Shown here piece after piece: positions 1 through 64,000 of a stretch of DNA of 64,000 nucleotides. The DNA is taken from the NCBI GenBank assembly GCA_017347465.1, contig AP021858.1, forward strand, positions 1,940,472 to 2,004,471. The letters run 5' to 3'. A program made the translations under genes and the position numbers. The DNA is from Candidatus Nitrosymbiomonas proteolyticus (lineage in GTDB: Bacteria; Armatimonadota; Fimbriimonadia; Fimbriimonadales; Fimbriimonadaceae). Every line of letters starts with the position of its first letter. Position 1 is the first letter of the stretch. The notes under the pieces are model-generated. The model saw nothing but the letters and a program-made list of their open reading frames with translations. It was not told the origin of the DNA and made no database searches.

Positions 1-1
1 A

Positions 2-1957
2 GGCGCAGGGATCGATCGATCTGGGACGCGGTTGAGCCTGACCCCTTCTAAGAGCACGAGCTTCTCGCTTTCTGAGACTCGCGTGGGATCGAGCACGGGT
101 GGGGCGAAGCTTCAACAGGCGAGCCTCTCAGTCGGGGCGCTGGGGCTGTCGTTCCGAAAGCAAACGATGGACGACGGGTTCAGTGATCTCTCCCGTCTGA
201 TGCAGTTCGAGCGGATGCAGTGGGGAACCCTCCAGGGCCTCGACCGCACCGACTGGGCAGCAGGTGGCAAGTTCGGTGGGTCTCAGTTCTCGTTCACCAG
301 TCTGACGGCGTCCGCGCCTTCGGGCGACGCCTCGCATCAGGCGCTCAAGGTTTCGAGCGGGCCCTTTGAACTCGAAGCGCATCAACGCGATGTCGATGCC
401 TCGTTCTCGGACGTTCGCCAACTCCTCGACCCGGACAAGGACAACCTATTCGCCCTTCGAGGCTATAAGGAGAGGGACGTACGCGCCAGTTGGGCGATCC
501 TTCCTAACCTTAAGCTGAACGCGTTTCTGCAAGACGGCAAGGCGATCGATTCGGACGAAGAGAAGTACCTGAGAGACTTCCGCCTGTCTTGGACCCCTGA
601 CGCCAACAGCCAAGTCGGGTTCAACGATTTTTCGCAACGAGACGACGATCCGCTGAGGCTGCTTTTTGGCAATAACACGCAGCTTCTCACGCTTACGCGG
701 AAGTTCGGGAGCCTGGGCACCTTCCGCTATGCGCGGGAGACCAAGGACTACGATGGCGAACTGACCGACCTGCCCGATTCGAAGCGCGAGTATGTGGCCG
801 TCGAGACCAAGCTCGACCCCAAGACGACGCTCCTCTCCGAGCAGACCAACACGACCTTTGAGAACGGCGGGAAGGAGAGCGTCAGCACGAATACCGTCAG
901 CACTGAGATCTCGAAGCGCGTCGGAGTCAGCATCAGCGACGTTCAGGTCGAACGAAACGGCGAGCAGCCCGACGAGACCAAGCGGAATTACGGCATGTGG
1001 CTCGACTTTGGCCGAGGCATCCGCCTGAGCTACGGCTACATTCGTAACCTTGCCGACGAGCAGGCCGGAACCCAGCAACAGCAACTCCAAATCACGCCGG
1101 GAACCGTTGGCGGCATTACAGTCGGCCAAGGCCAATACGTGGAGCAGCGATGGGACGGTTTGCGAACCAAGTCGCAGGGCGGGGTCCAGGTGTCCGCATC
1201 CAAGCCCTTTAGCTTGGGGCAGCTTGCGATCAACACGATGAAATTCGGCTTCGACAGCGCGGCAGATCGAGGAACGTGGCTCAAGGAAGACAAGAGTTTC
1301 CAACTGCAAGGAAACCTCTTCAAGAACACGTTTGGCGTCGAGTATCGCGGCCGGATGCACCCGAGCGGCATCCGCGCGATTGACCGCTTGTTCACGTTCG
1401 CTACCGATCAGAGCGAAACGCAGAAGGTTCGAGCCACCCTCGCCTACAAGGTCAGGACCCTGCCGGACGATGAGAACATCATGATCCGGAACTTCAACAT
1501 CGTCGCCAAGCCGTTCAAGGACTTCGAGGTGAGCCACCAACTCCTCACCAATCCCGAAGTCGCCAAGGGCGACGCGCTGCTGGGGACGATCACGCAAGCC
1601 TCGCAAGTGAGCGCGTGGAAGCTGGACTACAAGCGCAGCAAGGACTTCACGATCGGAGCCGAGTGGAAGGAGATCATGGACCCCAAGCGGCCCCTCCTCC
1701 GGACCGCCGGCATCAATCTCGGGCTGTTCGGCTCGAGCGGCTCGCCGCTGTACCTCTACTATGGCCTCGAACAAGCCGACCTGAACGCGGACACTCGCCG
1801 AACGACCCACAGGTATCACCTGAGGTTCGATCAGAAGCCTGGACCAAACCAGATGTTCAGCTTCTTCATCGGAAACGTCAGCTATCAGCACAGCATCATC
1901 GATGGCCAGCCGCGCTCCAACTGGACGCTTCGCCTCGATTACCAACTCCGATTCTAA
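2..1957 (+). CDS. Outer-membrane beta-barrel-like protein, 5' end outside window
   Basis: The frame is open from the left edge and stops at 1955-1957, so the gene begins upstream; about 651 codons are visible. An internal TTG at 32 is not a convincing start. The visible part has no hydrophobic helices. It is built of alternating polar and hydrophobic stretches rich in aromatic and charged residues, and it ends in LDYQLRF. A terminal phenylalanine after such strands is typical of outer-membrane beta-barrels and fits a diderm cell. I do not recognise a family, ligand or partner. A long frame on the opposite strand here is a compositional shadow. The next gene follows after 47 bases on the same strand. 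Confidence 0.7.
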   Translation, partial: GAGIDRSGTRLSLTPSKSTSFSLSETRVGSSTGGAKLQQASLSVGALGLSFRKQTMDDGFSDLSRLMQFERMQWGTLQGLDRTDWAAGGKFGGSQFSFTSLTASAPSGDASHQALKVSSGPFELEAHQRDVDASFSDVRQLLDPDKDNLFALRGYKERDVRASWAILPNLKLNAFLQDGKAIDSDEEKYLRDFRLSWTPDANSQVGFNDFSQRDDDPLRLLFGNNTQLLTLTRKFGSLGTFRYARETKDYDGELTDLPDSKREYVAVETKLDPKTTLLSEQTNTTFENGGKESVSTNTVSTEISKRVGVSISDVQVERNGEQPDETKRNYGMWLDFGRGIRLSYGYIRNLADEQAGTQQQQLQITPGTVGGITVGQGQYVEQRWDGLRTKSQGGVQVSASKPFSLGQLAINTMKFGFDSAADRGTWLKEDKSFQLQGNLFKNTFGVEYRGRMHPSGIRAIDRLFTFATDQSETQKVRATLAYKVRTLPDDENIMIRNFNIVAKPFKDFEVSHQLLTNPEVAKGDALLGTITQASQVSAWKLDYKRSKDFTIGAEWKEIMDPKRPLLRTAGINLGLFGSSGSPLYLYYGLEQADLNADTRRTTHRYHLRFDQKPGPNQMFSFFIGNVSYQHSIIDGQPRSNWTLRLDYQLRF

Positions 1958-2004
1958 CGGCGCCAAGGCCATAATCCCTGAATCGGTTCGGCAACGATTT
2001 CGGC

Positions 2005-2928
2005 ATGGTTTTCCGCGAGTACGGTTCGTTTGGCAAGTGTTGGGTCGTCGATCTTGGCGAGGCAGAGGCGCTCGTCACGCTCGAATTCGGTCCTAGGGTC
2101 ATTCGATTGGGTCCCAAGGGCGGCTCCAACCTCTTCAAGGAGTTTGCGGGCGGAGATTCGGTGGGCGACCTCGGCTTCCGACTCTACGGCGGGCACCGTC
2201 TCTGGTCAGGCCCCGAAGTTCCTACGACTTGCTATTTGCCCGACAACGAGCCTGTAGCCGCCATCGAGGTCCCTGATGGTGTCCGATTCACTTCGCCCGC
2301 CAATGCGGCCGGGATAGAGAAGTCGCTCGATTTGAGGGGCATCGGAGATCGCTCCGTGACCCTCGCGCATCGGCTCACCAATCGCTCGGATGCTCCGCTC
2401 GAGCTTTTCCCTTGGGCGCTTTCAGCGATGGCGCCTGGGGGCGTCTGCTACGTCCCGCTGCCCGAGTTCCGCGCGCACACCGAGGACCTTCTGCCTGCGA
2501 CTCCCCTCGTGGCGTGGCGGTATACGGACTTTTCGGACCCTCGGTGGCGATTCACCCCAGGGTCGCTCTCGTTGAGCCAGACGGAAAGCCCATCGCCGCA
2601 GAAAGCCGGCCTTTGGGTTGAGCAGGGAATCGCAGCTTACGTCCTTGAAGGCTGGGTCTTTCTCAAGCGGTTTGAGCCGTATCGACCCGAAGACTGCCCG
2701 GACTTCGGGTGCAATTTCGAGATGTTCACGAACGGGGAGATGCTGGAAATCGAGTCCGTCGGCCCGATTCGGTCGCTCCAGCCTGGCGAATCGCTCGATC
2801 ACTTCGAGACTTGGTACGTTCGCCAAACGTCAGAATTTCACGCTCTCCGATCAGGCAGTCGGGAGTGGTTGAACGAAGCGGCTGCAACCTGCCCGTTCAG
2901 GGCCGTGGAGCCTCGCGTGAGCGGATAG
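2005..2928 (+). CDS. DUF4380-like beta-sandwich protein
   Basis: This 307-residue protein has no signal peptide or membrane segment, so it is probably cytoplasmic. The N-terminal half (about 10-120) has the glycine- and aromatic-rich strands of galactose-mutarotase-like folds (FGPRVIRLG, YGGHRLWSGPE). Near residues 235-275 it has NFEMFTNGEMLEIESVGP followed by LQPGESLDHFETWY, a combination I associate with DUF4380. Proteins of that type are presumed to bind carbohydrate, but no reaction is established and I assign none. The ATG at 2005 lies 47 bases after the preceding stop with no strong Shine-Dalgarno. A related aldose-epimerase-like family is the alternative. Confidence 0.6.
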   Translation: MVFREYGSFGKCWVVDLGEAEALVTLEFGPRVIRLGPKGGSNLFKEFAGGDSVGDLGFRLYGGHRLWSGPEVPTTCYLPDNEPVAAIEVPDGVRFTSPANAAGIEKSLDLRGIGDRSVTLAHRLTNRSDAPLELFPWALSAMAPGGVCYVPLPEFRAHTEDLLPATPLVAWRYTDFSDPRWRFTPGSLSLSQTESPSPQKAGLWVEQGIAAYVLEGWVFLKRFEPYRPEDCPDFGCNFEMFTNGEMLEIESVGPIRSLQPGESLDHFETWYVRQTSEFHALRSGSREWLNEAAATCPFRAVEPRVSG

Positions 2929-2998
2929 CGAGGGAAAACGGCGTTACAATGAAGGGAGAACGGAGCCGGGGCGAAGTTTCGTAGGGAGAATAGAACCC

Positions 2999-3973
2999 AT
3001 GCTGAATGCACTCCTATTGTCGATATCTCTCGCGCCGCAAGGGCCAAGCTACACGGACCTGAACCGCGTTTTCGCCAAGGGCGAGAAGTCGGAGTATGAG
3101 GTCCGCGCGAGTCTCACGACCGAGCGGCGGGTGATTGGACTTGAGACTTGGATGCCGGAGGACCTCGACATTCGCTACAAGTTCAAGTATGAAGTCGTCG
3201 AGATGAAGGCGGACGGGATCTGCGACCTGAAGTACCTGCGCCCCTCGATGACGATCACCGAGGGAGAAACCTACGACTCGCCTCCCAAGGAGACCGTCGA
3301 AAAGGTCGATCTGAACTTCCTGCTCACGATGTCGCCCGTCAACGACCTCATCGGGATGAAGGACCTCAACCCTCCCAAGCCCGAGAAGCCCCCTGGGGCG
3401 AAGTTACGTTCCATGAGTCCCTGGGCCGGGGTCCTACAGGAGACGACCCTTCAGGCCTTCGTCGGGCAGTTTGCGGGTGAAATCTACCGGCTTGCTTTGT
3501 TCGCGGGTTCGATGGATGCGAGCTTGGACTTCGCGCCGAAACTGCCTTACGACGAAGTCAAGGTAGGGGACAAATGGAAGCGGACCGTGGGCTATTCCCC
3601 CCAGAAGCTCGCCGGGAAGGGCGGAAAGCTCGCCGTTCAGCGACTGGACTACACCTTCGAATACGTCGGGATGGCTGAGACCGCCGGAAAACCGTACCAC
3701 AGGGTAACCGCGAGTCTGGAACTCAAAACCGACCTCGCGGAGTTCATCCATCAGTCGTTCAACGTCAAGCCCTCGGAGACGGGCCTCAAAGAGATTCCGC
3801 TTCAACTGAAGGCGTCGGTCGAGTTCGACCTCGACCCCGCAACCCGCAAGACGATTGCGGCGAGGGCCCAGTCCGAGGGCGGGTTCAGCATCGTGATCAC
3901 GAGATTCCCCGATCGTCCCATTCAAGAGGAGCGGTTCAAAGGCCGGGCCACCCTAAAGTTGCTCTCCGGATAA
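2999..3973 (+). CDS. Secreted protein of unknown function
   Basis: This 324-residue protein starts at an ATG preceded by AGGGAGAAT, a good ribosome binding site. Residues 1-16 (MLNALLLSISLAPQG) form a short signal peptide, so export is likely. The mature part is a soluble, strand-rich protein with many lysine and glutamate residues and no cysteine pairs or catalytic motifs that I recognise. The middle (about 165-200) reads like a repeated ligand-binding beta structure (KLPYDEVKVGDKWKRTVGY). A run of this kind is common in secreted DUF6263-like proteins, but the match is weak. It sits between the DUF4380-like gene and an HD-GYP gene on the same strand, with no evident functional link. Confidence 0.55.
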   Translation: MLNALLLSISLAPQGPSYTDLNRVFAKGEKSEYEVRASLTTERRVIGLETWMPEDLDIRYKFKYEVVEMKADGICDLKYLRPSMTITEGETYDSPPKETVEKVDLNFLLTMSPVNDLIGMKDLNPPKPEKPPGAKLRSMSPWAGVLQETTLQAFVGQFAGEIYRLALFAGSMDASLDFAPKLPYDEVKVGDKWKRTVGYSPQKLAGKGGKLAVQRLDYTFEYVGMAETAGKPYHRVTASLELKTDLAEFIHQSFNVKPSETGLKEIPLQLKASVEFDLDPATRKTIAARAQSEGGFSIVITRFPDRPIQEERFKGRATLKLLSG

Positions 3974-3996
3974 ACCCCGCGTTCGCATGGCGTAGG

Positions 3997-4002
3997 TAAG
4001 AT
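3997..4002 (+). promoter_or_regulatory. -10-like box (TAAGAT) directly before a GTG start
   Basis: TAAGAT is followed by 7 bases and then the GTG start at 4010. No Shine-Dalgarno sits in the gap. A -10 hexamer at this distance would put transcription at the start codon, giving a leaderless mRNA. The same layout recurs in this window. Confidence 0.4.
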
Positions 4003-4009
4003 TGCCGCT

Positions 4010-5239
4010 GTGCGGGCATTGGCGCGGCACCGACAGACGTTGCTGGCAGCAGTTCTCGTCGCCCTCGGTGCGGCAGCGGCCGCGTACGCCCCAACCGAGC
4101 GGCTCCTCAACTACGACAACGCCGACTTTCTGGTGTTCTGGCTTTGCGCGCTGGTATGCAAGGGCCTCGGGGGCAAATCCGGCGGGCATGCTTATGAAGG
4201 CGCGTTCGTCGCTGGAATGATCGTAAGCGGTGGGCCGATTACGGCGCTGTGCGGGGACGTATTGGCCGCGCTCCTGGTAGCGGCAACTTCGCCTTCCAAC
4301 GGGGGCAGACGGTTCCGCGCTTCGGTCGCGGCCGCGTCGGGCGCGACGGGACTTGCGAGCTTGGCTTTGCTCGCGCCGCTGACTTCCGAACTCTGGCACA
4401 TCCCGCCCATGGCGCTCTTTTACGCCGCTTTCGCGCTGGCGATCCGGGAGGCGTTCCGCAGAATCGGCGCAGGGAAGACCCCCCATTTTCAGCGTCGCGA
4501 CCTTGGGGTTGAATTCGCCCTCGGCCTATCTGTGGCCCTCGCGCTCTCGCTTTGCTTGGCCTTGTTTTGGGGACACTCTGAGGTGTTCCTGTCGCCCGTA
4601 CTTCTGCTTCCCGTTGCCCTACTGACGAAAACCACAAGCCTCCACGACGAGTTGATTCAGCACGATCACTCCGTTATTGCCGCCCTCACGCTCATGCTGC
4701 AACGGGTCCACCCGTATTCGGCGGGGCACTTGGAGCGGGTAGCGAGTATTGCCGAGGAAGTTGGCTTGGCGTTGGGGCTGCCGCCCCGCCGAGCGCGGAT
4801 GCTGCACCTTGCCGCGCTCCTGCACGATGTGGGCAAGATCGCGATCGACGAAGAGCTATTGGACCGTCCAGGACCCCTCAGCGACAAGGAGATGGCCGAG
4901 GTCCGCAAGCACGCGCAATACGGCGCGGAGATCCTCGGGAGGGTCCGAAGGTTCGAGCAAATCATCCCTTGGGTTCGCTCGCATCACGAAAGGCCAGACT
5001 CGAAGGGTTACCCGGAAGGGCTTTCAGGCGGCCAGATTCCTCTTGAGTCGAAGATCATCTCGGTCGTCGACGCCTTCGACGCGATGACTGGCGAAGCGCT
5101 CGGCGGCGAAGCGAGAAAGTACCGGAAGCCTATGAGCATCCCGGAGGCTTTCGCCGAACTCAGGGGCCACGCCGGTTCGCAGTTCGATGCGACGGTGGTC
5201 GAGGCATTCTGCAAGATCGCTCAGGAGAGATGGGCTTGA
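4010..5239 (+). CDS. Membrane-anchored HD-GYP domain protein, probable c-di-GMP phosphodiesterase
   Basis: This 409-residue protein has six or so hydrophobic segments in residues 1-210, then a short linker and a C-terminal HD-GYP domain (about 225-400). The metal-binding HD pair is in LLHDVGK (H272, D273). The GYP signature reads HHERPDSKGYPEGL, with serine where most family members have glycine after the aspartate. HD-GYP proteins hydrolyse cyclic di-GMP, so a membrane-sensed effect on second-messenger level is the likely role. The start is GTG at 4010 with a -10-like box just before it. The stop overlaps the start of the next HD-domain gene by 10 bases, so the two are almost certainly cotranscribed and coupled. 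Confidence 0.8.
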   Translation: MRALARHRQTLLAAVLVALGAAAAAYAPTERLLNYDNADFLVFWLCALVCKGLGGKSGGHAYEGAFVAGMIVSGGPITALCGDVLAALLVAATSPSNGGRRFRASVAAASGATGLASLALLAPLTSELWHIPPMALFYAAFALAIREAFRRIGAGKTPHFQRRDLGVEFALGLSVALALSLCLALFWGHSEVFLSPVLLLPVALLTKTTSLHDELIQHDHSVIAALTLMLQRVHPYSAGHLERVASIAEEVGLALGLPPRRARMLHLAALLHDVGKIAIDEELLDRPGPLSDKEMAEVRKHAQYGAEILGRVRRFEQIIPWVRSHHERPDSKGYPEGLSGGQIPLESKIISVVDAFDAMTGEALGGEARKYRKPMSIPEAFAELRGHAGSQFDATVVEAFCKIAQERWA

Positions 5240-5904
5240 TCTCCAGCTACTCGCTCGTGGGGCTCTTGATCGCAGCGGCGGTGAGCGGCGTGGCGTGGCT
5301 CGCGCTCAAGGTGATTCTCCCCTCGCAGTTCGAGGCCAGAATCACAGAGGCCTGCCGAGCTTTTGCCACAGCGATCGAATTGAGGTTTCCCAGCCATTCC
5401 GGGCTCACCTCGCGGGCGGCCTCTCTTTGCGTCTTGGTCGCTGACCGGCTGGGATTCTCGAAGGAGCAGATTCGGGACATCGAGCGCGCCTGCCTTCTGC
5501 GCGACATCGGGCACTGCGCCACGCCCTACGCGCTTGTCAATCGAAAGGCGTTCGACGACTGGAGCGCCGAGGAAAGACGGACGTACTTGAAACACGCGGG
5601 GGCGAGCGGCGCGATGCTCGAACTCGTGCCCTCGCTCAGGTCTCTTGCGAGCGCGGTCCGATTTCACCATCGCCCTTGGCCGGGCAAAGATGCTCAAGGC
5701 AGCGCGGACGTGCCTCAGGCGGCTCGCATTCTCAAGGCGGTCGTCGACTTCGTTTGGAAGGAGCGCTTCGAGGGTTTCGAGGTCGCGCTAAAGTCGATTG
5801 AGGTGGGAGCCGGCGACGAGTACGAGTTAGAAGCTGCCAAGGCGCTGTTGGCCGTGCTAACATCCATTCGTGACGGAAGCTCCGGAGGACCGCCGAATCC
5901 CTAG
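5230..5904 (+). CDS. Degenerate HD-domain protein, probably inactive
   Basis: This 224-residue protein has one N-terminal membrane helix (about 5-27), then a helical domain that aligns with the HD-GYP domain of the gene just upstream. The HD pair is altered: the motif reads LLRDIGHC, with arginine R91 in place of the metal-binding histidine. A later HHRPW echoes the HHE box but no GYP follows. It is therefore probably not a phosphodiesterase. It could be a partner or a c-di-GMP-insensitive regulator of its neighbour. The ATG at 5230 sits 10 bases inside the upstream gene, right after AGGAG, which supports coupled translation. Confidence 0.6.
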   Translation: MGLISSYSLVGLLIAAAVSGVAWLALKVILPSQFEARITEACRAFATAIELRFPSHSGLTSRAASLCVLVADRLGFSKEQIRDIERACLLRDIGHCATPYALVNRKAFDDWSAEERRTYLKHAGASGAMLELVPSLRSLASAVRFHHRPWPGKDAQGSADVPQAARILKAVVDFVWKERFEGFEVALKSIEVGAGDEYELEAAKALLAVLTSIRDGSSGGPPNP

Positions 5905-7573
5905 CGCCTTCGTGGCTCGCGCCTCGTGGATCGTCTTCTCGTTCGCCCTATTCCTTCGGCTGATCGGCATCGGTTGGGGCCTGCCCGACGACCTCCACCA
6001 TTTCTCATACCACCCCGACGAGACCGTCAACGTTCTGGTCGCTCAGCAGATCGAGCCCGCCAAGTTGGATTTCGATCCTGATTTCTACAACTACGGCACG
6101 GTGTACCTCACAGTTCTCAGCGTGGGCAGTTCGCTGGCCGGGGCGCTCATGGGAAGCGGGACCGAGGACCCTACTGCGGTTTACGGGTTCTTGGGGAAGT
6201 CGATCTTGATGGGTCGGCTGGCTTCGAGCCTTGCGGGCGCGGGTTCGGTCGTCGTAGTGTTCCTTCTGTTGCGGCGATGGGTCCGGATTCGCTTTGCGTT
6301 TGCGGGCGCGCTGTTGCTTGCCGTTGCCCCAGCGCACGTCGTGCATTCAAGGTTCGCCACGGTCGACATCTTGGCCGCGTTGTTCGTCGCCTTGTGCCTT
6401 CATTTTTCGCTGAAGCTGCTTCGCGCTCCCTCCGAACCCGAAAGGGACGAGGTTTTCAACCGGAAACAGGTTCTGCTGGCCGCATTGTTCGCCGGGATGG
6501 CTGCAGGGACGAAGTACAACGCGGGTTTGGTTGTGCTGGCGATCCTCGCGGCAATCTGGCTCGCCAAACCTAAACGCCCGGCCATGCTGACGGCCCAGGT
6601 GATTGGGGTCGCCGCGGTGGCTTTCGCGCTGAGCACGCCCGGAGTTTTCACGAATTCCGAAGCCTTCTGGCGCGACTTCAGTTACGAACTGTCCCACGCC
6701 CGCGAGGGCCACGGCCTTGTGTTTGTAGGTAGGGGACCGGGCTTCCTTTACCACCTACTCAACCTCGCCGTGGGATTTGGGCTGATCGCCTCGCTTTTCG
6801 GCGCGGTGGGGCTTGTCACGCCGCGCCCCGAATACCGCAGGGTGGCCTGGATCGTGCTGGCGTTTGCGGCGCCCTATTACGTTCTCATGGGCGGCTCGAA
6901 CGTGATGTTCCTTCGATACACGTTTCCTCTGATGGCCGTCTTGTCGGTGGGCGCAGGGCTACTGCTCGACCGCTGGAAGGACGCTCCTCGCGCGAACGCG
7001 GCGGCCGTTGCGATTTGGTTCTTGGCGTTTGCGGGGATCGACGGCACCGGATTGATGCAGGCGGCGCGAACGAGCGTTTGGATGAATGGCCCCGACCCAA
7101 GAGACACTACCGCCCGGCTTCTGATCGAGAACATGAAAAAGGAGCCCGGCACGACGGTAGGGCTGGCCTCCGACCCGTGGTACTACACCCCACCTCTGGA
7201 GCCTTCGGTGGGGATGCCTCGCCCGGCGTTTTTGCGAAGCGGCGCGGAGTACATGGCGGGCTTGGCGCAGCAAGGGATTTTCCGCTACGCGCCAGCGGAC
7301 TTCTCTCAGCGGATCGACTTCGATGACCGATTGCTTTCCGAAATGAACCCGACCTATGTCGTTTTCTCGAGTTTTGAGGCCTCCGACCTCGACAGGCTGA
7401 GCCGTCAACGCGAGTTGCCTGAAAAGTTCCGAGGCCAGGTCGAGCAGTACCGTCGTTTCATGGACCAGTTGAAGGAGGGTTATGAGCCTTTCGTCGCGGT
7501 GGGTGGAGGAGTGCCGCAGGTGCACGACCTCGAGTACATCCGTCCTACGATATGGGTCTGGAAGCGAAAGTGA
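5870..7573 (+). CDS. GT39/ArnT-like membrane glycosyltransferase
   Basis: This 567-residue polytopic protein has a first helix near residues 15-35 followed by the acidic loop YHPDETVNV, which fits the conserved Asp/Glu of the first periplasmic loop in GT-C enzymes (PMT_2 / ArnT type). About ten hydrophobic segments follow, then a soluble C-terminal part (about 400-567). Such enzymes move a sugar from a polyprenyl-phosphate donor to lipid or protein on the outer face of the membrane; donor and acceptor cannot be told here. The start is GTG at 5870 inside the upstream gene, and its end overlaps the recombinase gene by 4 bases. Confidence 0.75.
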   Translation: MTEAPEDRRIPSAFVARASWIVFSFALFLRLIGIGWGLPDDLHHFSYHPDETVNVLVAQQIEPAKLDFDPDFYNYGTVYLTVLSVGSSLAGALMGSGTEDPTAVYGFLGKSILMGRLASSLAGAGSVVVVFLLLRRWVRIRFAFAGALLLAVAPAHVVHSRFATVDILAALFVALCLHFSLKLLRAPSEPERDEVFNRKQVLLAALFAGMAAGTKYNAGLVVLAILAAIWLAKPKRPAMLTAQVIGVAAVAFALSTPGVFTNSEAFWRDFSYELSHAREGHGLVFVGRGPGFLYHLLNLAVGFGLIASLFGAVGLVTPRPEYRRVAWIVLAFAAPYYVLMGGSNVMFLRYTFPLMAVLSVGAGLLLDRWKDAPRANAAAVAIWFLAFAGIDGTGLMQAARTSVWMNGPDPRDTTARLLIENMKKEPGTTVGLASDPWYYTPPLEPSVGMPRPAFLRSGAEYMAGLAQQGIFRYAPADFSQRIDFDDRLLSEMNPTYVVFSSFEASDLDRLSRQRELPEKFRGQVEQYRRFMDQLKEGYEPFVAVGGGVPQVHDLEYIRPTIWVWKRK

Positions 7574-8457
7574 ACGGGTTTACTGAAGAAATCGAGTCGT
7601 TCTTAGACTATCTGAGCGTGCAGCGTGGAGCGAGCCCCCATACCGTGGCGGCGTACCGCAACGATCTGACCCGGGCCCGCGGCCACTTCTTGGAGCATGG
7701 GTTCGACTCGGCGCGGATGCTGGACCGTGTATCGGTGGCGAAGTACTCGACAGCGCTCGCCAAGGAGTTCTCGCCTTCCACATGCCAGCGCAATCTGAGC
7801 TCCCTGCGATCGTTCCTGAAGTACCTCAAACGTACCTCCGCAGGACCGGAGATCGAACTCCCCAGCACCGGGGGGTTCCGAAAGCCGAAACTCCTTCCCA
7901 AGGCGCTGACTTTCGAGACGGTTTCGACGCTTCTCGAAGCCCCAGACACTTCGTCTCCCCTCGGACTTCGCGACCGCGCGCTGCTCGAACTGCTTTACGG
8001 CGCGGGACTCCGAATCAGCGAAGCCATCGAACTCGAACTCCACGGACTCGATCTGGAGCGCGGCATGTTGTCCGTTACGGGCAAGCGGGGAAAGACCCGT
8101 TGGGTGCCTCTGCCGAAGGAAACGGTGGAATGGCTGGCTAAGTACCTCGAGTTCGGACGGCCTCACCTTCTCAGGCGGCCGACCCGGCGCGTGTTCGTCT
8201 CCGCCCGGGGCCTTCATTGGAGGCGGACAAGCGCGGCCAAGAGGATTCAGGACTATTGCCGACAGGCTGGGATCGCCGAAATCAGCCCCCACGCCTTGCG
8301 GCACTCTTACGCAGTCCACCTGCTGAAAGGCGGAGCGGACTTGCGGGCGGTACAAGAACTCCTGGGCCATGAATCGATCGCGACGACTCAGGTGTACACT
8401 CAACTCGACATCGACGAGTTGCGCAGAAGGTTCCTTGCAGCCCATCCAAGGCGGTAA
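7570..8457 (+). CDS. xerD: XerC/XerD-type tyrosine recombinase
   Basis: This 295-residue protein has an N-terminal SAM-like DNA-binding domain (about 1-95) and a catalytic domain with all expected residues: arginine in GAGLRISEA, lysine in TGKRGKTR, HxxR in HALRHSYA, histidine in LLGHESI, and the nucleophilic tyrosine in TTQVYTQL. Length matches Xer enzymes, which resolve chromosome dimers at dif with FtsK. I chose GTG at 7570, giving a GTGA overlap with the upstream stop; an in-frame ATG at 7552 would add six residues. No phage or integron genes are nearby, which favours housekeeping Xer over an integrase. XerC versus XerD cannot be settled from this alone. Confidence 0.85.
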   Translation: MNGFTEEIESFLDYLSVQRGASPHTVAAYRNDLTRARGHFLEHGFDSARMLDRVSVAKYSTALAKEFSPSTCQRNLSSLRSFLKYLKRTSAGPEIELPSTGGFRKPKLLPKALTFETVSTLLEAPDTSSPLGLRDRALLELLYGAGLRISEAIELELHGLDLERGMLSVTGKRGKTRWVPLPKETVEWLAKYLEFGRPHLLRRPTRRVFVSARGLHWRRTSAAKRIQDYCRQAGIAEISPHALRHSYAVHLLKGGADLRAVQELLGHESIATTQVYTQLDIDELRRRFLAAHPRR

Positions 8458-8460
8458 GGC

Positions 8461-9498
8461 TCAGGACTCAACCGGGCCGGGAAGGGGCGCGGTGGACTCA
8501 GGCTCGGCCTCCCAGCCGCTGCGCTGCCCGGCGGCCAATCGCCACGAGCCCGCGAGCGCGATCATGGCCGCGTTATCCGTGCAGTACTCCGCGCGGGGCG
8601 TCCGAAACCTCCAGCCTCTGCGCTCGCACTCCTTAGCAAGGGACTGGCGAAGGCGCTCGTTTGCGGCCACGCCCCCCACCAGCGTGAGGCAATCGACGCC
8701 CTCTCGCTCGGTGGCCTGCATGCCTCTCAGGACCAGAGCGCGCGCGATCGCGTGTTGGATCGAAGCGGCGGCATCTGGCTTGTCCAGCGATGCTCCCTCC
8801 GACTCCACCAACCGAAGAACCGCTGTCTTCAGGCCGCTAAAGCTCAAATCGAGCGTCTCCTCCTTCTCCAAGGCGACGGGCAACGGGTAGCGCTCGGGGT
8901 TCGCCCCCTGGGCAAGCTCCTGAATCGCCGCACCTCCCGGATTACCCAACCCTAGAAGCCGCGCGGTCTTGTCGAACGCCTCACCTGCCGCGTCGTCGCG
9001 GGTCTGCGCCAATAGCCGGTAGGCCCCCAGGCCTTCGAGTCGCACGATCTCTGTATGCCCGCCCGAGACCAGAAGGCAGACGTGCGGAAATCGGAGGTCG
9101 GGATCGTCAAGAAGCGGGCTCAAGAGGTGGCCTTCGAGGTGGTGGACCGCAACGAACGGAACCTCCAGCGCATACGCCAGCCCCTTCGCGGCGGTGAGCC
9201 CCACGTTGAGCGCGCCGACGAGACCCGGCCGGTTCGTAACCGAGATCGCCGTGATGTCGCTCAGGTTCATGCCCGACTCCGAAAGGGCTTGCTCCATCGC
9301 CGGGAGGAACGCTTCTACGTGCGCCCTCGACGCCGCTTCGGGAACGATCCCGCCCCATTGCTCGTGCAACTTGGCCTGACTCGAAACCACGTTGGCGCGA
9401 ACCGAGAGTCCCTCGAGTACGGCCAGGCTGGTTTCGTCGCAACTCGTCTCGATCCCGAGCACGGGCCCATCCCAAAGCCGCAGAGCTTCCGGGTTCAC
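8461..9498 (-). CDS. tsaD: tRNA N6-threonylcarbamoyladenosine synthase subunit TsaD
   Basis: This 345-residue protein transfers the threonylcarbamoyl group to A37 of ANN-decoding tRNAs, in a complex with TsaB and TsaE. The N-terminus reads GIETSCDETS, the ASKHA phosphate loop. The metal ligands are in HHLEGH (H120 and H124), followed by LVSGGHTEIV. The GTG start at 9498 gives a 4-base GTGA overlap with rimI. Longer in-frame starts would run into the rimI coding sequence and lack homology. It ends 3 bases from the stop of the convergent recombinase gene. Coupling with rimI is common across bacteria; tsaB and tsaE are not in this window. Confidence 0.95.
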   Translation of the reverse strand: MNPEALRLWDGPVLGIETSCDETSLAVLEGLSVRANVVSSQAKLHEQWGGIVPEAASRAHVEAFLPAMEQALSESGMNLSDITAISVTNRPGLVGALNVGLTAAKGLAYALEVPFVAVHHLEGHLLSPLLDDPDLRFPHVCLLVSGGHTEIVRLEGLGAYRLLAQTRDDAAGEAFDKTARLLGLGNPGGAAIQELAQGANPERYPLPVALEKEETLDLSFSGLKTAVLRLVESEGASLDKPDAAASIQHAIARALVLRGMQATEREGVDCLTLVGGVAANERLRQSLAKECERRGWRFRTPRAEYCTDNAAMIALAGSWRLAAGQRSGWEAEPESTAPLPGPVES

Positions 9499-9980
9499 GC
9501 TCGTTTCCTTTTCCCGCTCGTCGGCTCGACCTGCGGGATGTCGAGGTCTTCGAGCCACATGACGGTCGCGTCGTCGTTGTTGGGGTAGTAACGCTTGCGC
9601 GTGGCGGTCTGCCGATATCCAAGGCTCTCATAGAGTTCGATAGCGGGTTCGTTTTGACTGCGGACCTCGAGGGTCGAGCATGTCATCCCGGCTTGCTTTG
9701 CCCTAGAAAGCAGCTCGTTCATCAGGAGTCTGCCTACGCCGGATCGCCGGTAGTCGGGGTGAACGGCAAGGGTCGTGACGTGGGCCTCGTCCACCACGAG
9801 CCAGATCCCCCCAAAGCCGACCGCTTCCGAACCCGAGAGCGCCACAAGGAACACGCTTTGGGGGTTTGCGAGTTCGGATCGGAAGCTCTCAACCGACCAA
9901 GGCGAAGGGTTGCTGAGCCGCTCAATAGCCATAACGGCGTCGATGTGTTCCGGCGCGAACGGGGCAAGGCGAACCTTCAT
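9495..9980 (-). CDS. rimI: GNAT acetyltransferase RimI, ribosomal protein alanine acetylase
   Basis: This 161-residue protein is a GNAT fold. Strand and turn VTTLAVHPDYRRSGVGRLLM carries the acetyl-CoA-binding RxxGxG motif, and LEVRSQNEPAIELYESLGY is the classic RimI C-terminal signature. RimI acetylates the N-terminal alanine of ribosomal protein S18. The ATG at 9980 is preceded by GGAGGG at proper distance, so this start is secure even though the frame stays open further upstream into livF. It lies between livF (4 bases between livF stop and this start) and tsaD (4-base overlap) and is surely cotranscribed with them. Confidence 0.9.
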   Translation of the reverse strand: MKVRLAPFAPEHIDAVMAIERLSNPSPWSVESFRSELANPQSVFLVALSGSEAVGFGGIWLVVDEAHVTTLAVHPDYRRSGVGRLLMNELLSRAKQAGMTCSTLEVRSQNEPAIELYESLGYRQTATRKRYYPNNDDATVMWLEDLDIPQVEPTSGKRKRA

Positions 9981-9984
9981 GCGC

Positions 9985-10686
9985 CTACCCTCCGAGATAG
10001 GCTTCCTTGACTTTCGGGTTGGCGAGCAGGTTTTTGCCTGTGTCCGCCAACACGATCGAACCCGTTTCGAGAACGTAGGCCCGGTGGGCGATGTCGAGCG
10101 CCCGGTGCGCGTTTTGTTCGACCAGCAGCACCGTCGTGCCTTCGCCGTTGATCGTGGTGACGATATCGAAAATCTCGCTGACCAAATTGGGGGCAAGCCC
10201 AAGGCTGGGCTCGTCCAGAAGGAGCAGCTTCGGACGCGACATCAGCGCCCTGCCGATCGCCAGCATCTGTTGCTCCCCTCCGCTGAGCGTCCCCGCGCTT
10301 TGAGAGATTCGTTCCTTGAGGCGAGGGAAGCGCTTCATCACGCCTTCGAGGTCCGCGCCCACCCCGGAGTCCTTACGCGTGAATGCGCCCAGCAACAGGT
10401 TCTCCATCACCGTCATATTCGTGAAGATGCGTCGGCCCTCCGGCGCCTGGCTGATCCCGCGCTTGACGATCTCGTGGGCGGGCATCGCCTCGATGTTCTC
10501 GCCCTGAAACACGATTGTGCCGTGGCGGGCGCGGTTCAGGCCGCTGATGGCGCGGAGCAACGTGCTCTTTCCCGCGCCGTTCGACCCAATGATGGCGACG
10601 ATTTCTCGCTCTTCCACGCGGATGCCGACGTTCTTCAGCGCATGGATCGCGCCGTAGTACACATCGAGTCCGGAGATTTCGAGCAT
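9985..10686 (-). CDS. livF: LivF-like ABC transporter ATP-binding protein (branched-chain amino acid type)
   Basis: This 233-residue ATPase carries Walker A GSNGAGKST (about residues 34-42), the signature LSGGEQQ and Walker B LLLLDEPSLGL. The stretch GISQAPEGRRIFTNMTVMENL is diagnostic of LivF, one of two ATPases of the branched-chain amino acid importer. No livG, permease or binding-protein genes are beside it. It heads a three-gene set with rimI and tsaD, so its membrane partners must be encoded elsewhere. The ATG at 10686 is preceded by TAGAAC 8 bases upstream rather than a clear Shine-Dalgarno. Confidence 0.88.
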   Translation of the reverse strand: MLEISGLDVYYGAIHALKNVGIRVEEREIVAIIGSNGAGKSTLLRAISGLNRARHGTIVFQGENIEAMPAHEIVKRGISQAPEGRRIFTNMTVMENLLLGAFTRKDSGVGADLEGVMKRFPRLKERISQSAGTLSGGEQQMLAIGRALMSRPKLLLLDEPSLGLAPNLVSEIFDIVTTINGEGTTVLLVEQNAHRALDIAHRAYVLETGSIVLADTGKNLLANPKVKEAYLGG

Positions 10687-10842
10687 GGCGCTCAGTTCTA
10701 CCCCAAAATAGCGCCGATCTCGTCCTGGGAGGCGATAGGAAGGCGCGATGATAGGGGCCGAGGAAGGTTCGGACGAATTTCGGCCCTAAACCAGGGAGAT
10801 GAGGGAGTTCGCCGATCTCATCTGATAACATGGACTCGCGTC

Positions 10843-11553
10843 ATGTCGCGTTTGCCTGGGTTCGTTCAACCTCGGAATCGATGTTCCGTCTGCAAGTGGA
10901 GATCAAGACCGCGCTCCACTGCGGAAAGAGCACGAACTAGGACCCGAGCGGCGACCGTCAAGGAGTTGCTCATTGTTTCGGCCGTCATTGCCCTCCTTGT
11001 GGCAATGACCACAGTCGTGTACTTTGGGTTGACTCGCAAGGCCCGCGCCGCGACGTGCGTCGACAATCTCCGCCAAATCGGGAGCGCGTTGCACCTCTAC
11101 GCAGCGGACCATGACGACTGTATCCCTCCCTATTTCACCTTCGACCCTCTCCCGACGGGCGAGCCGACAGCCTTGCAACTCGGGGAGCTTCATCCTGCGA
11201 GGCGCTGGAAAGAGAGCTTAATTCCCTACACTCGGAACGATGGCGTCTTCTTGTGCCCCGACGACCGGTTCGCAAGGACCACCAGCGGGCCCCCCGTCCC
11301 CAACGGGCTGATCCGACTACACACGAGTTACGAGCACGCCCTTCAAGTAAAAGGGGCCTTTCGGGACGCTCAAGGGGGAAAACACTGGGCGATCGGGACG
11401 GTCGCCGATCCCGCGTCGGCCCCCTACTGTCACGATTCCCCCATCGGAGAAGTTCGGAACCAACAGGGCATCTACGAGCCGGTGTCGCCTCACGGAGCCG
11501 TTGCGAACCTTCTGTACCTCGATGGCCACGTTTCGGCAAGACCCGTGAATTGA
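10843..11553 (+). CDS. Prepilin-like protein with atypical leader
   Basis: This 236-residue protein has a long basic leader (about residues 1-38, many R and K) and then a hydrophobic helix beginning ATVKELLIVSAVIALLV. The glutamate at position +5 relative to an Ala-Ala junction fits type IV prepilin-like processing, but the usual Gly at -1 and Phe at +1 are both alanine. Downstream, CVDNLRQIGSALHLYAADHD and a terminal YLDGHVSARPVN match the DUF1559-like, H-X9-DG-type prepilins common in Planctomycetes and Armatimonadota. The in-frame ATG at 10843 is the best start available. It may be a minor pseudopilin; export or assembly partners are not nearby. Confidence 0.65.
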   Translation: MSRLPGFVQPRNRCSVCKWRSRPRSTAERARTRTRAATVKELLIVSAVIALLVAMTTVVYFGLTRKARAATCVDNLRQIGSALHLYAADHDDCIPPYFTFDPLPTGEPTALQLGELHPARRWKESLIPYTRNDGVFLCPDDRFARTTSGPPVPNGLIRLHTSYEHALQVKGAFRDAQGGKHWAIGTVADPASAPYCHDSPIGEVRNQQGIYEPVSPHGAVANLLYLDGHVSARPVN

Positions 11554-11698
11554 CCGCTCAAGGTCGCCATTCCTGAAGCAACGAGAATTCTGAGGATGAG
11601 CCTTGGGCGCTCGTCCGACAATGCGGAAGGGTCGACTTACGTCAGAAGTGAGCGAACGGACGCTAGCCCTGGGTATTTTCTTGGGGTTGTCCGACAAC

Positions 11699-11704
11699 TA
11701 TCAT
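11699..11704 (+). promoter_or_regulatory. -10-like box (TATCAT) directly before glgP ATG
   Basis: TATCAT ends 6 bases before the ATG at 11711. There is no Shine-Dalgarno in between (GCGGCC). This fits a leaderless transcript and also supports 11711 rather than an earlier in-frame start. Confidence 0.4.
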
Positions 11705-11710
11705 GCGGCC

Positions 11711-14281
11711 ATGAAGCATCCCAAGTACTCGCATTCGTTCGAAGTGACGTCGGAACTGCCGGAGGAGCTTCACCCTCTCAAGCGGCTTGCGTTCAACCTT
11801 CGCTGGACCTGGCACGAACCCACTCAGGAGCTTTTCCGGCAGGTCGACCGGCAGTTGTGGGAGGAGGTTGAGCACAACCCGGTGCAACTGCTCAACGGCC
11901 TGCCCGCGAAGCGAATCCAGGCTCTCTGCAACGATGCCGCCTTTCTCGCGAGCCTCAAGGTGTGCGCCGACGACCTCGATCAGTACCTCGAAGGGAAGAC
12001 CTGGTTTGGCGAGACCTTCCCCGAACAGGTGGGCCGGACCCTGGTCGCGTATTTCTGCGCTGAGTTCGGGATCTCCGAAACGCTTCCGATCTATAGCGGA
12101 GGGCTCGGCGTTCTTGCGGGCGACCACCTTAAGGCCGCGAGCGATCTCGGCGTGCCGCTGGTCGGTGTTGGGCTCCTTTATTCCCGAGGATACTTCCGCC
12201 AAATCCTCACCTCTGACGGCTGGCAACAGGAGCACTATCCGAAGTACGACTTTTATCAATATCCGCTCCAACTCATGCGCGGAGAGGACCAGCAGCCGTT
12301 GCGGGTGGAAGTCGAACTCCCCGACCGCACCATCATCTGCCAGGTCTGGAAGTGCGACGTCGGACGAATTCAGTTGGTTCTGCTGGACAGCAACGTCCTT
12401 GAAAACGCGCCTGTCGATCAGGAGATCACCGACACGCTTTATGGCGGCGACCAAGAGATGCGGATTCGCCAGGAGCTGATCTTGGGCGTTGGGGGCATGC
12501 GAGCGCTCGATACGTTGGGGATTCGCCCCACGGTCTGCCACATGAACGAGGGCCATTCGGCGTTCCTTTCGCTCGAACGCATTCGGCAGTTCGTCAAGCA
12601 GCGCGGCTGCGACTTCCGGTTGGCGCGGAAGGTGGTCGTGGCGGGGAACGTGTTTACGACGCACACGCCGGTCCCTGCCGGGTTCGACCTTTTTCCTCCG
12701 GACGTGCTCGAGCGGTACGCGTCGAGCCTAGCGCAAGAGATCGGGCTCAAGATGGACGACCTGATCCGACTCGGGCGCATCGACCCTGAAAACGACGGAG
12801 AGCCGTTCAACATGGCCGTCTTCGCGATGGAAAACTCGAACTATGTGAACGGAGTCTCAGAGCTTCACGCCCGCGTGACGAGGCAGATGTTTCACGCTCG
12901 ATGGCCCGACTACCCCGAAGACGAAGTGCCTGTGTCGGCGATTACAAACGGCGTCCACACGTTGAGTTGGACGAGCCCTCGAATGGCCAAACTGTTCGAC
13001 ACCTATCTGGGTTCGGAGTGGCGCGAACGCCCCGACGACCCCGAAACGTGGGCTCAGGTGCATGCGATCCCCGATCGCGAGCTGTGGGAGGTTCGGGAGA
13101 ACATGCGCGGCGACTTCGTTCGCTTCGTCCGCAAGCGAGTTCAGCGCGACCTCGTGCGCCGAGGGCACACCCGTTCCGACGCAAGCCAAGCGGAGACGAT
13201 CTTGGACCCGCGGATATTGACGATCGGCTTCGCCCGCCGGTTCGCGACCTACAAACGCGCCACGCTCCTCCTTTCCGATCCCGAGCGGCTGCGCTCGCTG
13301 CTCTTCCATTCCGATCGCCCGATTCAAATCGTCATCGCCGGAAAGAGCCACCCCAAAGATGATGAAGGCAAGAGACTGATCCAGCAAATCGTCGCTTTTG
13401 TGGAGTCGGAGTCGGCAATGCAGAGGATCGTGTTTCTCGAGGACTACGACATCAGCGTCGCGAAGATGATGGTCCAGGGCATCGATCTCTGGCTCAATAA
13501 CCCCCGAAGACCGATGGAGGCGAGCGGAACGAGCGGCATGAAGGTGGTGCCGAACGGGGGCCTGAATTGCTCCGCGCTGGACGGCTGGTGGGATGAAGGC
13601 TTCGACCCGGGCGTCGGCTGGGCGATCGGAAGCCGGAACGACTATGCCGATACCGGGTTCCAAGACTGGGTCGACAGCCGGTCGCTGTACGTAGCGCTCG
13701 AAGGAGAAGTCTCGAACAAGTTCTACACTCGCTCCAACGGCGATCCTCCGACCGGATGGGTCGAGATGATCAAGCAAAGCATGGCGAAGCTTGCGCCCCG
13801 GTTTTCGACGGCGCGAATGGTTCGCGATTATGCAGAGAAGTTCTATCTGCCTGCTTCGGTGTCGTTCCAAGCGATGGAATCGAACGGCTTGGGCCGCGCG
13901 AAAGAGGCGCTCGCTTGGCGCGATAAGGTGCGGGCGGCTTGGCCCAAAGTGCGAGTCGATTCGGTCTCGGATACGCTGCAGAGCCGAAATCTCGTGGGAT
14001 CGACGTTTTCGATCCGCGTGACAGCCGATCTCGACGGTTTGATGCCGGAAGAGGCCCGCGTTCAGGCCGTCGTCGGACGAGTCGGCTCCAATCGAGAGCT
14101 TCAAGACGTTTGGCATGTGGACCTGACGCACGTTGGCTCCGAGAACGGGATGCACTCGTTTGAAGGAGAAGTGCCTTGCCGGCAGGCCGGGCACCTCGGC
14201 TATACCGTGCGAATCGTGCCTTCGAGCCCCGACGTCGTGATCCCCAGCGAACTCAACCTAGTGCGTTGGGAAAAGGATTAA
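11711..14281 (+). CDS. glgP: Alpha-glucan (glycogen/maltodextrin) phosphorylase
   Basis: This 856-residue cytoplasmic enzyme cleaves alpha-1,4-glucan with phosphate to give glucose 1-phosphate. The N-terminus (LKRLAFNLRWTWHEPT) is the DUF3417 extension found on the archaeal/thermophile-type GT35 phosphorylases. The GT35 body follows, with the substrate region NEGHSAFLSLERI and the PLP site EASGTSGMKVVPNGG, where K611 should form the Schiff base. I chose ATG 11711; the frame stays open upstream, but the extra residues are unlike the family and a -10-like box precedes this ATG. Its stop overlaps the stop of the convergent membrane-protein gene by 4 bases. No other glycogen genes are adjacent. 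Confidence 0.92.
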   Translation: MKHPKYSHSFEVTSELPEELHPLKRLAFNLRWTWHEPTQELFRQVDRQLWEEVEHNPVQLLNGLPAKRIQALCNDAAFLASLKVCADDLDQYLEGKTWFGETFPEQVGRTLVAYFCAEFGISETLPIYSGGLGVLAGDHLKAASDLGVPLVGVGLLYSRGYFRQILTSDGWQQEHYPKYDFYQYPLQLMRGEDQQPLRVEVELPDRTIICQVWKCDVGRIQLVLLDSNVLENAPVDQEITDTLYGGDQEMRIRQELILGVGGMRALDTLGIRPTVCHMNEGHSAFLSLERIRQFVKQRGCDFRLARKVVVAGNVFTTHTPVPAGFDLFPPDVLERYASSLAQEIGLKMDDLIRLGRIDPENDGEPFNMAVFAMENSNYVNGVSELHARVTRQMFHARWPDYPEDEVPVSAITNGVHTLSWTSPRMAKLFDTYLGSEWRERPDDPETWAQVHAIPDRELWEVRENMRGDFVRFVRKRVQRDLVRRGHTRSDASQAETILDPRILTIGFARRFATYKRATLLLSDPERLRSLLFHSDRPIQIVIAGKSHPKDDEGKRLIQQIVAFVESESAMQRIVFLEDYDISVAKMMVQGIDLWLNNPRRPMEASGTSGMKVVPNGGLNCSALDGWWDEGFDPGVGWAIGSRNDYADTGFQDWVDSRSLYVALEGEVSNKFYTRSNGDPPTGWVEMIKQSMAKLAPRFSTARMVRDYAEKFYLPASVSFQAMESNGLGRAKEALAWRDKVRAAWPKVRVDSVSDTLQSRNLVGSTFSIRVTADLDGLMPEEARVQAVVGRVGSNRELQDVWHVDLTHVGSENGMHSFEGEVPCRQAGHLGYTVRIVPSSPDVVIPSELNLVRWEKD

Positions 14282-14643
14282 AACTCGCTGCGGTCCGTCC
14301 TTCGCCGAATGACGAATTCGGAGAGGAGGCTGATCAGAATCAGCGAAACGGGCAGCCAGAACCCCGCCCAGTGCGCGATCATGATCTTCTGGCCGCGTCC
14401 CCGCAGCAGGTCCTTGTAGGCAATCGCCTCGAAGCTGCCGCCCACCACGTTATAGAAAGGGCCAAACCCGGCGTAGGCGCCCAGGATCAGGATGAGGAGG
14501 CCAACGTACTTCCAATACGGTTTGCCGCCCTGCAGTTGAGTTCGTAATCCCAAGATGAACGCGAGCGCTCCAAACAAACACGCGAGTCCAGGTAGCAAAA
14601 GTACATCGACCCATGAGGCAGGTGGAAGCATGGCGAGCAACAT
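14278..14643 (-). CDS. Small membrane protein of unknown function
   Basis: This 121-residue protein has three hydrophobic segments (about 10-32, 45-66 and 86-108), with a basic C-terminus (FVIRRRTDR). I chose ATG 14643, which has GAGAGG about 7 bases upstream; a longer frame exists but starts in unlikely sequence. The loop between helices two and three (YNVVGGSFEAIAYKDLLRG) has no motif I recognise. It is convergent with the phosphorylase gene and the two stops overlap. There is no basis for a function call. Confidence 0.55.
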   Translation of the reverse strand: MLLAMLPPASWVDVLLLPGLACLFGALAFILGLRTQLQGGKPYWKYVGLLILILGAYAGFGPFYNVVGGSFEAIAYKDLLRGRGQKIMIAHWAGFWLPVSLILISLLSEFVIRRRTDRSEF

Positions 14644-14904
14644 CGATAACCCTCTCTTTTCGGGACGTGGGAGCAACTATTGTGCCACATTGGGGAGTCG
14701 AATGAAAAGCACCCGCTCCGCGCGGGGAGAATCCGGTGGAATCCGAGGCGGCCTGCGGCCACGCCCCTTGCCTTCAGCTGGGATGCATCGCGTCAGCATC
14801 GGAGACGGTGGGCGACAATGAGCGCTTCTACTCGCAGTGGGACTCCGAAGGTTCCGTCCGGCGGCGCGAGAGAACCCTTTGAAAGGTCGACGGTTTGCTT
14901 GCGC

Positions 14905-15078
14905 CTACTCGAACTCGGGATGTTGGAGCGCCGTAGAATGCGGAAGGCCCCTCAGCTTCCCGATCACCGCGCCAGCCCAAAGCTCGCCCGTATCGGCGCG
15001 AAGATCGACATGGGCGTAGAATCTCAACGCCTGAAGGAGTTCGTCAAGCCACCGCCGATTCGGCTTAGGAGTTCTTCG
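14905..15078 (-). pseudogene. Out-of-frame C-terminal continuation of the neighbouring secreted gene
   Basis: A second frame opens inside the end of the 15024-15980 gene and runs to a TAG at 14907-14905. It encodes about 57 residues including RRWLDELLQALRFYAHVD and RADTGELWAGAVIGK. The latter closely resembles the motif RADTGQVWGGYVSGVK in the in-frame part of the same gene. The two segments read as successive copies of one beta-strand module. The natural explanation is a frameshift near 15065-15080 that moved the original C-terminus out of frame. A sequencing error would look the same. Confidence 0.6.
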
Positions 15079-15980
15079 CTAAGCTTCACTCCGCTCACAT
15101 AACCACCCCACACTTGTCCCGTGTCAGCGCGGATGCTGACGTGGTCAAAGAATCCAGGCATGGTGGCTGGTCCAAACCGAACGCGATAGACCAAGCGTGC
15201 TTGATACGGCGCGCGCTGAAAACCTGGTGGGGAGCCATTCCAGCCATTCGGAACCGCATAACCCAGCCCAACTACATCCGCCTCCTCTTTGGTGGCTCTC
15301 AAAGGTCGTCCCTTTTCCGAACAGTAGGAGCTGTACGCGCGCCAAGCAAGATCTTTCGCCTGAGCCTCAGTAACCCGAATCTCCGTAGGTGTCACTTCGT
15401 ATTCACGATCCTGTTCGATCTCGACGATGCGGCCCGTCTCCGAATCCAAACCGATGACCAATTGAGGACCCAACGAATAGAATTGGTAGGGGCCCAAGTC
15501 CGGCTTGAAGTTGGCGAAGTAGTAACCCCAGAGGGACTTCGTCGGGTCGTCCGGATGAAATGCATATCGCATTTTCGCGTTCGGCCATACGCCGAGCTTG
15601 TTTGCAATCGAGCGCAGTTCCATTTTGGCGTCTTCGTCCGACGCGAAATGCCGATGTCCCGTTCGATGAGAGTCCGGCTTTACGTCATGGGAACCATCGA
15701 CTAAGTACAGTCGCACTACGTCTCCAGTTCGGGAGTCGAGAAGAAGACAATAACCACCGGCCACGAAGACCCACTGCCGCCTCTCTCCTCGGTACGTCAT
15801 CATGAACTTGGGGTGCCACTCTGTAAACCCGAGGTTCAGGTCCCTTGCAAGCTGGTTAGCTTTCTGCTGGATGCGCTCGAAAGGCAGGTCGCCGGGTTGC
15901 GGCGTCGCTTCCTCGCCCTGTGGAGCGTGCATCGAGAGACCCACCGATAGCACGGCGATCATCGTTGAAATGGTTATCAT
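15024..15980 (-). CDS. Secreted PepSY/YpeB-like protein, probably frameshifted near its end
   Basis: This 318-residue protein begins at ATG 15980, preceded by GGAGGG. A signal peptide (about 1-20, ending near SMHAPQG) indicates export. The body contains repeated modules of the form D-[ST]-x-T-G-x-[VI]-x-x-[LI], for example LLLDSRTGDVVRLYL, IGLDSETGRIVEIE and SIRADTGQVWGG, which is the pattern of PepSY-like peptidase-inhibitor folds. Similar modules occur in the two proteins at 47862-50343. The in-frame end (LTNSFRR) is unlikely to be native because the other frame continues the repeat pattern. No function can be assigned beyond secreted PepSY-like protein. Confidence 0.6.
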   Translation of the reverse strand: MITISTMIAVLSVGLSMHAPQGEEATPQPGDLPFERIQQKANQLARDLNLGFTEWHPKFMMTYRGERRQWVFVAGGYCLLLDSRTGDVVRLYLVDGSHDVKPDSHRTGHRHFASDEDAKMELRSIANKLGVWPNAKMRYAFHPDDPTKSLWGYYFANFKPDLGPYQFYSLGPQLVIGLDSETGRIVEIEQDREYEVTPTEIRVTEAQAKDLAWRAYSSYCSEKGRPLRATKEEADVVGLGYAVPNGWNGSPPGFQRAPYQARLVYRVRFGPATMPGFFDHVSIRADTGQVWGGYVSGVKLSEELLSRIGGGLTNSFRR

Positions 15981-16107
15981 TGGATCACCCTCCGCCATTG
16001 TAACCCAATGAGCCAAGCGTTACAAGACGTTGTCGGGTTCTGTCGCCCATTCAGTAAGTTGCGTCTTGGCTGGAGTCAAACCCGGCGCAGAGTCGGTGCC
16101 CGGGTGC

Positions 16108-16142
16108 CCCGGACAGGCGGCTGACCGTGCCGTTTGTCCGGG
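16108..16142 (+). repeat. Palindrome copy 1 (REP-like)
   Basis: On the plus strand CCCGGACAGGCGG pairs with CCGTTTGTCCGGG across a 9-base loop, giving 13 pairs including two G-T wobbles. The same design recurs in inverted orientation at 16258-16295, with a compensatory base-pair change. Confidence 0.65.
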
Positions 16143-16257
16143 AGGATTGGGAGACCCCCGCCCGGAGAACAGGAAAGGACGTACCCGCAAGAATAAGCCT
16201 GGGTGCCCTCACCCTGGCCACTTGATCGACCCAGATGAATTCTCGCCTTCAGCCCAT

Positions 16258-16295
16258 CCCTGACAAACGGCACAATCCCTCCCCGCCTGTCAGGG
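16258..16295 (-). repeat. Palindrome copy 2 (REP-like, inverted)
   Basis: On the minus strand CCCTGACAGGCGG pairs with CCGTTTGTCAGGG across a 12-base loop. Compared with copy 1 the fourth pair changes from G-C to T-A, keeping the stem. Flanks are also alike (GGGTGxCC before, GGGAxG after). The inverted pair resembles a BIME made of two REP elements. Confidence 0.65.
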
Positions 16296-16356
16296 CCACC
16301 CGCTGGCGAGAGAGGGCCTACTGTACAGAAGCTGCGCGCTGCACAGGGCCCAGAAG

Positions 16357-16758
16357 TTACAGGTCGTACCGCTTGGGGCCGTCGTCTTTGGTGCCTTCGG
16401 AGATTCTCTTAACGAATGCGATCAGCTCGGCTGGGTTGAATGGCTTGGTCAGATACATGTCCGCGCCGAAGTGGTAGCCTTCGAACACGTCCTTGTCCTG
16501 CGCCTTTGCCGTCAGCATGATGACGGGCAGGTTTTCGGTTTCCGGGTCGCGGCGGATGGCTTTGAGGACTTCGAACCCGTCCATATACGGCATCATCACG
16601 TCCAGAACGACCATGCTCGGCTTCTCGGATTTGATCTTCTCGAGGCCTTCCTTGCCGTCGAAAGCCGTCACGACCTGGTAGCCGTGTCGCTCCAGATTCA
16701 CCTGAATCAAACGGACGATGTTTCTCTCGTCGTCACAAACCAAAATCTTGGATGGCAT
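16357..16758 (-). CDS. Stand-alone response regulator receiver protein
   Basis: This 133-residue protein consists of one REC domain. The acidic pocket is in LVCDDE, the phosphoacceptor is D53 in VLDVMMPYMDG, the conserved Thr is in MLTAKAQ, and the switch lysine is in YLTKPF. There is no output domain, so it acts like CheY or as a phosphorelay intermediate. Upstream of the ATG at 16758 a GGAGA serves as ribosome binding site. No histidine kinase is directly adjacent; the nearest is at 18988-20610 on the other strand. Its partner is unknown. Confidence 0.88.
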   Translation of the reverse strand: MPSKILVCDDERNIVRLIQVNLERHGYQVVTAFDGKEGLEKIKSEKPSMVVLDVMMPYMDGFEVLKAIRRDPETENLPVIMLTAKAQDKDVFEGYHFGADMYLTKPFNPAELIAFVKRISEGTKDDGPKRYDL

Positions 16759-16927
16759 TCGCTTCGAATATCTCCTGGACTGTCTGTTCGATGCTACCTG
16801 AAGCGTTCCCGCGATTAAACGCGCATCAGATGGGCGATGCGTATTGTACCGGACGTTCGAAACTTCGCCGGACGGGTGACGGGGGCGCCCCGGTGTTCGG
16901 ATGGCATTGTACCCAGGCTCAGGCGGG

Positions 16928-16933
16928 TAATCT
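16928..16933 (+). promoter_or_regulatory. -10-like box (TAATCT) directly before a GTG start
   Basis: TAATCT ends 6 bases before the GTG at 16940. The gap (CTTGGG) has no Shine-Dalgarno, suggesting a leaderless message. Confidence 0.4.
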
Positions 16934-16939
16934 CTTGGG

Positions 16940-17734
16940 GTGAAGCTCGTCCGCTTCCATCTGCTTTCCGACCCCGAGAGTATTCGTGCCGGATTCGTGC
17001 ATCAAGGCAGGGTCTATGAGACCGACGGCACGAGCCCGATCGCGGTCCACGATTGGGCCGACACCCAACTCCTTGCGCCGATCGGCAAGCCCAATTCGGT
17101 GCGGTTCGTCCCGAGTGGCTTTGGCGTGGGCGGTGGGCAGGCAGGATTCGACAGCGAGGACTCCGGCCCGCAGTTTGTCTATCTCAACCCCGGATCGGTC
17201 GTGGGCTCCCATTCGAACTTGCTGCTCGACGACGACTTTGGAGGGGTCTCGCTGAAGTGTTGCCTCGCCCTCGCTGTGGCCGAGGCCGGCATGAACCTCG
17301 ACCCCGGACAGGCGCTCGGTTGCGCGATCGGGTTCGCAATGGCCTTGGTAGCGTATTCGCCGGAACTCGAACGGCGCGAGTTGGCATCGGGTCTTGGCCT
17401 CAGCCGAAGCCACGACTTCGCCATTCCTGTCGGACCCGCCCTTACGTCGCCCGACGAGATGAGCGACGATCTTGGACCTGAGGGCGACTTCGTCGCTCCG
17501 TTCGCCTGTACCTTGAGCCTGAACGGAGCGGACGTCGCGGTGTTCGATAGCACGGATGGACCCGTTTCGTTGCCGTCGATCGTGTCGTTTGCCAGCCAGA
17601 CGGCCCCCATCCGCGCCGGAGACTTGTTCCTTGTCGAACTGGGACCCACTCGGCAGGGCCTGAGGATCGAACCCGGTGACGAAATCAGGTGGACCAGCGA
17701 TCGCTTGGGGTCCCTCGCCCTGCGCCGAATCTGA
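16940..17734 (+). CDS. FAH-family-like protein with altered active site
   Basis: This 264-residue protein follows the fumarylacetoacetate hydrolase layout. A short N-terminal domain is followed by a core with SRSHDFAIPVGPALTSPDEM (matching the family's KsxDxFxPxGP segment), then CTLSLNGADV and GDLFLVELGP ... IEPGDEIRW near the end. The metal-binding ExE that normally opens the core is missing: the equivalent stretch reads VSLKCCLALAVAEAG. It may therefore have lost the usual Mg-dependent C-C hydrolase activity or bind differently. The start is GTG at 16940. An M16 protease gene follows 25 bases downstream on the same strand. Confidence 0.6.
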   Translation: MKLVRFHLLSDPESIRAGFVHQGRVYETDGTSPIAVHDWADTQLLAPIGKPNSVRFVPSGFGVGGGQAGFDSEDSGPQFVYLNPGSVVGSHSNLLLDDDFGGVSLKCCLALAVAEAGMNLDPGQALGCAIGFAMALVAYSPELERRELASGLGLSRSHDFAIPVGPALTSPDEMSDDLGPEGDFVAPFACTLSLNGADVAVFDSTDGPVSLPSIVSFASQTAPIRAGDLFLVELGPTRQGLRIEPGDEIRWTSDRLGSLALRRI

Positions 17735-17745
17735 TGCTTGCCCCA

Positions 17746-17751
17746 TACTGT
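17746..17751 (+). promoter_or_regulatory. -10-like box (TACTGT) directly before the M16 peptidase ATG
   Basis: TACTGT ends 8 bases before the ATG at 17760, with no Shine-Dalgarno in the gap (CCTCTTCC). This supports 17760 as the start and a possible leaderless transcript. Confidence 0.35.
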
Positions 17752-17759
17752 CCTCTTCC

Positions 17760-18986
17760 ATGAGCGAATTCACAAAGACGGTCCTTCCTAACGGAGTTCG
17801 AGTCCTCATCGAGCCCGTACCCTACGTTCAGTCGGTCGCGATCGGGCTGTGGTGCGCTACGGGGAGTCGGCACGAACTCGACGACGAAGCCGGAATTACT
17901 CACTTGATCGAGCACATGCTCTTCAAGGGGACCGAAAAGCGAACCGCTAAAGAGATCGCGCAAGACATCGAGGGGCTTGGGGGGCACCTAAACGCCTTTA
18001 CCGACAAGGAGTCCACGTGCTACTACTGCCGGATGCTCGCCGCGGACGCCCAGGTGGGGCTCGACGTGCTCACCGACATGCTGCTCCATTCCCGAATCGA
18101 CCCCGAAGAATTGGCGCGGGAACAAGGCGTCGTGCTCGAAGAGATCAAGCGCAACGAAGACGAGCCTTCGGATCACGTGCATGAGCTTCACTTGCAAGCC
18201 CGATGGGGGCAGCATCCCCTGGGGAAGCCGGTCATCGGCACCAGGGAGTCCGTCAGCGGCTTCGCGCGCGAGCACCTGCTGAGGTACATGGAGCGGCAGT
18301 ACCGGGGCGCAAACGTCCTCGTGTCTATCGCCGGGAACGTCGAGGGGGCAAAGGCGCAGGAGTTCGTCGAACAGCTTCTCGGTGACGTGCCCTCGGGCGG
18401 CGAGGCTGTGGCGTGCGAGCGGCCGTACGGATCGGCGGTCAACACGTACGTGGGGCGGGACGTTGAGCAGGTCCATTTCTGCATCGGCACGGACGGCGCA
18501 TCCGTCCACGACGACGACGTGTACGTTCTTAGCGTTCTGGATTCGGCGTTGGGCGGGTCGATGAGCAGCCGGTTGTTTCAAGAGATTCGAGAAAAGCGCG
18601 GCCTTGCCTACGCGATCGGCAGCTATTCGCTCGCCTATTCGGCTGGAGGAGCGTACACGGTTTATGGGGGCACGAGCCCTGAGCAGTGGCCGTTGGTGCA
18701 GGAGTTGGTCGCCGATGAGTTCGCGCGCGTATCGCGGTCGGGTCTCGAAGACGAGGAACTGGCCCGCACCAAGAGGAGCTTTGCGGGCCAGTTGGCGATC
18801 TCGCTCGAAGGCATGGGCGCGCGGATGATGAGAAACGCGCGAAACGAGATTTACTTCGGGCGGCGAGTGCCTGTCACCGAAACGCTGGCCAAGATCGACG
18901 CCGTGACTCACGAAAGAATCGTCGACCTTGCGGAGCGCATGTTCGCCGAAGGGAAGGTGAGCACGACCGCGATCGGTCCTGAGTAG
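17760..18986 (+). CDS. M16 family zinc peptidase (processing-peptidase type)
   Basis: This 408-residue protein carries the inverted zinc motif HLIEH (H48, E51, H52) and a downstream glutamate in VVLEEIKRNED, the third ligand region. The second domain has RGLAYAIGSYS, typical of M16B single-domain-pair enzymes related to mitochondrial processing peptidase and bacterial YmxG/PqqL. No signal peptide is evident, so it may be cytoplasmic. The frame is open further upstream, but those residues overlap the FAH-like gene and lack similarity, so I chose ATG 17760. It is followed after one base by a histidine kinase gene, probably in one transcript. Substrate unknown. Confidence 0.87.
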   Translation: MSEFTKTVLPNGVRVLIEPVPYVQSVAIGLWCATGSRHELDDEAGITHLIEHMLFKGTEKRTAKEIAQDIEGLGGHLNAFTDKESTCYYCRMLAADAQVGLDVLTDMLLHSRIDPEELAREQGVVLEEIKRNEDEPSDHVHELHLQARWGQHPLGKPVIGTRESVSGFAREHLLRYMERQYRGANVLVSIAGNVEGAKAQEFVEQLLGDVPSGGEAVACERPYGSAVNTYVGRDVEQVHFCIGTDGASVHDDDVYVLSVLDSALGGSMSSRLFQEIREKRGLAYAIGSYSLAYSAGGAYTVYGGTSPEQWPLVQELVADEFARVSRSGLEDEELARTKRSFAGQLAISLEGMGARMMRNARNEIYFGRRVPVTETLAKIDAVTHERIVDLAERMFAEGKVSTTAIGPE

Positions 18987-18987
18987 G

Positions 18988-20610
18988 ATGCTGCAAGTCC
19001 ATTCATCGCAACCGAAGACCTTGTTGGCGCTGCGCGACATGGTGGGCGCGATGTCGGCGGCGACGTCCGAAGACGGCCTTCTGGCCGAGCTTGCTCAGAT
19101 ACTGCTGACGGCTTCCGACGCCGACGGTTGCGACATCTTGCTTTCGGACGACGGCCAGAGCCTCATCTTGAGGGCCAGTACCTATGCGCCCGACTACACG
19201 CATCGGTGCCGGCTCGGAAAGGGAATTGGGCTTTCCGGAATCGTTCATCAGACCGGGAATCCGGTGTTCGTTCGCCGCCATGCGATGAAGCACCCCAGCT
19301 ACGTGAGCTATCCGGGGCTGGATGAAAGGCACTGCGAAGGCGTGGCCGTGATTCCGTTTTGGGGCGCGTCCCGCATTCTCGGCGCTTGCTTCCTCCACCG
19401 TGAACGAGTTTGGCCGCTCTCCCAGCGGCAGAAGCAGCGGATTCTCGAACACGTGCGCGATGCGGCGCGAGTGTGGGAAGGCTTTGAAAACGCGCTCCAG
19501 CGAGGAGCATCGTCCAACCGGATGGGCGCGTTGACCGAGGTCTCGCGGACCCTCTCGACGAGTCCCTACGTCGAGGAGATTCTCCAACTGCTCGTCAACA
19601 TCACCGCGCAACAGTTCAACTACAAGGTCTGTACGGTTCGACTTTTGGATGAAGCGCGTGGCGAGCTGGTGTTACGCGCTACGCAGGCTCCCGCGAGGGC
19701 GTACCGCAAGAAGCGAGCGATCAAGCTGGGCGAGTCGATCGCAGGCAGGGCCATCTCCGAACGCAGGGCGGTAACCGTACGGGATGTCCGCATCGAGCCG
19801 GACTACATCGGCCACGAGCTTGCCGTAGAGCAGGGCCTTTGTTCGATGATTTGCGTGCCGCTCTTGCTGCAAGACCGCACCGTAGGGGTCTTGAGTTGCT
19901 ATACCGATCACGTGAGGGACTTTCCCTCCGACGAAATCGCCGCTCTGGAGACCATCGCCAAGCAAGCTGCGGTCAGCATCGAACACGCGAGGCTTCAAGT
20001 TAGGAGCACGCTGCTCCAGGAGGTTCACCACAGGGTCAAGAACAACCTGCAGCAGATCGCTTCGCTCCTTCGACTGCAGATTCGCCACGGCGCCCACAAG
20101 ACCCTCGACGAGGCGCTGGGCGATAGCCTTTCGCGCATCCTTGCGATCGCGTCGGTCCATGAACTCTTGAGCCGGGAGGACCTAGACCACGTTGGACTGA
20201 GATCCCTTGCCGAAGACCTCATCCACCATCAGAGGGAGTCGCTGATGCTGCCCGACCGCTCGATTGAGTTCGAAGTGCGGGGCGAAGACGTCCACTTGCA
20301 CACCACGCAAGCGACTCAAGTCGCGCTCGTCCTCAACGAGTTGATTCAGAACGCCGTCGAACACGGGTTTAGGGACTCTCTCAGCGGCAACGTTCACATC
20401 ACCATCGAAGAGCGAGACGGCGAGATCGGGCTTTGGGTGTCGAATGACGGCGACCGGCTTCCGACGAACTTCGAACTTGGGGCGAACAGTCGGCTGGGCC
20501 TCCAGATCGCCCAGAACTTGGCCCGCAGTCTGGGAGGGAGGTTTGTGCTGGAAGAGAAGCTGGGATGGGCCGTCGCTGAACTTAAATTTAGCCGAACATC
20601 GAGCGAGTGA
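18988..20610 (+). CDS. Histidine kinase with two GAF domains (HisKA_2 type)
   Basis: This 540-residue soluble kinase has two GAF-like domains (about 20-165 and 180-335), then a HisKA_2 dimerisation segment with EVHHRVKNNLQQI, where H348 is the likely phosphoacceptor, and a HATPase domain with LNELIQNAVEHGF (N box) and WVSNDGDRLP (G1). The absence of membrane helices suggests sensing of a cytoplasmic ligand or redox state. HisKA_2 kinases often partner stand-alone receivers, and one lies at 16357-16758. The ATG is one base after the protease stop. No receiver domain is fused. Confidence 0.85.
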   Translation: MLQVHSSQPKTLLALRDMVGAMSAATSEDGLLAELAQILLTASDADGCDILLSDDGQSLILRASTYAPDYTHRCRLGKGIGLSGIVHQTGNPVFVRRHAMKHPSYVSYPGLDERHCEGVAVIPFWGASRILGACFLHRERVWPLSQRQKQRILEHVRDAARVWEGFENALQRGASSNRMGALTEVSRTLSTSPYVEEILQLLVNITAQQFNYKVCTVRLLDEARGELVLRATQAPARAYRKKRAIKLGESIAGRAISERRAVTVRDVRIEPDYIGHELAVEQGLCSMICVPLLLQDRTVGVLSCYTDHVRDFPSDEIAALETIAKQAAVSIEHARLQVRSTLLQEVHHRVKNNLQQIASLLRLQIRHGAHKTLDEALGDSLSRILAIASVHELLSREDLDHVGLRSLAEDLIHHQRESLMLPDRSIEFEVRGEDVHLHTTQATQVALVLNELIQNAVEHGFRDSLSGNVHITIEERDGEIGLWVSNDGDRLPTNFELGANSRLGLQIAQNLARSLGGRFVLEEKLGWAVAELKFSRTSSE

Positions 20611-20694
20611 GCGCGGACCCAGAGAAGGCTCCCGCGAGAAGTCGCATCGCTAATCTGGAATGATTCGTCCTCAAAGTAACGGAGGAATGCGACA

Positions 20695-21381
20695 ATGAAC
20701 GTTCGAGCAGCGTTTGCGGAACTCGTCGGCGTGTTTGGATTCGTCTTCATCGGGGTGTCGAGCGTGGTCGTAGCTGCGATGCCCAATTCCACCTTGGGCC
20801 TGTTCGGGGTGGCGGTGGCGCACGGATTGGGCATCGCGGTTATGGCCAGCGCGGTCGCGCCGGTGAGCGGAGGACACTTGAACCCGGCCGTCTCGATCGG
20901 GGCATGGATGGCCAATAAGCTCAGCCTGGTAGATACGGTCGGCTACCTCGTCGGCCAGGTTGCTGGAGCCGTTTTGGCGGTAGCCACGGTCGGGTACGCG
21001 TTTGGCAACGCCGCGCTTTCCGATGTAATGTTCGGCACGCCCGAAATTGCGGCAAGACTCACGACGACCCAAGCGGTGATCGTCGAAGGCGTATTGGCCA
21101 TGTTCCTCGTGCTGAGCGTTTTCGGCACGTGCATCGACTCGAAGGCCCCCAAGACCGGCGCGCTGTTCGTCGGACTCTCTGTGCTCATGGGAGTGCTGGC
21201 TGGGGGAACCTTAACGGGCGCAAGCATGAACCCCGCGCGGTATTTGGGTCCCGCGATCTATGGCGGAGCCTTGGGCGATTGGGTGGTCTACGTATCGGGT
21301 CCCATTCTCGGGGCCGCGGTAGCGGTAGCGATCTATCTCTACATCCGCAGACCCGACGCCGGAGAGCAACCAGCCGACTGA
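20695..21381 (+). CDS. Aquaporin (MIP family)
   Basis: This 228-residue protein has six membrane segments and two NPA half-helices, GGHLNPAVSIG (about residues 60-70) and GASMNPARYLGP (about 178-190). The residue after the second NPAR is Y rather than the D found in glycerol facilitators, so water conduction is more likely. The ATG at 20695 is preceded by CGGAGGAA. It stands alone, with an 84-base gap from the kinase gene, and is convergent with the receiver/HD-GYP gene 16 bases away. Confidence 0.9.
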   Translation: MNVRAAFAELVGVFGFVFIGVSSVVVAAMPNSTLGLFGVAVAHGLGIAVMASAVAPVSGGHLNPAVSIGAWMANKLSLVDTVGYLVGQVAGAVLAVATVGYAFGNAALSDVMFGTPEIAARLTTTQAVIVEGVLAMFLVLSVFGTCIDSKAPKTGALFVGLSVLMGVLAGGTLTGASMNPARYLGPAIYGGALGDWVVYVSGPILGAAVAVAIYLYIRRPDAGEQPAD

Positions 21382-21397
21382 TCGCCGAATGCTGCGG

Positions 21398-22468
21398 CTA
21401 GGCGGCGGTGCCGAGTTTTTTGCACGATGCGTCGACTTGCTGCATAGCCGAGAGGAACGCTTCGACAACGTTAGGATCGAATGCCTTCCCGCTTTCGGAG
21501 CGAACGACGGAGATCGCCTCGTCGCGCCCAACGGCTTCTTTGTAGGTTCGCTTGCTCGTCAAGGCATCGAAGACGTCCGCAACGCTTACGATTCGCCCCA
21601 ACAGCGGAATCTCCTCGCCCTGCAGACCGTTCGGGTAGCCCTTGCCGTCCCACCGCTCGTGATGCGTTCGCGCGATAATTTCTGCGGCCTGCAAGAACGC
21701 TGATTGGCTTCCAGAAAGGACCTTCGAACCGATTGTGGTGTGGGTTCGAATGACCTCGATTTCGTCGGGGGTAAGGATTCCCGGCTTCAGCAGGATCGTA
21801 TCGGGAATCCCGACTTTACCGATGTCGTGCAGCAGCGCAGAAGTTCGGACGACTTCAACCTCTTCGGGCGGCATGCCGAGTTGTTCGGCGATCATCCCCG
21901 CGACGAGCCCCACGCGCCGAGCGTGATGGCCCGTGTCATCGTCGCGGTATTCTGCCACCAGAGCCAGACGCTCGACGAGTTCGGTATGAAGTTCCTGAAG
22001 TTCTAAGCTGGCCTTGGAGACGTCTTCGTGGAGTTCTGAGTTCGCGGCTCGAAGAGCCTTGTACAGGAGCCTCATGCGAAGGAAGTTGCACACGCGCAGC
22101 TTGATCTCGAAAACGTCTCCTGGCTTCGTGAGAAAGTCGCTTGCGCCCGCGCTGAGGGCTCGACGCCGAGTTTCGGACGCCACGTCGGCGGTGAAGACCA
22201 GCACAGGAACGAAGTCGAAGTGGGACGTCACGTCGCGGAGCTGTTCGAGAACCTCAAAGCCGTCCATGCCCGGCATGTGCAGGTCCAAGATCAAGAGGTC
22301 AGGGTGGTACTCGGCGAACACACCCGGCGTTTCCGGCCCTTCTGAGAGCGTCCGCACGTTCTGAAAGCCAGAGACGTCGAGGACCTGCTCCAGAAACGCC
22401 AGATTCGCTTGGTTGTCGTCGACCACCAAGATTCGACAGTCCTGCAATTCGGATTCGTTATGCAGCAT
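21398..22468 (-). CDS. Response regulator with HD-GYP output (RpfG-like c-di-GMP phosphodiesterase)
   Basis: This 356-residue protein has an N-terminal receiver domain (acidic pair in VVDDN, phosphoacceptor D62 in LILDLHMPGMDG), a helical linker, and an HD-GYP domain with LLHDIGK (H214, D215) and HHERWDGKGYPNGL. All canonical metal and GYP residues are present, so it should hydrolyse c-di-GMP when phosphorylated. It is last in an operon running TonB receptor, YfiR, hybrid kinase, this gene. Its start overlaps the kinase end by 11 bases, so the kinase is the likely phosphodonor. Confidence 0.92.
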   Translation of the reverse strand: MLHNESELQDCRILVVDDNQANLAFLEQVLDVSGFQNVRTLSEGPETPGVFAEYHPDLLILDLHMPGMDGFEVLEQLRDVTSHFDFVPVLVFTADVASETRRRALSAGASDFLTKPGDVFEIKLRVCNFLRMRLLYKALRAANSELHEDVSKASLELQELHTELVERLALVAEYRDDDTGHHARRVGLVAGMIAEQLGMPPEEVEVVRTSALLHDIGKVGIPDTILLKPGILTPDEIEVIRTHTTIGSKVLSGSQSAFLQAAEIIARTHHERWDGKGYPNGLQGEEIPLLGRIVSVADVFDALTSKRTYKEAVGRDEAISVVRSESGKAFDPNVVEAFLSAMQQVDASCKKLGTAA

Positions 22469-24788
22469 GGTTTCGCTCCGACTTCAACAGGCTATTCAGC
22501 GCATCCTGAAACTGCTCGATGTCCAGCGGTTTCGATAGGTTTGCCACTACTCCGTATTTATGGAAAGTTGCGAGCGAATCTTTATCGTTGGAGGCAGAAA
22601 TCACGATGACCGGCGTACTTTGCAGCGCAGAATCGGCCCGGATTTCCTTGAGGACTTCTGCTCCGGTGATGTCGGGCAGGTTCGAGTCGAGCAGGATCAG
22701 GTCGGGATTGTGTTTCTTGGCGATCTCGACTCCCAAGGAACCCTGCATCGAAACGAGCAGCGAAATGTCGCCCCGCGCGTTGAGGATCGACTCGATCAGC
22801 TTGATGTTGGCCTGGTTGTCTTCGACGAGCAGGACGGTAAATCGTGTGCCGCTGGCGACCCTGCTGGACGCCGATTCTTCCAGACTCATCGATCGGCCGG
22901 TCGGGAGAGTGAGCAAGAAGCGCGCGCCTCCCTCATACGAGCTATCGAACTCGAGCGTCGCTCCCATCGCCTCCGCCAACCTTCTCGAATGCGCCAACCC
23001 CAGCCCTGTTCCTTCGACCTTGGATTGTTCCGCGCCCAGGCGGTCAAACGGAGTGAAGAGCCGAGAGGCCCTATCCGTTGGGACGCCCGGACCCGTGTCC
23101 TCGATCATCAGGCGAACGTTCTCGCTGTCCACGTTCTCAATTCGGATTCGAGCGACCCCGTTGGGGGAGTTGTACTTGATCGCGTTCGACATCAAGTTGA
23201 TGAGGATTTGGATCGTGCTTTGCTTGTCGCCCAAGAACCACTGCGACGCCTGTTCCTTGGCGGGCGCCTCGACGGAAATGCCCGATTGTTCGGCCATCGG
23301 CTTGATGAGCCCGAGCACCTCCTCGATCACGGGTTCAAACGCAAGGCTTTCGAGGGAAACCGAGATCGCGCCTGACTCGATCCTTGAGATGTTCAAGACT
23401 TCGTTGATGAGGTTGAGAAGGTGCCTGCCGCCCCGCAAAATGTGGCGCACGTTGTTGCGCTGACGCTCCGAAAGCTCCTCCATCTCCAGCAGTTGCGCGA
23501 ACCCGAGAATCGAGTTCATCGGGGTTCGAAGTTCGTGGCTCATACGAGAGAGGAACTCGTTCTTGGCCTGGTTCCGACGCTCGGCTTCTTCCCGCTCGCG
23601 TTCGGCCTCTTCGGCGGCCTTGATCTCCGTAACGTCCCTCATGAAGCAACGGAAGTGCGTGACGCTGCCTCCCGAGCGCATGGCATTCGCGCTGATCTCG
23701 ACGGTACGGATTTCGCCGGAAGACGAAATCACGAGCGCGTCTTCCGACTCGACGGTCGCGCCGGAAAGGAGCAGTCCGAGAATGCGGTCGGCTTCGCCAG
23801 GATCGACAAAGTACATCCGGAACTTGTTGCCCAAGTAGGACTCGCGGTCGAGTTTGACGATGTTCAGCTCGGCCAAATTGGCGTCTTGAATCGTTCCGTC
23901 GGGACCGAGCCACTTGATCCCAACCGGAGCGTTGTCGATGAAGTCTTGGAGCCTTGCGGTGCTTTGCCTCAACTCCTCTTGCATCCGCTCGCGCTCGACG
24001 ATCTCGCGTTCCAACTCGACCGTGCGCTGCCGGACTCGGGATTCGAGCGACTGCTTGTCTCGGTAAAGCTCGGCGTCCCGCCTCTCGACTTCCTGAATGG
24101 TACGGTTGAACTGGTGGATGAGCTGACCCAACTCGTCGTTGTTCTTGGACTCCAGTCGCACGGAGTAGTCGCCGGACTCACCCACCGATTTCAGGGTGGT
24201 GAGCAACTTGACGATGGGTCGGGAGATCAGCCGCTGGACCACGCTTCCGATCAACACGGAGCCCGCTATCGTAAGCAGAACGACCGTCATGATCATGCGC
24301 AAAAAGTCGTTCTGTTGTTTGAGGAACGGCTCCATGCTGCCGTAACTGACCACATGACCCAGCACCTCGCCCTGGACCTTCACCTCGGCGACCGCTTGAA
24401 TGCGATCGTGTTTGATGAAGGCACCCACCTGGGGTTTTGCGGCCAGCGACGGCTCCACCGTGGACCTCCGAGTCTTCCAAGCGCTCAATAGCTGCCCCTC
24501 GCTATCGTAAACGGCAGCACTTTCGAAATCATTGGTCGTCGACAGAGACGACAGCATCCGGTAAGCCGCTTCTTTGTCACCGAACGCGACGGCCGCGGAG
24601 ATGTTCTGCGCGATCACTCCGGAGAGCGCGGCGGATTGGTCCAGCAGTTGGCTCTTTTGCTTGTTCGAGATGATCGTGAAGATCGCCGCGCTTGCGCCTA
24701 CTAGGGCGAGGCAACTCATGCCGGCGAAGAAGACCGTCAGCTTCACTCGGATCGAGGTGCTGCGTACCCGTTCGAGAAGTTTCCTCAC
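22458..24788 (-). CDS. Hybrid histidine kinase with CHASE8/HAMP sensor, PAS and receiver domains
   Basis: This 776-residue protein has TM1 (about 15-37), a periplasmic domain (about 40-160) with SGVIAQNISAAVAFGDKEAA and AAVYDSEGQLLSAW, TM2 (about 163-185) and HAMP. A coiled coil follows, then a PAS domain (about 275-390), HisKA with H418 in MSHELRTPMNS, HATPase (about 510-635), and a C-terminal receiver with D701 in LLDSNLPD. The periplasmic domain matches CHASE8, the sensor of YfiN/TpbB diguanylate cyclases. It starts 4 bases inside yfiR, whose periplasmic product inhibits YfiN in Pseudomonas, so YfiR probably controls this kinase. Output is likely through the HD-GYP regulator downstream. 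Confidence 0.9.
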   Translation of the reverse strand: MRKLLERVRSTSIRVKLTVFFAGMSCLALVGASAAIFTIISNKQKSQLLDQSAALSGVIAQNISAAVAFGDKEAAYRMLSSLSTTNDFESAAVYDSEGQLLSAWKTRRSTVEPSLAAKPQVGAFIKHDRIQAVAEVKVQGEVLGHVVSYGSMEPFLKQQNDFLRMIMTVVLLTIAGSVLIGSVVQRLISRPIVKLLTTLKSVGESGDYSVRLESKNNDELGQLIHQFNRTIQEVERRDAELYRDKQSLESRVRQRTVELEREIVERERMQEELRQSTARLQDFIDNAPVGIKWLGPDGTIQDANLAELNIVKLDRESYLGNKFRMYFVDPGEADRILGLLLSGATVESEDALVISSSGEIRTVEISANAMRSGGSVTHFRCFMRDVTEIKAAEEAEREREEAERRNQAKNEFLSRMSHELRTPMNSILGFAQLLEMEELSERQRNNVRHILRGGRHLLNLINEVLNISRIESGAISVSLESLAFEPVIEEVLGLIKPMAEQSGISVEAPAKEQASQWFLGDKQSTIQILINLMSNAIKYNSPNGVARIRIENVDSENVRLMIEDTGPGVPTDRASRLFTPFDRLGAEQSKVEGTGLGLAHSRRLAEAMGATLEFDSSYEGGARFLLTLPTGRSMSLEESASSRVASGTRFTVLLVEDNQANIKLIESILNARGDISLLVSMQGSLGVEIAKKHNPDLILLDSNLPDITGAEVLKEIRADSALQSTPVIVISASNDKDSLATFHKYGVVANLSKPLDIEQFQDALNSLLKSERNHAA

Positions 24789-25300
24789 GGCTGGATCACC
24801 TTGGCGATCTGCAACAGTTGGGAGCTCACCACGAGGTTGGACCGTTTCGCCACCGCGTTGTTGATCTCGAAACGGACCCTGCCTTCGGCGACGAAGAAGT
24901 TGAACATGCCGTACTTATTGGCAAATCCAGGGCTCTCGCCCACCACTAGAACCGGCTTCTGAGCCAGAGTAGAAAGCTGGGCATACTTCGCCGACTCGGT
25001 TGAGGGCACAAACACCATGGGATACGCGGCGAGGTCTGCGCTCCATGCGACGTAGGTGACCTGGAACACGTACTTTCCAACCTTGCTTCCGTTGACGGCG
25101 CCACCGATCGCCTTGGCGACCGAGCTATTTCCCACGACGGCCAAATGGATCTTCCCGTCGGTGAATTGGCGCTCCGAGGGCCACTCGACGAACCTCGCGA
25201 AGTTGAGAAGGAACGCTGCCTTGACTTCGTATTCCGACCGCTGGGCGAAGAGAGCCGCCGGTGAGAGAGTGAGGCAGACGATTAGCGCTGTTCGCAACAT
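24785..25300 (-). CDS. yfiR: YfiR-family (DUF4154) periplasmic regulator
   Basis: This 171-residue protein has a signal peptide (1-19, ending LFAQ). It then has the family signature EYEVKAAFLLNFARFVEWPS and the C-terminal pattern MFNFFVAEGRVRFEINNAVAKRSNL followed by SSQLL. In Pseudomonas YfiR represses the inner-membrane cyclase YfiN from the periplasm. Here the downstream partner is a histidine kinase with a YfiN-like sensor. The family's cysteines that form regulatory disulfides in YfiR are not seen, so redox control is doubtful. The ATG at 25300 has AGGAGAGG about 10 bases upstream. The gene lies 35 bases after the TonB receptor stop and overlaps the kinase by 4 bases. Confidence 0.88.
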   Translation of the reverse strand: MLRTALIVCLTLSPAALFAQRSEYEVKAAFLLNFARFVEWPSERQFTDGKIHLAVVGNSSVAKAIGGAVNGSKVGKYVFQVTYVAWSADLAAYPMVFVPSTESAKYAQLSTLAQKPVLVVGESPGFANKYGMFNFFVAEGRVRFEINNAVAKRSNLVVSSQLLQIAKVIQP

Positions 25301-25335
25301 TCGGCCAAATCCTCTCCTTGCCGTTTTGTCTCTGC

Positions 25336-27324
25336 TCAGTATCGCCACCGAAGTCCTCCGTAGAACGAGCGAGGGACATACGTGGGCGAAGCGCCAATCT
25401 CGGGGAAGGCCTCGAGGTGCTTGGACTGAAGGAGGTTCTGAACTCCCACGAAAGCCTGCATCCCGTTGTTGCCCGACCACGTCAATTGAGCATCGATTCG
25501 GGAATAACCGGGAACATCCCGTCCCTCCAGCGCTCCGACAAAGTACGCCGAACCGGTGAACCGCAGATTGGGAGCTACCGGCCCTGAGACAATCAAATTC
25601 GCGATCTGCGCGGGGGTGCTTCCGAGTCGGTCGGTTTCGTACGGGCCGAATGGGTCGCCCGAATCCGCATCGAATCGGAAGGAATCGTGCAAGTACGAGT
25701 AGCTCGCTTGCGCGTCCCAGTTCGAGGGGAGCTTCCATGATCCCGCAATCTCGATGCCGTACGTCGTGGCCGAGAGCTTGTTCCCGAAGCGGAAGGGCGT
25801 TACGAGAACGGGGATCGGACCCGGCTCGACATACGGGTCCTCGGGTTCAAACGTCCGAAGGTTGCGATACCGGTTGTGAAAGATCGCGATGTCGTAGTAC
25901 GAGGAGTCGTTGGGCTGAATCCTGTAACCGGCCTCGAAGGACTCCACGGTCTCAGGCTGGTAGTCGGGGTTTCCGAACAGCCGTAGCGCCATCGGCATCC
26001 CGGGTCCGTCGCTGTACTGAACCAAGATGTTGGCGTGGGCGTCGCCTCGGCTGGGCACGCGAACGGCCCTCGATGCGCCCAACCAAGCGGTTTCAGTGTC
26101 CTTGGGGTGCCAAGCGATACGCGCGTTGGGCTGGAACTCCCACCCCGAATAGTCGTTCTTCTCGAGCCTGGCGCCCACGCTCATCGTCGAAGAACCGTTG
26201 AGAGCGAACTCCGAATGGCCATAGACGCCGAAGACTCGGTCGTTCGCGAAACCCGGCTCAACGGCGAACGTCGTCGCTTCGTCGATGTAGTCGGAGGTGT
26301 CCCGGTAGTTGACCCCCCACACGATCTGGCTGAAATTGGGAAGGGTGTGGATCGTCTTGAACTCGAAGTCTGACGTCCCCCGATGCTCGTGCATCGTAAA
26401 GTCGTTCCGATTGGACTTCTCGAACGAAAACAGGACTTCGCTGGTCGTCGTGGACGAGGAGGCCCATTCGTAGCGTCCCGACAAGCTGGTCTTGTTCGAA
26501 GGCGTACTAACGCTGACCACGGACTGATAGGGCGGCGTTGGAATCGGCAGAAACACGGACTGGCTTCCATGGTTCGAGCTATTGCGGAAGCTGAGCTCGA
26601 ACTTCTCGGTGGGGGACGGCGTGATGTCGACGCGGATGCCACCGTTGACGTGGTCGCTCGGATGTGATTTCATCCCCGTCATCACTTCCTCGAAGCCGAG
26701 GTTGCGCCTCGCGTTGCCATAAACCCGGAAGTACGTGCCTTCGTTCGCTTGTGCGCCGAAATGCGCCGCCAGCGATCTCGAAGCGATCGCGGAGGTGTCC
26801 GCTTGGACATACCCTCCGACGGTGTCGGCGGCGTCCTTGGTGATGATGTTGATGATGCCGTTGACCGCGTTGGAGCCCCAGAGAATGCCGCCGGGACCTC
26901 GGATCACCTCGATCCGCTCAATGCCTTCGAGGTTGAACTCCTGGAAGTCCCAGTGAACGCCGTTATGAAGCGGAGAGTAGATCGACCTTCCATCAACGAG
27001 CACGAGCAGCTTGTTCGCATACCTTCCGTTGAACCCGCGAATGGACACCATCCAACTGTTGCCTTCGATCCTGGCGACATGCAGCCCCGGAACGATCCTA
27101 AGGACCTCAGGAACGGACGTCGCCCCTAGCCGGGCAAAGTCCTCGCTCGTAATCACGTAGATCGCCGCGGGCAGGCCGCCTGCGGCTTTCGCCTGCTTCG
27201 AAAGGGTCGTGACCTTGATGTTCATCAGGTCGTCGATCCCCAGTTGGTTCAGGTCTTGCGCGGAGGTGAAGGCGCAGGTCCCCAACAGACCGCAAACCGA
27301 CAGCCTCCAAAGATGCCTTTTCAT
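25336..27324 (-). CDS. TonB-dependent outer-membrane receptor
   Basis: This 662-residue protein has a signal peptide (about 1-22), a plug domain (about 35-160) with YVITSEDFARLG, RIVPGLHVARI, SIRGFNGRYANKLLVLVDGR and ERIEVIRGPGGILWGSNAVNG, then a barrel ending in an aromatic terminus GGLRWRY. The N-terminal LNQLGIDDLMNIKVTTLSK is the form often found next to YfiR and two-component genes. The start at ATG 27324 has a ribosome binding site AGGGAA. As first gene of the operon it probably imports or senses a ligand whose supply is relayed by YfiR and the hybrid kinase. The ligand cannot be told. Confidence 0.9.
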   Translation of the reverse strand: MKRHLWRLSVCGLLGTCAFTSAQDLNQLGIDDLMNIKVTTLSKQAKAAGGLPAAIYVITSEDFARLGATSVPEVLRIVPGLHVARIEGNSWMVSIRGFNGRYANKLLVLVDGRSIYSPLHNGVHWDFQEFNLEGIERIEVIRGPGGILWGSNAVNGIINIITKDAADTVGGYVQADTSAIASRSLAAHFGAQANEGTYFRVYGNARRNLGFEEVMTGMKSHPSDHVNGGIRVDITPSPTEKFELSFRNSSNHGSQSVFLPIPTPPYQSVVSVSTPSNKTSLSGRYEWASSSTTTSEVLFSFEKSNRNDFTMHEHRGTSDFEFKTIHTLPNFSQIVWGVNYRDTSDYIDEATTFAVEPGFANDRVFGVYGHSEFALNGSSTMSVGARLEKNDYSGWEFQPNARIAWHPKDTETAWLGASRAVRVPSRGDAHANILVQYSDGPGMPMALRLFGNPDYQPETVESFEAGYRIQPNDSSYYDIAIFHNRYRNLRTFEPEDPYVEPGPIPVLVTPFRFGNKLSATTYGIEIAGSWKLPSNWDAQASYSYLHDSFRFDADSGDPFGPYETDRLGSTPAQIANLIVSGPVAPNLRFTGSAYFVGALEGRDVPGYSRIDAQLTWSGNNGMQAFVGVQNLLQSKHLEAFPEIGASPTYVPRSFYGGLRWRY

Positions 27325-27528
27325 CGAAGTTCCCTCGTTAGCCCTTGCGATGGCTTTGTAGTAAATGGATCGGGACACGCACGGACTTTCGTTATGTCGG
27401 AGTCTGGAGCATTGCCTCTGGACTTCCTTTGTTGCGCTTTCTGGCGCAAGATTGATCGTTTGTTTTTTGCGAGGGACAGAAGGTCAGGGCGAGCGCGGCC
27501 CTGAATCACGCTACGTCGCTTCAGCCGG

Positions 27529-27534
27529 TACAAT
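27529..27534 (+). promoter_or_regulatory. -10-like box (TACAAT) directly before pheT
   Basis: TACAAT ends 9 bases before the GTG of pheT. The gap contains CCTCCC, the reverse of a Shine-Dalgarno, so initiation is probably leaderless or nearly so. Confidence 0.45.
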
Positions 27535-27543
27535 CCTCCCGCC

Positions 27544-29586
27544 GTGAAAGTCCCGATCTCGATGCTCCGTGAGTACGTAGATACGACGCTAGAGGCGTCA
27601 GCACTTGCCCACCTGTTTACGATGGCGGGGTTTGAAGTGGAGTCAGTTGAGGAGGTCGAAGGCGAGCCGGTGTTGGACGTCAACATCATGGCCAACCGCG
27701 GGGACGGCTTGTCGATTCTTGGACTCGCGCGCGAGGTCGCCGCAAAGGACCCTGCGGCCCGCCGAACGCCGCTTTTCGACCGCCTTTCGGGCTTGGCCGC
27801 GCGATCCAGTAACGAAGGCTCGGGTTCGGCGAAGTTCTCCATCGACATCCTCACGGAACATTGCAGCAGGTATGCGGCAGGGCTCTTCGAGATCAACGCC
27901 GTTCCGACTCCCCCGATGATCCAGCGGCGGCTCCTCCAAATGGGGATGCGCCCGATTTCTCTCATCGTCGACCTCACCAACTACGTGATGCTCGAACTGG
28001 GGCAACCTCTGCACGCGTTCGACTTCGACAAGGTTCGCGACGGCAAAATCGTGGTGCGGCAAGCACGAGAAGGTGAGGTCCTGGTGACGCTCGACGGCGT
28101 GGAGCGGAAACTGAACCCTGAGATGATGATGATTTGCGACTCCGAGCGGCCGATCGCACTGGCGGGAGTGATGGGGGGCCTCGAAACCGAGTTTTCGGGA
28201 TCGACGCAGCGGGTACTTCTGGAGTCGGCGCACTTCAACTACCGTTCGGTCCGCCGAACCCGCCGCTCGCTCGGAATGTCCACCGAAGCGTCGTATCGGT
28301 TTGAGCGGGGGGTTGATCCCGAAGGCGTGGTGCGGGCGATCCAGCGGTTCTCGGAGCTACTGGAAGAAGCCGGCGGGGGACGACTTTCCGGCGGTGTGGT
28401 GGACCTCTACCCAAGCCCTCCGGTCCGCGAGGCAATCCAGCTTCGCATGAGTAGGAGCGACGCGCTGCTGGGAATGTCGGTCAGTCCCAGTTCTGCGAAG
28501 GGCTACTTGCAGGCGTTGGGGTTTGAGGTCGAAGGTGCGGAGTCTCCATTTACTGTGGCCGCGCCGACCTGGCGCACCGACATCGAACGCGAGGTGGACC
28601 TGATCGAAGAGATCGGACGGGTTCACGGCTACGAGCACATCCCGGAAAAACTGCCCGAGGGATCGACGACTCCAGGCGGCGTCGTAGGCGAATCCCGCGA
28701 AGTCGATCGGCTGCGGGAAGAGTTGGTTCGGTGCGGGCTCGTTCAGGTCGTAAACTACAGTTTCGAGTCCGAGAGCCCGCTGGACGACCCGAACCTGACG
28801 AAAGTCGGACCCCGAAACCCGGTTTCTCAAGACGTTGCGTTGTTGAGGTCGTGTCTGTGGCAAGGGCTTGCCGAATCGTGCCGACGCAACGGCGGCATGG
28901 ACGTACACCTCTTTGAGATGGGTCGCGTATTCGGTGGCGACGTCAGCGGAGTCCAGGAGCGCAGGGAGTTAGCGATCCTCTCCGTGGGGTCGCTCGTCGA
29001 GAAGCACTGGTCGGATTCCCAGTCGGTCGCAGTAGGTTTTTACTCCCTGAAGGAGTGCGTCGAGCGAACGATCGCAGCGGTCGAGCGTCCCATTCGGTTT
29101 GAGCCTGCGCCCGCCGACCCGAGGTTGCATCCGACCCGCCAAGCCGCGATAGTTTCGGCAGAGGGCAACGTGCTCGGCCATTGCGGCCAAATCCACCCAG
29201 ACGTGGCCGACCAAGTGGGGCTTTCGCCGGAGACGTTTCTGGCAAGGCTCACGATCGACGATCTGTTGGCGATTCCCCGATCCGCTCGGAAGCTCGCTCC
29301 CGTGAGCCGGAACCCTGCCGTCCGAAGAGACATGGCGGTGCTCGTATCCAAGTCAGTGCCGTTTGAGGCGATGCGGGAGCGGATCGTCGAGGCCTGTGGC
29401 GAGGTTCTGGAGCGGCTCTGGGTGTTCGACGTGTTCGAAGGATCGAGCCTCCCAGAAGGAACCCATAGCGTCGGCGTGGCCTTGCAGCTTCGGAAGCTCG
29501 GCCAGAACCTTACCGACGAGGAAGCGAACCAGGTGCGGGATCGGGCCGCAAAGGCGCTGGAATCGCTCGGCGCGAGATTGCGATAG
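27544..29586 (+). CDS. pheT: Phenylalanyl-tRNA synthetase beta subunit lacking the B2 tRNA-binding domain
   Basis: This 680-residue protein is the beta chain of PheRS, which charges tRNA-Phe as an alpha2-beta2 enzyme. It has the B1 start (MKVPISMLREYVD), B3/B4 (LIVDLTNYVMLELGQPLHAFD), B5 (TEASYRFERGVDP), B6/B7 and the C-terminal ferredoxin-like anticodon-binding domain (VSRNPAVRRDMAVLV). Compared with the 795-residue E. coli form, about 115 residues are missing right after VEEVEGE, and the chain passes directly to LDVNIMANRGD. That gap is the EMAP-like B2 domain. The start is GTG at 27544; no pheS is adjacent. The last 77 bases overlap the end of a convergent gene. Confidence 0.92.
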   Translation: MKVPISMLREYVDTTLEASALAHLFTMAGFEVESVEEVEGEPVLDVNIMANRGDGLSILGLAREVAAKDPAARRTPLFDRLSGLAARSSNEGSGSAKFSIDILTEHCSRYAAGLFEINAVPTPPMIQRRLLQMGMRPISLIVDLTNYVMLELGQPLHAFDFDKVRDGKIVVRQAREGEVLVTLDGVERKLNPEMMMICDSERPIALAGVMGGLETEFSGSTQRVLLESAHFNYRSVRRTRRSLGMSTEASYRFERGVDPEGVVRAIQRFSELLEEAGGGRLSGGVVDLYPSPPVREAIQLRMSRSDALLGMSVSPSSAKGYLQALGFEVEGAESPFTVAAPTWRTDIEREVDLIEEIGRVHGYEHIPEKLPEGSTTPGGVVGESREVDRLREELVRCGLVQVVNYSFESESPLDDPNLTKVGPRNPVSQDVALLRSCLWQGLAESCRRNGGMDVHLFEMGRVFGGDVSGVQERRELAILSVGSLVEKHWSDSQSVAVGFYSLKECVERTIAAVERPIRFEPAPADPRLHPTRQAAIVSAEGNVLGHCGQIHPDVADQVGLSPETFLARLTIDDLLAIPRSARKLAPVSRNPAVRRDMAVLVSKSVPFEAMRERIVEACGEVLERLWVFDVFEGSSLPEGTHSVGVALQLRKLGQNLTDEEANQVRDRAAKALESLGARLR

Positions 29587-30796
29587 CTGTTGCCTGAGCG
29601 GCTGCGGCGATCAGTCCGGCGGCGAGGAGCATCCGCAAAGCCGTCGGAAGATAGTCGTAATGGGCGAACGGCTTCAGCCATGCCATCGGCAAGAACGCGA
29701 CGAGCGAGGCGACCCAGCCGAAGGCAAGGACGCTCGGGCGGGTAAGGGCGGCACGCAAACCCGCGAGATTGGAGGCAACGTTCAGCGCGAGCGAGTAGGG
29801 AAGGGCCGTGAACCCTACCGCCCACCCCAGCGCGAGGCTCGAACCGCCCAGCCAAAGAGCTTGGCCCGCCGGAAACGCATATCCGAGGAGCGACATTCCC
29901 ACGCCAGGACCCGATCGGAACTGCTGGCTTTGGTAGCCAGAGGGCGAGAGGGGAACCAGTTGGGTTCGAAGAATGGCATAAGCGCCGACCAATGCGATCG
30001 CGCCTGCGACGATCGGCCAAGCCGGCCTCTTGCCGTCGAGCCAGAAGTGCGCGGCGATGAGCGCGAGGAGGCCCGGCGCGACGACCGCTTGTTCGTAGCA
30101 TCCGAGCGCGAGCAGCATAAGGCCGAAAGACGCAAGGATCCAACTTGCCCGAGACTCACCCGTCTTTCGGAGGCGTTCGAACCTAGCGTACGCGGAAAGG
30201 GCGCCCAGGAGGAAGACCGTCATGGAGGATGCGGTCCGCCCCGGCAGCCACGCTTGAACGCCGCCGTAAAAGGGCGATAATCCGCTCGCGGTGGCGGCTG
30301 CGAAGACCCACAGCAGCGAGGCGTAGGCGGACATTTTCAGGTTTTCGGGACGGAGGACGACAGCGAAGGCAGCGACGATCGCGGCGAGGGTCAGCCCGCT
30401 TCCAAACGGAATGGGTCGGGCGAAGTGCAGGTTGGCAAACAGCAGGCTCGCGCCAGCGGCAAGGATCGGGGAGTCTGTGAGTTCCCGGATGAACCAGAAC
30501 AGCGCGAGCACGGACAGAATGCAGAGCGCCGTGTTCGTCGCGCCGAATCCCGCGCCGTCTCTGCCCCACAACGCGAGGTCCCCTTCGAACAGCAGCGTGG
30601 AGACGGGCCGGTAGAAGTGGTTCTGGAGGGGCCAGTCACCGAGGAACCAGCTGAGGGGCGAAGATCGTTCTTCCAGAGCGTTCAGGAGCACCGCCGTATC
30701 GGAATCCTGCAACAGCGAAGAACTCGTGGGGCTCTGCAGGGCGATCCAAGCGCAGGCAAGCACGGCGATCGCAAAACTGGCTACCCACCGCTTCAC
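29510..30796 (-). CDS. GT-C-like polytopic membrane protein
   Basis: This 428-residue protein has about ten hydrophobic segments. After the first helix comes LLQDSDTAVLLNALEE and then NHFYRPVSTLLFEGDLALWG, a pattern shared by GT-C glycosyltransferases and TMTC-like proteins, with Asp in the first outer loop. I chose GTG at 30796, where the product starts VKRWVASFAIAVLACA. A longer frame to 30865 gives an unlikely hydrophilic leader. A CATAAT box lies 6 bases upstream. The 3' end overlaps the end of pheT by 77 bases on the opposite strand. A glycosyl transfer role is plausible but the acceptor is unknown. Confidence 0.6.
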   Translation of the reverse strand: MKRWVASFAIAVLACAWIALQSPTSSSLLQDSDTAVLLNALEERSSPLSWFLGDWPLQNHFYRPVSTLLFEGDLALWGRDGAGFGATNTALCILSVLALFWFIRELTDSPILAAGASLLFANLHFARPIPFGSGLTLAAIVAAFAVVLRPENLKMSAYASLLWVFAAATASGLSPFYGGVQAWLPGRTASSMTVFLLGALSAYARFERLRKTGESRASWILASFGLMLLALGCYEQAVVAPGLLALIAAHFWLDGKRPAWPIVAGAIALVGAYAILRTQLVPLSPSGYQSQQFRSGPGVGMSLLGYAFPAGQALWLGGSSLALGWAVGFTALPYSLALNVASNLAGLRAALTRPSVLAFGWVASLVAFLPMAWLKPFAHYDYLPTALRMLLAAGLIAAAAQATAIAISRRAIPAPLRPDPAPGSLPRR

Positions 30797-30802
30797 GGCA
30801 GA

Positions 30803-30808
30803 ATTATG
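30803..30808 (-). promoter_or_regulatory. -10-like box (CATAAT) directly before a GTG start
   Basis: On the minus strand CATAAT ends 6 bases before the GTG at 30796. The gap TCTGCC lacks a Shine-Dalgarno, which fits leaderless initiation and the chosen start. Confidence 0.4.
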
Positions 30809-30892
30809 ACCCTCTCTTCGGGGCAACTCGGAGCAAACCGGGAACCCTTTTCCTTCGTCAAGCATAATGATGGTAGTAAGGCGCTGGGCGCC

Positions 30893-30899
30893 AGGAGGT
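30893..30899 (+). promoter_or_regulatory. Strong ribosome binding site fixing a TTG start
   Basis: AGGAGGT, a full anti-16S match, ends 7 bases before TTG at 30907. It decides the rare start codon of the thioredoxin-like gene. Confidence 0.8.
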
Positions 30900-30906
30900 A
30901 TACGAA

Positions 30907-31428
30907 TTGAAATTCACCGCAATTATTGCCGCGACCGGGGTGCTGGCGATCGGAATGGCGACCGGGACTCAGGACACCAAGAGCTTCGTTGGAAAACCGA
31001 TGCCGAAATTCGCGCTGACCACCGTTCAGGGCGCTTCTCTCACCAATGAAAACCTGAAGGGCAAGCCCGTACTGTTCGATTTTTGGGCAACGTGGTGCGG
31101 CCCCTGCAAGGCCGCCGCGCCGCATGTGCAGGCGATCTATGAGAAGTACAAGGCGCGGGGACTCGTCGTGATCGGCGCGAACGTGTTTGAAGGCAGAGGC
31201 GGCCAACCAACGGGTCCCAAGCCCGCACTGGACTATGCCACCGAGCATAAGTACACGTACGCGTTCACCTTTGACAGTGACGCGCTCGCCAAGGCGCTCG
31301 CAGTGAACGGAATTCCGACGTTTGTGCTCATGGACCCGAAGGGCACGATCGACAGCGTGTGGGTCGGTTTCGGCAAGAACACCGGCGAGCAGATCGAAGC
31401 GCGCGTCCAAACGATGCTTCCGAAGTAA
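30907..31428 (+). CDS. TlpA/ResA-like secreted thioredoxin-fold protein
   Basis: This 173-residue protein starts at TTG, fixed by AGGAGGT 7 bases upstream. A short signal peptide or membrane anchor (about 1-19) precedes the thioredoxin fold. The redox site is WATWCGPCK (C64, C67) and the cis-proline loop is NGIPTFVLMD. TlpA/ResA proteins keep periplasmic cysteines reduced, for example in cytochrome c haem attachment, though the substrate here is unknown. An unusual insertion, NVFEGRGGQPTGPKPALDY, follows the first beta-alpha unit, as in alkyl-hydroperoxide-like TlpA forms. It is a single gene, 133 bases before the flagellar operon. Confidence 0.85.
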   Translation: MKFTAIIAATGVLAIGMATGTQDTKSFVGKPMPKFALTTVQGASLTNENLKGKPVLFDFWATWCGPCKAAAPHVQAIYEKYKARGLVVIGANVFEGRGGQPTGPKPALDYATEHKYTYAFTFDSDALAKALAVNGIPTFVLMDPKGTIDSVWVGFGKNTGEQIEARVQTMLPK

Positions 31429-31561
31429 GTTCGAGCTTCGCAAGGTTCGGATACGGGTCGCTTGAGCCCTTGAGGGCGGGCGGCCCGTTCCTTTTGGGAA
31501 TGCGGAAGTTGTCGCTCCACGGTGAGGCTCCCGAGGATTTTTTCCGAGAATATCTGCGTCC

Positions 31562-32137
31562 ATGTCCGAAACCGTCGAAGAGACACCCAAGAAGAAGGGT
31601 GGCCCCAAGTTGCCAATCCTGCTGGCGCTCGTGATTCTGCTTGCGGGCGGCGGCTACTTTGCGTTCAAGCTCAAGTCCTCAGGCAAAGCTGCCGAAAAGC
31701 CCAAGGTCGAACTGGGCGAAGTTGTGGCTTTGGATGAGTTCCTCGTGAACCTCAACTCCGGGACCGCCTACTTGCGAGCCGAAATCTCGCTTCAGCTTCG
31801 AAAGGGCTACGAGAAGGCGGACTTCGACAAGAACCTCGCCGCTGTCCGGGACGCCATCGTCATGGAGCTCTCCAGCAAGCAGATGGGCGAAGTCACCACC
31901 ATGGAGGGAAAGATCGCGCTGAAGCGGCGACTCGCCGAAGCGATCAACAAGGTGTTGGCGATCTCTGAGCCCGAAAAGGCGGCCAAGCCCGAACCCAAGA
32001 ATGGGCCGAAAGCCAAGAAGCCCACAGAGGAGCCCGCCCAAGCGGCATCCCAACCTGGCCAACCGAAAAACCCCGACTGGGATTCGGACGAGGGCCCCGT
32101 GCTGCGAGTCTTCTTCACCGGGTTCACCACCCAGTAA
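31562..32137 (+). CDS. fliL: Flagellar basal body-associated protein FliL
   Basis: This 191-residue protein has a short basic cytoplasmic tail, one membrane helix (about 19-39, LPILLALVILLAGGGYFAF), and a periplasmic domain with FLVNLNSGTAYLRAEISLQL and a helix ending VRDAIVMELSSKQ. FliL forms rings round the MotA/MotB stator and raises motor torque. The C-terminus carries an extra low-complexity stretch rich in P, E, K and A (about 138-175) before a final segment VLRVFFTGFTTQ. It opens the flagellar export operon. Later genes follow at short spacing except for a 213-base gap before fliM. Confidence 0.85.
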   Translation: MSETVEETPKKKGGPKLPILLALVILLAGGGYFAFKLKSSGKAAEKPKVELGEVVALDEFLVNLNSGTAYLRAEISLQLRKGYEKADFDKNLAAVRDAIVMELSSKQMGEVTTMEGKIALKRRLAEAINKVLAISEPEKAAKPEPKNGPKAKKPTEEPAQAASQPGQPKNPDWDSDEGPVLRVFFTGFTTQ

Positions 32138-32350
32138 CCCGCGCCCAACGTCCCTATCCCCTGGTTCCCAACCCGGCCCGGCCGGGCGCTTTGCGTTGGG
32201 GCGGAGCCGCATCGCCGCTCGACCCATTACCTTCGAGCCGTTTGTGAGCTTTTTCGGTCGGCGCACTGAGGAAATTGCCGGAGGTGCCGATAACCACACT
32301 GATGAGCCCTCAAACGCCTCGTTCGAGGGAGCTTCAATGGGAGGAACTGG
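32138..32350. promoter_or_regulatory. Structured leader between fliL and fliM
   Basis: This 213-base gap holds a GC-rich inverted repeat (GCCCAACG ... CGTTGGGGC) enclosing the palindrome GCCCGGCCGGGC, and a second compact hairpin at 32307-32329 just before the fliM ribosome binding site GGGAGG. A terminator/attenuator or an independent fliM promoter region are both possible. Confidence 0.4.
32307..32329 (+). promoter_or_regulatory. Hairpin upstream of the fliM start
   Basis: CCCTC-A-AACG pairs with CGTT-C-GAGGG across a 3-base loop, giving nine pairs and one mismatch. It lies 21 bases before the GTG of fliM and could affect translation. Confidence 0.4.
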
Positions 32351-33364
32351 GTGTCGGAAATCCTTTCGCAAGAAGAGATCGCGTCGCTGCTGAACGCCGC
32401 TGAACAAGCGACGGACGAGATGCCCGCGCCTCAGCAAGCCGAGACAAACACCTCTCGTGCTTCAGGCTTGCGAAGCCGCACGAGGGCTCCCATTGCCTAC
32501 GAGCTTTACGACTTCCGAAGACCCGACAAGTTCAGCAAGGAACAGCTCCGAACTCTTCAGATGCTGCATGAGACGTTCGCGCGACTTGCCGGTTCCTCGC
32601 TCTCCGCGTACCTCCGCACCCCGGTGAATATCGACTTGATCAGCATCGAGCAGGTGCCGTTCGAGGAGTACCTCCGAAGCATCAGCCAATCGGTCTTCAA
32701 TATCCTTTCGCTTCCGCCGCTTTCGGGCCAGGCCGTCCTCGAACTTGAGTTCGGGATCGCCTTTACGATGGTGGACCGGATGCTCGGCGGCCCAGGCAGG
32801 GCCATCTCCCGCTCGGTATTGACCGACGTCGAGCGGCCCCTGGTCCGGCAACTGGTCGAACGGCTCTTTGCGGGGCTGAAGTCGGCATGGGAGGGCGTGG
32901 TCGTCGCCGACCCCACCATCGAAGGAATGGAGACGAGCGCGCAGTTCGTGCAGATCGCCCCGCCCAACGACATCGTCGTCACCATTTTGTTCGAGGTCCG
33001 GATCGGAGACCAGCGCGGAGCGATGAGTCTCTGCATCCCCTATCTCCTCCTGAAGCCCATCACCACCAAGCTCAGCGCGCAGAAGTGGTTCGCCACGGGC
33101 CCCCGCCGAGCCAACCATTCGACCCGCAACCAAATCACATCGCACATCGCCGGCGCGAGGGTCGAATGCGCCATTCGACTTGGAGAAGCCCAGATGCGGA
33201 CCCGCGAGGTGCTCGGGCTGAAGGTCGGCGATATTGTCAGGCTCGACCAAGGCGCCACCGATCCTGTATGCCTTTACGTGGGGAACGTGCCCAAGTTCGA
33301 GGGCCGTCCCGCGCTCCAAGGCTCCAAGCTCGTTTTTGCCATCTCCCACCCTGTCAGCAACTAA
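32351..33364 (+). CDS. fliM: Flagellar motor switch protein FliM
   Basis: This 337-residue protein begins at GTG with GGGAGG upstream. The N-terminus, ILSQEEIASLLNAAEQ, is the conserved CheY-P-binding helix. The middle domain (about 50-235) has YDFRRPDKFSKEQLRTLQMLHETFAR and GGPGR, and the C-terminal SpoA domain (about 255-330) has LGEAQMRTREVLGLKVGDIVRLD. FliM forms the C ring that reverses rotation when bound by phospho-CheY. It is followed 9 bases later by a fliN/fliY-like gene. No chemotaxis genes are in the window. Confidence 0.95.
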   Translation: MSEILSQEEIASLLNAAEQATDEMPAPQQAETNTSRASGLRSRTRAPIAYELYDFRRPDKFSKEQLRTLQMLHETFARLAGSSLSAYLRTPVNIDLISIEQVPFEEYLRSISQSVFNILSLPPLSGQAVLELEFGIAFTMVDRMLGGPGRAISRSVLTDVERPLVRQLVERLFAGLKSAWEGVVVADPTIEGMETSAQFVQIAPPNDIVVTILFEVRIGDQRGAMSLCIPYLLLKPITTKLSAQKWFATGPRRANHSTRNQITSHIAGARVECAIRLGEAQMRTREVLGLKVGDIVRLDQGATDPVCLYVGNVPKFEGRPALQGSKLVFAISHPVSN

Positions 33365-33373
33365 GGAAACACC

Positions 33374-34279
33374 ATGGAATCGATTCATCCGTCCTTGTTC
33401 GATCGCTTTACCGCGCTCCAAGCCGACCTTTGGCAACAAGTTTCGTTGAGGGTCAGCGAGACTGCCGGCCAAGCCCTCACGATCGGGGGCGAGGTCGAGA
33501 TCAAGCAACTGCCGCTCGATGCGCTCTCCACGCTCGAAGACCCAGTGCTGCTCGTCCGGTTCGCGTTCGGCGATACGCCGGAGAACATGCAGCTCCTTTG
33601 GCTATCCGGCGAAACTGCAAAGCAACTTCTGAAAGCGACGAAAAGCGTCGAGGCCGAGGCGTTCGATGAGAGCCATGTTGGCGAGCTCCGAACCGTGATG
33701 GAATCGATGGTCCAGGGGATTTGCGTCGGGATTACCGACCTGCATGGGAGTCCAGTGGTGGCGACGGGGCTGAGCGTCCGGTTTCAACCGGTTGAAGCTC
33801 CCGAGAACTTCAAGTCCGTCGAGACGATCCTTCATGTTGCGGCACCGATCACGGCGTCCGGAGTCGAAGGGAAGCTGTTTTGGATGCTCGATCCCAGTAC
33901 CTGCGGCTGGATGCTCGGCGACTCCGATGGTCTGGACGCGGGCAGGAGCGAGCCGTTTGGCTCTCTCGAAGCCCCCACATCCTTCGGCGGGTCGTCGATG
34001 GGCGCAGACTCCGCAGGCATCGAACTGCTCCTCGACATCCCACTCGAAATTAGCGTCGAACTCGGACGCCTCAAGATGCTCATCCGCGACGTGCTCGATT
34101 TGGGAACGGGCTCCATTGTCGAAATCGACCGAGCCGCCGGCGAGCCCGTCGACGTGATGGTGAATGGGAGGCTCGTCGCGAAGGGCGAAGTCGTGGTCAT
34201 CGAGGACAACTTCGGCGTTCGCATCACCGAGATCCTGACCCCGCAAGAACGCTTGGAGAAGCTGAACGAGGTTGCGTAA
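33374..34279 (+). CDS. fliY: FliY-like motor switch protein (FliN domain with CheC-like N-terminus)
   Basis: This 301-residue protein ends with a FliN-type SpoA domain (about 225-300), with LLLDIPLEISVELGRLKMLIRD and VVVIEDNFGVRITEIL. The first 190 residues are not in standard FliN (about 100-140 aa). They resemble the CheC/CheX-like domain of FliY, which in Bacillus dephosphorylates CheY-P. The helix DESHVGELRTVMESMVQGI has the spacing of one CheC half-motif, though a second catalytic half is not obvious. It completes the C ring together with FliM and FliG. An ATG with AGGAAAC upstream starts it, and fliO begins one base after its stop. Confidence 0.8.
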   Translation: MESIHPSLFDRFTALQADLWQQVSLRVSETAGQALTIGGEVEIKQLPLDALSTLEDPVLLVRFAFGDTPENMQLLWLSGETAKQLLKATKSVEAEAFDESHVGELRTVMESMVQGICVGITDLHGSPVVATGLSVRFQPVEAPENFKSVETILHVAAPITASGVEGKLFWMLDPSTCGWMLGDSDGLDAGRSEPFGSLEAPTSFGGSSMGADSAGIELLLDIPLEISVELGRLKMLIRDVLDLGTGSIVEIDRAAGEPVDVMVNGRLVAKGEVVVIEDNFGVRITEILTPQERLEKLNEVA

Positions 34280-34280
34280 C

Positions 34281-34787
34281 ATGCGGCTGCAATTCGGTAT
34301 TGCGCTCGCGCTCGCGGCCACCACTCTGGAGGCGGCGGAGCCCCTCTTGGGGACGAAGCAGGACGCGATCTCCCGGCCGATTTCCGGCGTCTCGGCGACG
34401 AGCGGCTTCTACCCCTTGCTCCAGATGTTGATGGCGATCGCGGTCGTGGCGTTTCTGCTGAAGGTGGCCGTTCCGAGACTCGTCGGCAAGTTCAATAAGC
34501 GACTCTCGCCGGTCGATGGGGGTGGGATCGCCGTGAAGGAGGCCGCGACGCTCGCCACAGGGACCTTGTATGTGGTCGAAGTTCGCGGGAAGGCGTTGCT
34601 GCTCAGCGTCAGCGCGCAAGGTGTCTCGTGCCTTGCTGACCTCACTCCGGCGGCGGAATCGCCCGCAACCGAGCCTGCGTTCTTCGATCTCTTGGATCAG
34701 GAGACCGCCCGGACTGCTTCAGAGCCCCGCGATAAGGCGCCGGTCGAAGAAGCCCTCGAAAGGCTCTGCCAACTGACGAGTAGGTAA
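34281..34787 (+). CDS. fliO: Flagellar biosynthesis protein FliO
   Basis: This 168-residue protein has a signal-like N-terminus (1-18), a single membrane helix (about 43-66, LLQMLMAIAVVAFLLKVAVP) and a short cytoplasmic domain with VKEAATLATGTLYVVEVRGKALLLSVS, the FliO core. FliO helps assemble the FliP-FliR export gate. The ATG at 34281 is one base after the upstream stop; an earlier in-frame TTG at 34272 is less likely. The C-terminal part is weakly conserved, as usual. fliP follows after 3 bases. Confidence 0.82.
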   Translation: MRLQFGIALALAATTLEAAEPLLGTKQDAISRPISGVSATSGFYPLLQMLMAIAVVAFLLKVAVPRLVGKFNKRLSPVDGGGIAVKEAATLATGTLYVVEVRGKALLLSVSAQGVSCLADLTPAAESPATEPAFFDLLDQETARTASEPRDKAPVEEALERLCQLTSR

Positions 34788-34790
34788 CCC

Positions 34791-35564
34791 ATGCTTTGTG
34801 TGCATCGCCGCCGCGCCCTCACACGGTTGAGCCTGGCAATTCTGCTGGCGCTTTTGGGTGCGCTGTGCGCCGCACAGCAGGTTCCGATCCCCAAGGTCTC
34901 GATGGAGTTCGGAACCGGCAACAATCCCGAGGAAGTGAGTACGACGCTGAAAATCCTGGCGATGCTCACCGTCCTGAGCCTCGCGCCGGCCATCTTGATG
35001 CTGACTACGGCTTTCACGCGAATTGTGATTGTGCTCAGCTTCCTGCGCCAAGCGATTGGAACGCCTTCGATTCCTCCGAACCAAGTCTTGATCGGCCTGA
35101 GCCTCTTTTTGACGTTCTTCGTGATGGGTCCGACCTACCAACAGATCAACGACGACGCCATTCAGCCCTACTTGTCCAGCTCGGAAGAGCAGAAGATTTC
35201 GTTCGACGAAGCTGTCGAGCGCGCGCAAAAGCCGCTGCGCGAGTTCATGCTGAAGAATACCTACGAGAGCGATCTTCGGCTGTTTCTCGACATGAGGGAG
35301 GAGCGTCCCGACCGAGAGAGCGTCTCGCTACTCGCTCTCATCCCCGCGTTCATTCTAAGCGAGCTGAAGACCGCGTTCATCATCGGCTTCTACCTGTTCA
35401 TTCCGTTCTTGATCGTCGACTTGATCGTCGCCAGCGGGTTGATGAGCATGGGAATGATGATGCTGCCGCCCACCGTCGTCAGCCTCCCGGCCAAGCTGCT
35501 CGTGTTCGTGCTCGCTGACGGCTGGGGGGCGCTGGTTTCGGCGATCTTGCAGGGGTACCGCTAA
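34791..35564 (+). CDS. fliP: Flagellar export gate protein FliP
   Basis: This 257-residue protein has a cleavable signal peptide (about 1-28), as FliP uniquely does, and four membrane helices. Family signatures are MLTTAFTRIVIVLSFLRQAIG, PPNQVLIGLSLFLTFFVMGP and IPAFILSELKTAFIIGFYLFIPFLIVD. Five FliP subunits form the core of the type III export gate with FliQ and FliR. The stop TAA shares its last base with the ATG of fliQ. Confidence 0.97.
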   Translation: MLCVHRRRALTRLSLAILLALLGALCAAQQVPIPKVSMEFGTGNNPEEVSTTLKILAMLTVLSLAPAILMLTTAFTRIVIVLSFLRQAIGTPSIPPNQVLIGLSLFLTFFVMGPTYQQINDDAIQPYLSSSEEQKISFDEAVERAQKPLREFMLKNTYESDLRLFLDMREERPDRESVSLLALIPAFILSELKTAFIIGFYLFIPFLIVDLIVASGLMSMGMMMLPPTVVSLPAKLLVFVLADGWGALVSAILQGYR

Positions 35565-35833
35565 TGGATTCAAAATCCGCGCTCGATCTCGCCCAACACG
35601 GAGTCCAAGTCGCTCTGATGGTGGCCTTGCCTGGGCTCGCCGTAACCCTCTTCATCGGCCTTGCAGTGAGCATCTTTCAAGCGATCACGCAGGTTCATGA
35701 AATGACGCTGACCTTCGTGCCCAAAGTGCTGGGGATCGCAGTCGTGATGGCGTTCTTCGGACACTGGATGCTGCAACAACTCGTGGCGTACATGTTGCTC
35801 TGCTTCGACCACGTAAGCCGGGTCGCGCAATGA
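35564..35833 (+). CDS. fliQ: Flagellar export gate protein FliQ
   Basis: This 89-residue protein has two membrane helices (about 17-40 and 52-75) and the signatures PGLAVTLFIGLAVSIFQAIT and LTFVPKVLGIAVVM. It packs on the outside of the FliP/FliR core. It overlaps fliP by one base and fliR by four, so the three gate subunits are translationally coupled. Confidence 0.96.
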   Translation: MDSKSALDLAQHGVQVALMVALPGLAVTLFIGLAVSIFQAITQVHEMTLTFVPKVLGIAVVMAFFGHWMLQQLVAYMLLCFDHVSRVAQ

Positions 35834-36600
35834 CGTTCGATGAGGCGTTCATTTGGGGCTTCTTCCTCGTGTTCGCCCGGAGCGGGGCGATGTTCCTCAC
35901 GACGCCGTTCTTCAACGCTCAAGCCACTCCCGTCTCGGTCCGGGTCATGGCCGCGCTTGCGGTTTCGGCCTCTCTGACGGTCGCTCTGCGGCCTGCGGGA
36001 GTTCCGATCCCCCCGGACCTTTACGGCATGGCTGCGGCCGTGTTGGTCGAAGTCGTGGCCGGAGTGATGCTCGGCATGTTCGTGAGCCTAGCCCTGGCCG
36101 CCCTTCAAATGGCGGGCGCGTTTCTCGACCTGCAGATCGGCCTGGGCATGAGCCAAGTCATCAACCCTGCTACCGGAGTTCCGGTGACGCTGTTGTCTCA
36201 GTTCAAATACCTTCTCGGACTGGTCGTGCTCCTTGCGAGCGACGGGCACCACGTACTCCTTCGGGCCTTCGCGGCGAGCCTATCGACGATGCCGGCAGCG
36301 TCGGGGCTGAACCTTGCCGACGCCACAAACAGCTTCGTAGCGATGATCGGTGAAATGAGCCTACTTGCCGTTCAGATCGCCGCACCGGTCCTAGCGATCA
36401 TGATCGTGGTCGATGCCGCGTTCGGACTCGTCAACAAGGCGGTCCCTCAGATGCCCGTGATGCTTGTGGGGATGCCCGCGAAAATCTCGCTCGGACTCAT
36501 TGCGGTCTCGGTGACCCTGCCCGTCGTCGTTAGCGGCGTGGGTTCGGGACTCGACGTCGCCTTTCGGCATCTGAGCGAACTGTTCCGAGTTCAGGGATAG
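35830..36600 (+). CDS. fliR: Flagellar export gate protein FliR
   Basis: This 256-residue protein has six or so hydrophobic segments. Recognisable stretches are FARSGAMFLTTPFF, GAFLDLQIGLGMSQVINPATG and FGLVNKAVPQMPVMLVGMPAK, typical of FliR. One copy closes the FliP5-FliR1 helical core of the export gate. The ATG overlaps the fliQ stop by four bases and flhB starts three bases after its end. Confidence 0.95.
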   Translation: MTFDEAFIWGFFLVFARSGAMFLTTPFFNAQATPVSVRVMAALAVSASLTVALRPAGVPIPPDLYGMAAAVLVEVVAGVMLGMFVSLALAALQMAGAFLDLQIGLGMSQVINPATGVPVTLLSQFKYLLGLVVLLASDGHHVLLRAFAASLSTMPAASGLNLADATNSFVAMIGEMSLLAVQIAAPVLAIMIVVDAAFGLVNKAVPQMPVMLVGMPAKISLGLIAVSVTLPVVVSGVGSGLDVAFRHLSELFRVQG

Positions 36601-36603
36601 GCC

Positions 36604-37671
36604 ATGGCAGAAACCGCTCAAGAACGCACCGAAGAAGCCACGCCACGACGCAAGCAGAAGGCCCGACGCAAGGGTACTGTGGCGAGGTCGAGCGACGCGA
36701 CGAACGCCATCGTGATCGTTGTGTTGCTCGGCGTTCTGCCGCTGGTTGGCGCAAACCTTTCGTCTTCGCTGCTTTCAGGAATGCGAAGGAGCCTACTTTC
36801 GATCCCGGAGGCTGCAACCCCCTCGGCAATCTTCAGCTTTGCGATGGATTTTCTCAAGCCTGCTGCGCTTTCGATTGCGCCCGTGATTGGGACGGCGCTT
36901 CTCGTTGGCCTCGCCGCCAACTTCTTGCAGGTGGGGTTCGCTCTCAGCCCAGAGGCTATGGCGCCCAATCTCAACAAGATCAACCCTGCCAGCGGGCTCA
37001 AGCGCCTGTTCTCAAGAAAGAGCCTTGTCGAGGGAGCGAAGGCGATGGCCAAGAGCGGGCTTTTTGCGTTCATCGCGTACAGCGTCGTGCGGTCGGAATG
37101 GAACAACCTGCTCAACCTCTCAGGCCTGCCCGCGCCTGTCGCGATGAGCGTCGTCGGGAGCATTTTGCAGACGATCTTCGTGAGGGTGGCGATCGCTTGG
37201 CTCGTCTTGGCCGCGCTCGACTATCTTTTTCAGCGCAAAGAGGTCGATAAGGAACTTCGCATGACCAAGCAAGAGCTACGCGAAGAGATGAAGGAGATGG
37301 AGCAGTCCCCTGAGTTGAGAGCGGCGATGGCGAGTCGAAGACGGAAGCTATCGAAGGGAAGGATGATGGAATCCGTCAAGACGGCGGATGTGGTAGTGAC
37401 CAACCCGACTCACTATGCCGTTGCGATCCGATATGACCGGTCGTCGATGCACGCGCCCAAAGTGGTCGCCAAGGGCGTCGATTATCTCGCGCTTCGCATC
37501 CGCGAGACCGCCGCAGAGCATAAGGTCCCGATCTTGCCGAACCCACCGCTGGCCCGTCAGCTGTATAAGAAATGCGAGGTCGACGACTTCGTCCCCCGCG
37601 AGCTGTTTCAGGCCGTCGCAGAAGTTCTCGCGCACGTCTATACGACCTTGCGAAAGGTCCGGCTGGCGTAG
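36604..37671 (+). CDS. flhB: Flagellar export switch protein FlhB
   Basis: This 355-residue protein has four membrane helices in its first 210 residues and a cytoplasmic domain with the self-cleavage site NPTH (N267-P268) in VVVTNPTHYAVAIRY. Cleavage there switches export from rod/hook to filament substrates. The N-terminus TEEATPRRKQKARRKGTVARS is the conserved basic start. It ends the visible operon. flhA, which often follows, is not here: the next gene is on the opposite strand. Confidence 0.97.
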   Translation: MAETAQERTEEATPRRKQKARRKGTVARSSDATNAIVIVVLLGVLPLVGANLSSSLLSGMRRSLLSIPEAATPSAIFSFAMDFLKPAALSIAPVIGTALLVGLAANFLQVGFALSPEAMAPNLNKINPASGLKRLFSRKSLVEGAKAMAKSGLFAFIAYSVVRSEWNNLLNLSGLPAPVAMSVVGSILQTIFVRVAIAWLVLAALDYLFQRKEVDKELRMTKQELREEMKEMEQSPELRAAMASRRRKLSKGRMMESVKTADVVVTNPTHYAVAIRYDRSSMHAPKVVAKGVDYLALRIRETAAEHKVPILPNPPLARQLYKKCEVDDFVPRELFQAVAEVLAHVYTTLRKVRLA

Positions 37672-37689
37672 CTGAACCTGGGTTGCCGA

Positions 37690-38601
37690 TCAGTTGTTCG
37701 GAGCGCCGGCGTTAATCCAAGCCACCATTAAGTCGATTTGGGCTTGCGGCAGGGGCGGGCGGCCCTGAGGCATCCGAACGGCGGTTTGTCCCCGCACCGA
37801 GCGTACTATGGCGCTCGCGTCGGCGTTCTTGGGCACGACCGCCTTCATCACGCCCTCATACGTCGAAAAGTCATACCCGCCCGAAAGCGAGGTGGCGCTG
37901 TGGCACGGCATGCACGATCGGTTGATGAGGGCCATCACTTGCTGAAAGGTCGCCGAGCCGGCCGCAGGGGCTTCGAGCTTCTTCGCGCCTTCGGGAGCGA
38001 CGAATTTGAAACGGTCGGGCTTCGGAGGCTCTGTGCCAACTTCGATCTCGGTCGCGATCACCACGGCGTCGGTCTTCGCGTTCTTGATCTGCATCCCGCG
38101 GGCGACGCCCAACTTATTGTCGAGGTACATCGTAATCGAGCTTGCCTGGTCGGCTCGTTCGATCGTGAATTCAGTGACGACGTTGCCCTTGATGTTGCGA
38201 GTGGAGCCTGGCCTAGCCGCCTTGAAGAGCTTTCCATCCTCCAGGAAGAAGCTCGCCCAAGCCCAGTAGGGGTCTTGCAGGCATTGAGTCGTCAGGGCGC
38301 TCGCATCCTGTGGGGCCTCGGAATAGGCGTTGTCGGCCTTCTTGTATTCGAACACGGTCGTTCCGTCTGCAAGGACATAGCCGGTCGGCCCTTCGATTCG
38401 GAGGAGTCCCGGCTTGGCGTATTCGAGAAGGACCGTATACGGTGCTCCGCCCGTCGGTAAGACGCTCAAACTCAGGCGCAGAGTCTGGGCCTTCTTCATC
38501 GCCTGAACGTGGCCGGCCAACTGAGGGGGCAGCGCTGCCTGCCATGCCCAACCTACAACGAAAAGGGACGCGAGCGCGATCCCTCCGAGAACCCTATTCA
38601 T
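37690..38601 (-). CDS. Secreted LolA-like protein fused to a cytochrome c-type domain
   Basis: This 303-residue protein has a signal peptide (about 1-20). Residues 25-215 resemble LolA/LolB-like sheets that bind lipid (LRLSLSVLPTGGAPYTVLLEYAKPG split by strands, VTEFTIERADQ). Residues 225-303 are a small haem domain with the single motif CMPCH and later RMPQGRPPLP, whose methionine is a candidate axial ligand, ending MVAWINAGAPNN. The latter matches the planctomycete-type cytochrome c domain. The ATG at 38601 has TATACT 7 bases upstream. A role in lipoprotein handling or periplasmic electron transfer is possible; nothing nearby decides it. Confidence 0.7.
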   Translation of the reverse strand: MNRVLGGIALASLFVVGWAWQAALPPQLAGHVQAMKKAQTLRLSLSVLPTGGAPYTVLLEYAKPGLLRIEGPTGYVLADGTTVFEYKKADNAYSEAPQDASALTTQCLQDPYWAWASFFLEDGKLFKAARPGSTRNIKGNVVTEFTIERADQASSITMYLDNKLGVARGMQIKNAKTDAVVIATEIEVGTEPPKPDRFKFVAPEGAKKLEAPAAGSATFQQVMALINRSCMPCHSATSLSGGYDFSTYEGVMKAVVPKNADASAIVRSVRGQTAVRMPQGRPPLPQAQIDLMVAWINAGAPNN

Positions 38602-38608
38602 ACGAGAG

Positions 38609-38614
38609 AGTATA
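38609..38614 (-). promoter_or_regulatory. -10-like box (TATACT) directly before an ATG start
   Basis: On the minus strand TATACT ends 7 bases before the ATG at 38601, with CTCTCGT between and no Shine-Dalgarno. It is the best -10 match of the series. Confidence 0.5.
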
Positions 38615-38713
38615 CGAAGTTGGGGGTACAAGTAGTTACAGGAAGGAACGCGAATCACTCCGTATCAAGGATTCAAGGCGACATGCTGCGGCCCAAACGG
38701 GTAACTAGGGCTC

Positions 38714-39142
38714 ATGCGAATCGCCGTGGCCTCCGATCATGCCGGCTTCCAGTATAAGACCCGCCTAACCGCGCTCTTGAGGGAAATGGGGCACTCTGTC
38801 GTTGACTTCGGAACGGACTCGGAGGAGGCGTGCGATTATCCCGAGTTTGTCCGCCCCGCCGCAGAGTCATTGGCTCAGGGCGCCGTCGATCGAGCGATCG
38901 TCCTGGGAGGTTCGGGCAACGGGGAAGCGATGATGGCCAACCGCTTCAAGGGCGTGCGCTGCGCGTTGTGTTGGAGCCTGGAGAGCGCCGAACTCTCCCG
39001 AAGGCACAACGACGCCAACGCGCTTTCCTTGGGAGAGCGGCTCTTGGATTGGGACTTGGTGGAGAGGATGGTGCGCGCGTGGCTTGAGACCCCCTTCGAC
39101 GGAGGTCGCCACCAGCGCCGAATCGACCTTCTCGACGCCTAG
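38714..39142 (+). CDS. rpiB: Ribose-5-phosphate isomerase B
   Basis: This 142-residue protein interconverts ribose 5-phosphate and ribulose 5-phosphate. The N-terminus RIAVASDHAGFQYK carries the phosphate-binding SDHAG. The active-site loop reads LGGSGNGEA, the form seen in actinobacterial RpiB where a glutamate acts as base, and not the cysteine-containing CGTGIG of the E. coli type. RRHNDANALSLGERL is the second signature. It is convergent with smc, overlapping its end by four bases. Confidence 0.9.
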   Translation: MRIAVASDHAGFQYKTRLTALLREMGHSVVDFGTDSEEACDYPEFVRPAAESLAQGAVDRAIVLGGSGNGEAMMANRFKGVRCALCWSLESAELSRRHNDANALSLGERLLDWDLVERMVRAWLETPFDGGRHQRRIDLLDA

Positions 39143-42100
39143 CCGTTCGACCGCGTCGGAGTGTATGCTTCTACGGCGACGATCGCTTTTGGGAGTTCGG
39201 TCGGGCGACGCCGAACGTCGTCGAAGCCTTCGGGGAGCCTTGCGGGAAGTACCACAGAGACTCCAGGTTCGGTCATCGTGACGCCCAACCAGACGGGCGC
39301 GCCCTCGATGGTGGTCGCGTTGTGGGTGATCACGATGAACTGGCACCGATCGGCGAACTCCCGCAGAAGATCGGTAAATCGTTCTACGTTGCGTCCGTCG
39401 AGGGGTGCATCGACCTCGTCGAGAATCACGAGCGGGCTTGGCTTCACCTGTAGCAACGAGAACAGAAAGGTCGTCGCGCAAAGGGACCTCTCGCCGCCGC
39501 TGAGCAGGTCCAGTTTCTGCCTCTTCTTTCCGGGCAACGTGACGTCGATTTCGATCCCCGTTTCGAGGAGGTTTTCGGGGTCGGTGAGCCTGAGTTCCCC
39601 CTTACCGCCTGGAAACAGCCGCCCGAAAAGCGTACTGAAGGCCGCCTGAACCTTTTCGAACGTGGAGCGGAATCTCTCACGGGTCTGAAGGTCCAACTCG
39701 CGAATGGTGGATTCGACTTCTGCGATGCCCGTGAGGATGTCTTCGCTCTGCGCGGTGAGTTCCTGAAACCTCTCTTCGAGCCGATCGAACGCCTCAATCG
39801 CGCCCAAATTGACTTCGCCCATCGCCTTAAGCTCGCGCCGAAGCCGAGCGACCAAGGCCGCCGCGTTCGGCGGGACCTCGGTCTCGGCGGCGACTCGCCT
39901 TGCCTCGACTTCATCGATCCCGTACTCCTCCAAGAGCCTCTGGTGGGCGGCCGCGCGCCTTCCTTCAGCCTTCGCCTTGGAAAGCTCCTCGGCATGGGCT
40001 CGTTCGGCGGCCTCTTGAGCGGCCCATCGGGCTTGTTTGGCCTTGGCTTGGAGGTCGAGCGATTGGGCGATGGACGACTGTCTTGACTCCTGCGCATGCT
40101 GAAGTTTCGCCGAAACGTCCTCCCGGAGCCGCGAGAGCGAGTCTCGACGGGAGTGGCTTTCCTTGATCTCCTTGCGTGTTTGCTCCCGTTCGGGCCCGAC
40201 CTTGCTGAGTTTGGATTGGCTGTAGGTTTGGGCTTCTTGGGCGCGCTTGAGGCGATGATCGGCCTGCTTCACCCGCTCCTCAAGGCTTACGACCGCTTGC
40301 TCCGCATCGCTGATCCTTCGTTCGGCTACGTCGGCGTCGGCCGATCTCTCCGAGAACTGGCGCAGCAGCGCGTCGCGCTCGGATTGAAGCGCATCGACTT
40401 GGGGAAGTTCGGCAGTCTGGGCCGTCGACTTCTCCAGACGAAGGATCTCGGCTTCGAGTCGCGCCGCTGATTTCTGAGTCGCCTGGAACTCCTGCTCCAG
40501 GTTGTGCCGCCACTCCTCAGCCTCCTTGGCCCGCTCGGCCAGTGCCATCAGCTTGGCCTCCGCCTTGCCCGCGGAATTCCGAAGGGCAGTAAGTTCGTCG
40601 CTTAGCTTGCGCTTTTCCGATGCCATCTGAGCGACGTCCTCGGCGATTCGCGAAATCTCAAGCTCTGCCTGAGCCAAATCTGCGCGCCGCTGAACGATCC
40701 CCGCCCCCTGGCGAGCCTGAATTCCTCCGGTGACGCTGCCCTTGCGGTGGACCACCTCACCATCGAGACTTACGATCCGTCTCCAACCCGTGGTCTTGGC
40801 GAGGGTGAGAGCGGTATCGAGGTTGTCGACGACGATGACGTCACCGAGGAGGGTTTCGATTGCGGGCAGGTGCTCAGGCCGACATTGCACGAGTTCACTG
40901 GCCAGCCCGAGGACTCCCGGTCGTCGCAGGAGCTGCTCCATCTCCCGCGAGGTGGGGCGCGGCCTCATGAGGGTGATCGGCAAGAAAGTCGCCCTGCCGG
41001 CCCGGTTGCGCTTCAAATACTCGATGGCGGCCTTAGCCTCAGCTTCTGAGGGAACGATCAGGTCGTGTACGCTGCTGCCAAGCGCCCGTTCGATAGCGAG
41101 AGCGTGCTCGGGTCTTGCGATGAGAGACTCGCCCACCGAATCGAACGAGCCCGGAAGCTTGCCTTTGCTTTGCGCCTCCAGAACCGCCCTGGGGCCTTCG
41201 TGGAGCCCCTCATGCGTCGCCAGCGTGGCCTCAATACCGCGTCGAGTGCCCTCCAGCTCCGCCTGGCGCGAGAGAAGCTTGCTTTCTTTCTCGGTAGATT
41301 GATGCAAGGATGCCGCGATGCTCTTGAGGTTCAATTGGAGTTCAGAGAGTCCCTTTCGCTCCGCCGCAAGTTTGTTCTGGGCCGCATCGCGGTCTTTCGT
41401 GGCCTTTTCCAGTTCCTTTTCCAGTTCAGGAAGCGACTCTACGATGCCCCGCAATTCCCTCGATGCTTCGTCGAACCTCTCCCGCCTGTGCTCCTGCTCG
41501 ATCTGTTGTTTGAGCGCGCGGGCGTGCTCGTCGCGAGCGGATTGCAGCTTGGCCTCGATCGCCTTCAGTCCTTCGGCCAGTTTCCGAGCCTCTTGTCCTG
41601 CGCCCGCGCACTCGACTCGAACTCGCTCTAACTCCGCTTTCGCCGCCGCAAGTTCGGCCTCTGCAACCGAAAGCTCCTGCGTGGACTCTCGGATTCGTTG
41701 GTCTACGGCGTCGGTGTCTTGAAAGAGGGTCGTTTCCAGTTGATCGAGAGATTCGAGGCGCTGCTCGCCCAGCTTGATCGCCGACTCCGCCCGCTCATAC
41801 TCCGTGAGCACCTCGCTCTGCCTTTCGCGCAGACCCTCCATGGCGCTTTCCAACTCGGATATCCGCTCCGAGACCTTGGCTGCCTGAGCCTCCAGCGCCG
41901 CCACCTCCTTGGCTTCGGAGGCCGCAAGGTCCTGCGCGGCGCGGAGGTTCGCTTGCCTTCGGTCGATTTCCAGCGATGCGGCGTCGAGTTCGTGGGCGAG
42001 TTGGGCCACCTCGACCGCCCTCAAACTCCTCTGGACTTCCCGATACTGAAGAGCGTCCTTGGCCTGCTCGCGCAAGGGTTCGCGCTGCCGCCCCACCTCG

Positions 42101-42687
42101 GAGAGGATGTCCTCGACACGTTGGAGGTGCGCTTCCGCCGACGAAAGGCGCCGCAAAGCGTCCAGCTTCCTCGCCCGGTACCTCTGAACTCCGGCCGCCT
42201 CGTCCAACCAGTTTCGGCGATCGTCCGGCGACGCTGCGAGCGCCTGGTCGATGTCCTTTTGCCCGACGATCGCATACCCAGATCGGCCCAGCCCGCTGTC
42301 CGCCATCAGTTCGGCGACGTCCTTCAATCGGCAGGTCCGCCGGTTGATCTGGTACTGGCTGTTTCCGCTTCGGTCGATTCGTCGGGTGACCGAGACCTCG
42401 CTCGTAGGCACAGGAAGCGCTCCATCCTCGTTGTCGAAAAGGAGCATGACCTCGGCAAATCCCAGCGGTTTCCGCTTGTTGCTCCCGTTGAAAATCACGT
42501 CTTGCCCGATCTCGGCGCGCAGGTGCTTGGGGTTGCCCTCTCCAAGGGCCCACAAGATCGCGTCGACCAGGTTCGACTTGCCGCAACCGTTCGGGCCGAC
42601 AACCGCGATGACGTCTCCTTCGACGTCGATCTCGGTCTTGTCGGCAAACGTCTTGAACCCTATCAGGCGGATGCTCTTGAGACGCAT
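39139..42687 (-). CDS. smc: Chromosome segregation ATPase SMC
   Basis: This 1182-residue protein has the full SMC layout: N-terminal head with Walker A GPNGCGKSN (K37), the Q-loop region, coiled coil (about 160-500), hinge (about 505-670) with the glycine-rich turn KGSVTGGIQ, a second coiled coil, and the C-terminal head with the signature LSGGERSL and Walker B LVILDEVDAPLD. SMC with ScpA and ScpB loads at parS and aligns chromosome arms. scpA and scpB are not adjacent. The start ATG at 42687 is followed by RLKSIRLIGFKTFADKT, the canonical first strand. A flavin-reductase gene lies upstream on the same strand. Confidence 0.97.
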   Translation of the reverse strand: MRLKSIRLIGFKTFADKTEIDVEGDVIAVVGPNGCGKSNLVDAILWALGEGNPKHLRAEIGQDVIFNGSNKRKPLGFAEVMLLFDNEDGALPVPTSEVSVTRRIDRSGNSQYQINRRTCRLKDVAELMADSGLGRSGYAIVGQKDIDQALAASPDDRRNWLDEAAGVQRYRARKLDALRRLSSAEAHLQRVEDILSEVGRQREPLREQAKDALQYREVQRSLRAVEVAQLAHELDAASLEIDRRQANLRAAQDLAASEAKEVAALEAQAAKVSERISELESAMEGLRERQSEVLTEYERAESAIKLGEQRLESLDQLETTLFQDTDAVDQRIRESTQELSVAEAELAAAKAELERVRVECAGAGQEARKLAEGLKAIEAKLQSARDEHARALKQQIEQEHRRERFDEASRELRGIVESLPELEKELEKATKDRDAAQNKLAAERKGLSELQLNLKSIAASLHQSTEKESKLLSRQAELEGTRRGIEATLATHEGLHEGPRAVLEAQSKGKLPGSFDSVGESLIARPEHALAIERALGSSVHDLIVPSEAEAKAAIEYLKRNRAGRATFLPITLMRPRPTSREMEQLLRRPGVLGLASELVQCRPEHLPAIETLLGDVIVVDNLDTALTLAKTTGWRRIVSLDGEVVHRKGSVTGGIQARQGAGIVQRRADLAQAELEISRIAEDVAQMASEKRKLSDELTALRNSAGKAEAKLMALAERAKEAEEWRHNLEQEFQATQKSAARLEAEILRLEKSTAQTAELPQVDALQSERDALLRQFSERSADADVAERRISDAEQAVVSLEERVKQADHRLKRAQEAQTYSQSKLSKVGPEREQTRKEIKESHSRRDSLSRLREDVSAKLQHAQESRQSSIAQSLDLQAKAKQARWAAQEAAERAHAEELSKAKAEGRRAAAHQRLLEEYGIDEVEARRVAAETEVPPNAAALVARLRRELKAMGEVNLGAIEAFDRLEERFQELTAQSEDILTGIAEVESTIRELDLQTRERFRSTFEKVQAAFSTLFGRLFPGGKGELRLTDPENLLETGIEIDVTLPGKKRQKLDLLSGGERSLCATTFLFSLLQVKPSPLVILDEVDAPLDGRNVERFTDLLREFADRCQFIVITHNATTIEGAPVWLGVTMTEPGVSVVLPARLPEGFDDVRRRPTELPKAIVAVEAYTPTRSNG

Positions 42688-42793
42688 GGCGGATCAGCCG
42701 GGCAAGCAGAGGCTATGCTGAACAGTGTAGCGGAAACAAAGACGTTGCGGAGCCGATTCCGGATGCTCGGTGAGGTGGAAGCAGGCAAAGACC

Positions 42794-43429
42794 CTAGCTT
42801 TCGGGCCTCGAGGGCCTTGGCATCGAGAACCGCTCGAGGAGTTCCAAATCGACATACTCCGACGTCCCGAGCCTCCCGACGGCGCGAAGCGTTTCGGGCC
42901 TACCCTCGCCGTTCCAAAACTCCGGCAGGCAATGAACCCGCACAACCTCACCGACCACGTATCGCGCCGCGCCCACCTCGCTGCCGTGCTCGATGATCTG
43001 GAACAGCCTGCATTCGAAGCTGAGGGGCGACTCCGCTACTCGTGAAGGCCGCACAACGTCGCAGGGCAAAGCCGTGAATCCGCTGAGAAGCCACTCGTCT
43101 TCGTCTTCGCGCAGCGGCGCCGAAGAGGCGTTCATCCCGCATGCCATTTCGCGAGTCACGAGGTTCACCACAAACTCGCCCGTGTCGATCACGTTGCGCA
43201 GGGTGTCCTTTCTCGCGCCGCCTCGGGCGATGGCTGGGCTGAAGACAAGGCTCATCGGGCTCGATCCCCCAGGGACGAAGAAGCTAAACGGCGCTAAGTT
43301 CGGAACCCCGTTCACCCCGATCGTGCCCACCAGGGCGATGGGACGAGGGACGACCCCGGCTGCCAGAAGGTCGTACCTTTGGACCAGCGTAAGGTCGCTG
43401 GGGTCGAACGCGAGGTGCCGGTCTGCCAC
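42794..43429 (-). CDS. Flavin reductase-like FMN-binding protein
   Basis: This 211-residue protein matches the flavin_reduct family. After DLLAAGVVPRPIALVGTIGVNGVPNLAPFSFF comes the FMN-binding segment, then KDTLRNVIDTGEFVVNLVT and VVGEVVRVHC. Members bind FMN and supply reduced flavin or act as oxidoreductases; the substrate is unknown. The first codon is GTG at 43429, five bases after a CATAAT box on the minus strand. It is upstream of smc by 106 bases with no evident link. Confidence 0.85.
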   Translation of the reverse strand: MADRHLAFDPSDLTLVQRYDLLAAGVVPRPIALVGTIGVNGVPNLAPFSFFVPGGSSPMSLVFSPAIARGGARKDTLRNVIDTGEFVVNLVTREMACGMNASSAPLREDEDEWLLSGFTALPCDVVRPSRVAESPLSFECRLFQIIEHGSEVGAARYVVGEVVRVHCLPEFWNGEGRPETLRAVGRLGTSEYVDLELLERFSMPRPSRPES

Positions 43430-43434
43430 GCCTC

Positions 43435-43440
43435 ATTATG
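43435..43440 (-). promoter_or_regulatory. -10-like box (CATAAT) directly before a GTG start
   Basis: On the minus strand CATAAT ends 5 bases before the GTG at 43429 (gap GAGGC). It belongs to the same leaderless-type series; the weak GAGG in the gap is too close to serve as Shine-Dalgarno. Confidence 0.35.
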
Positions 43441-43458
43441 GGAGATGGCGGCCGCGGT

Positions 43459-44160
43459 CTATCGGATGTCCTTTTTCACCCACTTGGCGTGGAAGTCCAA
43501 GTAGAGCTGATTGCGGCCGCCTACATGGGCGCTCCAGCCGTCTTGGGGAGGACTGCTGCCCCCGACCGACCATAGGGGCGCGGCAAACGGCCACCAGGAC
43601 CGCTCAAAGAACGGGGACATGAGCCATTCCTCCTGGCTGACGCTGGTACCGAGCAGATCGGCGACATGTTCGGGGGACCGCGCCCTGAGAAAGCGCGCCG
43701 CGTTCGGATTGGTTTCCGCGAGTTTGTCCGAAATGTAGTTGGTCCATGCCTTTGCCGGGTCATCGACGCCGTTGGACCGCCACGGACTTGCGAAGTGCAT
43801 TTGCCAATGGTTGTCTCGATAAAGGGGCGCGGGTGGGCATTCCCAGATCCCAACCGAACGCGCATACGGGTCGAGAAGAGGCATGAAGCTGCCCATCGAG
43901 TTGTACCGTTTCCCCGAGGTGTTGACCGGCGGAGTGAGTTGCAGGTCAGAGTCGGGAACCCACATCATCCTTCCGTCCGCATCGGAAGCGTACATCAGGG
44001 ACGCCTTGCCGATCTGCATGAGGTTGCTCAGGCAGACCGATCGCTTGGCAGCATTCTTCGCTTGACTCAAGACAGGGAACAAGATCGCAGCGAGAAGGGC
44101 GATGATCGCGATCACCACCAGCAGTTCGACGAGCGTAAACCCGCGCTTCACCTCGCCCAT
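43459..44160 (-). CDS. DUF1559-like prepilin with canonical N-terminal methylation motif
   Basis: This 233-residue protein begins [19 protein letters not shown], a textbook type IV prepilin leader (cleavage after Gly7, Glu at +5). A hydrophobic helix follows, then [25 protein letters not shown]. The C-terminus has [13 protein letters not shown] in place of the usual H-X9-DG box. Such pseudopilin-like proteins are very numerous in Armatimonadota and Planctomycetes. The start at ATG 44160 gives the standard short leader; the open frame upstream adds an unneeded extension. It is divergently placed from hpt, whose start is 103 bases away. Confidence 0.85.
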
Positions 44161-44263
44161 TCTGGCAGAGTGGGACCGAACGCGCAACGCTTCTCGGTTA
44201 GCGTTTCATGAAGAACCCCGCTGGAACCCCCGGCCCGAGTTCGGGTACCTTCGCCTACCTACA

Positions 44264-44797
44264 GTGGACGAACTTCCGCAGCTCATTACGTTCGCCGAGA
44301 TCGAAGCCAAGACCCTGAGCCTGGCAGAGGCGATTCGGCGAGACTACGACGACGAACCCCTCCTGCTAGTGGGCGTGCTGAAGGGGTCGCTCTTCTTTTT
44401 GGCGAGCCTTGCCCTCAAGCTGGGCCGAGAAGTCGCGATCGACTTCGTTTCCGTCAGCAGCTACGGCGACGACACGGTCTCGTCAGGGGTGGTCCAGATT
44501 CGGAAGGACTTGGACATCAACATCGAAGGTCGGAACGTCCTCTTGGTCGAGGACATCGTGGACACCGGCGCGACGCTGGTCCACCTCCGGGAGTTGCTCT
44601 CGACTCGGCATCCCAAGTCGCTGAAGGTCGTCAGCCTGCTCTCTAAGTTGGAGGCAAAGGGGATCGACGTACCCATCGAATACGTCGGATTCGAAATCGA
44701 AGACCGGTTTGTGGTAGGATATGGTTTAGATCACGCAGAGCGCTATCGCAATCTGCCTTACGTTGCCGTTTTGCCCGGAGAGCACACTTCAGACTGA
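44264..44797 (+). CDS. hpt: Hypoxanthine phosphoribosyltransferase
   Basis: This 177-residue purine salvage enzyme makes IMP and GMP from hypoxanthine or guanine and PRPP. It has the PRPP-binding motif VLLVEDIVDTGAT, the flexible loop SVSSYGDDTVSSG and the base-binding end FVVGYGLDHAERYRNLP. I chose GTG at 44264, which gives the family's usual length. The frame stays open for 54 more codons upstream, but that stretch overlaps the divergent prepilin gene and looks noncoding. It lies 55 bases before rho on the same strand. Confidence 0.92.
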   Translation: MDELPQLITFAEIEAKTLSLAEAIRRDYDDEPLLLVGVLKGSLFFLASLALKLGREVAIDFVSVSSYGDDTVSSGVVQIRKDLDINIEGRNVLLVEDIVDTGATLVHLRELLSTRHPKSLKVVSLLSKLEAKGIDVPIEYVGFEIEDRFVVGYGLDHAERYRNLPYVAVLPGEHTSD

Positions 44798-44852
44798 GCA
44801 TCCCTTCTTGGGTCGCCTCTCTTGATTATCTACCTCGATACGAGAACATTCC

Positions 44853-46238
44853 ATGACTCACACGTTTCGACCTCGCAAGGGCGAAGGTCAGGGGGGAAGC
44901 CGTCGCGGCCGTCGCAGCCGCAGCGATGGGCTTCCTAAGACTGACCAGCAGTCCGATCTCGACTTGCTCCCTGAAATCGACTACCAGAAGTTCGATCAGA
45001 TGACGCCGACCGAACTCGCGAAAGCGGCTAAGGCGGCGAAAGTGTCGATGGATCAACCGCGCTCTGCGGTGATCGAGCAGCTCTTGGCCGAGGCCAACGC
45101 CGAGTTCGGCGCGATCTACGCGCGGGGCATTCTCGAGATCATGAACGACGGCTGGGGATTCCTCCGCCGGGAGAACTACGTCCCCTCTCCCAACGACGTG
45201 TACGTTTCGCAGTCGCAGATCAAGAGGTTCGGCCTCAAGCCAGGAGACATGATTTTCGGCCAGGTGAGGCCGCCCAAAGAAGGGGAGCGGTATCAGGGGA
45301 TGCTCCGCGTCGAAAGCGTCAACGGCCTAGGGGCGCTGTCTCCCGAAGTTACCGACCGCCGGACCTTCGACGAACTGACGCCGCTTCACCCCGACGAAAG
45401 ACTCGAGATGGAGACCGCGTCAGAGAACATCACCGCGCGGATCATCGACCTCATTTCGCCGATCGGGAAAGGCCAGCGCGGCTTGATCGTCTCTCCCCCC
45501 AAGGCGGGGAAGACCTCCATCCTCAAGACCATCGCCAACGCCGTATCTGCCAATCACCCCGAGGTCTACCTGATGGTTCTGCTCGTGGACGAACGGCCTG
45601 AGGAAGTGACCGATTTTCGCCGGTCGGTGAAGGGGCAAGTCGTCAGCAGCACCTTCGACGAGCCCGCGGAGAACCACATGCGGGTCGCCGAGCTTTGCCT
45701 CGAACAGGCCAAAAGGCTGGTGGAGTGCGGCCGCGACGTGGTCATTCTGCTCGACTCGCTGACCCGATTGTCGCGGGCGAGCAACCTCACGATCAACCCT
45801 TCGGGAAGGACGCTGAGCGGCGGCCTCGACCCCTCGGCGCTGTATCGCCCTCGGAGGTTCTTCGGTTCGGCGCGCAACATCGAAGAAGGCGGATCGCTTA
45901 CGGTCATCGCGACGGCTCTGGTCGATACCGGCAGCCGAATGGACGAAGCCATTTTCGAGGAGTTCAAGGGCACGGGCAACATGGAGATCGTGCTCGATCG
46001 CGACCTCGCCGAGCGCCGCATCTGGCCCGCCATCGACGTCAAGCGTAGCTCGACCCGCCACGAAGAAAAGCTCTTCCGCGCCGACGAACTCGAGGGCGTC
46101 GTGCAGCTCCACCGTCTCCTGGCGAACCAGCAAAACAGTTGGGAAGCCACCGATTCGCTCATCAAGCTCCTGAAGCGAACGCCGAAGAACGCCGTGTTCC
46201 TTGAAAGCGTCGTTCAACGAATGAAAGCTACGGTCTGA
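44853..46238 (+). CDS. rho: Transcription termination factor Rho
   Basis: This 461-residue protein is a hexameric RNA helicase that ends transcription. A basic, arginine- and glycine-rich leader (about 1-26) precedes the Rho N domain (MTPTELAKAAK). Next come the primary RNA-binding cold-shock-like domain (ILEIMNDGWGFLR), the ATPase with Walker A SPPKAGKTS and Walker B DVVILLDSLTRL, and the R-loop region GGLDPSALYRPRRFFGSARNIEEGGSLT. All catalytic elements look intact. A long open frame on the opposite strand is a shadow. Downstream lies a 289-base gap with a pseudogene remnant. Confidence 0.97.
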   Translation: MTHTFRPRKGEGQGGSRRGRRSRSDGLPKTDQQSDLDLLPEIDYQKFDQMTPTELAKAAKAAKVSMDQPRSAVIEQLLAEANAEFGAIYARGILEIMNDGWGFLRRENYVPSPNDVYVSQSQIKRFGLKPGDMIFGQVRPPKEGERYQGMLRVESVNGLGALSPEVTDRRTFDELTPLHPDERLEMETASENITARIIDLISPIGKGQRGLIVSPPKAGKTSILKTIANAVSANHPEVYLMVLLVDERPEEVTDFRRSVKGQVVSSTFDEPAENHMRVAELCLEQAKRLVECGRDVVILLDSLTRLSRASNLTINPSGRTLSGGLDPSALYRPRRFFGSARNIEEGGSLTVIATALVDTGSRMDEAIFEEFKGTGNMEIVLDRDLAERRIWPAIDVKRSSTRHEEKLFRADELEGVVQLHRLLANQQNSWEATDSLIKLLKRTPKNAVFLESVVQRMKATV

Positions 46239-46390
46239 AGCGCCCCTGTCGTCGGCGGCGATGAAGCAACGCTTTTCCAGGGCCCGTTGAAAGCACGGCG
46301 GGATAGCGCCTGTTCGCTTTGGGCTGTGCCGATCGAATTCGATGACCCCTGCGCCTTCTCGAAACGTCTTGTCAACGGAGGCTACGATAG

Positions 46391-46465
46391 CGAGAAGGCA
46401 AGCTCCGGTCGTTCGGTCGGCCGAGTTCCGACCTCGAGGCCGTATTGAAGGGCCGAGAAAGGTGA
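46391..46465 (+). pseudogene. Remnant of a third copy of the shared C-terminal tail
   Basis: Read in the frame ending at TGA 46463-46465, this 75-base stretch encodes REGKLRSFGRPSSDLEAVL and a short basic end. The lipoprotein at 47862-49043 ends EGKLRSFGRPSSELETFL with a similar basic tail. The frame is closed by a TAG just upstream, so only the last ~24 codons remain. Similarity continues a few bases past the stop (TGAGGT..TTACG in both). It marks deletion or recombination at the left boundary of the accessory cluster. Confidence 0.75.
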
Positions 46466-46527
46466 GGTTGTTACGTTTTTTCGCCAAACCTCTTGATGTC
46501 TCTCCTATAACGTGCTAAGGTACTTGC

Positions 46528-47865
46528 ATGAGGTGGAATCGTCTCCTCGCAGGGCTTTGGGCAGTATCCTTGCTACCGGCCGTATGTTTCGGGCAGCAAC
46601 AGCCTCCGTTCAACCAGGCGGGGGTCGGGTACTCGAATTGCGCCCTTGTCATCAGCATCGCTGGTTTCAGCACAAACGACCAGAAGATCAGCGGCACGAA
46701 AGTGGAGTTCACGGCAAAGGCCGAAGTAACGAGGACGATTCCCGAATGGCTCATCCTTGAACCTCCGCCAGGCGGCGTGGAGTTTACGGATGGCTACGTC
46801 TCTGAGATCAGGTTGAAAGTCGGGGGGCAAGAACTGCTGCACCTCTCGGGTCTTTCTCCGGAGACGAAGTCGGTCCAGCGTGCGGTTCGCTTCTCTTCGA
46901 CGCACTTTCCTCATGGATCGAGCGTGGTCATCGAACTCTACGGAAAAGCGATCCTCGAGCGCAATGAAGGCGAAAGCTCGATTGTGGAACGCACACTTCG
47001 GGTGCTCCTATCCCCATACAACACTGCAATAGCGCTTGGTACGGTAGAGGAGTTTCTGGACCAACTGGATCCGCCACACTTCTCGAAGCCGGGCGACCCT
47101 GACTATCCTGGGAATCCGCCCTACGCGTCCATGGCGGCGCTGGCCACGCAAGCGATAATCCCAATTCTCACTGGTCAGTCCATGAACCATGTCATGGTTG
47201 AGGGCAATGGCACTGGAACCGATTGGCGGGAATCAACCGGCCCTGCGAGATTGGATGTACGACTCAGTCAGGCAACCCTGATGTTCGCATGTACGCACGG
47301 CTCAAGTACGCATTGGCGATCGTCCAAGTCAGATGAGCTATATTACTTTGGGTTGGAAAACGAGGTCGCAACTTACGTCAGCACCGGATTTGGCGAACCG
47401 CGACCTCCTCGAGAAGTTCCGGAATACAACCTGGCGGTTTTTCACGCTTGCGAAACTCTCAGCACCCAGAGTTCAAACTTCAATCCCAAAGCGTTTCGGC
47501 TACTCCCTCTCGCGTACCCGAACCCCGCGTCGGTCTACCAGAACAAGGGATACGCCGGATTTGCGAACCTTGTCTATTACGAACTCATTCAGCCAAGTGG
47601 CCAGACGCTGGATAGACACGCTGCCACGTTGTTCCAGTTCTTGGCTTCCGGCCACAGGTTGCAGCATGCTTTGAACTTGACCCACGGGGACGATCCCGAT
47701 GTTGAAACACAGCCTTATTGGCCTCGAAGTAGAAACGCAGGAACGCTCATGAGAATGATCGTACGAGGAGATCCGCACACACGTCTTGTGAACGTCTATT
47801 TGAGTGCGAGCGAATGGCTTGCTAATGCGTCAGATCGAGATAGCTGGTTTTGGATATTGCCATGA
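46528..47865 (+). CDS. Secreted caspase/CHAT-like (clan CD) protein
   Basis: This 445-residue protein has a signal peptide (about 1-23, ending CFGQQ) and an N-terminal beta-rich domain (about 30-175). A region about 200-420 has the layout of caspase-like folds: TLMFACTHGSS with H257, then after 48 residues LAVFHACETLS with C308, then KGYAGFANLVYYEL and AATLFQFLASGHRLQHALNL. The ACET box and the trailing FxxxLxxG...AL pattern are those of CHAT and related clan CD peptidases. H257 and C308 would be the catalytic dyad. The ATG has TAAGG upstream. It overlaps the following lipoprotein gene by ATGA, so the two are coupled. Confidence 0.65.
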   Translation: MRWNRLLAGLWAVSLLPAVCFGQQQPPFNQAGVGYSNCALVISIAGFSTNDQKISGTKVEFTAKAEVTRTIPEWLILEPPPGGVEFTDGYVSEIRLKVGGQELLHLSGLSPETKSVQRAVRFSSTHFPHGSSVVIELYGKAILERNEGESSIVERTLRVLLSPYNTAIALGTVEEFLDQLDPPHFSKPGDPDYPGNPPYASMAALATQAIIPILTGQSMNHVMVEGNGTGTDWRESTGPARLDVRLSQATLMFACTHGSSTHWRSSKSDELYYFGLENEVATYVSTGFGEPRPPREVPEYNLAVFHACETLSTQSSNFNPKAFRLLPLAYPNPASVYQNKGYAGFANLVYYELIQPSGQTLDRHAATLFQFLASGHRLQHALNLTHGDDPDVETQPYWPRSRNAGTLMRMIVRGDPHTRLVNVYLSASEWLANASDRDSWFWILP

Positions 47866-49043
47866 CAGTGAGCTTCACGCTTGCAATTGCTTTCATGGGT
47901 TGCCAGTCCCCGGCGCTTTCGCTCGGCGAAGGCGAGCAACTCGCGCGGGCCTTCACGGAGCGTGCCAGATTGGGAAGATTGGGAGCCGTGGCGGGAGATG
48001 CTAGTCCCCTCGTTCTGCGGTCTCGCAGGGTGCTTCCCGGTGGCGGTTCGGCGGTTTACGAACTGGGATCGGCCAAGGTTCGGGTGGACCTGATCCGTCG
48101 TTCCATCGCTTCGTTTACAGAGGATTTCAGCGGAGTGGATCTGGTGTGGAGCGAGAGCGAGCGGATGGGCGAGCAGGAGTTGGAGTCGCTCGCGACGGAA
48201 CTCCTTCGGGTTGCGGGGATCAGCGGCCGAGCCGTAGTTCATCATGTCGACCTCTACGGGAGCAACGGTCCCGAGGGATCCATATGCGCTCACGCCCTGC
48301 CGACCTCAGCAGGCATTCCATTTGCCTACGACTGGGCGGTTCTCCTGACGGTGGAGCACAGGTCGGGCAGGCTGTACCAGCTAACGCGCCTGAATCCGGA
48401 CCTTCCCGAGCCTCCGCCACTCGCGACCCCCGCCCTCAGTCCTGCCGCCGCGCGCCTCACGATGGCCTCGGAAATCCTGGTGGCTCGCCCGCAGGTCGCC
48501 CTTCTGGCGGCCGCGAAGGACGCGAAACTGGTGTTCTGGGCGCCAAGGGGCGCCGATTCCTTTGCTGTGAACCGATTAACCGAAGCGCAAGCCCAGATGG
48601 GCCGCGAGAACAAGGCGCTTCTTGCGTATTGGGCTTACTTCTTGGCGGAACCGCTTTCTCCCCATGAACCCGGGCCGGCGTTCGAGGCGTTCTTGGACGC
48701 CCGCACAGGTCGATTGCTCGCCATTAACGCGTTCGAAGGGCCTTGGGCTGGCGAACCTGGGGGTGCAGTTCCTCGGCCCTTCGGCTGGGACCTGGGGCCG
48801 GGTCCGCTGACCATCACCTTGGGAGGCAAGACTTATGAACTTTCCAGCGCGGACGTGCTAAAGGTGCAGCAGGGATCCCCTAACGAACCGGGGGTGCCGG
48901 TCCTGCTCCAGCGCGCCCGCCTGATCCTCAACGCGCTCTACTACCCCAAAGCCAACCTGCTCTCGGTGGGCGAAGGCAAGCTCCGGTCGTTTGGGAGGCC
49001 AAGTTCCGAACTCGAGACTTTTCTGAAGCGCAGAAAATCATGA
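47862..49043 (+). CDS. PepSY-like lipoprotein with shared C-terminal tail
   Basis: This 393-residue protein starts at an ATG overlapping the caspase-like gene's stop by four bases. The N-terminus MTVSFTLAIAFMGCQSP has a lipobox-like FMGC, so it is probably a lipoprotein. Two or more PepSY-like modules follow, such as WAVLLTVEHRSGRLYQL and FEAFLDARTGRLLAI. The last ~90 residues begin PFGWDLGPGPLTITLGG and are identical over ~72 residues with the end of the protein at 49144-50343. Function unknown. The neighbouring protease-like gene invites an inhibitor, substrate or partner role, since PepSY domains are named for protease inhibition. Confidence 0.65.
   Translation: MTVSFTLAIAFMGCQSPALSLGEGEQLARAFTERARLGRLGAVAGDASPLVLRSRRVLPGGGSAVYELGSAKVRVDLIRRSIASFTEDFSGVDLVWSESERMGEQELESLATELLRVAGISGRAVVHHVDLYGSNGPEGSICAHALPTSAGIPFAYDWAVLLTVEHRSGRLYQLTRLNPDLPEPPPLATPALSPAAARLTMASEILVARPQVALLAAAKDAKLVFWAPRGADSFAVNRLTEAQAQMGRENKALLAYWAYFLAEPLSPHEPGPAFEAFLDARTGRLLAINAFEGPWAGEPGGAVPRPFGWDLGPGPLTITLGGKTYELSSADVLKVQQGSPNEPGVPVLLQRARLILNALYYPKANLLSVGEGKLRSFGRPSSELETFLKRRKS
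48777..48998 (+). repeat. Shared tail module, copy A
   Basis: Near-identical to 50071-50292. The first 101 bases are identical, and only five mismatches occur in the first 214 bases; all five are synonymous. Upstream of the module the two genes have clearly diverged. Confidence 0.9.
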
Positions 49044-49143
49044 GGTCCTTACGAACTTTCCACAACCCATTCCTGCCCATGAGGTTCGGCAATCTGAGCA
49101 CATAATGGAAGGAATATGACCTCTCAGGAGAAGAAACAGCGAC

Positions 49144-50343
49144 ATGGTATCTCATAACGTCCTAGCTTTAGTAGCGGCGCTTTCTGTCCACGGAAACGTA
49201 GCGCAGGAGATTTCGGAAGCGCAGGCCCGTCAAATCGCGCTCTCGTTTGCCCAATTCGTGAATAGCGATCAGTATGGAGCTTCGATTGTAGAAGACTTCG
49301 TGGGACGCGTGGAGTTTACAAGACGAGCTGGAGGTACATGGGGCATATCTGGCGACAAGTACCACGTCTCAGTCAATCAGTCGAATGGCAGGGTTCAGTT
49401 CTATGAGGCATCGGCTCCACCGCATATCCAGTGGGCCCCCGTCAGCAATCCACGGTTCTTGATCGACGACGCGCTGTGCCTTTCGATTGCCCAGGCAGTG
49501 TATCGGCGGGCAGGCTTCTCTGAGACGCTGGTCTTGGATCAACGCATCGACCTTCAGCCTGAGTTCGGATTTTACGGCATCGAGGCTCGCTTTGTGCGGA
49601 TGGCGGGTGACGTCGAAATCGACGCTTCGCTCGACGTGATGTTCGGGTACCACGCGACCTCGGGCCAAGTTCTCGAAATGCGCGTGATGCCCGATCCGAT
49701 TCTTCCGCCTGTCCTGACTCCGCGAATCTCCCTCCAGGACGCTCGGAGAATCGTGATGGGGGCAGTTGCCCGTTATGCGACTCACCTAATACTCTCCGAG
49801 TCTGAGTGGAGGCCACTAAGGCTAAGGGCTGTGCTTCCTTTCGATACGGACTATCTCTACGAGGATTTCCCCTTCGATCGACGAGCGTACGAAAGGGAAT
49901 GGCGCACGATCCTCGCTTACGATGTTGCACTTGAGGAGGAGAGCCAGCCGCCTTATTTCTTCTCAGGCAGAAAGCCCAGTTGGAGGGTAATTGTAGACGC
50001 TATCACGGGAAAGTTACTGGCGGTAGCTCCGCCTGGCAGATCAATTGGGGCTTCGAGGAAGAAGCCCGTTCCCTTCGGCTGGGACCTGGGGCCGGGTCCG
50101 CTGACCATCACCTTGGGAGGCAAGACTTATGAACTTTCCAGCGCGGACGTGCTAAAGGTGCAGCAGGGATCTCCTAACGAACCGGGGGTGCCGGTCCTGC
50201 TCCAGCGCGCCCGCCTGATCCTCAACGCGCTTTACTACCCCAAGGCCAATCTACTCTCGGTGGGCGAAGGCAAGCTCCGGTCGTTCGGTCGACCCGATGA
50301 GGAACTGAAGAAAGCCCTGTTGGCCTTGGCCGCAAAGGAATAG
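49144..50343 (+). CDS. Secreted PepSY-like protein with shared C-terminal tail
   Basis: This 399-residue protein has a signal peptide (about 1-20, ending NVAQE). A PepSY-like start, ISEAQARQIALSFAQF, leads into modules KYHVSVNQSNGRVQFYE, ASLDVMFGYHATSGQVLEM and WRVIVDAITGKLLAV. The tail from PFGWDLGPGP onward is the same as in the upstream lipoprotein. The body shares only the general module pattern with it. It lies 100 bases downstream and has AGGAG about 12 bases before the ATG. A strong symmetric hairpin follows its stop. Function unknown. Confidence 0.65.
   Translation: MVSHNVLALVAALSVHGNVAQEISEAQARQIALSFAQFVNSDQYGASIVEDFVGRVEFTRRAGGTWGISGDKYHVSVNQSNGRVQFYEASAPPHIQWAPVSNPRFLIDDALCLSIAQAVYRRAGFSETLVLDQRIDLQPEFGFYGIEARFVRMAGDVEIDASLDVMFGYHATSGQVLEMRVMPDPILPPVLTPRISLQDARRIVMGAVARYATHLILSESEWRPLRLRAVLPFDTDYLYEDFPFDRRAYEREWRTILAYDVALEEESQPPYFFSGRKPSWRVIVDAITGKLLAVAPPGRSIGASRKKPVPFGWDLGPGPLTITLGGKTYELSSADVLKVQQGSPNEPGVPVLLQRARLILNALYYPKANLLSVGEGKLRSFGRPDEELKKALLALAAKE
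50071..50292 (+). repeat. Shared tail module, copy B
   Basis: Direct repeat of 48777-48998 at an offset of 1294 bases. Divergence increases sharply in the last 10 bases, where the two genes end differently. Confidence 0.9.
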
Positions 50344-50409
50344 GGCGCTGGCCTACCATTCCGTACTCTCTCAGGCCGTGGTAAATCCATCAACTTCGGA
50401 AACGAAGAC

Positions 50410-50443
50410 GGGGCTGCGGGAAACTTTCGTTTCCCGCAGCCCC
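50410..50443. terminator. Perfect 15-bp hairpin between convergent genes
   Basis: GGGGCTGCGGGAAAC pairs exactly with GTTTCCCGCAGCCCC across a 4-base loop. It lies between the stop of the plus-strand secreted gene (50343) and the stop of the minus-strand proline-rich gene (50458). It is the strongest simple hairpin I noticed. No U-tract follows on either strand, so it may act as a bidirectional barrier or with Rho. Confidence 0.7.
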
Positions 50444-50457
50444 ACTATCGTATCACC

Positions 50458-51837
50458 TCAGTAGCGGTAGTAGCTACTGCCAAACGCCGTGATCTCGTAG
50501 CCTCGACCTGACTCGCGCAGGCGGTATTCGTGATACACCGAATCGGATCGCCCCCAAGGGTCCACGAAATCGTGCCTTGCGACTATTTCGACCTCACCTC
50601 GGTTCCTCCGAACGCTGGCGATGTTGTATTGGCGCGTATCGGACTGGTAGATGTTGTCGAGCATGAGCTCGTAGAAGGCGTCGGAATCCATAGAATAGGC
50701 GTACCGGCCGTCGATCAAGATGTCCACTCGGCTGCGCAACGGAACGAGTCGGCTGATCGCCCTACGGTCCTGCCGCTCGAACGCGTCCACAAGGTCCTGA
50801 ATGGCGTAATCGAGATCGTTGTAAGAGTAGTAAGACGAATAGCTCCTGATAGGCCTCCAAGTGTAATACGAACCTTGGAACGGCCCTAGGTTAATCGTCA
50901 GAATCGTCACGTATTGGCGGTTCACATATCCCGGAAGGTAAGGATAGTAGTACCAAGGTGAGATGTGGCAAACTGTCTGATAGGGATTGAACACATAGTG
51001 CGGGAACCAGAAGTAGTCGTCGCACCAACCCCGATCATAGTGATAGTACCCTACCCTTATGGGAGAGTTTCGCACTGCCCGGACCTTCTCTTCCCGAAGC
51101 ACCTGATTGGCGAGCGAGCCTGAGAACACGTCGATCGGCGCGCGGTTCAAGACGTTGGCATCGGGGCGCGAGGCCTGAGTGATCAGGTTGTTGTTCGAGC
51201 CGTAGTTGCGTCCGTCGTTGCGGATTCGTCCCGGAGGGTTCACGGTCTGGTTGCCCGTATTGGCTCGATCAGCGTCGTTTCGAACTGGCGGCCGCTCGTT
51301 CTGGTTGCCGGTCTTGCCGTCATTTCTCGAAGGGGGCGGCGCGGTGCGGGTCGGCGGGTCCTGTCGACTGGGAGGCGGGGTTTGTCTGCTCGGAGGAGGC
51401 GTTTGCCTTGAGGGGGGAGGCGTCTCCCGAGCGGGCGGTGGAGTCTGCCGAGCAGGGGGCGGCTCTTGCTTCCCTGGCGGCGGGGTTTGCCTTGCGGGCG
51501 GCGGGGTCTGTCGGCTCGGAGGAGGCGTTTGCCTTGAGGGGGGAGGCGTCTCCCGAGCGGGCGGTGGAGTCTGCCGAGCAGGGGGCGGCTCTTGCTTCCC
51601 TGGCGGCGGGGTTTGCCTTGCCGGTGGTGGGGTCTGTTTACTCGGCGGAGGGGTTTCTCGCGCAGGTGGAGGCGCCTGCCGCGAAGGAGGCGGTTCTTGC
51701 TTGCCCGGAGGCGACGACCGTTGAGGGGGCGCCTCTCGGGTCGGTGGTTTCCGACTCGGCGGGTCGTCCGCGATCGCGAGCGAAAGTCCAAGAATCCCAG
51801 CAAGGGAAATCGTGCCTAATCTACGAATCCACATCAT
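50458..51837 (-). CDS. Secreted proline-rich repeat protein
   Basis: This 459-residue protein has a signal peptide (about 1-23, ending LAIADD). A low-complexity region (about 25-175) follows, built of PPPxRxT and PPPxKQ units. At DNA level it contains a 126-base tandem duplication. A globular C-terminal part (about 230-459) is rich in tyrosine, with GYYHYDRGWCDDYFWFPHY and WYYYPYLPGYVN, and ends FGSSYYRY. Such Pro-rich stalks usually span envelope or wall space. The ATG at 51837 directly follows a GGGGCAAG site. I recognise no family for the C-terminal domain. Confidence 0.65.
   Translation of the reverse strand: MMWIRRLGTISLAGILGLSLAIADDPPSRKPPTREAPPQRSSPPGKQEPPPSRQAPPPARETPPPSKQTPPPARQTPPPGKQEPPPARQTPPPARETPPPSRQTPPPSRQTPPPARQTPPPGKQEPPPARQTPPPARETPPPSRQTPPPSRQTPPPSRQDPPTRTAPPPSRNDGKTGNQNERPPVRNDADRANTGNQTVNPPGRIRNDGRNYGSNNNLITQASRPDANVLNRAPIDVFSGSLANQVLREEKVRAVRNSPIRVGYYHYDRGWCDDYFWFPHYVFNPYQTVCHISPWYYYPYLPGYVNRQYVTILTINLGPFQGSYYTWRPIRSYSSYYSYNDLDYAIQDLVDAFERQDRRAISRLVPLRSRVDILIDGRYAYSMDSDAFYELMLDNIYQSDTRQYNIASVRRNRGEVEIVARHDFVDPWGRSDSVYHEYRLRESGRGYEITAFGSSYYRY
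51401..51652 (-). repeat. 126-bp tandem duplication inside the proline-rich gene
   Basis: The unit starting GTTTGCCTTG at 51401 recurs at 51527. The first ~95 bases of the two units are identical. The length is a multiple of three, so the reading frame is preserved and 42 residues are added. Confidence 0.85.
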
Positions 51838-51987
51838 CTTGCCCCTGCGCGCCTCGCCAGTTGGCGTTGCGCTTCTTACAGTGTACAACCATTCGACGCG
51901 CTTTCCCGCCCAGAGTTACCGCGAGGTAAGGGGGTCCCAGCATCCCCTACAGGAAGAGTCCCGAATTTGCCAACATGGAGAGTGTCT

Positions 51988-53013
51988 ATGAGCAACAAGC
52001 GAATCGCGATCCTCCCCGGCGACGGAATTGGGCCTGAAATCATGGCGGCCACTCTGCGGGTCGTCGAAGCCGTCGGTTTTCAGGGCGACTGGGTGTACTT
52101 CGACGCTGGACTGGCCGCCCTCGAAAAGGGGCTCCCGCCCATGCCGAAAGAGACGATCGAAGGAGTCAGGGAGATCGGAGTCGCGCTCAAGGGCCCCACA
52201 ACGACTCCCAGCGGGACCGGACACGTCAGCGCCAACGTCGCACTTCGAAAGGCGCTGGACCTCTTTGCCAACGTGCGCCCGGCCAAGACGATCCCAGGAG
52301 TCGCGGGTCCCTATTCGAACAAGGAAATCGACCTCATTATCGTTCGGGAAAACACGGAAGGGCTGTATTCCGGGTTCGAGTATCAGCCTCACCCCGACGT
52401 CGCGCAGGCGATCAAGGTCATCACGCGGCCGAACTGCAAGCGCTTGTTTCAGTACACCTTCGACATGGCGCGCCGGCAGGGTCGAAAGCGAGTCACCCTC
52501 GTTCACAAGGCGAACATCATGAAACTGACGGACGGGATGATGCTCGAGGAGTTCTACAAAGAGGCTGCGAACTGGTCGGAGTTTCAAGTGGACGATGTGA
52601 TCGTAGACAACTGCTGCATGCAGCTTGTGACTCGGCCTGAGAAGTTCGACGTGTTGGTCACCGAAAACCTCTACGGCGATATCGTGAGCGACTTGGCTGC
52701 TGGGCTGGTCGGGGGTTTGGGCCTCGCGCCGGGTGCGAACATCGGCGCGACCTGCGCGGTGTTCGAAGCGGTTCACGGCAGCGCGCCTGACATCGCCGGG
52801 CAAGGCATCGCCAACCCCATCGCGCTCATGCTCAGCGCGGCGATGATGCTTCGGCACCTTGGCTGCGCCGACCAAGCCGACACGATGCGCGATGCGATTC
52901 TGGAGGCGTGCAGGCAGGGAGGATGCCTTACGCGCGATCTCGGCGGAAGCGCTTCGACCGATGAGTTCGCTTCGCACATCGTCGACCTTGCGACGACGCC
53001 GAGCGCGGTCTGA
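51988..53013 (+). CDS. NAD-dependent isocitrate/isopropylmalate dehydrogenase family enzyme
   Basis: This 341-residue protein has the family start RIAILPGDGIGPEI, the substrate loop TPSGTGHVSANVALRKAL, the conserved RENTEGLYSGFEY, the YT/K region KANIMKLTDG, the metal site TENLYGDIVSDLAAG and the cofactor loop HGSAPDIAGQGIANP. The short length and PSGTGHxSxNVxLRK form point to NAD-dependent isocitrate dehydrogenase of the mitochondrial IDH3 type, a TCA cycle enzyme. Homoisocitrate dehydrogenase is an alternative. I chose ATG 51988, with GGAG upstream. The ApgM-like gene follows after 13 bases. Confidence 0.85.
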   Translation: MSNKRIAILPGDGIGPEIMAATLRVVEAVGFQGDWVYFDAGLAALEKGLPPMPKETIEGVREIGVALKGPTTTPSGTGHVSANVALRKALDLFANVRPAKTIPGVAGPYSNKEIDLIIVRENTEGLYSGFEYQPHPDVAQAIKVITRPNCKRLFQYTFDMARRQGRKRVTLVHKANIMKLTDGMMLEEFYKEAANWSEFQVDDVIVDNCCMQLVTRPEKFDVLVTENLYGDIVSDLAAGLVGGLGLAPGANIGATCAVFEAVHGSAPDIAGQGIANPIALMLSAAMMLRHLGCADQADTMRDAILEACRQGGCLTRDLGGSASTDEFASHIVDLATTPSAV

Positions 53014-53026
53014 CGCTCCACCGCTT

Positions 53027-54178
53027 ATGAAGTGCATTACGCTCGTCGGCCTGGACTGGTTGGGCGAGCCGGGCGAAGGTTCGATCCTCGATCCGATGCC
53101 GCCGACTCTAGAAGTGGTGGCCAGCCGGAGCGCGGCCTTTCGGCTGGCTCCCCTTCGGCCGGAGTGCGACCTGCGGCCACCGCTCTTGGGCCTCGCCGGA
53201 TTCACTCATCGACTTGCGGAAGGGCCGCTTCGAGTCGCCGCGTTCGAAGCGCACACTCCGCCCAAGTCGGTTCCTCTTTGCCTCGACCTACTTTCGCTCG
53301 AGGACGGCGGGATTACCACGCCGCCCCACGTGACCCCGGAACTCGGGTCGAAGGTAATTGAGCTTGCGGAACGACTCCAAACTCCGAAGCTGCGCCTGAT
53401 CGAAGGCGAACGCGCGCATCACGCCGCGCTGTGGCTGGAGGGGAGCCTCGACCTATCTCTAAGGACGCCGGACGAGGCAATCGAGCGGGGCCTGCGACCT
53501 TCGCTTCCGGAGGGGGACGGAGAACCGATGCTACGCAGGTTCATCGACGACTCCATCAACCTGTTGGGCGAGCAGGAGTTCAACCTGCGCCGGCTCGACG
53601 AGGGGCTTGCGCCAGTGAACCTGATCTGGCTGTGGGGGCAGGGCTTTCCCCCAGTGATCCCCAATCTCGCCCTTCAGAGGGGAACCCCTTGCCATGTCTT
53701 GAGCCCCGCCCTCGGTCTCCGGGGGCTCAGCAAAATGTGCGGGTATACGCACGGCCCAACCTCTGGAACGAACGCGGGGCTCTCCCCACCGTTTGGCGAA
53801 TGGCTGAAAGCTCACGATTCGCATCCGAACACCTTGATCGTCGACGACTCGATTTCGAGTTGCAGAAAGGCGGGGCGGATAGAGGAATCCCGTTGGATCA
53901 TTCGCGAATTCGATGAAGCGTTCCTTGAGCCTCTATTGAAGATGCGGGAGGACGACCCATTCCGCCTGACATTGCTCTGTCCGATCACCCTAGGGAGCGG
54001 CGAGTTCGGCGGATTGGGTCTGGTCTACGAATCCCATTGGAGCAGTAGGAACGTCGTACCCTTTAGTGAGGAGGGCATGAGCGAAGATCGCTTGCCCATC
54101 CAGTCGCTCGCCGAGTCTATCGAACGGTCCTTGTCATGCACGCCCATTTCCGCAACCTTGTTTTCGCATCCCTCCTAA
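53027..54178 (+). CDS. ApgM-like phosphoglycerate mutase homologue lacking catalytic residues
   Basis: This 383-residue protein keeps the frame of archaeal-type 2,3-bisphosphoglycerate-independent phosphoglycerate mutase: an opening strand ITLVGLDWLGEP, the middle signature LIWLWGQGFPPV, and KMCGYTHGPTSGTNA in place of the GATG loop. The metal and nucleophile motifs are gone: DGxxD reads LDWLGEP, no GSDxAN serine segment is present, and the final DHxTP reads CPITL. It is therefore probably a non-enzymatic paralogue or has another activity. The start at ATG 53027 is inferred from homology. Its end overlaps the next gene by 43 bases. Confidence 0.6.
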   Translation: MKCITLVGLDWLGEPGEGSILDPMPPTLEVVASRSAAFRLAPLRPECDLRPPLLGLAGFTHRLAEGPLRVAAFEAHTPPKSVPLCLDLLSLEDGGITTPPHVTPELGSKVIELAERLQTPKLRLIEGERAHHAALWLEGSLDLSLRTPDEAIERGLRPSLPEGDGEPMLRRFIDDSINLLGEQEFNLRRLDEGLAPVNLIWLWGQGFPPVIPNLALQRGTPCHVLSPALGLRGLSKMCGYTHGPTSGTNAGLSPPFGEWLKAHDSHPNTLIVDDSISSCRKAGRIEESRWIIREFDEAFLEPLLKMREDDPFRLTLLCPITLGSGEFGGLGLVYESHWSSRNVVPFSEEGMSEDRLPIQSLAESIERSLSCTPISATLFSHPS

Positions 54179-56844
54179 CGGGGGCGGCGGCCTGTCATGC
54201 CCAACTCACGGCTTCAGAGAAGGATGGGTTGGTGGATGCCTTGTTCTTGGCCGGATTGAGAATCGAGGACCTCCGTGTGTATCCGTCGCAGCCGCAAACA
54301 AAGCATCGATTGGCGCTGCTCGACCAGGCGCTCGCGAACCCGCTCGAAGCGGTTGCGAACGTCCAAGGGATGCATGAAATCGCCATGCGCGCGCCGAGTT
54401 CGCTCCTCGAAACCGCCATTTTGCGGACCTTCGGCGAACCGAAGCGCTACGGGCTGGAGAGCCCCGTAGACCGCCCCGTGGTCCCCAACGAGATCCCTGA
54501 GTCGTTGCAGCCAATCGTGCGCGATCTGGCGGTGGCGGTCGCTGTAGCGAATGCCCACGTTCGAATCGCTCTCTCGCGCCTTTTGCCCCACGAGCAAAGG
54601 GAACTGATCGAGGGCCTTCCGCAGATCGCGTCACCCGGGGAGTCGTTCGAGTTTGCAAGGCAGAAGCCTCCCTCGCTGGAGCGCGCTTGGGAGCTTCTGG
54701 GCCGTGTCGATCTCGACCGCATCCTCTTCGCGGCCCATATCCTCGCTCTTGGCGTCGAACGCCGCCTGCCCGACCTCAGAAGGGCCGCGGGAGTGACCGA
54801 TTGGGTGGGAGAGGTTCGCTTTCTTGCAGGGGGAATGCCCGTGATCGTCGGCGGCAAGGGGCCGAATACCTACACGGATCGGTCGGCAGTCCTGCTCATC
54901 GACCTTGGGGGCGACGACTCCTATTCGGGGCGGCATGGAGCCGGTCCCGGGTATGCGTCAGTTTTGATCGACGTTTCGGGCAACGACACCTACCATGTCC
55001 CCGATTTGAGTCTGGGAGCGGGACTCTTGGGGATCGGCTTCGCTTATGATCTTGCGGGTGATGACAATTATCGAGGGAAGTCGCTTTGCTTGGGCGCAGG
55101 GCTTGCGGGCGTCGGGTTGTTCGTCGACGAATCTGGCGACGACGCGTATCAGGCGGGCTCGATGACTCAGGGGTTCGGGATGTTCGGGGTCGGCATCTGC
55201 AAGGATTCCCGAGGGGCTGATTCCTATCGCTCGGCAGCGCTTTCGCAAGGGGCGGCGCGGACCCTCGGATTCGGCTGGCTGATCGACGTCGAAGGCGACG
55301 ACCAGTACGTTTCCTCGGGAGATCGCCGCCTGAGCGTTCATCCGATGGTGCCTAGTCTCTCCTGCTCGCAAGGGGCGAGCTTGGGTTTTGAGAGCGTTTC
55401 CGGAGGGTTCGCCGGTGGGATCGGCCTGCTTTCGGACCTTGCGGGGAACGATTCTTACCGGGCGGAGGCGCTGGCGCAAGGGGCCGCGATGTGGCACGGC
55501 ATCGCCTCGCTTTATGACGCGAAGGGCGACGACAGTTATCGGGCGGCCCGACAGGCTCAGGCTTCAGCGGACGAGGGCTCGGTAGGGATGTTCTTCGATC
55601 TCGGAGGGAGCGACCTGTATTTCTCTGAATTCGGATCCTCCCAATCTTGTGCTGTAGGGCGATCGTTCGCTTTGCTGCTCGACCGCGAGGGGAACGACTC
55701 CTATATGGGGCGATGGAACTCTCCTGCCTTCGCATCGCGCGGCGGGCTGGCGATTCTCCTCGATGCGCTGGGTGAGGACATCGTCTCAGGTTCTGCGGGT
55801 GTGGTTCCCGAACTCAGCGCCGAAGGGGCGGTCGCGGTGTTTCTCGACCTCGCAGGGACCGACCAGATCGGGGCCCCCCCGGCGCTCTCCGGCATTCAGG
55901 TGAGGCCCGGCCAAAGCGTGAGCTACGACGTTCAAGCGAGCCTTGCCGCTCCGTTTTCGACTTCGGAGGCCGCGGCGGGCCCGGTACCCGGTTCACGGCA
56001 ATTGACGAGCGCGAGCGAACTGTCCGATCTCGTCGCGGCGATAGGAACGCCACCCGATCCCTCGTTCCCCGCCTCACGCGTCGAAGCCATCAGGAGTCTG
56101 GTGTCGATGGGCGTTCCTGCCGTTCGATGGATCGGGGAAAACCGCCTCACGAGGCTCACTCGCGCGGAGATGTCGGGGTTCGTTGCGGTGGTGGACGGCG
56201 TCGGTGTGCCTGCCCGCGAACTCCTCGCCTCTTGGGTGGGGAACCCCAGTGAGGAGGTCGCGCGGGCGGCGCTTTGGGCGTGTTCGGAGGGTGGCTTCGA
56301 GGAAGCGGCCCCTCACCTTACCGCGGCTTTCGACCGGCCGAGCCTTCGGTTGCTCGCCCTCGAAGCCGCTGGGCGACTCAATGACGCCAAAGCTGCGCCC
56401 AGACTGAACCTCCTTTGCGCGGACCCCGACCCAGCGGTTGCTTTTCGGGCGATGGAAGCCTTGGCGCGGATGGGGGAGTCTTCGGCGATCGGAACTGCCG
56501 ACGCGCTTTTGGCAAGCTCCAATCTTCCGCTTCGGCAGTCCGCTTGGGAGTTGCTCTCTCAGTTCCCCGACCATATTCGCCGTTCGGCGCCAGCGATGAT
56601 CGCAAGTGGAGATGCGCTTCGAGCTAGGGCGGGGATCCGCCTCCTTGCGAAGGTCGGCGATGCCGAGGCGCTGCTTGTGATCGCTCGTGCGCTGGACGAT
56701 CCGCGGACTGGCGTGAAGGTCGAAGCGTTGCTCGCCCTCGAAGGCAGGTGCCCGCCCGAATTTCGTCCGGCGATCCTCAGGCTTCGCCAGGACCCCGACG
56801 CGAGGGTGAGGGCGGTGGCGCAAGCCACGGACCCCGGACGGTAG
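54136..56844 (+). CDS. Large secreted protein with GxDxY repeats and C-terminal HEAT-like repeats
   Basis: This 902-residue protein has a signal peptide (about 1-22, ending ACHAQ). After a helical domain (about 25-235) come about twelve repeats of 22-27 residues of the form [VIL]-x-x-D-x-x-G-x-D-x-Y, for example IDLGGDDSY, IDVSGNDTY, YDLAGDDNY, VDESGDDAY and LDREGNDSY, spanning about 250-580. The spacing suggests a beta-solenoid with calcium- or ion-binding turns. Residues about 630-900 are HEAT-like helical repeats (PRLNLLCADPDPAVAFRAMEAL). The start lies 43 bases inside the ApgM-like gene. Function unknown; an envelope-associated scaffold is one guess. Confidence 0.65.
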   Translation: MHAHFRNLVFASLLTGAAACHAQLTASEKDGLVDALFLAGLRIEDLRVYPSQPQTKHRLALLDQALANPLEAVANVQGMHEIAMRAPSSLLETAILRTFGEPKRYGLESPVDRPVVPNEIPESLQPIVRDLAVAVAVANAHVRIALSRLLPHEQRELIEGLPQIASPGESFEFARQKPPSLERAWELLGRVDLDRILFAAHILALGVERRLPDLRRAAGVTDWVGEVRFLAGGMPVIVGGKGPNTYTDRSAVLLIDLGGDDSYSGRHGAGPGYASVLIDVSGNDTYHVPDLSLGAGLLGIGFAYDLAGDDNYRGKSLCLGAGLAGVGLFVDESGDDAYQAGSMTQGFGMFGVGICKDSRGADSYRSAALSQGAARTLGFGWLIDVEGDDQYVSSGDRRLSVHPMVPSLSCSQGASLGFESVSGGFAGGIGLLSDLAGNDSYRAEALAQGAAMWHGIASLYDAKGDDSYRAARQAQASADEGSVGMFFDLGGSDLYFSEFGSSQSCAVGRSFALLLDREGNDSYMGRWNSPAFASRGGLAILLDALGEDIVSGSAGVVPELSAEGAVAVFLDLAGTDQIGAPPALSGIQVRPGQSVSYDVQASLAAPFSTSEAAAGPVPGSRQLTSASELSDLVAAIGTPPDPSFPASRVEAIRSLVSMGVPAVRWIGENRLTRLTRAEMSGFVAVVDGVGVPARELLASWVGNPSEEVARAALWACSEGGFEEAAPHLTAAFDRPSLRLLALEAAGRLNDAKAAPRLNLLCADPDPAVAFRAMEALARMGESSAIGTADALLASSNLPLRQSAWELLSQFPDHIRRSAPAMIASGDALRARAGIRLLAKVGDAEALLVIARALDDPRTGVKVEALLALEGRCPPEFRPAILRLRQDPDARVRAVAQATDPGR

Positions 56845-56850
56845 GGAGAA

Positions 56851-57294
56851 ATGGGAGGGGGCGAGAAGCGAGAAACGGAGGCGAACGCAGCCGACCTAGC
56901 CTGGCTCGAAGGGCGATGGCTGAGCGAATCGGCAGAGGGCGTCTTCGAAGAGACCTGGAGTTCCGTCCAAGCCGGAACGATTGTGGGTATGGGGAGATTA
57001 ATCCGAGGTGAAACCACGGTCTTTATGGAGTTCATGTCCATCGAGCCGAATGACGAAGGTGGCTTAACCCTGTGGATGGTGTTGGGCGCGCCTTCGCGGG
57101 GAGAAAAGAAGCCCAAACCGTTCAGACTTGTCGAGACGAGCCCGGACTCCGCGACGTTTGAAATGGCCGATAACGACTTTCCAAAGACGATCACCTACAC
57201 TCGCCTGAACGAGGATCGCGTGGATTGCCATTTGCGCGGCGGGCCCGATGATGAAACGCGTCTTGAGACCTACGTCTTTCATCGCGGGCGCTGA
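56851..57294 (+). CDS. DUF6265-like protein
   Basis: This 147-residue protein begins at an ATG six bases after the upstream stop, with GGGAG before it. It has the family opening DLAWLEGRWLSE, then GTIVGMGRLI, FMEFMSIEP and the closing LETYVFHRGR, a small lipocalin-like barrel pattern I associate with DUF6265. There is no signal peptide, although family members are often exported. No catalytic role is known. Its tight spacing puts it in one transcript with the repeat protein upstream. Confidence 0.75.
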   Translation: MGGGEKRETEANAADLAWLEGRWLSESAEGVFEETWSSVQAGTIVGMGRLIRGETTVFMEFMSIEPNDEGGLTLWMVLGAPSRGEKKPKPFRLVETSPDSATFEMADNDFPKTITYTRLNEDRVDCHLRGGPDDETRLETYVFHRGR

Positions 57295-57333
57295 CGTCCG
57301 AAACGCCACGCGCTTCGGGCCGTACTAACAACA

Positions 57334-58215
57334 GTGAGACGCTTCGCAGTCGCTGTGCTCGTCGCGGTGTCCGGCCTTTGGGGGTGCGGGAGCACGGGGT
57401 CCGACGCCCCGCAACCCGAATCCAAGGTGGTTTCCATCGACCTCCCTGCTGGCGCCGAGGTCGAACTCCTCCTTCTCACGAAGTTGGAAGCCGGGCAAGC
57501 CAAGAAGGGTGACGAAGTTCCGTTCCTCGTCGCAACAGACGTGCTCGACGCTGCGGGCAACGTGGCGATCGAACGGGGCGCCGTCGTGAGAGGCATTGTC
57601 GAAGGGTCACGGAGCGAAGGGACCCTTTCTTCCATGCTCAACCGGCCCGCGAGGCTCTCTGTAGCGATTCGGCCGCTGGCTCTGGAGAACGGGCTCAGCG
57701 CGGGGCTTGCGAGCCGAAGCGACGACGAGAGCGACACGATCATCGAGTTCACTCGCGAAAACACGACGCCGAAGAAGCTGAACTCGGAAGATCGGATCGA
57801 TACGGACGCGGAGGCCAAGCTGCTCGCCGAAGCGCTCGAGCGGGCGTTCAACGGCGAGGAATTGACCGAGGCGATGACCGAGGTGGACAAGGACCAACTC
57901 CTCAAGGACATCGCAAGCCGGTACGGGCTTACGGAAACGAAAGCCTATGTCGAGGGACCCCGAGGGTCAGTCAGCCTGCTTTCGGAGACGCTGAGGTCTT
58001 TGCAGCGAGGCAACGTCACGAGCCTGTCGGGCGGGGAAGTGGCTCTCGCCGTGGCCGCGATCTCCGAGCTGGCCGACTTTGCGGGCTCGGTGGGAAGCCG
58101 CCTTTCCCGTTCGCTCAAGGGAAGGACGATCCGGGCTTATCCGGGAACACGGGTCAAGGTCTATACCACGACGAAGATCACTTTCCAACGAGAGTCCCAG
58201 AACCAGACTGGATAA
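57334..58215 (+). CDS. Lipoprotein of unknown function
   Basis: This 293-residue protein starts at GTG 57334. Residues 1-18 end in LWGC, a lipobox, so Cys18 should be lipidated. The segment AGAEVELLLLTKLEAGQAKKGDEVPFLV followed by IERGAVVRGIV is a beta-barrel-like module often found in secreted proteins that handle loading of ions or polymers, but no function is established. A helical middle (about 150-215) and a short C-terminal strand segment (RIRAYPGTRVKVYT-like, near 265-282) follow. It lies 39 bases after the DUF6265-like gene and ends the group. Confidence 0.65.
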   Translation: MRRFAVAVLVAVSGLWGCGSTGSDAPQPESKVVSIDLPAGAEVELLLLTKLEAGQAKKGDEVPFLVATDVLDAAGNVAIERGAVVRGIVEGSRSEGTLSSMLNRPARLSVAIRPLALENGLSAGLASRSDDESDTIIEFTRENTTPKKLNSEDRIDTDAEAKLLAEALERAFNGEELTEAMTEVDKDQLLKDIASRYGLTETKAYVEGPRGSVSLLSETLRSLQRGNVTSLSGGEVALAVAAISELADFAGSVGSRLSRSLKGRTIRAYPGTRVKVYTTTKITFQRESQNQTG

Positions 58216-58320
58216 AACTGTAAACGAAGATCGACCTTCTCTGGAATCGGTCGGCTATTCTTTCTTCGTACGTACATAATGAGCGGGGCGCGATGACGCA
58301 CGCGCTCGCGAGGTATTGCA

Positions 58321-59268
58321 ATGGCGCAAGCAGAAGTTCGGCACGAGGAGGACCTTTCGAGGTTTCGAGAGGGCCTGACCACGACGTTCGCACCGTTCAT
58401 CGAAACGGCGCAGAGTCGGGGCGAACTCTACATTGAGCAGCCCTACGACCTCTATTCAGAGGAAAACCATGAGGCCTGGCGCAAGCTCTACGCCCGGATG
58501 CTGCCGAGGTGGGAAAAGTACGCCAACGAGCACTTCTTGCAAGGCATTTCCAACCTGTGTCTCGACCCTCAACAGGTGCCCCGCCTCGACGATGTGAACC
58601 GGTTCTTGTGCCCTCTAACCGGGTTTTCGGCTAGAGCCGTGAGCGGATACGTTCCGGCTTGGCTGTTCTTCGACAGCATTCGGCAGCGGGAGTTTCCCAC
58701 GACCATCACCATCCGCCGGTCCGATCGGCTCGACTATCTGCCCGAACCCGACATCTTTCACGACATCGCCGGGCACGTTCCGATGCACACGGACAAGGCG
58801 TTCGCCGACACGCTCGTGAAGTTCGGCGAGGTGGCGAGAACGGCCGCGATTCGCATCCGAGAGGACACAGACCCCGAGCGCAGGGTCCACCGCCTCACCA
58901 GCATCGTCAAGGCGATGGCGCGGTTCTTCTGGTTCAGCATCGAGTTTGGGCTGATGAAGGAGCGTGCGGGAGGGCTGAAGGTGTACGGGAGCGGCCTGCT
59001 GTCTTCGTTCGGTGAGATCGAGCATTGCATCGAGAGCCCCGAGGTGCAGCGCTACCCCTTCCAAATGGAGTGGGTCGTGAACCAGTACTTCGAGATCGAC
59101 CACTACCAGCCCTTGCTGTTCCACGTCGACTCGTTCGATCATCTGTTCAGCTTGGTGGACGAGTTGGAGAAGTGGGTGCTGGAGGGTCGAGTGGACAACG
59201 TCTCACCTGGCGAACCTGGTGTGAGCGAATCCGACCTCAGGAGCTTCCTTGAAGCGGATCTGGGGTAG
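58321..59268 (+). CDS. phhA: Phenylalanine 4-monooxygenase (aromatic amino acid hydroxylase)
   Basis: This 315-residue enzyme hydroxylates phenylalanine to tyrosine using tetrahydropterin and iron. The iron ligands are all present: H147 and H152 in FHDIAGHVP and E208 in WFSIEFGL. YLPEPDIF and GSGLLSSFGEIEH are further family signatures. Length fits the bacterial single-domain form without a regulatory ACT domain. The ATG at 58321 follows GAGG weakly. No pterin-4a-carbinolamine dehydratase gene is beside it. It is convergent with an AroE-like gene 197 bases away. Confidence 0.92.
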   Translation: MAQAEVRHEEDLSRFREGLTTTFAPFIETAQSRGELYIEQPYDLYSEENHEAWRKLYARMLPRWEKYANEHFLQGISNLCLDPQQVPRLDDVNRFLCPLTGFSARAVSGYVPAWLFFDSIRQREFPTTITIRRSDRLDYLPEPDIFHDIAGHVPMHTDKAFADTLVKFGEVARTAAIRIREDTDPERRVHRLTSIVKAMARFFWFSIEFGLMKERAGGLKVYGSGLLSSFGEIEHCIESPEVQRYPFQMEWVVNQYFEIDHYQPLLFHVDSFDHLFSLVDELEKWVLEGRVDNVSPGEPGVSESDLRSFLEADLG

Positions 59269-59465
59269 GTAGGCTGGTTCGACCTTTCAGCTTGCCATCC
59301 TTCGGGCATGGGACGGAAGGACGAGTCTTGGGTGCCCCGCGTCTGACTCGTAGAGCAGACCCTGCGACCCCGGCGAAAGCGCCGATCGGTCGAGAAGGCA
59401 AGCTCGGAGGCGTTACCAGCAGCGCCGCAGACGTCTCAGCCCGAAGGTCCCCGACCACACTTCTC

Positions 59466-60329
59466 TCAGTTCCTCATGCCCAAAGCGAGCCGGACAGGTG
59501 CCGGAGGGACAGGTTTATCGAGCCACCACTCTAACGCCAGCGCCATTTGTTCGGCGAACAACTCTCGTCCGTCGATGGCTCGCAACCCCCGGTTCCTCGC
59601 TTCCCGAACGAAGTCCGTGGCCACGTTCCGAAACATTCGGTCGAATACCAGCGTCCCGCGGCGAATGTTCACCCAGTCCAGCGGCGGCATTTCGCCAGCT
59701 TTCGCACCCAAGGGCGTCGCGTTGATGATCAGCGAACAACCCGACGGGTTCGGGTGCGGAATCAACTCGATATCGCCATACCTGCTCAGGAGCGGAACGA
59801 GCACGCTCGATTTCATCCGGCCCTGGTTCCACACGCGGACCTTCCATCCCGCCGTGAGTAGACTCACCGACACCGACCTTGCCCCTTGGCCCGCCCCCAA
59901 GACCAGCGCCACACCCGGTTCGAGCGACTCCAGCCTCTTGGCATAAGCGATGGACTCGGTGTTCTTGGCGTAGACGCGCTCGCCTTGAAGCAGGAGCGTG
60001 TTCGCCACCCCCATCGAATGCTCGCTCATATAGAAGCGCTCGCCGAGGCGGGCTGCGGCGACCTTCAGAGGGTTTACAACGTGAACGCCCTTGAAGCCTC
60101 GTTCGACAAGGCCGTTGACGCACGATTCGAACTTGCCGATCGGCGAGTTGACTCGAACGACCTCGGTGGGTTCGCCTAAGGCCTCCAGAGCGATCCGCGT
60201 CAGGGCGCAAACAACGTTGGCGATCGGGTCCTCGCCCGCTACCGCCACCCTGAGGCCCCCTGACTCGTTGGCTGCTAACTCGGACCATTCCGACAGCGGA
60301 GTCGGTGGGGAGCTAAACGCGGCTCCCAT
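59466..60329 (-). CDS. Shikimate dehydrogenase-like protein with altered active site
   Basis: This 287-residue protein follows the AroE fold: substrate domain with FKGVHVVNPLK (K89 at the catalytic lysine position), MGVANTLL, then the NADP domain with VLGAGQGARSV, SLIINATPLGA and DGRELFAEQMALA. The invariant catalytic aspartate in the family's NTDG is glutamate here (NTES, E125), and the N-terminal SxS substrate motif is not seen. It could be a divergent AroE, a quinate/shikimate relative or a non-enzymatic paralogue. Its position opposite phenylalanine hydroxylase ties it loosely to aromatic metabolism. Confidence 0.65.
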   Translation of the reverse strand: MGAAFSSPPTPLSEWSELAANESGGLRVAVAGEDPIANVVCALTRIALEALGEPTEVVRVNSPIGKFESCVNGLVERGFKGVHVVNPLKVAAARLGERFYMSEHSMGVANTLLLQGERVYAKNTESIAYAKRLESLEPGVALVLGAGQGARSVSVSLLTAGWKVRVWNQGRMKSSVLVPLLSRYGDIELIPHPNPSGCSLIINATPLGAKAGEMPPLDWVNIRRGTLVFDRMFRNVATDFVREARNRGLRAIDGRELFAEQMALALEWWLDKPVPPAPVRLALGMRN

Positions 60330-60454
60330 CGTATGGAGCGAGGTCTCAGCGGTCTCGATCGGGGGTTCCTACCTTAACAAAATCTCAGTATGCACGAACG
60401 ACGGGCGCGGCACAAAGCATCCTCGCAAGAGGTAATGCCAGGTAAAACATCTCC

Positions 60455-61501
60455 ATGGATGATATCTTGCTCGCTCGACTCACCGAAGCCCACGGCGTTC
60501 CCGGCCAAGAGGACCAGGTTCGCCAGATCGTTATCGAGGAACTCGCCGGGGAATGCGAGATTCGATGCGACAGCATGGGGAATGTGATCGCCTTTCGTAA
60601 GGGCAAGAGTTCCGCAGGCAAGAAGCTGATGCTCGCCGCGCACATGGACGAGATCGGCTTCATCGTCAAGCACATTGACGACAAGGGGTTCGTTCGGCTT
60701 CAGACGCTGGGCGGCTGGGACCCTCGCCAGATGGCGAGCCAGCGGGTTTTCGTACACACCAAAGACGGTCCGCTACCTGGGACCCTCATGGCCAGCCAAA
60801 AGCCCAAGCACATGCTGACCCCCGAAGAGATGAACAAGGCCTTGCAGGTTCAAAACCACTTCGTCGACGTGGGGCTTGGGGGTGACGAAGCGAAGGCGCA
60901 AGTGAGAATTGGGGACATGGTCACGATGAACCGCGCGTACCAGCGGATGGGGAAGCTGGCGACCTGCAAAGCGATGGACGATCGCGTCGCCGTGTACGTG
61001 ATGATCCAAGCCATACGGAAGGCCGTCGAGCACGAGGTGGACCTGTACGCGGTCGCGACGGTCCAAGAGGAGATCGGCTTGCGGGGCGCGGCGGCGAGCG
61101 GCTGGAGCATCCATCCCGACGTGGTCGTCGCCCTCGACATCACGCTCGCTAACGACATTCCCGGCATCCTGGAAGAGGACCACGTGACGAAATTGGGAAA
61201 GGGAACCGCCCTCAAGCTGATGGACAGTTCGCTGATTTGCCATCCGAAAGTGGTTGATCACTTCCGCGGGCTGGCCGATCGGAACGGGATCGCCTACCAG
61301 ATCGAAGTGCTGCCTATGGGTGGGACCGATGCGGGAGGCGTCCAGCGGCTGCATGGAGGCATCCCGGCCTTTACGCTCTCCATTCCCACGCGCTACGTCC
61401 ACACGGTGAATGAGACGGTCCACGAGGCCGACGTCGATGCCTCCGTGGAGCTCTTGGCCCGGTACATCGAAGACTGCCACACGGGCAATTACGCCTACTG
61501 A
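60455..61501 (+). CDS. M42 family metallo-aminopeptidase
   Basis: This 348-residue protein has the dinuclear metal site of M42 (TET-type) peptidases: H63 in AAHMDEIG, aspartate in KAMDDRVA, the catalytic pair in VQEEIGLRG, aspartate in ALDITLAND, and the last histidine in PTRYVHT. These enzymes form large hollow assemblies and trim peptides in the cytoplasm; some act as glucanases. I took the ATG at 60455. Its end overlaps the end of the convergent motE-like gene by seven bases. Confidence 0.9.
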   Translation: MDDILLARLTEAHGVPGQEDQVRQIVIEELAGECEIRCDSMGNVIAFRKGKSSAGKKLMLAAHMDEIGFIVKHIDDKGFVRLQTLGGWDPRQMASQRVFVHTKDGPLPGTLMASQKPKHMLTPEEMNKALQVQNHFVDVGLGGDEAKAQVRIGDMVTMNRAYQRMGKLATCKAMDDRVAVYVMIQAIRKAVEHEVDLYAVATVQEEIGLRGAAASGWSIHPDVVVALDITLANDIPGILEEDHVTKLGKGTALKLMDSSLICHPKVVDHFRGLADRNGIAYQIEVLPMGGTDAGGVQRLHGGIPAFTLSIPTRYVHTVNETVHEADVDASVELLARYIEDCHTGNYAY

Positions 61502-62061
61502 GCTTTCGTCGCCGCCTTTTGGAGAAGCTTGGAGATCTTGGACGCTCGCTCAGGCTTGAGCGCGGCGAGTAGGTCGGCCACCTTATCGGCCTTCATCACA
61601 GACAATTGAAGGGCGAGGTCGTCGTCCGACCAATCCGCCACGATCGCGACGAGCGCCGAGGCCTCCATGGTGTTCCAGAGCTTTGCCAGCGCCTTTTGCC
61701 CTGAGAGCGGGTCGGGCGGGGCCTCGTCGGGCGTTGCCGACTGTGGAGAAGCGGCTGCTGGAGTTGCCGATGAAGCAGCGGTTGCGGCAGGAGGCGGCAC
61801 GGCGGAATCCTCAGGAGGCGGTTTCTGCGAGTCTGTCTGCGACTTGGCTTCTTCGGGCTTGCCTTCGGGCGGCTCGGCCTTCTGGGCGGCGTCCGATTCG
61901 GTTTCCGATTCGGGCTTCTCGTCCGTCGCGTCCGCATAGGCTCCGCTCGCGGCGGCTTTCTTTTTCTCGGGCGACACTCCGGGAATGTGGATCACCCCGG
62001 TGAAGATCAACCCGAAGAGGGTCGCGAGCAGAATGGGAAGCGCATAGATCGCGTATTTCAT
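61495..62061 (-). CDS. MotE-like flagellar protein
   Basis: This 188-residue protein has one N-terminal membrane helix (about 5-25) and a low-complexity linker rich in P, A, E and S (about 30-125). Its C-terminal helical domain, ALAKLWNTMEASALVAIVAD and KVADLLAALKPERASKISKLL, matches the MgtE_N/FliG-like repeat of MotE. MotE is a chaperone of the MotC or stator system in several bacteria. Position as last gene of the fliI-fliJ-transglycosylase set supports a flagellar role. It starts by ATGA overlap with the transglycosylase stop. Identity as MotE is inferred. Confidence 0.65.
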   Translation of the reverse strand: MKYAIYALPILLATLFGLIFTGVIHIPGVSPEKKKAAASGAYADATDEKPESETESDAAQKAEPPEGKPEEAKSQTDSQKPPPEDSAVPPPAATAASSATPAAASPQSATPDEAPPDPLSGQKALAKLWNTMEASALVAIVADWSDDDLALQLSVMKADKVADLLAALKPERASKISKLLQKAATKAQ

Positions 62062-62654
62062 GGTCGTTCCTTCTTGGCGTTATAGAGGCTCATCACTCGG
62101 CGAACGTAGGCCTGCGTCTCCGCGTAGGGAGGGATGCCGCCGTGGCGCTCGACCGCGCCTGGACCCGCGTTGTACGCCGCAAGAGCCTTTTCGAGAGAGC
62201 CGAATTTCTGGAGCATCTGAGACAGGTACTTCGCGCCGCCTGAGAGGTTTTGTTCGGGATCGAAAGGCTGGGCGACTCCGAGGGCGGTCGCCGTCGAGGG
62301 CATGAGCTGGGTGAGTCCGAGCGCGCCCGCCCGTGAACGCGCCGCCGGATCGTAGCCGCTCTCGGCAGCGACGAGCGAATCGAGCAGGTCCGGATCGAGC
62401 CCCTCCCGCAGGGCCGCAGATTCGATCAGAGACTTGAGGTGAGTCGGCGAGGAGATCGCCCTCGGACTTGCGCCGAACCCGAACGGATCGAACGGCCGAA
62501 GTCCCCCCGACAGGCCGCGCGAGCGAACCTGGCCCGCGGGCGGATCCGAGGTTGCGTCGGGGCCGCCGGCCGTGCCGAGCTTGTCGGCAATTCGACTCTG
62601 CAATTCGGCGATTCGGTTCTGTACGCCCTCGGGTCCTCGCAAACCGATTCTCAT
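62058..62654 (-). CDS. Lytic transglycosylase (SLT family), flagellar locus
   Basis: This 198-residue protein has an SLT domain (about 80-195): LDSLVAAESGYDPAARS with catalytic E98, GLTQLMPSTA, LSGGAKYLSQMLQKF and LAAYNAGPGAV. These enzymes cut peptidoglycan, here probably to let the flagellar rod pass. The N-terminal ~75 residues are helical and lack a classical signal peptide, so export may go through the flagellar apparatus as for FlgJ-like proteins. The ATG at 62654 overlaps the fliJ stop by four bases, and its own stop overlaps the next start. Confidence 0.85.
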   Translation of the reverse strand: MRIGLRGPEGVQNRIAELQSRIADKLGTAGGPDATSDPPAGQVRSRGLSGGLRPFDPFGFGASPRAISSPTHLKSLIESAALREGLDPDLLDSLVAAESGYDPAARSRAGALGLTQLMPSTATALGVAQPFDPEQNLSGGAKYLSQMLQKFGSLEKALAAYNAGPGAVERHGGIPPYAETQAYVRRVMSLYNAKKERP

Positions 62655-63070
62655 GCGGAACACCTCAACACCGCCCACTCGTCGAGTTCGCGTTGGGCTC
62701 GGCGGTCGTACTCCAGTCTGTAGGCTTCGAGGTCCCTTTCACGGAGTCGTTCGAGCGATTGCAGTTCCTTTCTTGCATGGAGCCATCTCTGGTGAGCAGC
62801 TTCTTCTTCTTGCAGGAGAATCGAGAGCGCGCTCTTGGCCTCAACTTCTTGAAGGTCCAAAGCATGGAGCAACTGGTCGAGAGCGCGGAGGTCCGAAAGG
62901 CTCTGCTTCGCTTGGGAGAGGGCCTCTCTCCGGCGCGTTTGGATTCTTTCGACGGCCCTTTCGCCTACGAGCCTGGCCCTGGCGGCGGCCGCGAATTCGT
63001 TCTTGGCCTCAGTCTCGGCGTGGGCCCGGACCCGGAGCACCGCGGCCAGGCGGAACCTAAACTTCTTCAT
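62651..63070 (-). CDS. fliJ: Flagellar export protein FliJ
   Basis: This 139-residue protein is a continuous antiparallel coiled coil, starting KKFRFRLAAVLRVRAHAETEAK, which matches FliJ's first helix. It is rich in R, E, L and A throughout. FliJ sits in the centre of the FliI hexamer and couples it to the export gate. Its position immediately after fliI, with a 14-base overlap, supports the call. Sequence similarity in this family is always low, so context carries much of the weight. Confidence 0.8.
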   Translation of the reverse strand: MKKFRFRLAAVLRVRAHAETEAKNEFAAAARARLVGERAVERIQTRRREALSQAKQSLSDLRALDQLLHALDLQEVEAKSALSILLQEEEAAHQRWLHARKELQSLERLRERDLEAYRLEYDRRAQRELDEWAVLRCSA

Positions 63071-64000
63071 GGACGACCCCCTTGAGTCCTTCGATCGCCG
63101 CGTCCAGCGGGGTCATTTCGTTGCGATTTTGCCGCAAGAAGCCGTTGATCTTATCCCAACGCTTGAGCGCCCGGTCGGCCAGAGGCTTGGCGCCTTCCTT
63201 ATAGGCGCCGATCGCCACGAGGTCCTCCACCTCACCGTAGGCCGCGATGAGTTCTCGCAGCTTGCGGGCGGTTTCGACATGATCGTCGCCTGCGACCATC
63301 GGCATGACCCGACTGAGGCTATGCGGGAGGTCGATGGGGGGGTAGTGGCCCTTGGCGGCAAGACTGCGGCTGAGCATGATGTGTCCATCGAGAATCGACC
63401 TCGCGGCGTCGGAAATGGGCTCGGAGGCGTCGTCGCCCTCGACAAGGACGGTGTACAGTCCCGTGATCGCGCCCTTGGAGTTAGTGCCCGCCCGTTCCAT
63501 CAGCTTCGGCAGAGCGGCAAAAACGCTCGGTGTGTAGCCCTTCGTGCTGGGCGGCTCGCCGATGGCCAGCCCGATCTCTCGTTGAGCCATCGCAAATCGG
63601 GTCACCGAGTCCATCATCAGCATGACGGAGAGGCCCTGATCTCGGAAGTACTCGGCGATCGCGGTGGCGGTGTAGGCAGCCTTCACCCGCACCATCGCGC
63701 ATTCGTCCGAAGTGGCGCAGACCAAGACGCTCCGTGCGAGACCCTCAGGTCCCAAGTCGTTTTCGATGAACTCGCGCAGTTCTCGGCCCCGTTCGCCAAT
63801 CAGAGCGATGACGTTCACATCCGCCGATGTGCCTCGCGCGATCATCCCCAAGAGCGTGCTTTTTCCGACCCCCGATCCGGCGAAAATGCCCACACGCTGG
63901 CCTTCGCCAATCGTAAGCATCGCGTCGATTGCGCGGACCCCGGTAGCGACGGGCCGCTGGATCATCGCGCGCGACATCGGATTCGGGGCCGAGTTATGGA
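63057..64000 (-). CDS. fliI: Flagellar export ATPase FliI, 5' end outside window
   Basis: The frame is open to the right edge; about 313 C-terminal residues of a ~430-residue protein are visible. It has RPVATGVRAIDAMLTIGEGQR, Walker A AGSGVGKST, Walker B VMLMMDSVTRFA, the catalytic glutamate in LIGERGRELREFI, and GYTPSVFAALPKLMERAG. FliI energises flagellar type III export with FliH and FliJ. The missing N-terminal part and probably fliH and fliG lie beyond the window. It heads the visible block fliI, fliJ, transglycosylase, motE-like. Confidence 0.95.
   Translation of the reverse strand, partial: HNSAPNPMSRAMIQRPVATGVRAIDAMLTIGEGQRVGIFAGSGVGKSTLLGMIARGTSADVNVIALIGERGRELREFIENDLGPEGLARSVLVCATSDECAMVRVKAAYTATAIAEYFRDQGLSVMLMMDSVTRFAMAQREIGLAIGEPPSTKGYTPSVFAALPKLMERAGTNSKGAITGLYTVLVEGDDASEPISDAARSILDGHIMLSRSLAAKGHYPPIDLPHSLSRVMPMVAGDDHVETARKLRELIAAYGEVEDLVAIGAYKEGAKPLADRALKRWDKINGFLRQNRNEMTPLDAAIEGLKGVVHEEV

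Follow-up and report, generated by a model that had tools for sequence, protein, structure and literature searches.

CHAT and caspase-like proteases of bacteria have mostly been described as cytosolic components of defence and cell-death systems. PepSY domains, which in the propeptides of M4 proteases also aid folding, have long been suspected of being broad inhibitors, and we know of no clear cysteine-protease partner for them. CHAT-type proteases require tight control, namely, autoinhibition in Craspase and securin for the related separase (PMC9729208), and PepSY has been proposed to serve as an inhibitor in cis or in trans (PMC2954215). In the SleB-YpeB system of Bacillus, an exported enzyme and a PepSY-repeat partner are encoded in one conserved operon, and YpeB is thought to keep SleB inactive (PMC13393411).

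The window analysed here, a stretch of 64,000 nucleotides of the genome of Candidatus Nitrosymbiomonas proteolyticus (Armatimonadota), contains a pair of similar organisation, in which the gene of a putative exported enzyme is followed by that of a PepSY-like protein (Table 1). Unlike SleB, which is a peptidoglycan lytic enzyme and is not CHAT-like, the enzyme of the window appears to be a CHAT-like cysteine protease. Each component of the pair is of a known kind, and their combination has no description in the literature searched. Neither a CHAT and PepSY pair nor PepSY in Armatimonadetes was found there (mostly without subscription journals), and the top ten literature matches for clan CD with PepSY were all without PepSY.

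Table 1. Features of the protease-partner locus in the window (protein parts are given in residues; G135 is the comparison genome introduced in the text)
Feature	Coordinates	Strand	Basis or remark
Fossil 3' end of lost upstream partner gene, 74 bp	46392..46465	+	98-100% identical to G135 upstream partner
Upstream region of protease gene, near-identical in G135	46466..46527	+	Alignment, identity profile
Putative secreted CHAT-like (clan CD) cysteine protease, 445 aa	46528..47865	+	Sequence, profiles, partial model
Signal sequence of protease	residues ~1-23		Hydrophobic N-terminus
Ig-like beta-sandwich domain of protease	residues ~35-166		Only moderately confident part of AlphaFold2 model
CHAT-like domain of protease	residues ~195-445		Profile alignment and conserved boxes
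Codon of putative catalytic H257 (THG box)	47296..47298	+	H in 56/56 relatives
Codon of putative nucleophile C308 (HACET box)	47449..47451	+	C in 55/56 relatives, S in one
PepSY-like secreted partner A, 393 aa	47862..49043	+	ATGA overlap with protease gene
Tail common to A and C, copy 1	48777..48991	+	Homogenised within each genome
Probable fossil, 3' end of second lost protease gene before C	49064..49143	+	Weaker local alignment
PepSY-like secreted partner C, 399 aa	49144..50343	+	PepSY E 1.4e-4; family profile
Tail common to A and C, copy 2	50071..50285	+	Divergence from G135 ends here

The protease and its catalytic domain

The product of the protease gene starts with an N-terminal hydrophobic signal sequence, as the initial annotation had it, and the CTHG (residues 255-258, H257) and HACET (residues 306-310, C308) boxes pointed out there lie at the given places, with the stated 51 residues between H257 and C308. 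The trailing FxxxLxxG...AL pattern is present as FQFLASGHRLQHAL, and the ATGA overlap with the next gene is real (47862-47865).

With the single sequence as query, relatives of this protease were found in 13 of 291 Armatimonadota genomes, and a 12-row profile search revealed them in 46 of the 291 (or in 35 of the 194 high-quality genomes). The final set comprised 56 divergent Armatimonadota ORFs with complete catalytic domain, down to about 25% identity. Conservation of the two boxes in relatives, which had been proposed as a check of the protease assignment, was far beyond chance: H257 is found in 56/56, C308 in 55/56, and G258 in 54/56 of these ORFs. In the first, smaller alignment H221, T256, H257, G258, and C308 were invariant, as were the H, G, and C columns of an intermediate set of 27 relatives (27/27 each). 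Two residues that (almost) never vary at about 25% identity are most simply explained as a catalytic dyad, and the protease is probably active. The exception to the Cys conservation is the first protease copy of an array in genome G119 (L104 3068-4480), where the NMALLMASWTG sequence places MASWTG, with Ser-Trp, at the position of the Cys box, and which is probably a dead copy. An N-terminal hydrophobic stretch was found in 37 of the 56 protease ORFs, the starts of some of which are uncertain. At two loci (L022 and L053) the protease is encoded by two overlapping ORFs, split where the beta-sandwich part meets the catalytic one, which may represent a frameshift, a fault of the assembly or a protease that really consists of two chains.

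Searches with the window protease alone gave no match in Pfam, NCBIfam, PADLOC or PDB sequences. Among 13 family members CHAT (PF12770; Caspase HetF Associated with TPRs) was matched once, with E 0.023, and none passed the Pfam gathering score. As no Pfam model scored the window protease, 19 bona fide CHAT domains were collected from relatives and built into a profile, to which the family profile was aligned with the use of hhalign. The probability of the match was 94.6% (P 7e-8) for an earlier set and 97.2% (P 4.3e-11) for the 56 members; THG fell on THG, C on C, and the following F..L..G...A helix was in register. Control alignments with reversed sequences and with the partner family gave 0.1% each. 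With both boxes in register, the CHAT/clan CD relationship suggested initially is borne out at the profile level, and the catalytic domain is very probably CHAT-like.

The AlphaFold2 model of the protease, based on two sequences, has a mean pLDDT of 33.3, with the catalytic region mostly at 20-40, and the fold comparison concerns the beta-sandwich part only, where the best Z of 5.8 corresponds to a generic Ig-like arrangement. The window protease resembles CHAT proteins in its H-G and C boxes and in the trailing helix, which is common to its family, but differs from them in the lack of a Pfam CHAT match and of recognised TPRs and in having a PepSY partner. No Pfam TPR match was found in the window protein or in the 13 members, and a beta-sandwich is predicted for the N-terminal part. 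The spacing of the putative catalytic residues (51 residues) is also similar to that between H585 and C627 (42) in the TPR-CHAT of Craspase (PMC9729208). In contrast to cytosolic CHAT proteins, the window protease has a signal peptide and an Ig-like domain, which suggest that it is secreted rather than cytosolic. In this respect it resembles gingipains (Peptidase C25), which are also secreted clan CD proteases with HG and C boxes, but Pfam C25 matches neither the window protein nor any protein of its own genome. Profile alignment of the family to a single C25 sequence gave 0.9%; CHAT against C25 itself gave only 0.1%, so that this comparison has little power and a C25-type relationship is still conceivable. 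One relative (L086) has a bona fide C25 protein.

PepSY-like partners and their pairing with the protease

The next two genes were initially annotated as encoding secreted PepSY-like proteins with a shared tail, which agrees with their signal-like hydrophobic starts, with a tail that is near-identical over 215 nt, and with a sub-threshold match of partner C to Pfam PepSY (E 1.4e-4, 22.5 bits, just below the cut-off of 24). Partner A did not match Pfam PepSY. The membrane anchor postulated for them is absent from both window partners; among the partners of other loci, at least four have a C-terminal transmembrane segment. An N-terminal hydrophobic stretch was found in 43 of 46 partners. Pfam PepSY (PF03413) was matched by 11 of 22 partners (best E 1.4e-4), and YcdB/YcdC by 2 of 22.

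The 22-row partner profile used as a query against PDB matched the PepSY part of pro-elastase (LasB) with E 5e-4, a PepSY/M4 propeptide entry with 0.005, and the Mcp02 propeptide with 0.03. The partners are thus similar to the PepSY/FTP propeptides of M4 metalloproteases. However, while the latter act in cis, the PepSY repeats described here form a separate protein, encoded beside a cysteine protease. The AlphaFold2 model of the partner (4 sequences, mean pLDDT 39.9) is of low confidence; it is suggestive of three units, each of helix plus sheet, which is the pattern that PepSY repeats should show. One more PepSY-like ORF of 330 aa is located in the window at 15024-16016 (minus strand); it matches the partner profile with E of about 1e-11 and has no protease relative nearby.

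A PepSY-like partner (E <1e-3) is encoded directly downstream and on the same strand in the case of 46 of the 56 proteases, as counted with a partner HMM that was seeded with some downstream neighbours, so that the seeds are not independent. Genome-wide matches that were not among the seeds are also located at protease or protease-remnant loci, e.g., in G208, G072, G076, G086, G141, and G221. Protease and partner ORFs overlap in 29 of the 46 pairs, most often by 3-45 nt. Seven more of the 56 proteases are followed by an ORF of similar size (310-430 aa), and a recognised partner is absent in 10 of the 56. The partner is immediately downstream in all 14 of the 14 best protease matches. Genome G104 contains three protease-partner pairs in a row, and G119 contains four alternating pairs in tandem. 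The recurrence of the gene neighbourhood expected from the initial annotation therefore concerns the protease-PepSY pair, which is found across Armatimonadota, and does not extend to the three-gene order of the window, which is not a conserved unit; the third gene of the window is a second partner left by rearrangement. Values of dN/dS within the family (0.13-0.40) indicate that the products have been selected as proteins, and the protease and its PepSY partner almost certainly form a functional unit.

The occurrence of the unit was examined in Armatimonadota, in IMG/VR, in phage and plasmid collections, and in one close-relative scan of GTDB genomes. No relatives of the protease were found in IMG/VR, and the plasmid and phage collections gave no match. 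A match of the pattern VRFASTHF in IMG/VR was discarded as due to chance, as there is no homologous ORF there. PADLOC models assigned none of the three window proteins to any family (0 families). The motif AAACCTCTTGAY, considered as a shared promoter element, was rejected, since it has a single site in the genome.

Allele exchange, gene fossils and protease loss

A genome called the same species as that of the window (G135; CP054189, Chthonomonadaceae bacterium H1_ARM1) differs from it sharply at this locus. While the flanks are 97-98% identical, the amino acid identity is 37% for the protease and 77% for partner A, and the order of genes is protease-A-C in the window and A-protease-C in G135. 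The two sequences are about 100% identical as far as the region of the protease start codon; within 300 nt the identity then drops to 40-60%, and it rises again in the tail of C. The dS values in this island are 0.8-1.6 (about 1.6 for the protease), compared to 0.06 in rho. Rapid positive selection as the source of the allelic divergence was rejected, as dS is very high too; high dS together with dN/dS of 0.13-0.40 points to an exchange of old, selected alleles.

Two gene fossils accompany these alleles. The alignment of window positions 46392-46540 to L019 7520-7668 has a score of 294 (shuffled maximum 36), and that of 49064-49166 to L019 8775-8877 has a score of 46 (shuffled maximum 29). Another reading frame of the second, probable fossil ends with ...SGEETATW, comparable to ...SAEEGTTTW of G135. 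An ancestral array such as A-protease-A-protease-C, from which different genes were deleted in each lineage, would explain the gene orders and the fossils of both genomes. At a second locus, where G135 has two intact protease-partner pairs, the genome of the window (L100 8629-12979, C1:1401000 region) carries a truncated PepSY partner together with an ISL3-like transposase, a small ORF, and an ORF of 707 aa whose tail is Rhs-like. Downstream of the locus, at 50458-51888 (minus strand), a secreted protein with a long proline-rich repeat of PPPxRxT type is encoded, which is of 476 aa in the window and of 427 aa in G135, with a different repeat length.

An intact partner stands beside a deleted or truncated protease gene at seven or more independent loci (L101/L103, L117, L119, L137, L138, L141, and L143). 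The clearest case is L117, where the last 33 codons directly follow those of the signal peptide and of the beginning of the sandwich domain, with the overlapping start of the partner retained; the last protease codons were probably kept because they carry the start signals of the partner. The remnants at L101 4976-6663 and L103 3595-5291 are orthologous, encode 158-161 aa, and lack both catalytic boxes, with the partner intact. Since they occur in both same-species genomes, this loss predates their split. As L101/L103 and L137 come from single-contig genomes, they are unlikely to result from assembly errors. The observed losses fit an ability of the partner to outlive its protease, or they may reflect recent decay.

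Proposed mechanism and alternative explanations

A secreted CHAT-like cysteine protease controlled by a co-translated PepSY partner that acts in trans is, judging from sequence and genomic context, a fairly likely explanation of the pair. The protease, comprising a signal peptide, an Ig-like beta-sandwich, and a CHAT-like domain with the H257/C308 dyad, would be exported, as would the separate PepSY-repeat protein made together with it, usually from an overlapping start. Acting as a propeptide in trans, the partner would bind to the protease and hold it inactive, or assist its folding, until it is needed outside the cell. We infer export, protease activity, direct binding, and inhibition, and a role of the partner as a direct inhibitor seems somewhat likely. 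Tight one-to-one matching of the two proteins is not seen, since the partners are the less variable of the two and, in the G119 array, do not follow the proteases.

PepSY homology cannot tell an inhibitor from a chaperone. The partner could therefore be a foldase, a chaperone with a stabilising function or part of a permanent complex, and the protease could act constitutively, e.g., in nutrition or envelope turnover. The folding role of PepSY propeptides of M4 proteases, the higher conservation of the partner than of the protease, and its translation immediately after the protease are consistent with such a function. However, the intact partners beside lost proteases are unexpected for a dedicated chaperone, unless the losses are recent, and we consider this explanation possible but unlikely.

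The swapping of alleles makes it attractive to regard the pair as a polymorphic toxin-like system, in which the protease would be an effector against neighbouring cells and the PepSY protein would provide immunity. Apart from the replacement of alleles between same-species genomes, the likeness to polymorphic toxin-immunity loci includes tandem copies, orphan second genes, gene fossils, and a conserved N-terminal part followed by a more variable enzymatic domain, as seen between two copies of the G119 array, which share 89% identity in the N-terminal domain and 62% in the catalytic one; the membrane anchors of partners in several genomes are also consistent with it. In contrast to those loci, no known delivery or trafficking domain or secretion apparatus was found alongside, PADLOC gave no match, and the enzyme varies more than its partner. 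The G119 partners are 73-80% identical where the proteases are 48-74% identical, the two are not congruent, and copy 1 is an outlier among the proteases and not among the partners. Similarly, the second gene of the window does not co-diversify with the first in comparison to G135, and the high dS there indicates old alleles exchanged rather than accelerated protein evolution. An immunity function in this sense is unlikely on these grounds. A tentative extension of control in trans is that the pairs are exchangeable extracellular protease-inhibitor modules, in which a PepSY "trans-propeptide" doubles as self-protection and swapped alleles serve strain competition; we give it a low probability. 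If true, it would represent a secreted, caspase-like counterpart of toxin-immunity loci, a class without earlier description.

A partner that is the substrate of the protease, like Csx30 or the gasdermins for other CHAT and caspase-like proteases, and that is released by cleavage as a signal or an effector would have a precedent in the cleavage of the dedicated partner Csx30 by TPR-CHAT (PMC9729208), and the C-terminal anchor of some partners is a site from which an ectodomain could be released. We find this improbable, as the partners consist of PepSY-type repeats with relatives among propeptides and have no obvious pore-forming or effector domain, and no conserved cleavage motif is apparent in their alignment. 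That the proteins are diversifying surface or secreted proteins which have lost protease activity and act in binding or adhesion, as the array copy without cysteine could suggest, is very improbable, given that the Cys and His are retained (55/56 and 56/56) while their surroundings diverge to about 25% identity.

Returning to control in trans by the PepSY partner, this two-gene unit, which recurs, is duplicated, decays, and is swapped in the little-studied Armatimonadota, suggests an unstudied extracellular system of a protease and its control, in which a secreted CHAT-like branch is tied to PepSY proteins. The tandem arrays, swapped alleles, the probably dead copy, and partners without protease are natural experiments with the unit. 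The unit is simple, consists of two overlapping genes present in many Armatimonadota, and makes PepSY inhibition in trans directly testable with two recombinant proteins. A reversed arrangement occurs in G021 (L123 473-5326), where a protein of 1063 aa, the C-terminal part of which contains a PepSY-partner region, is encoded directly upstream of a protease of the family.
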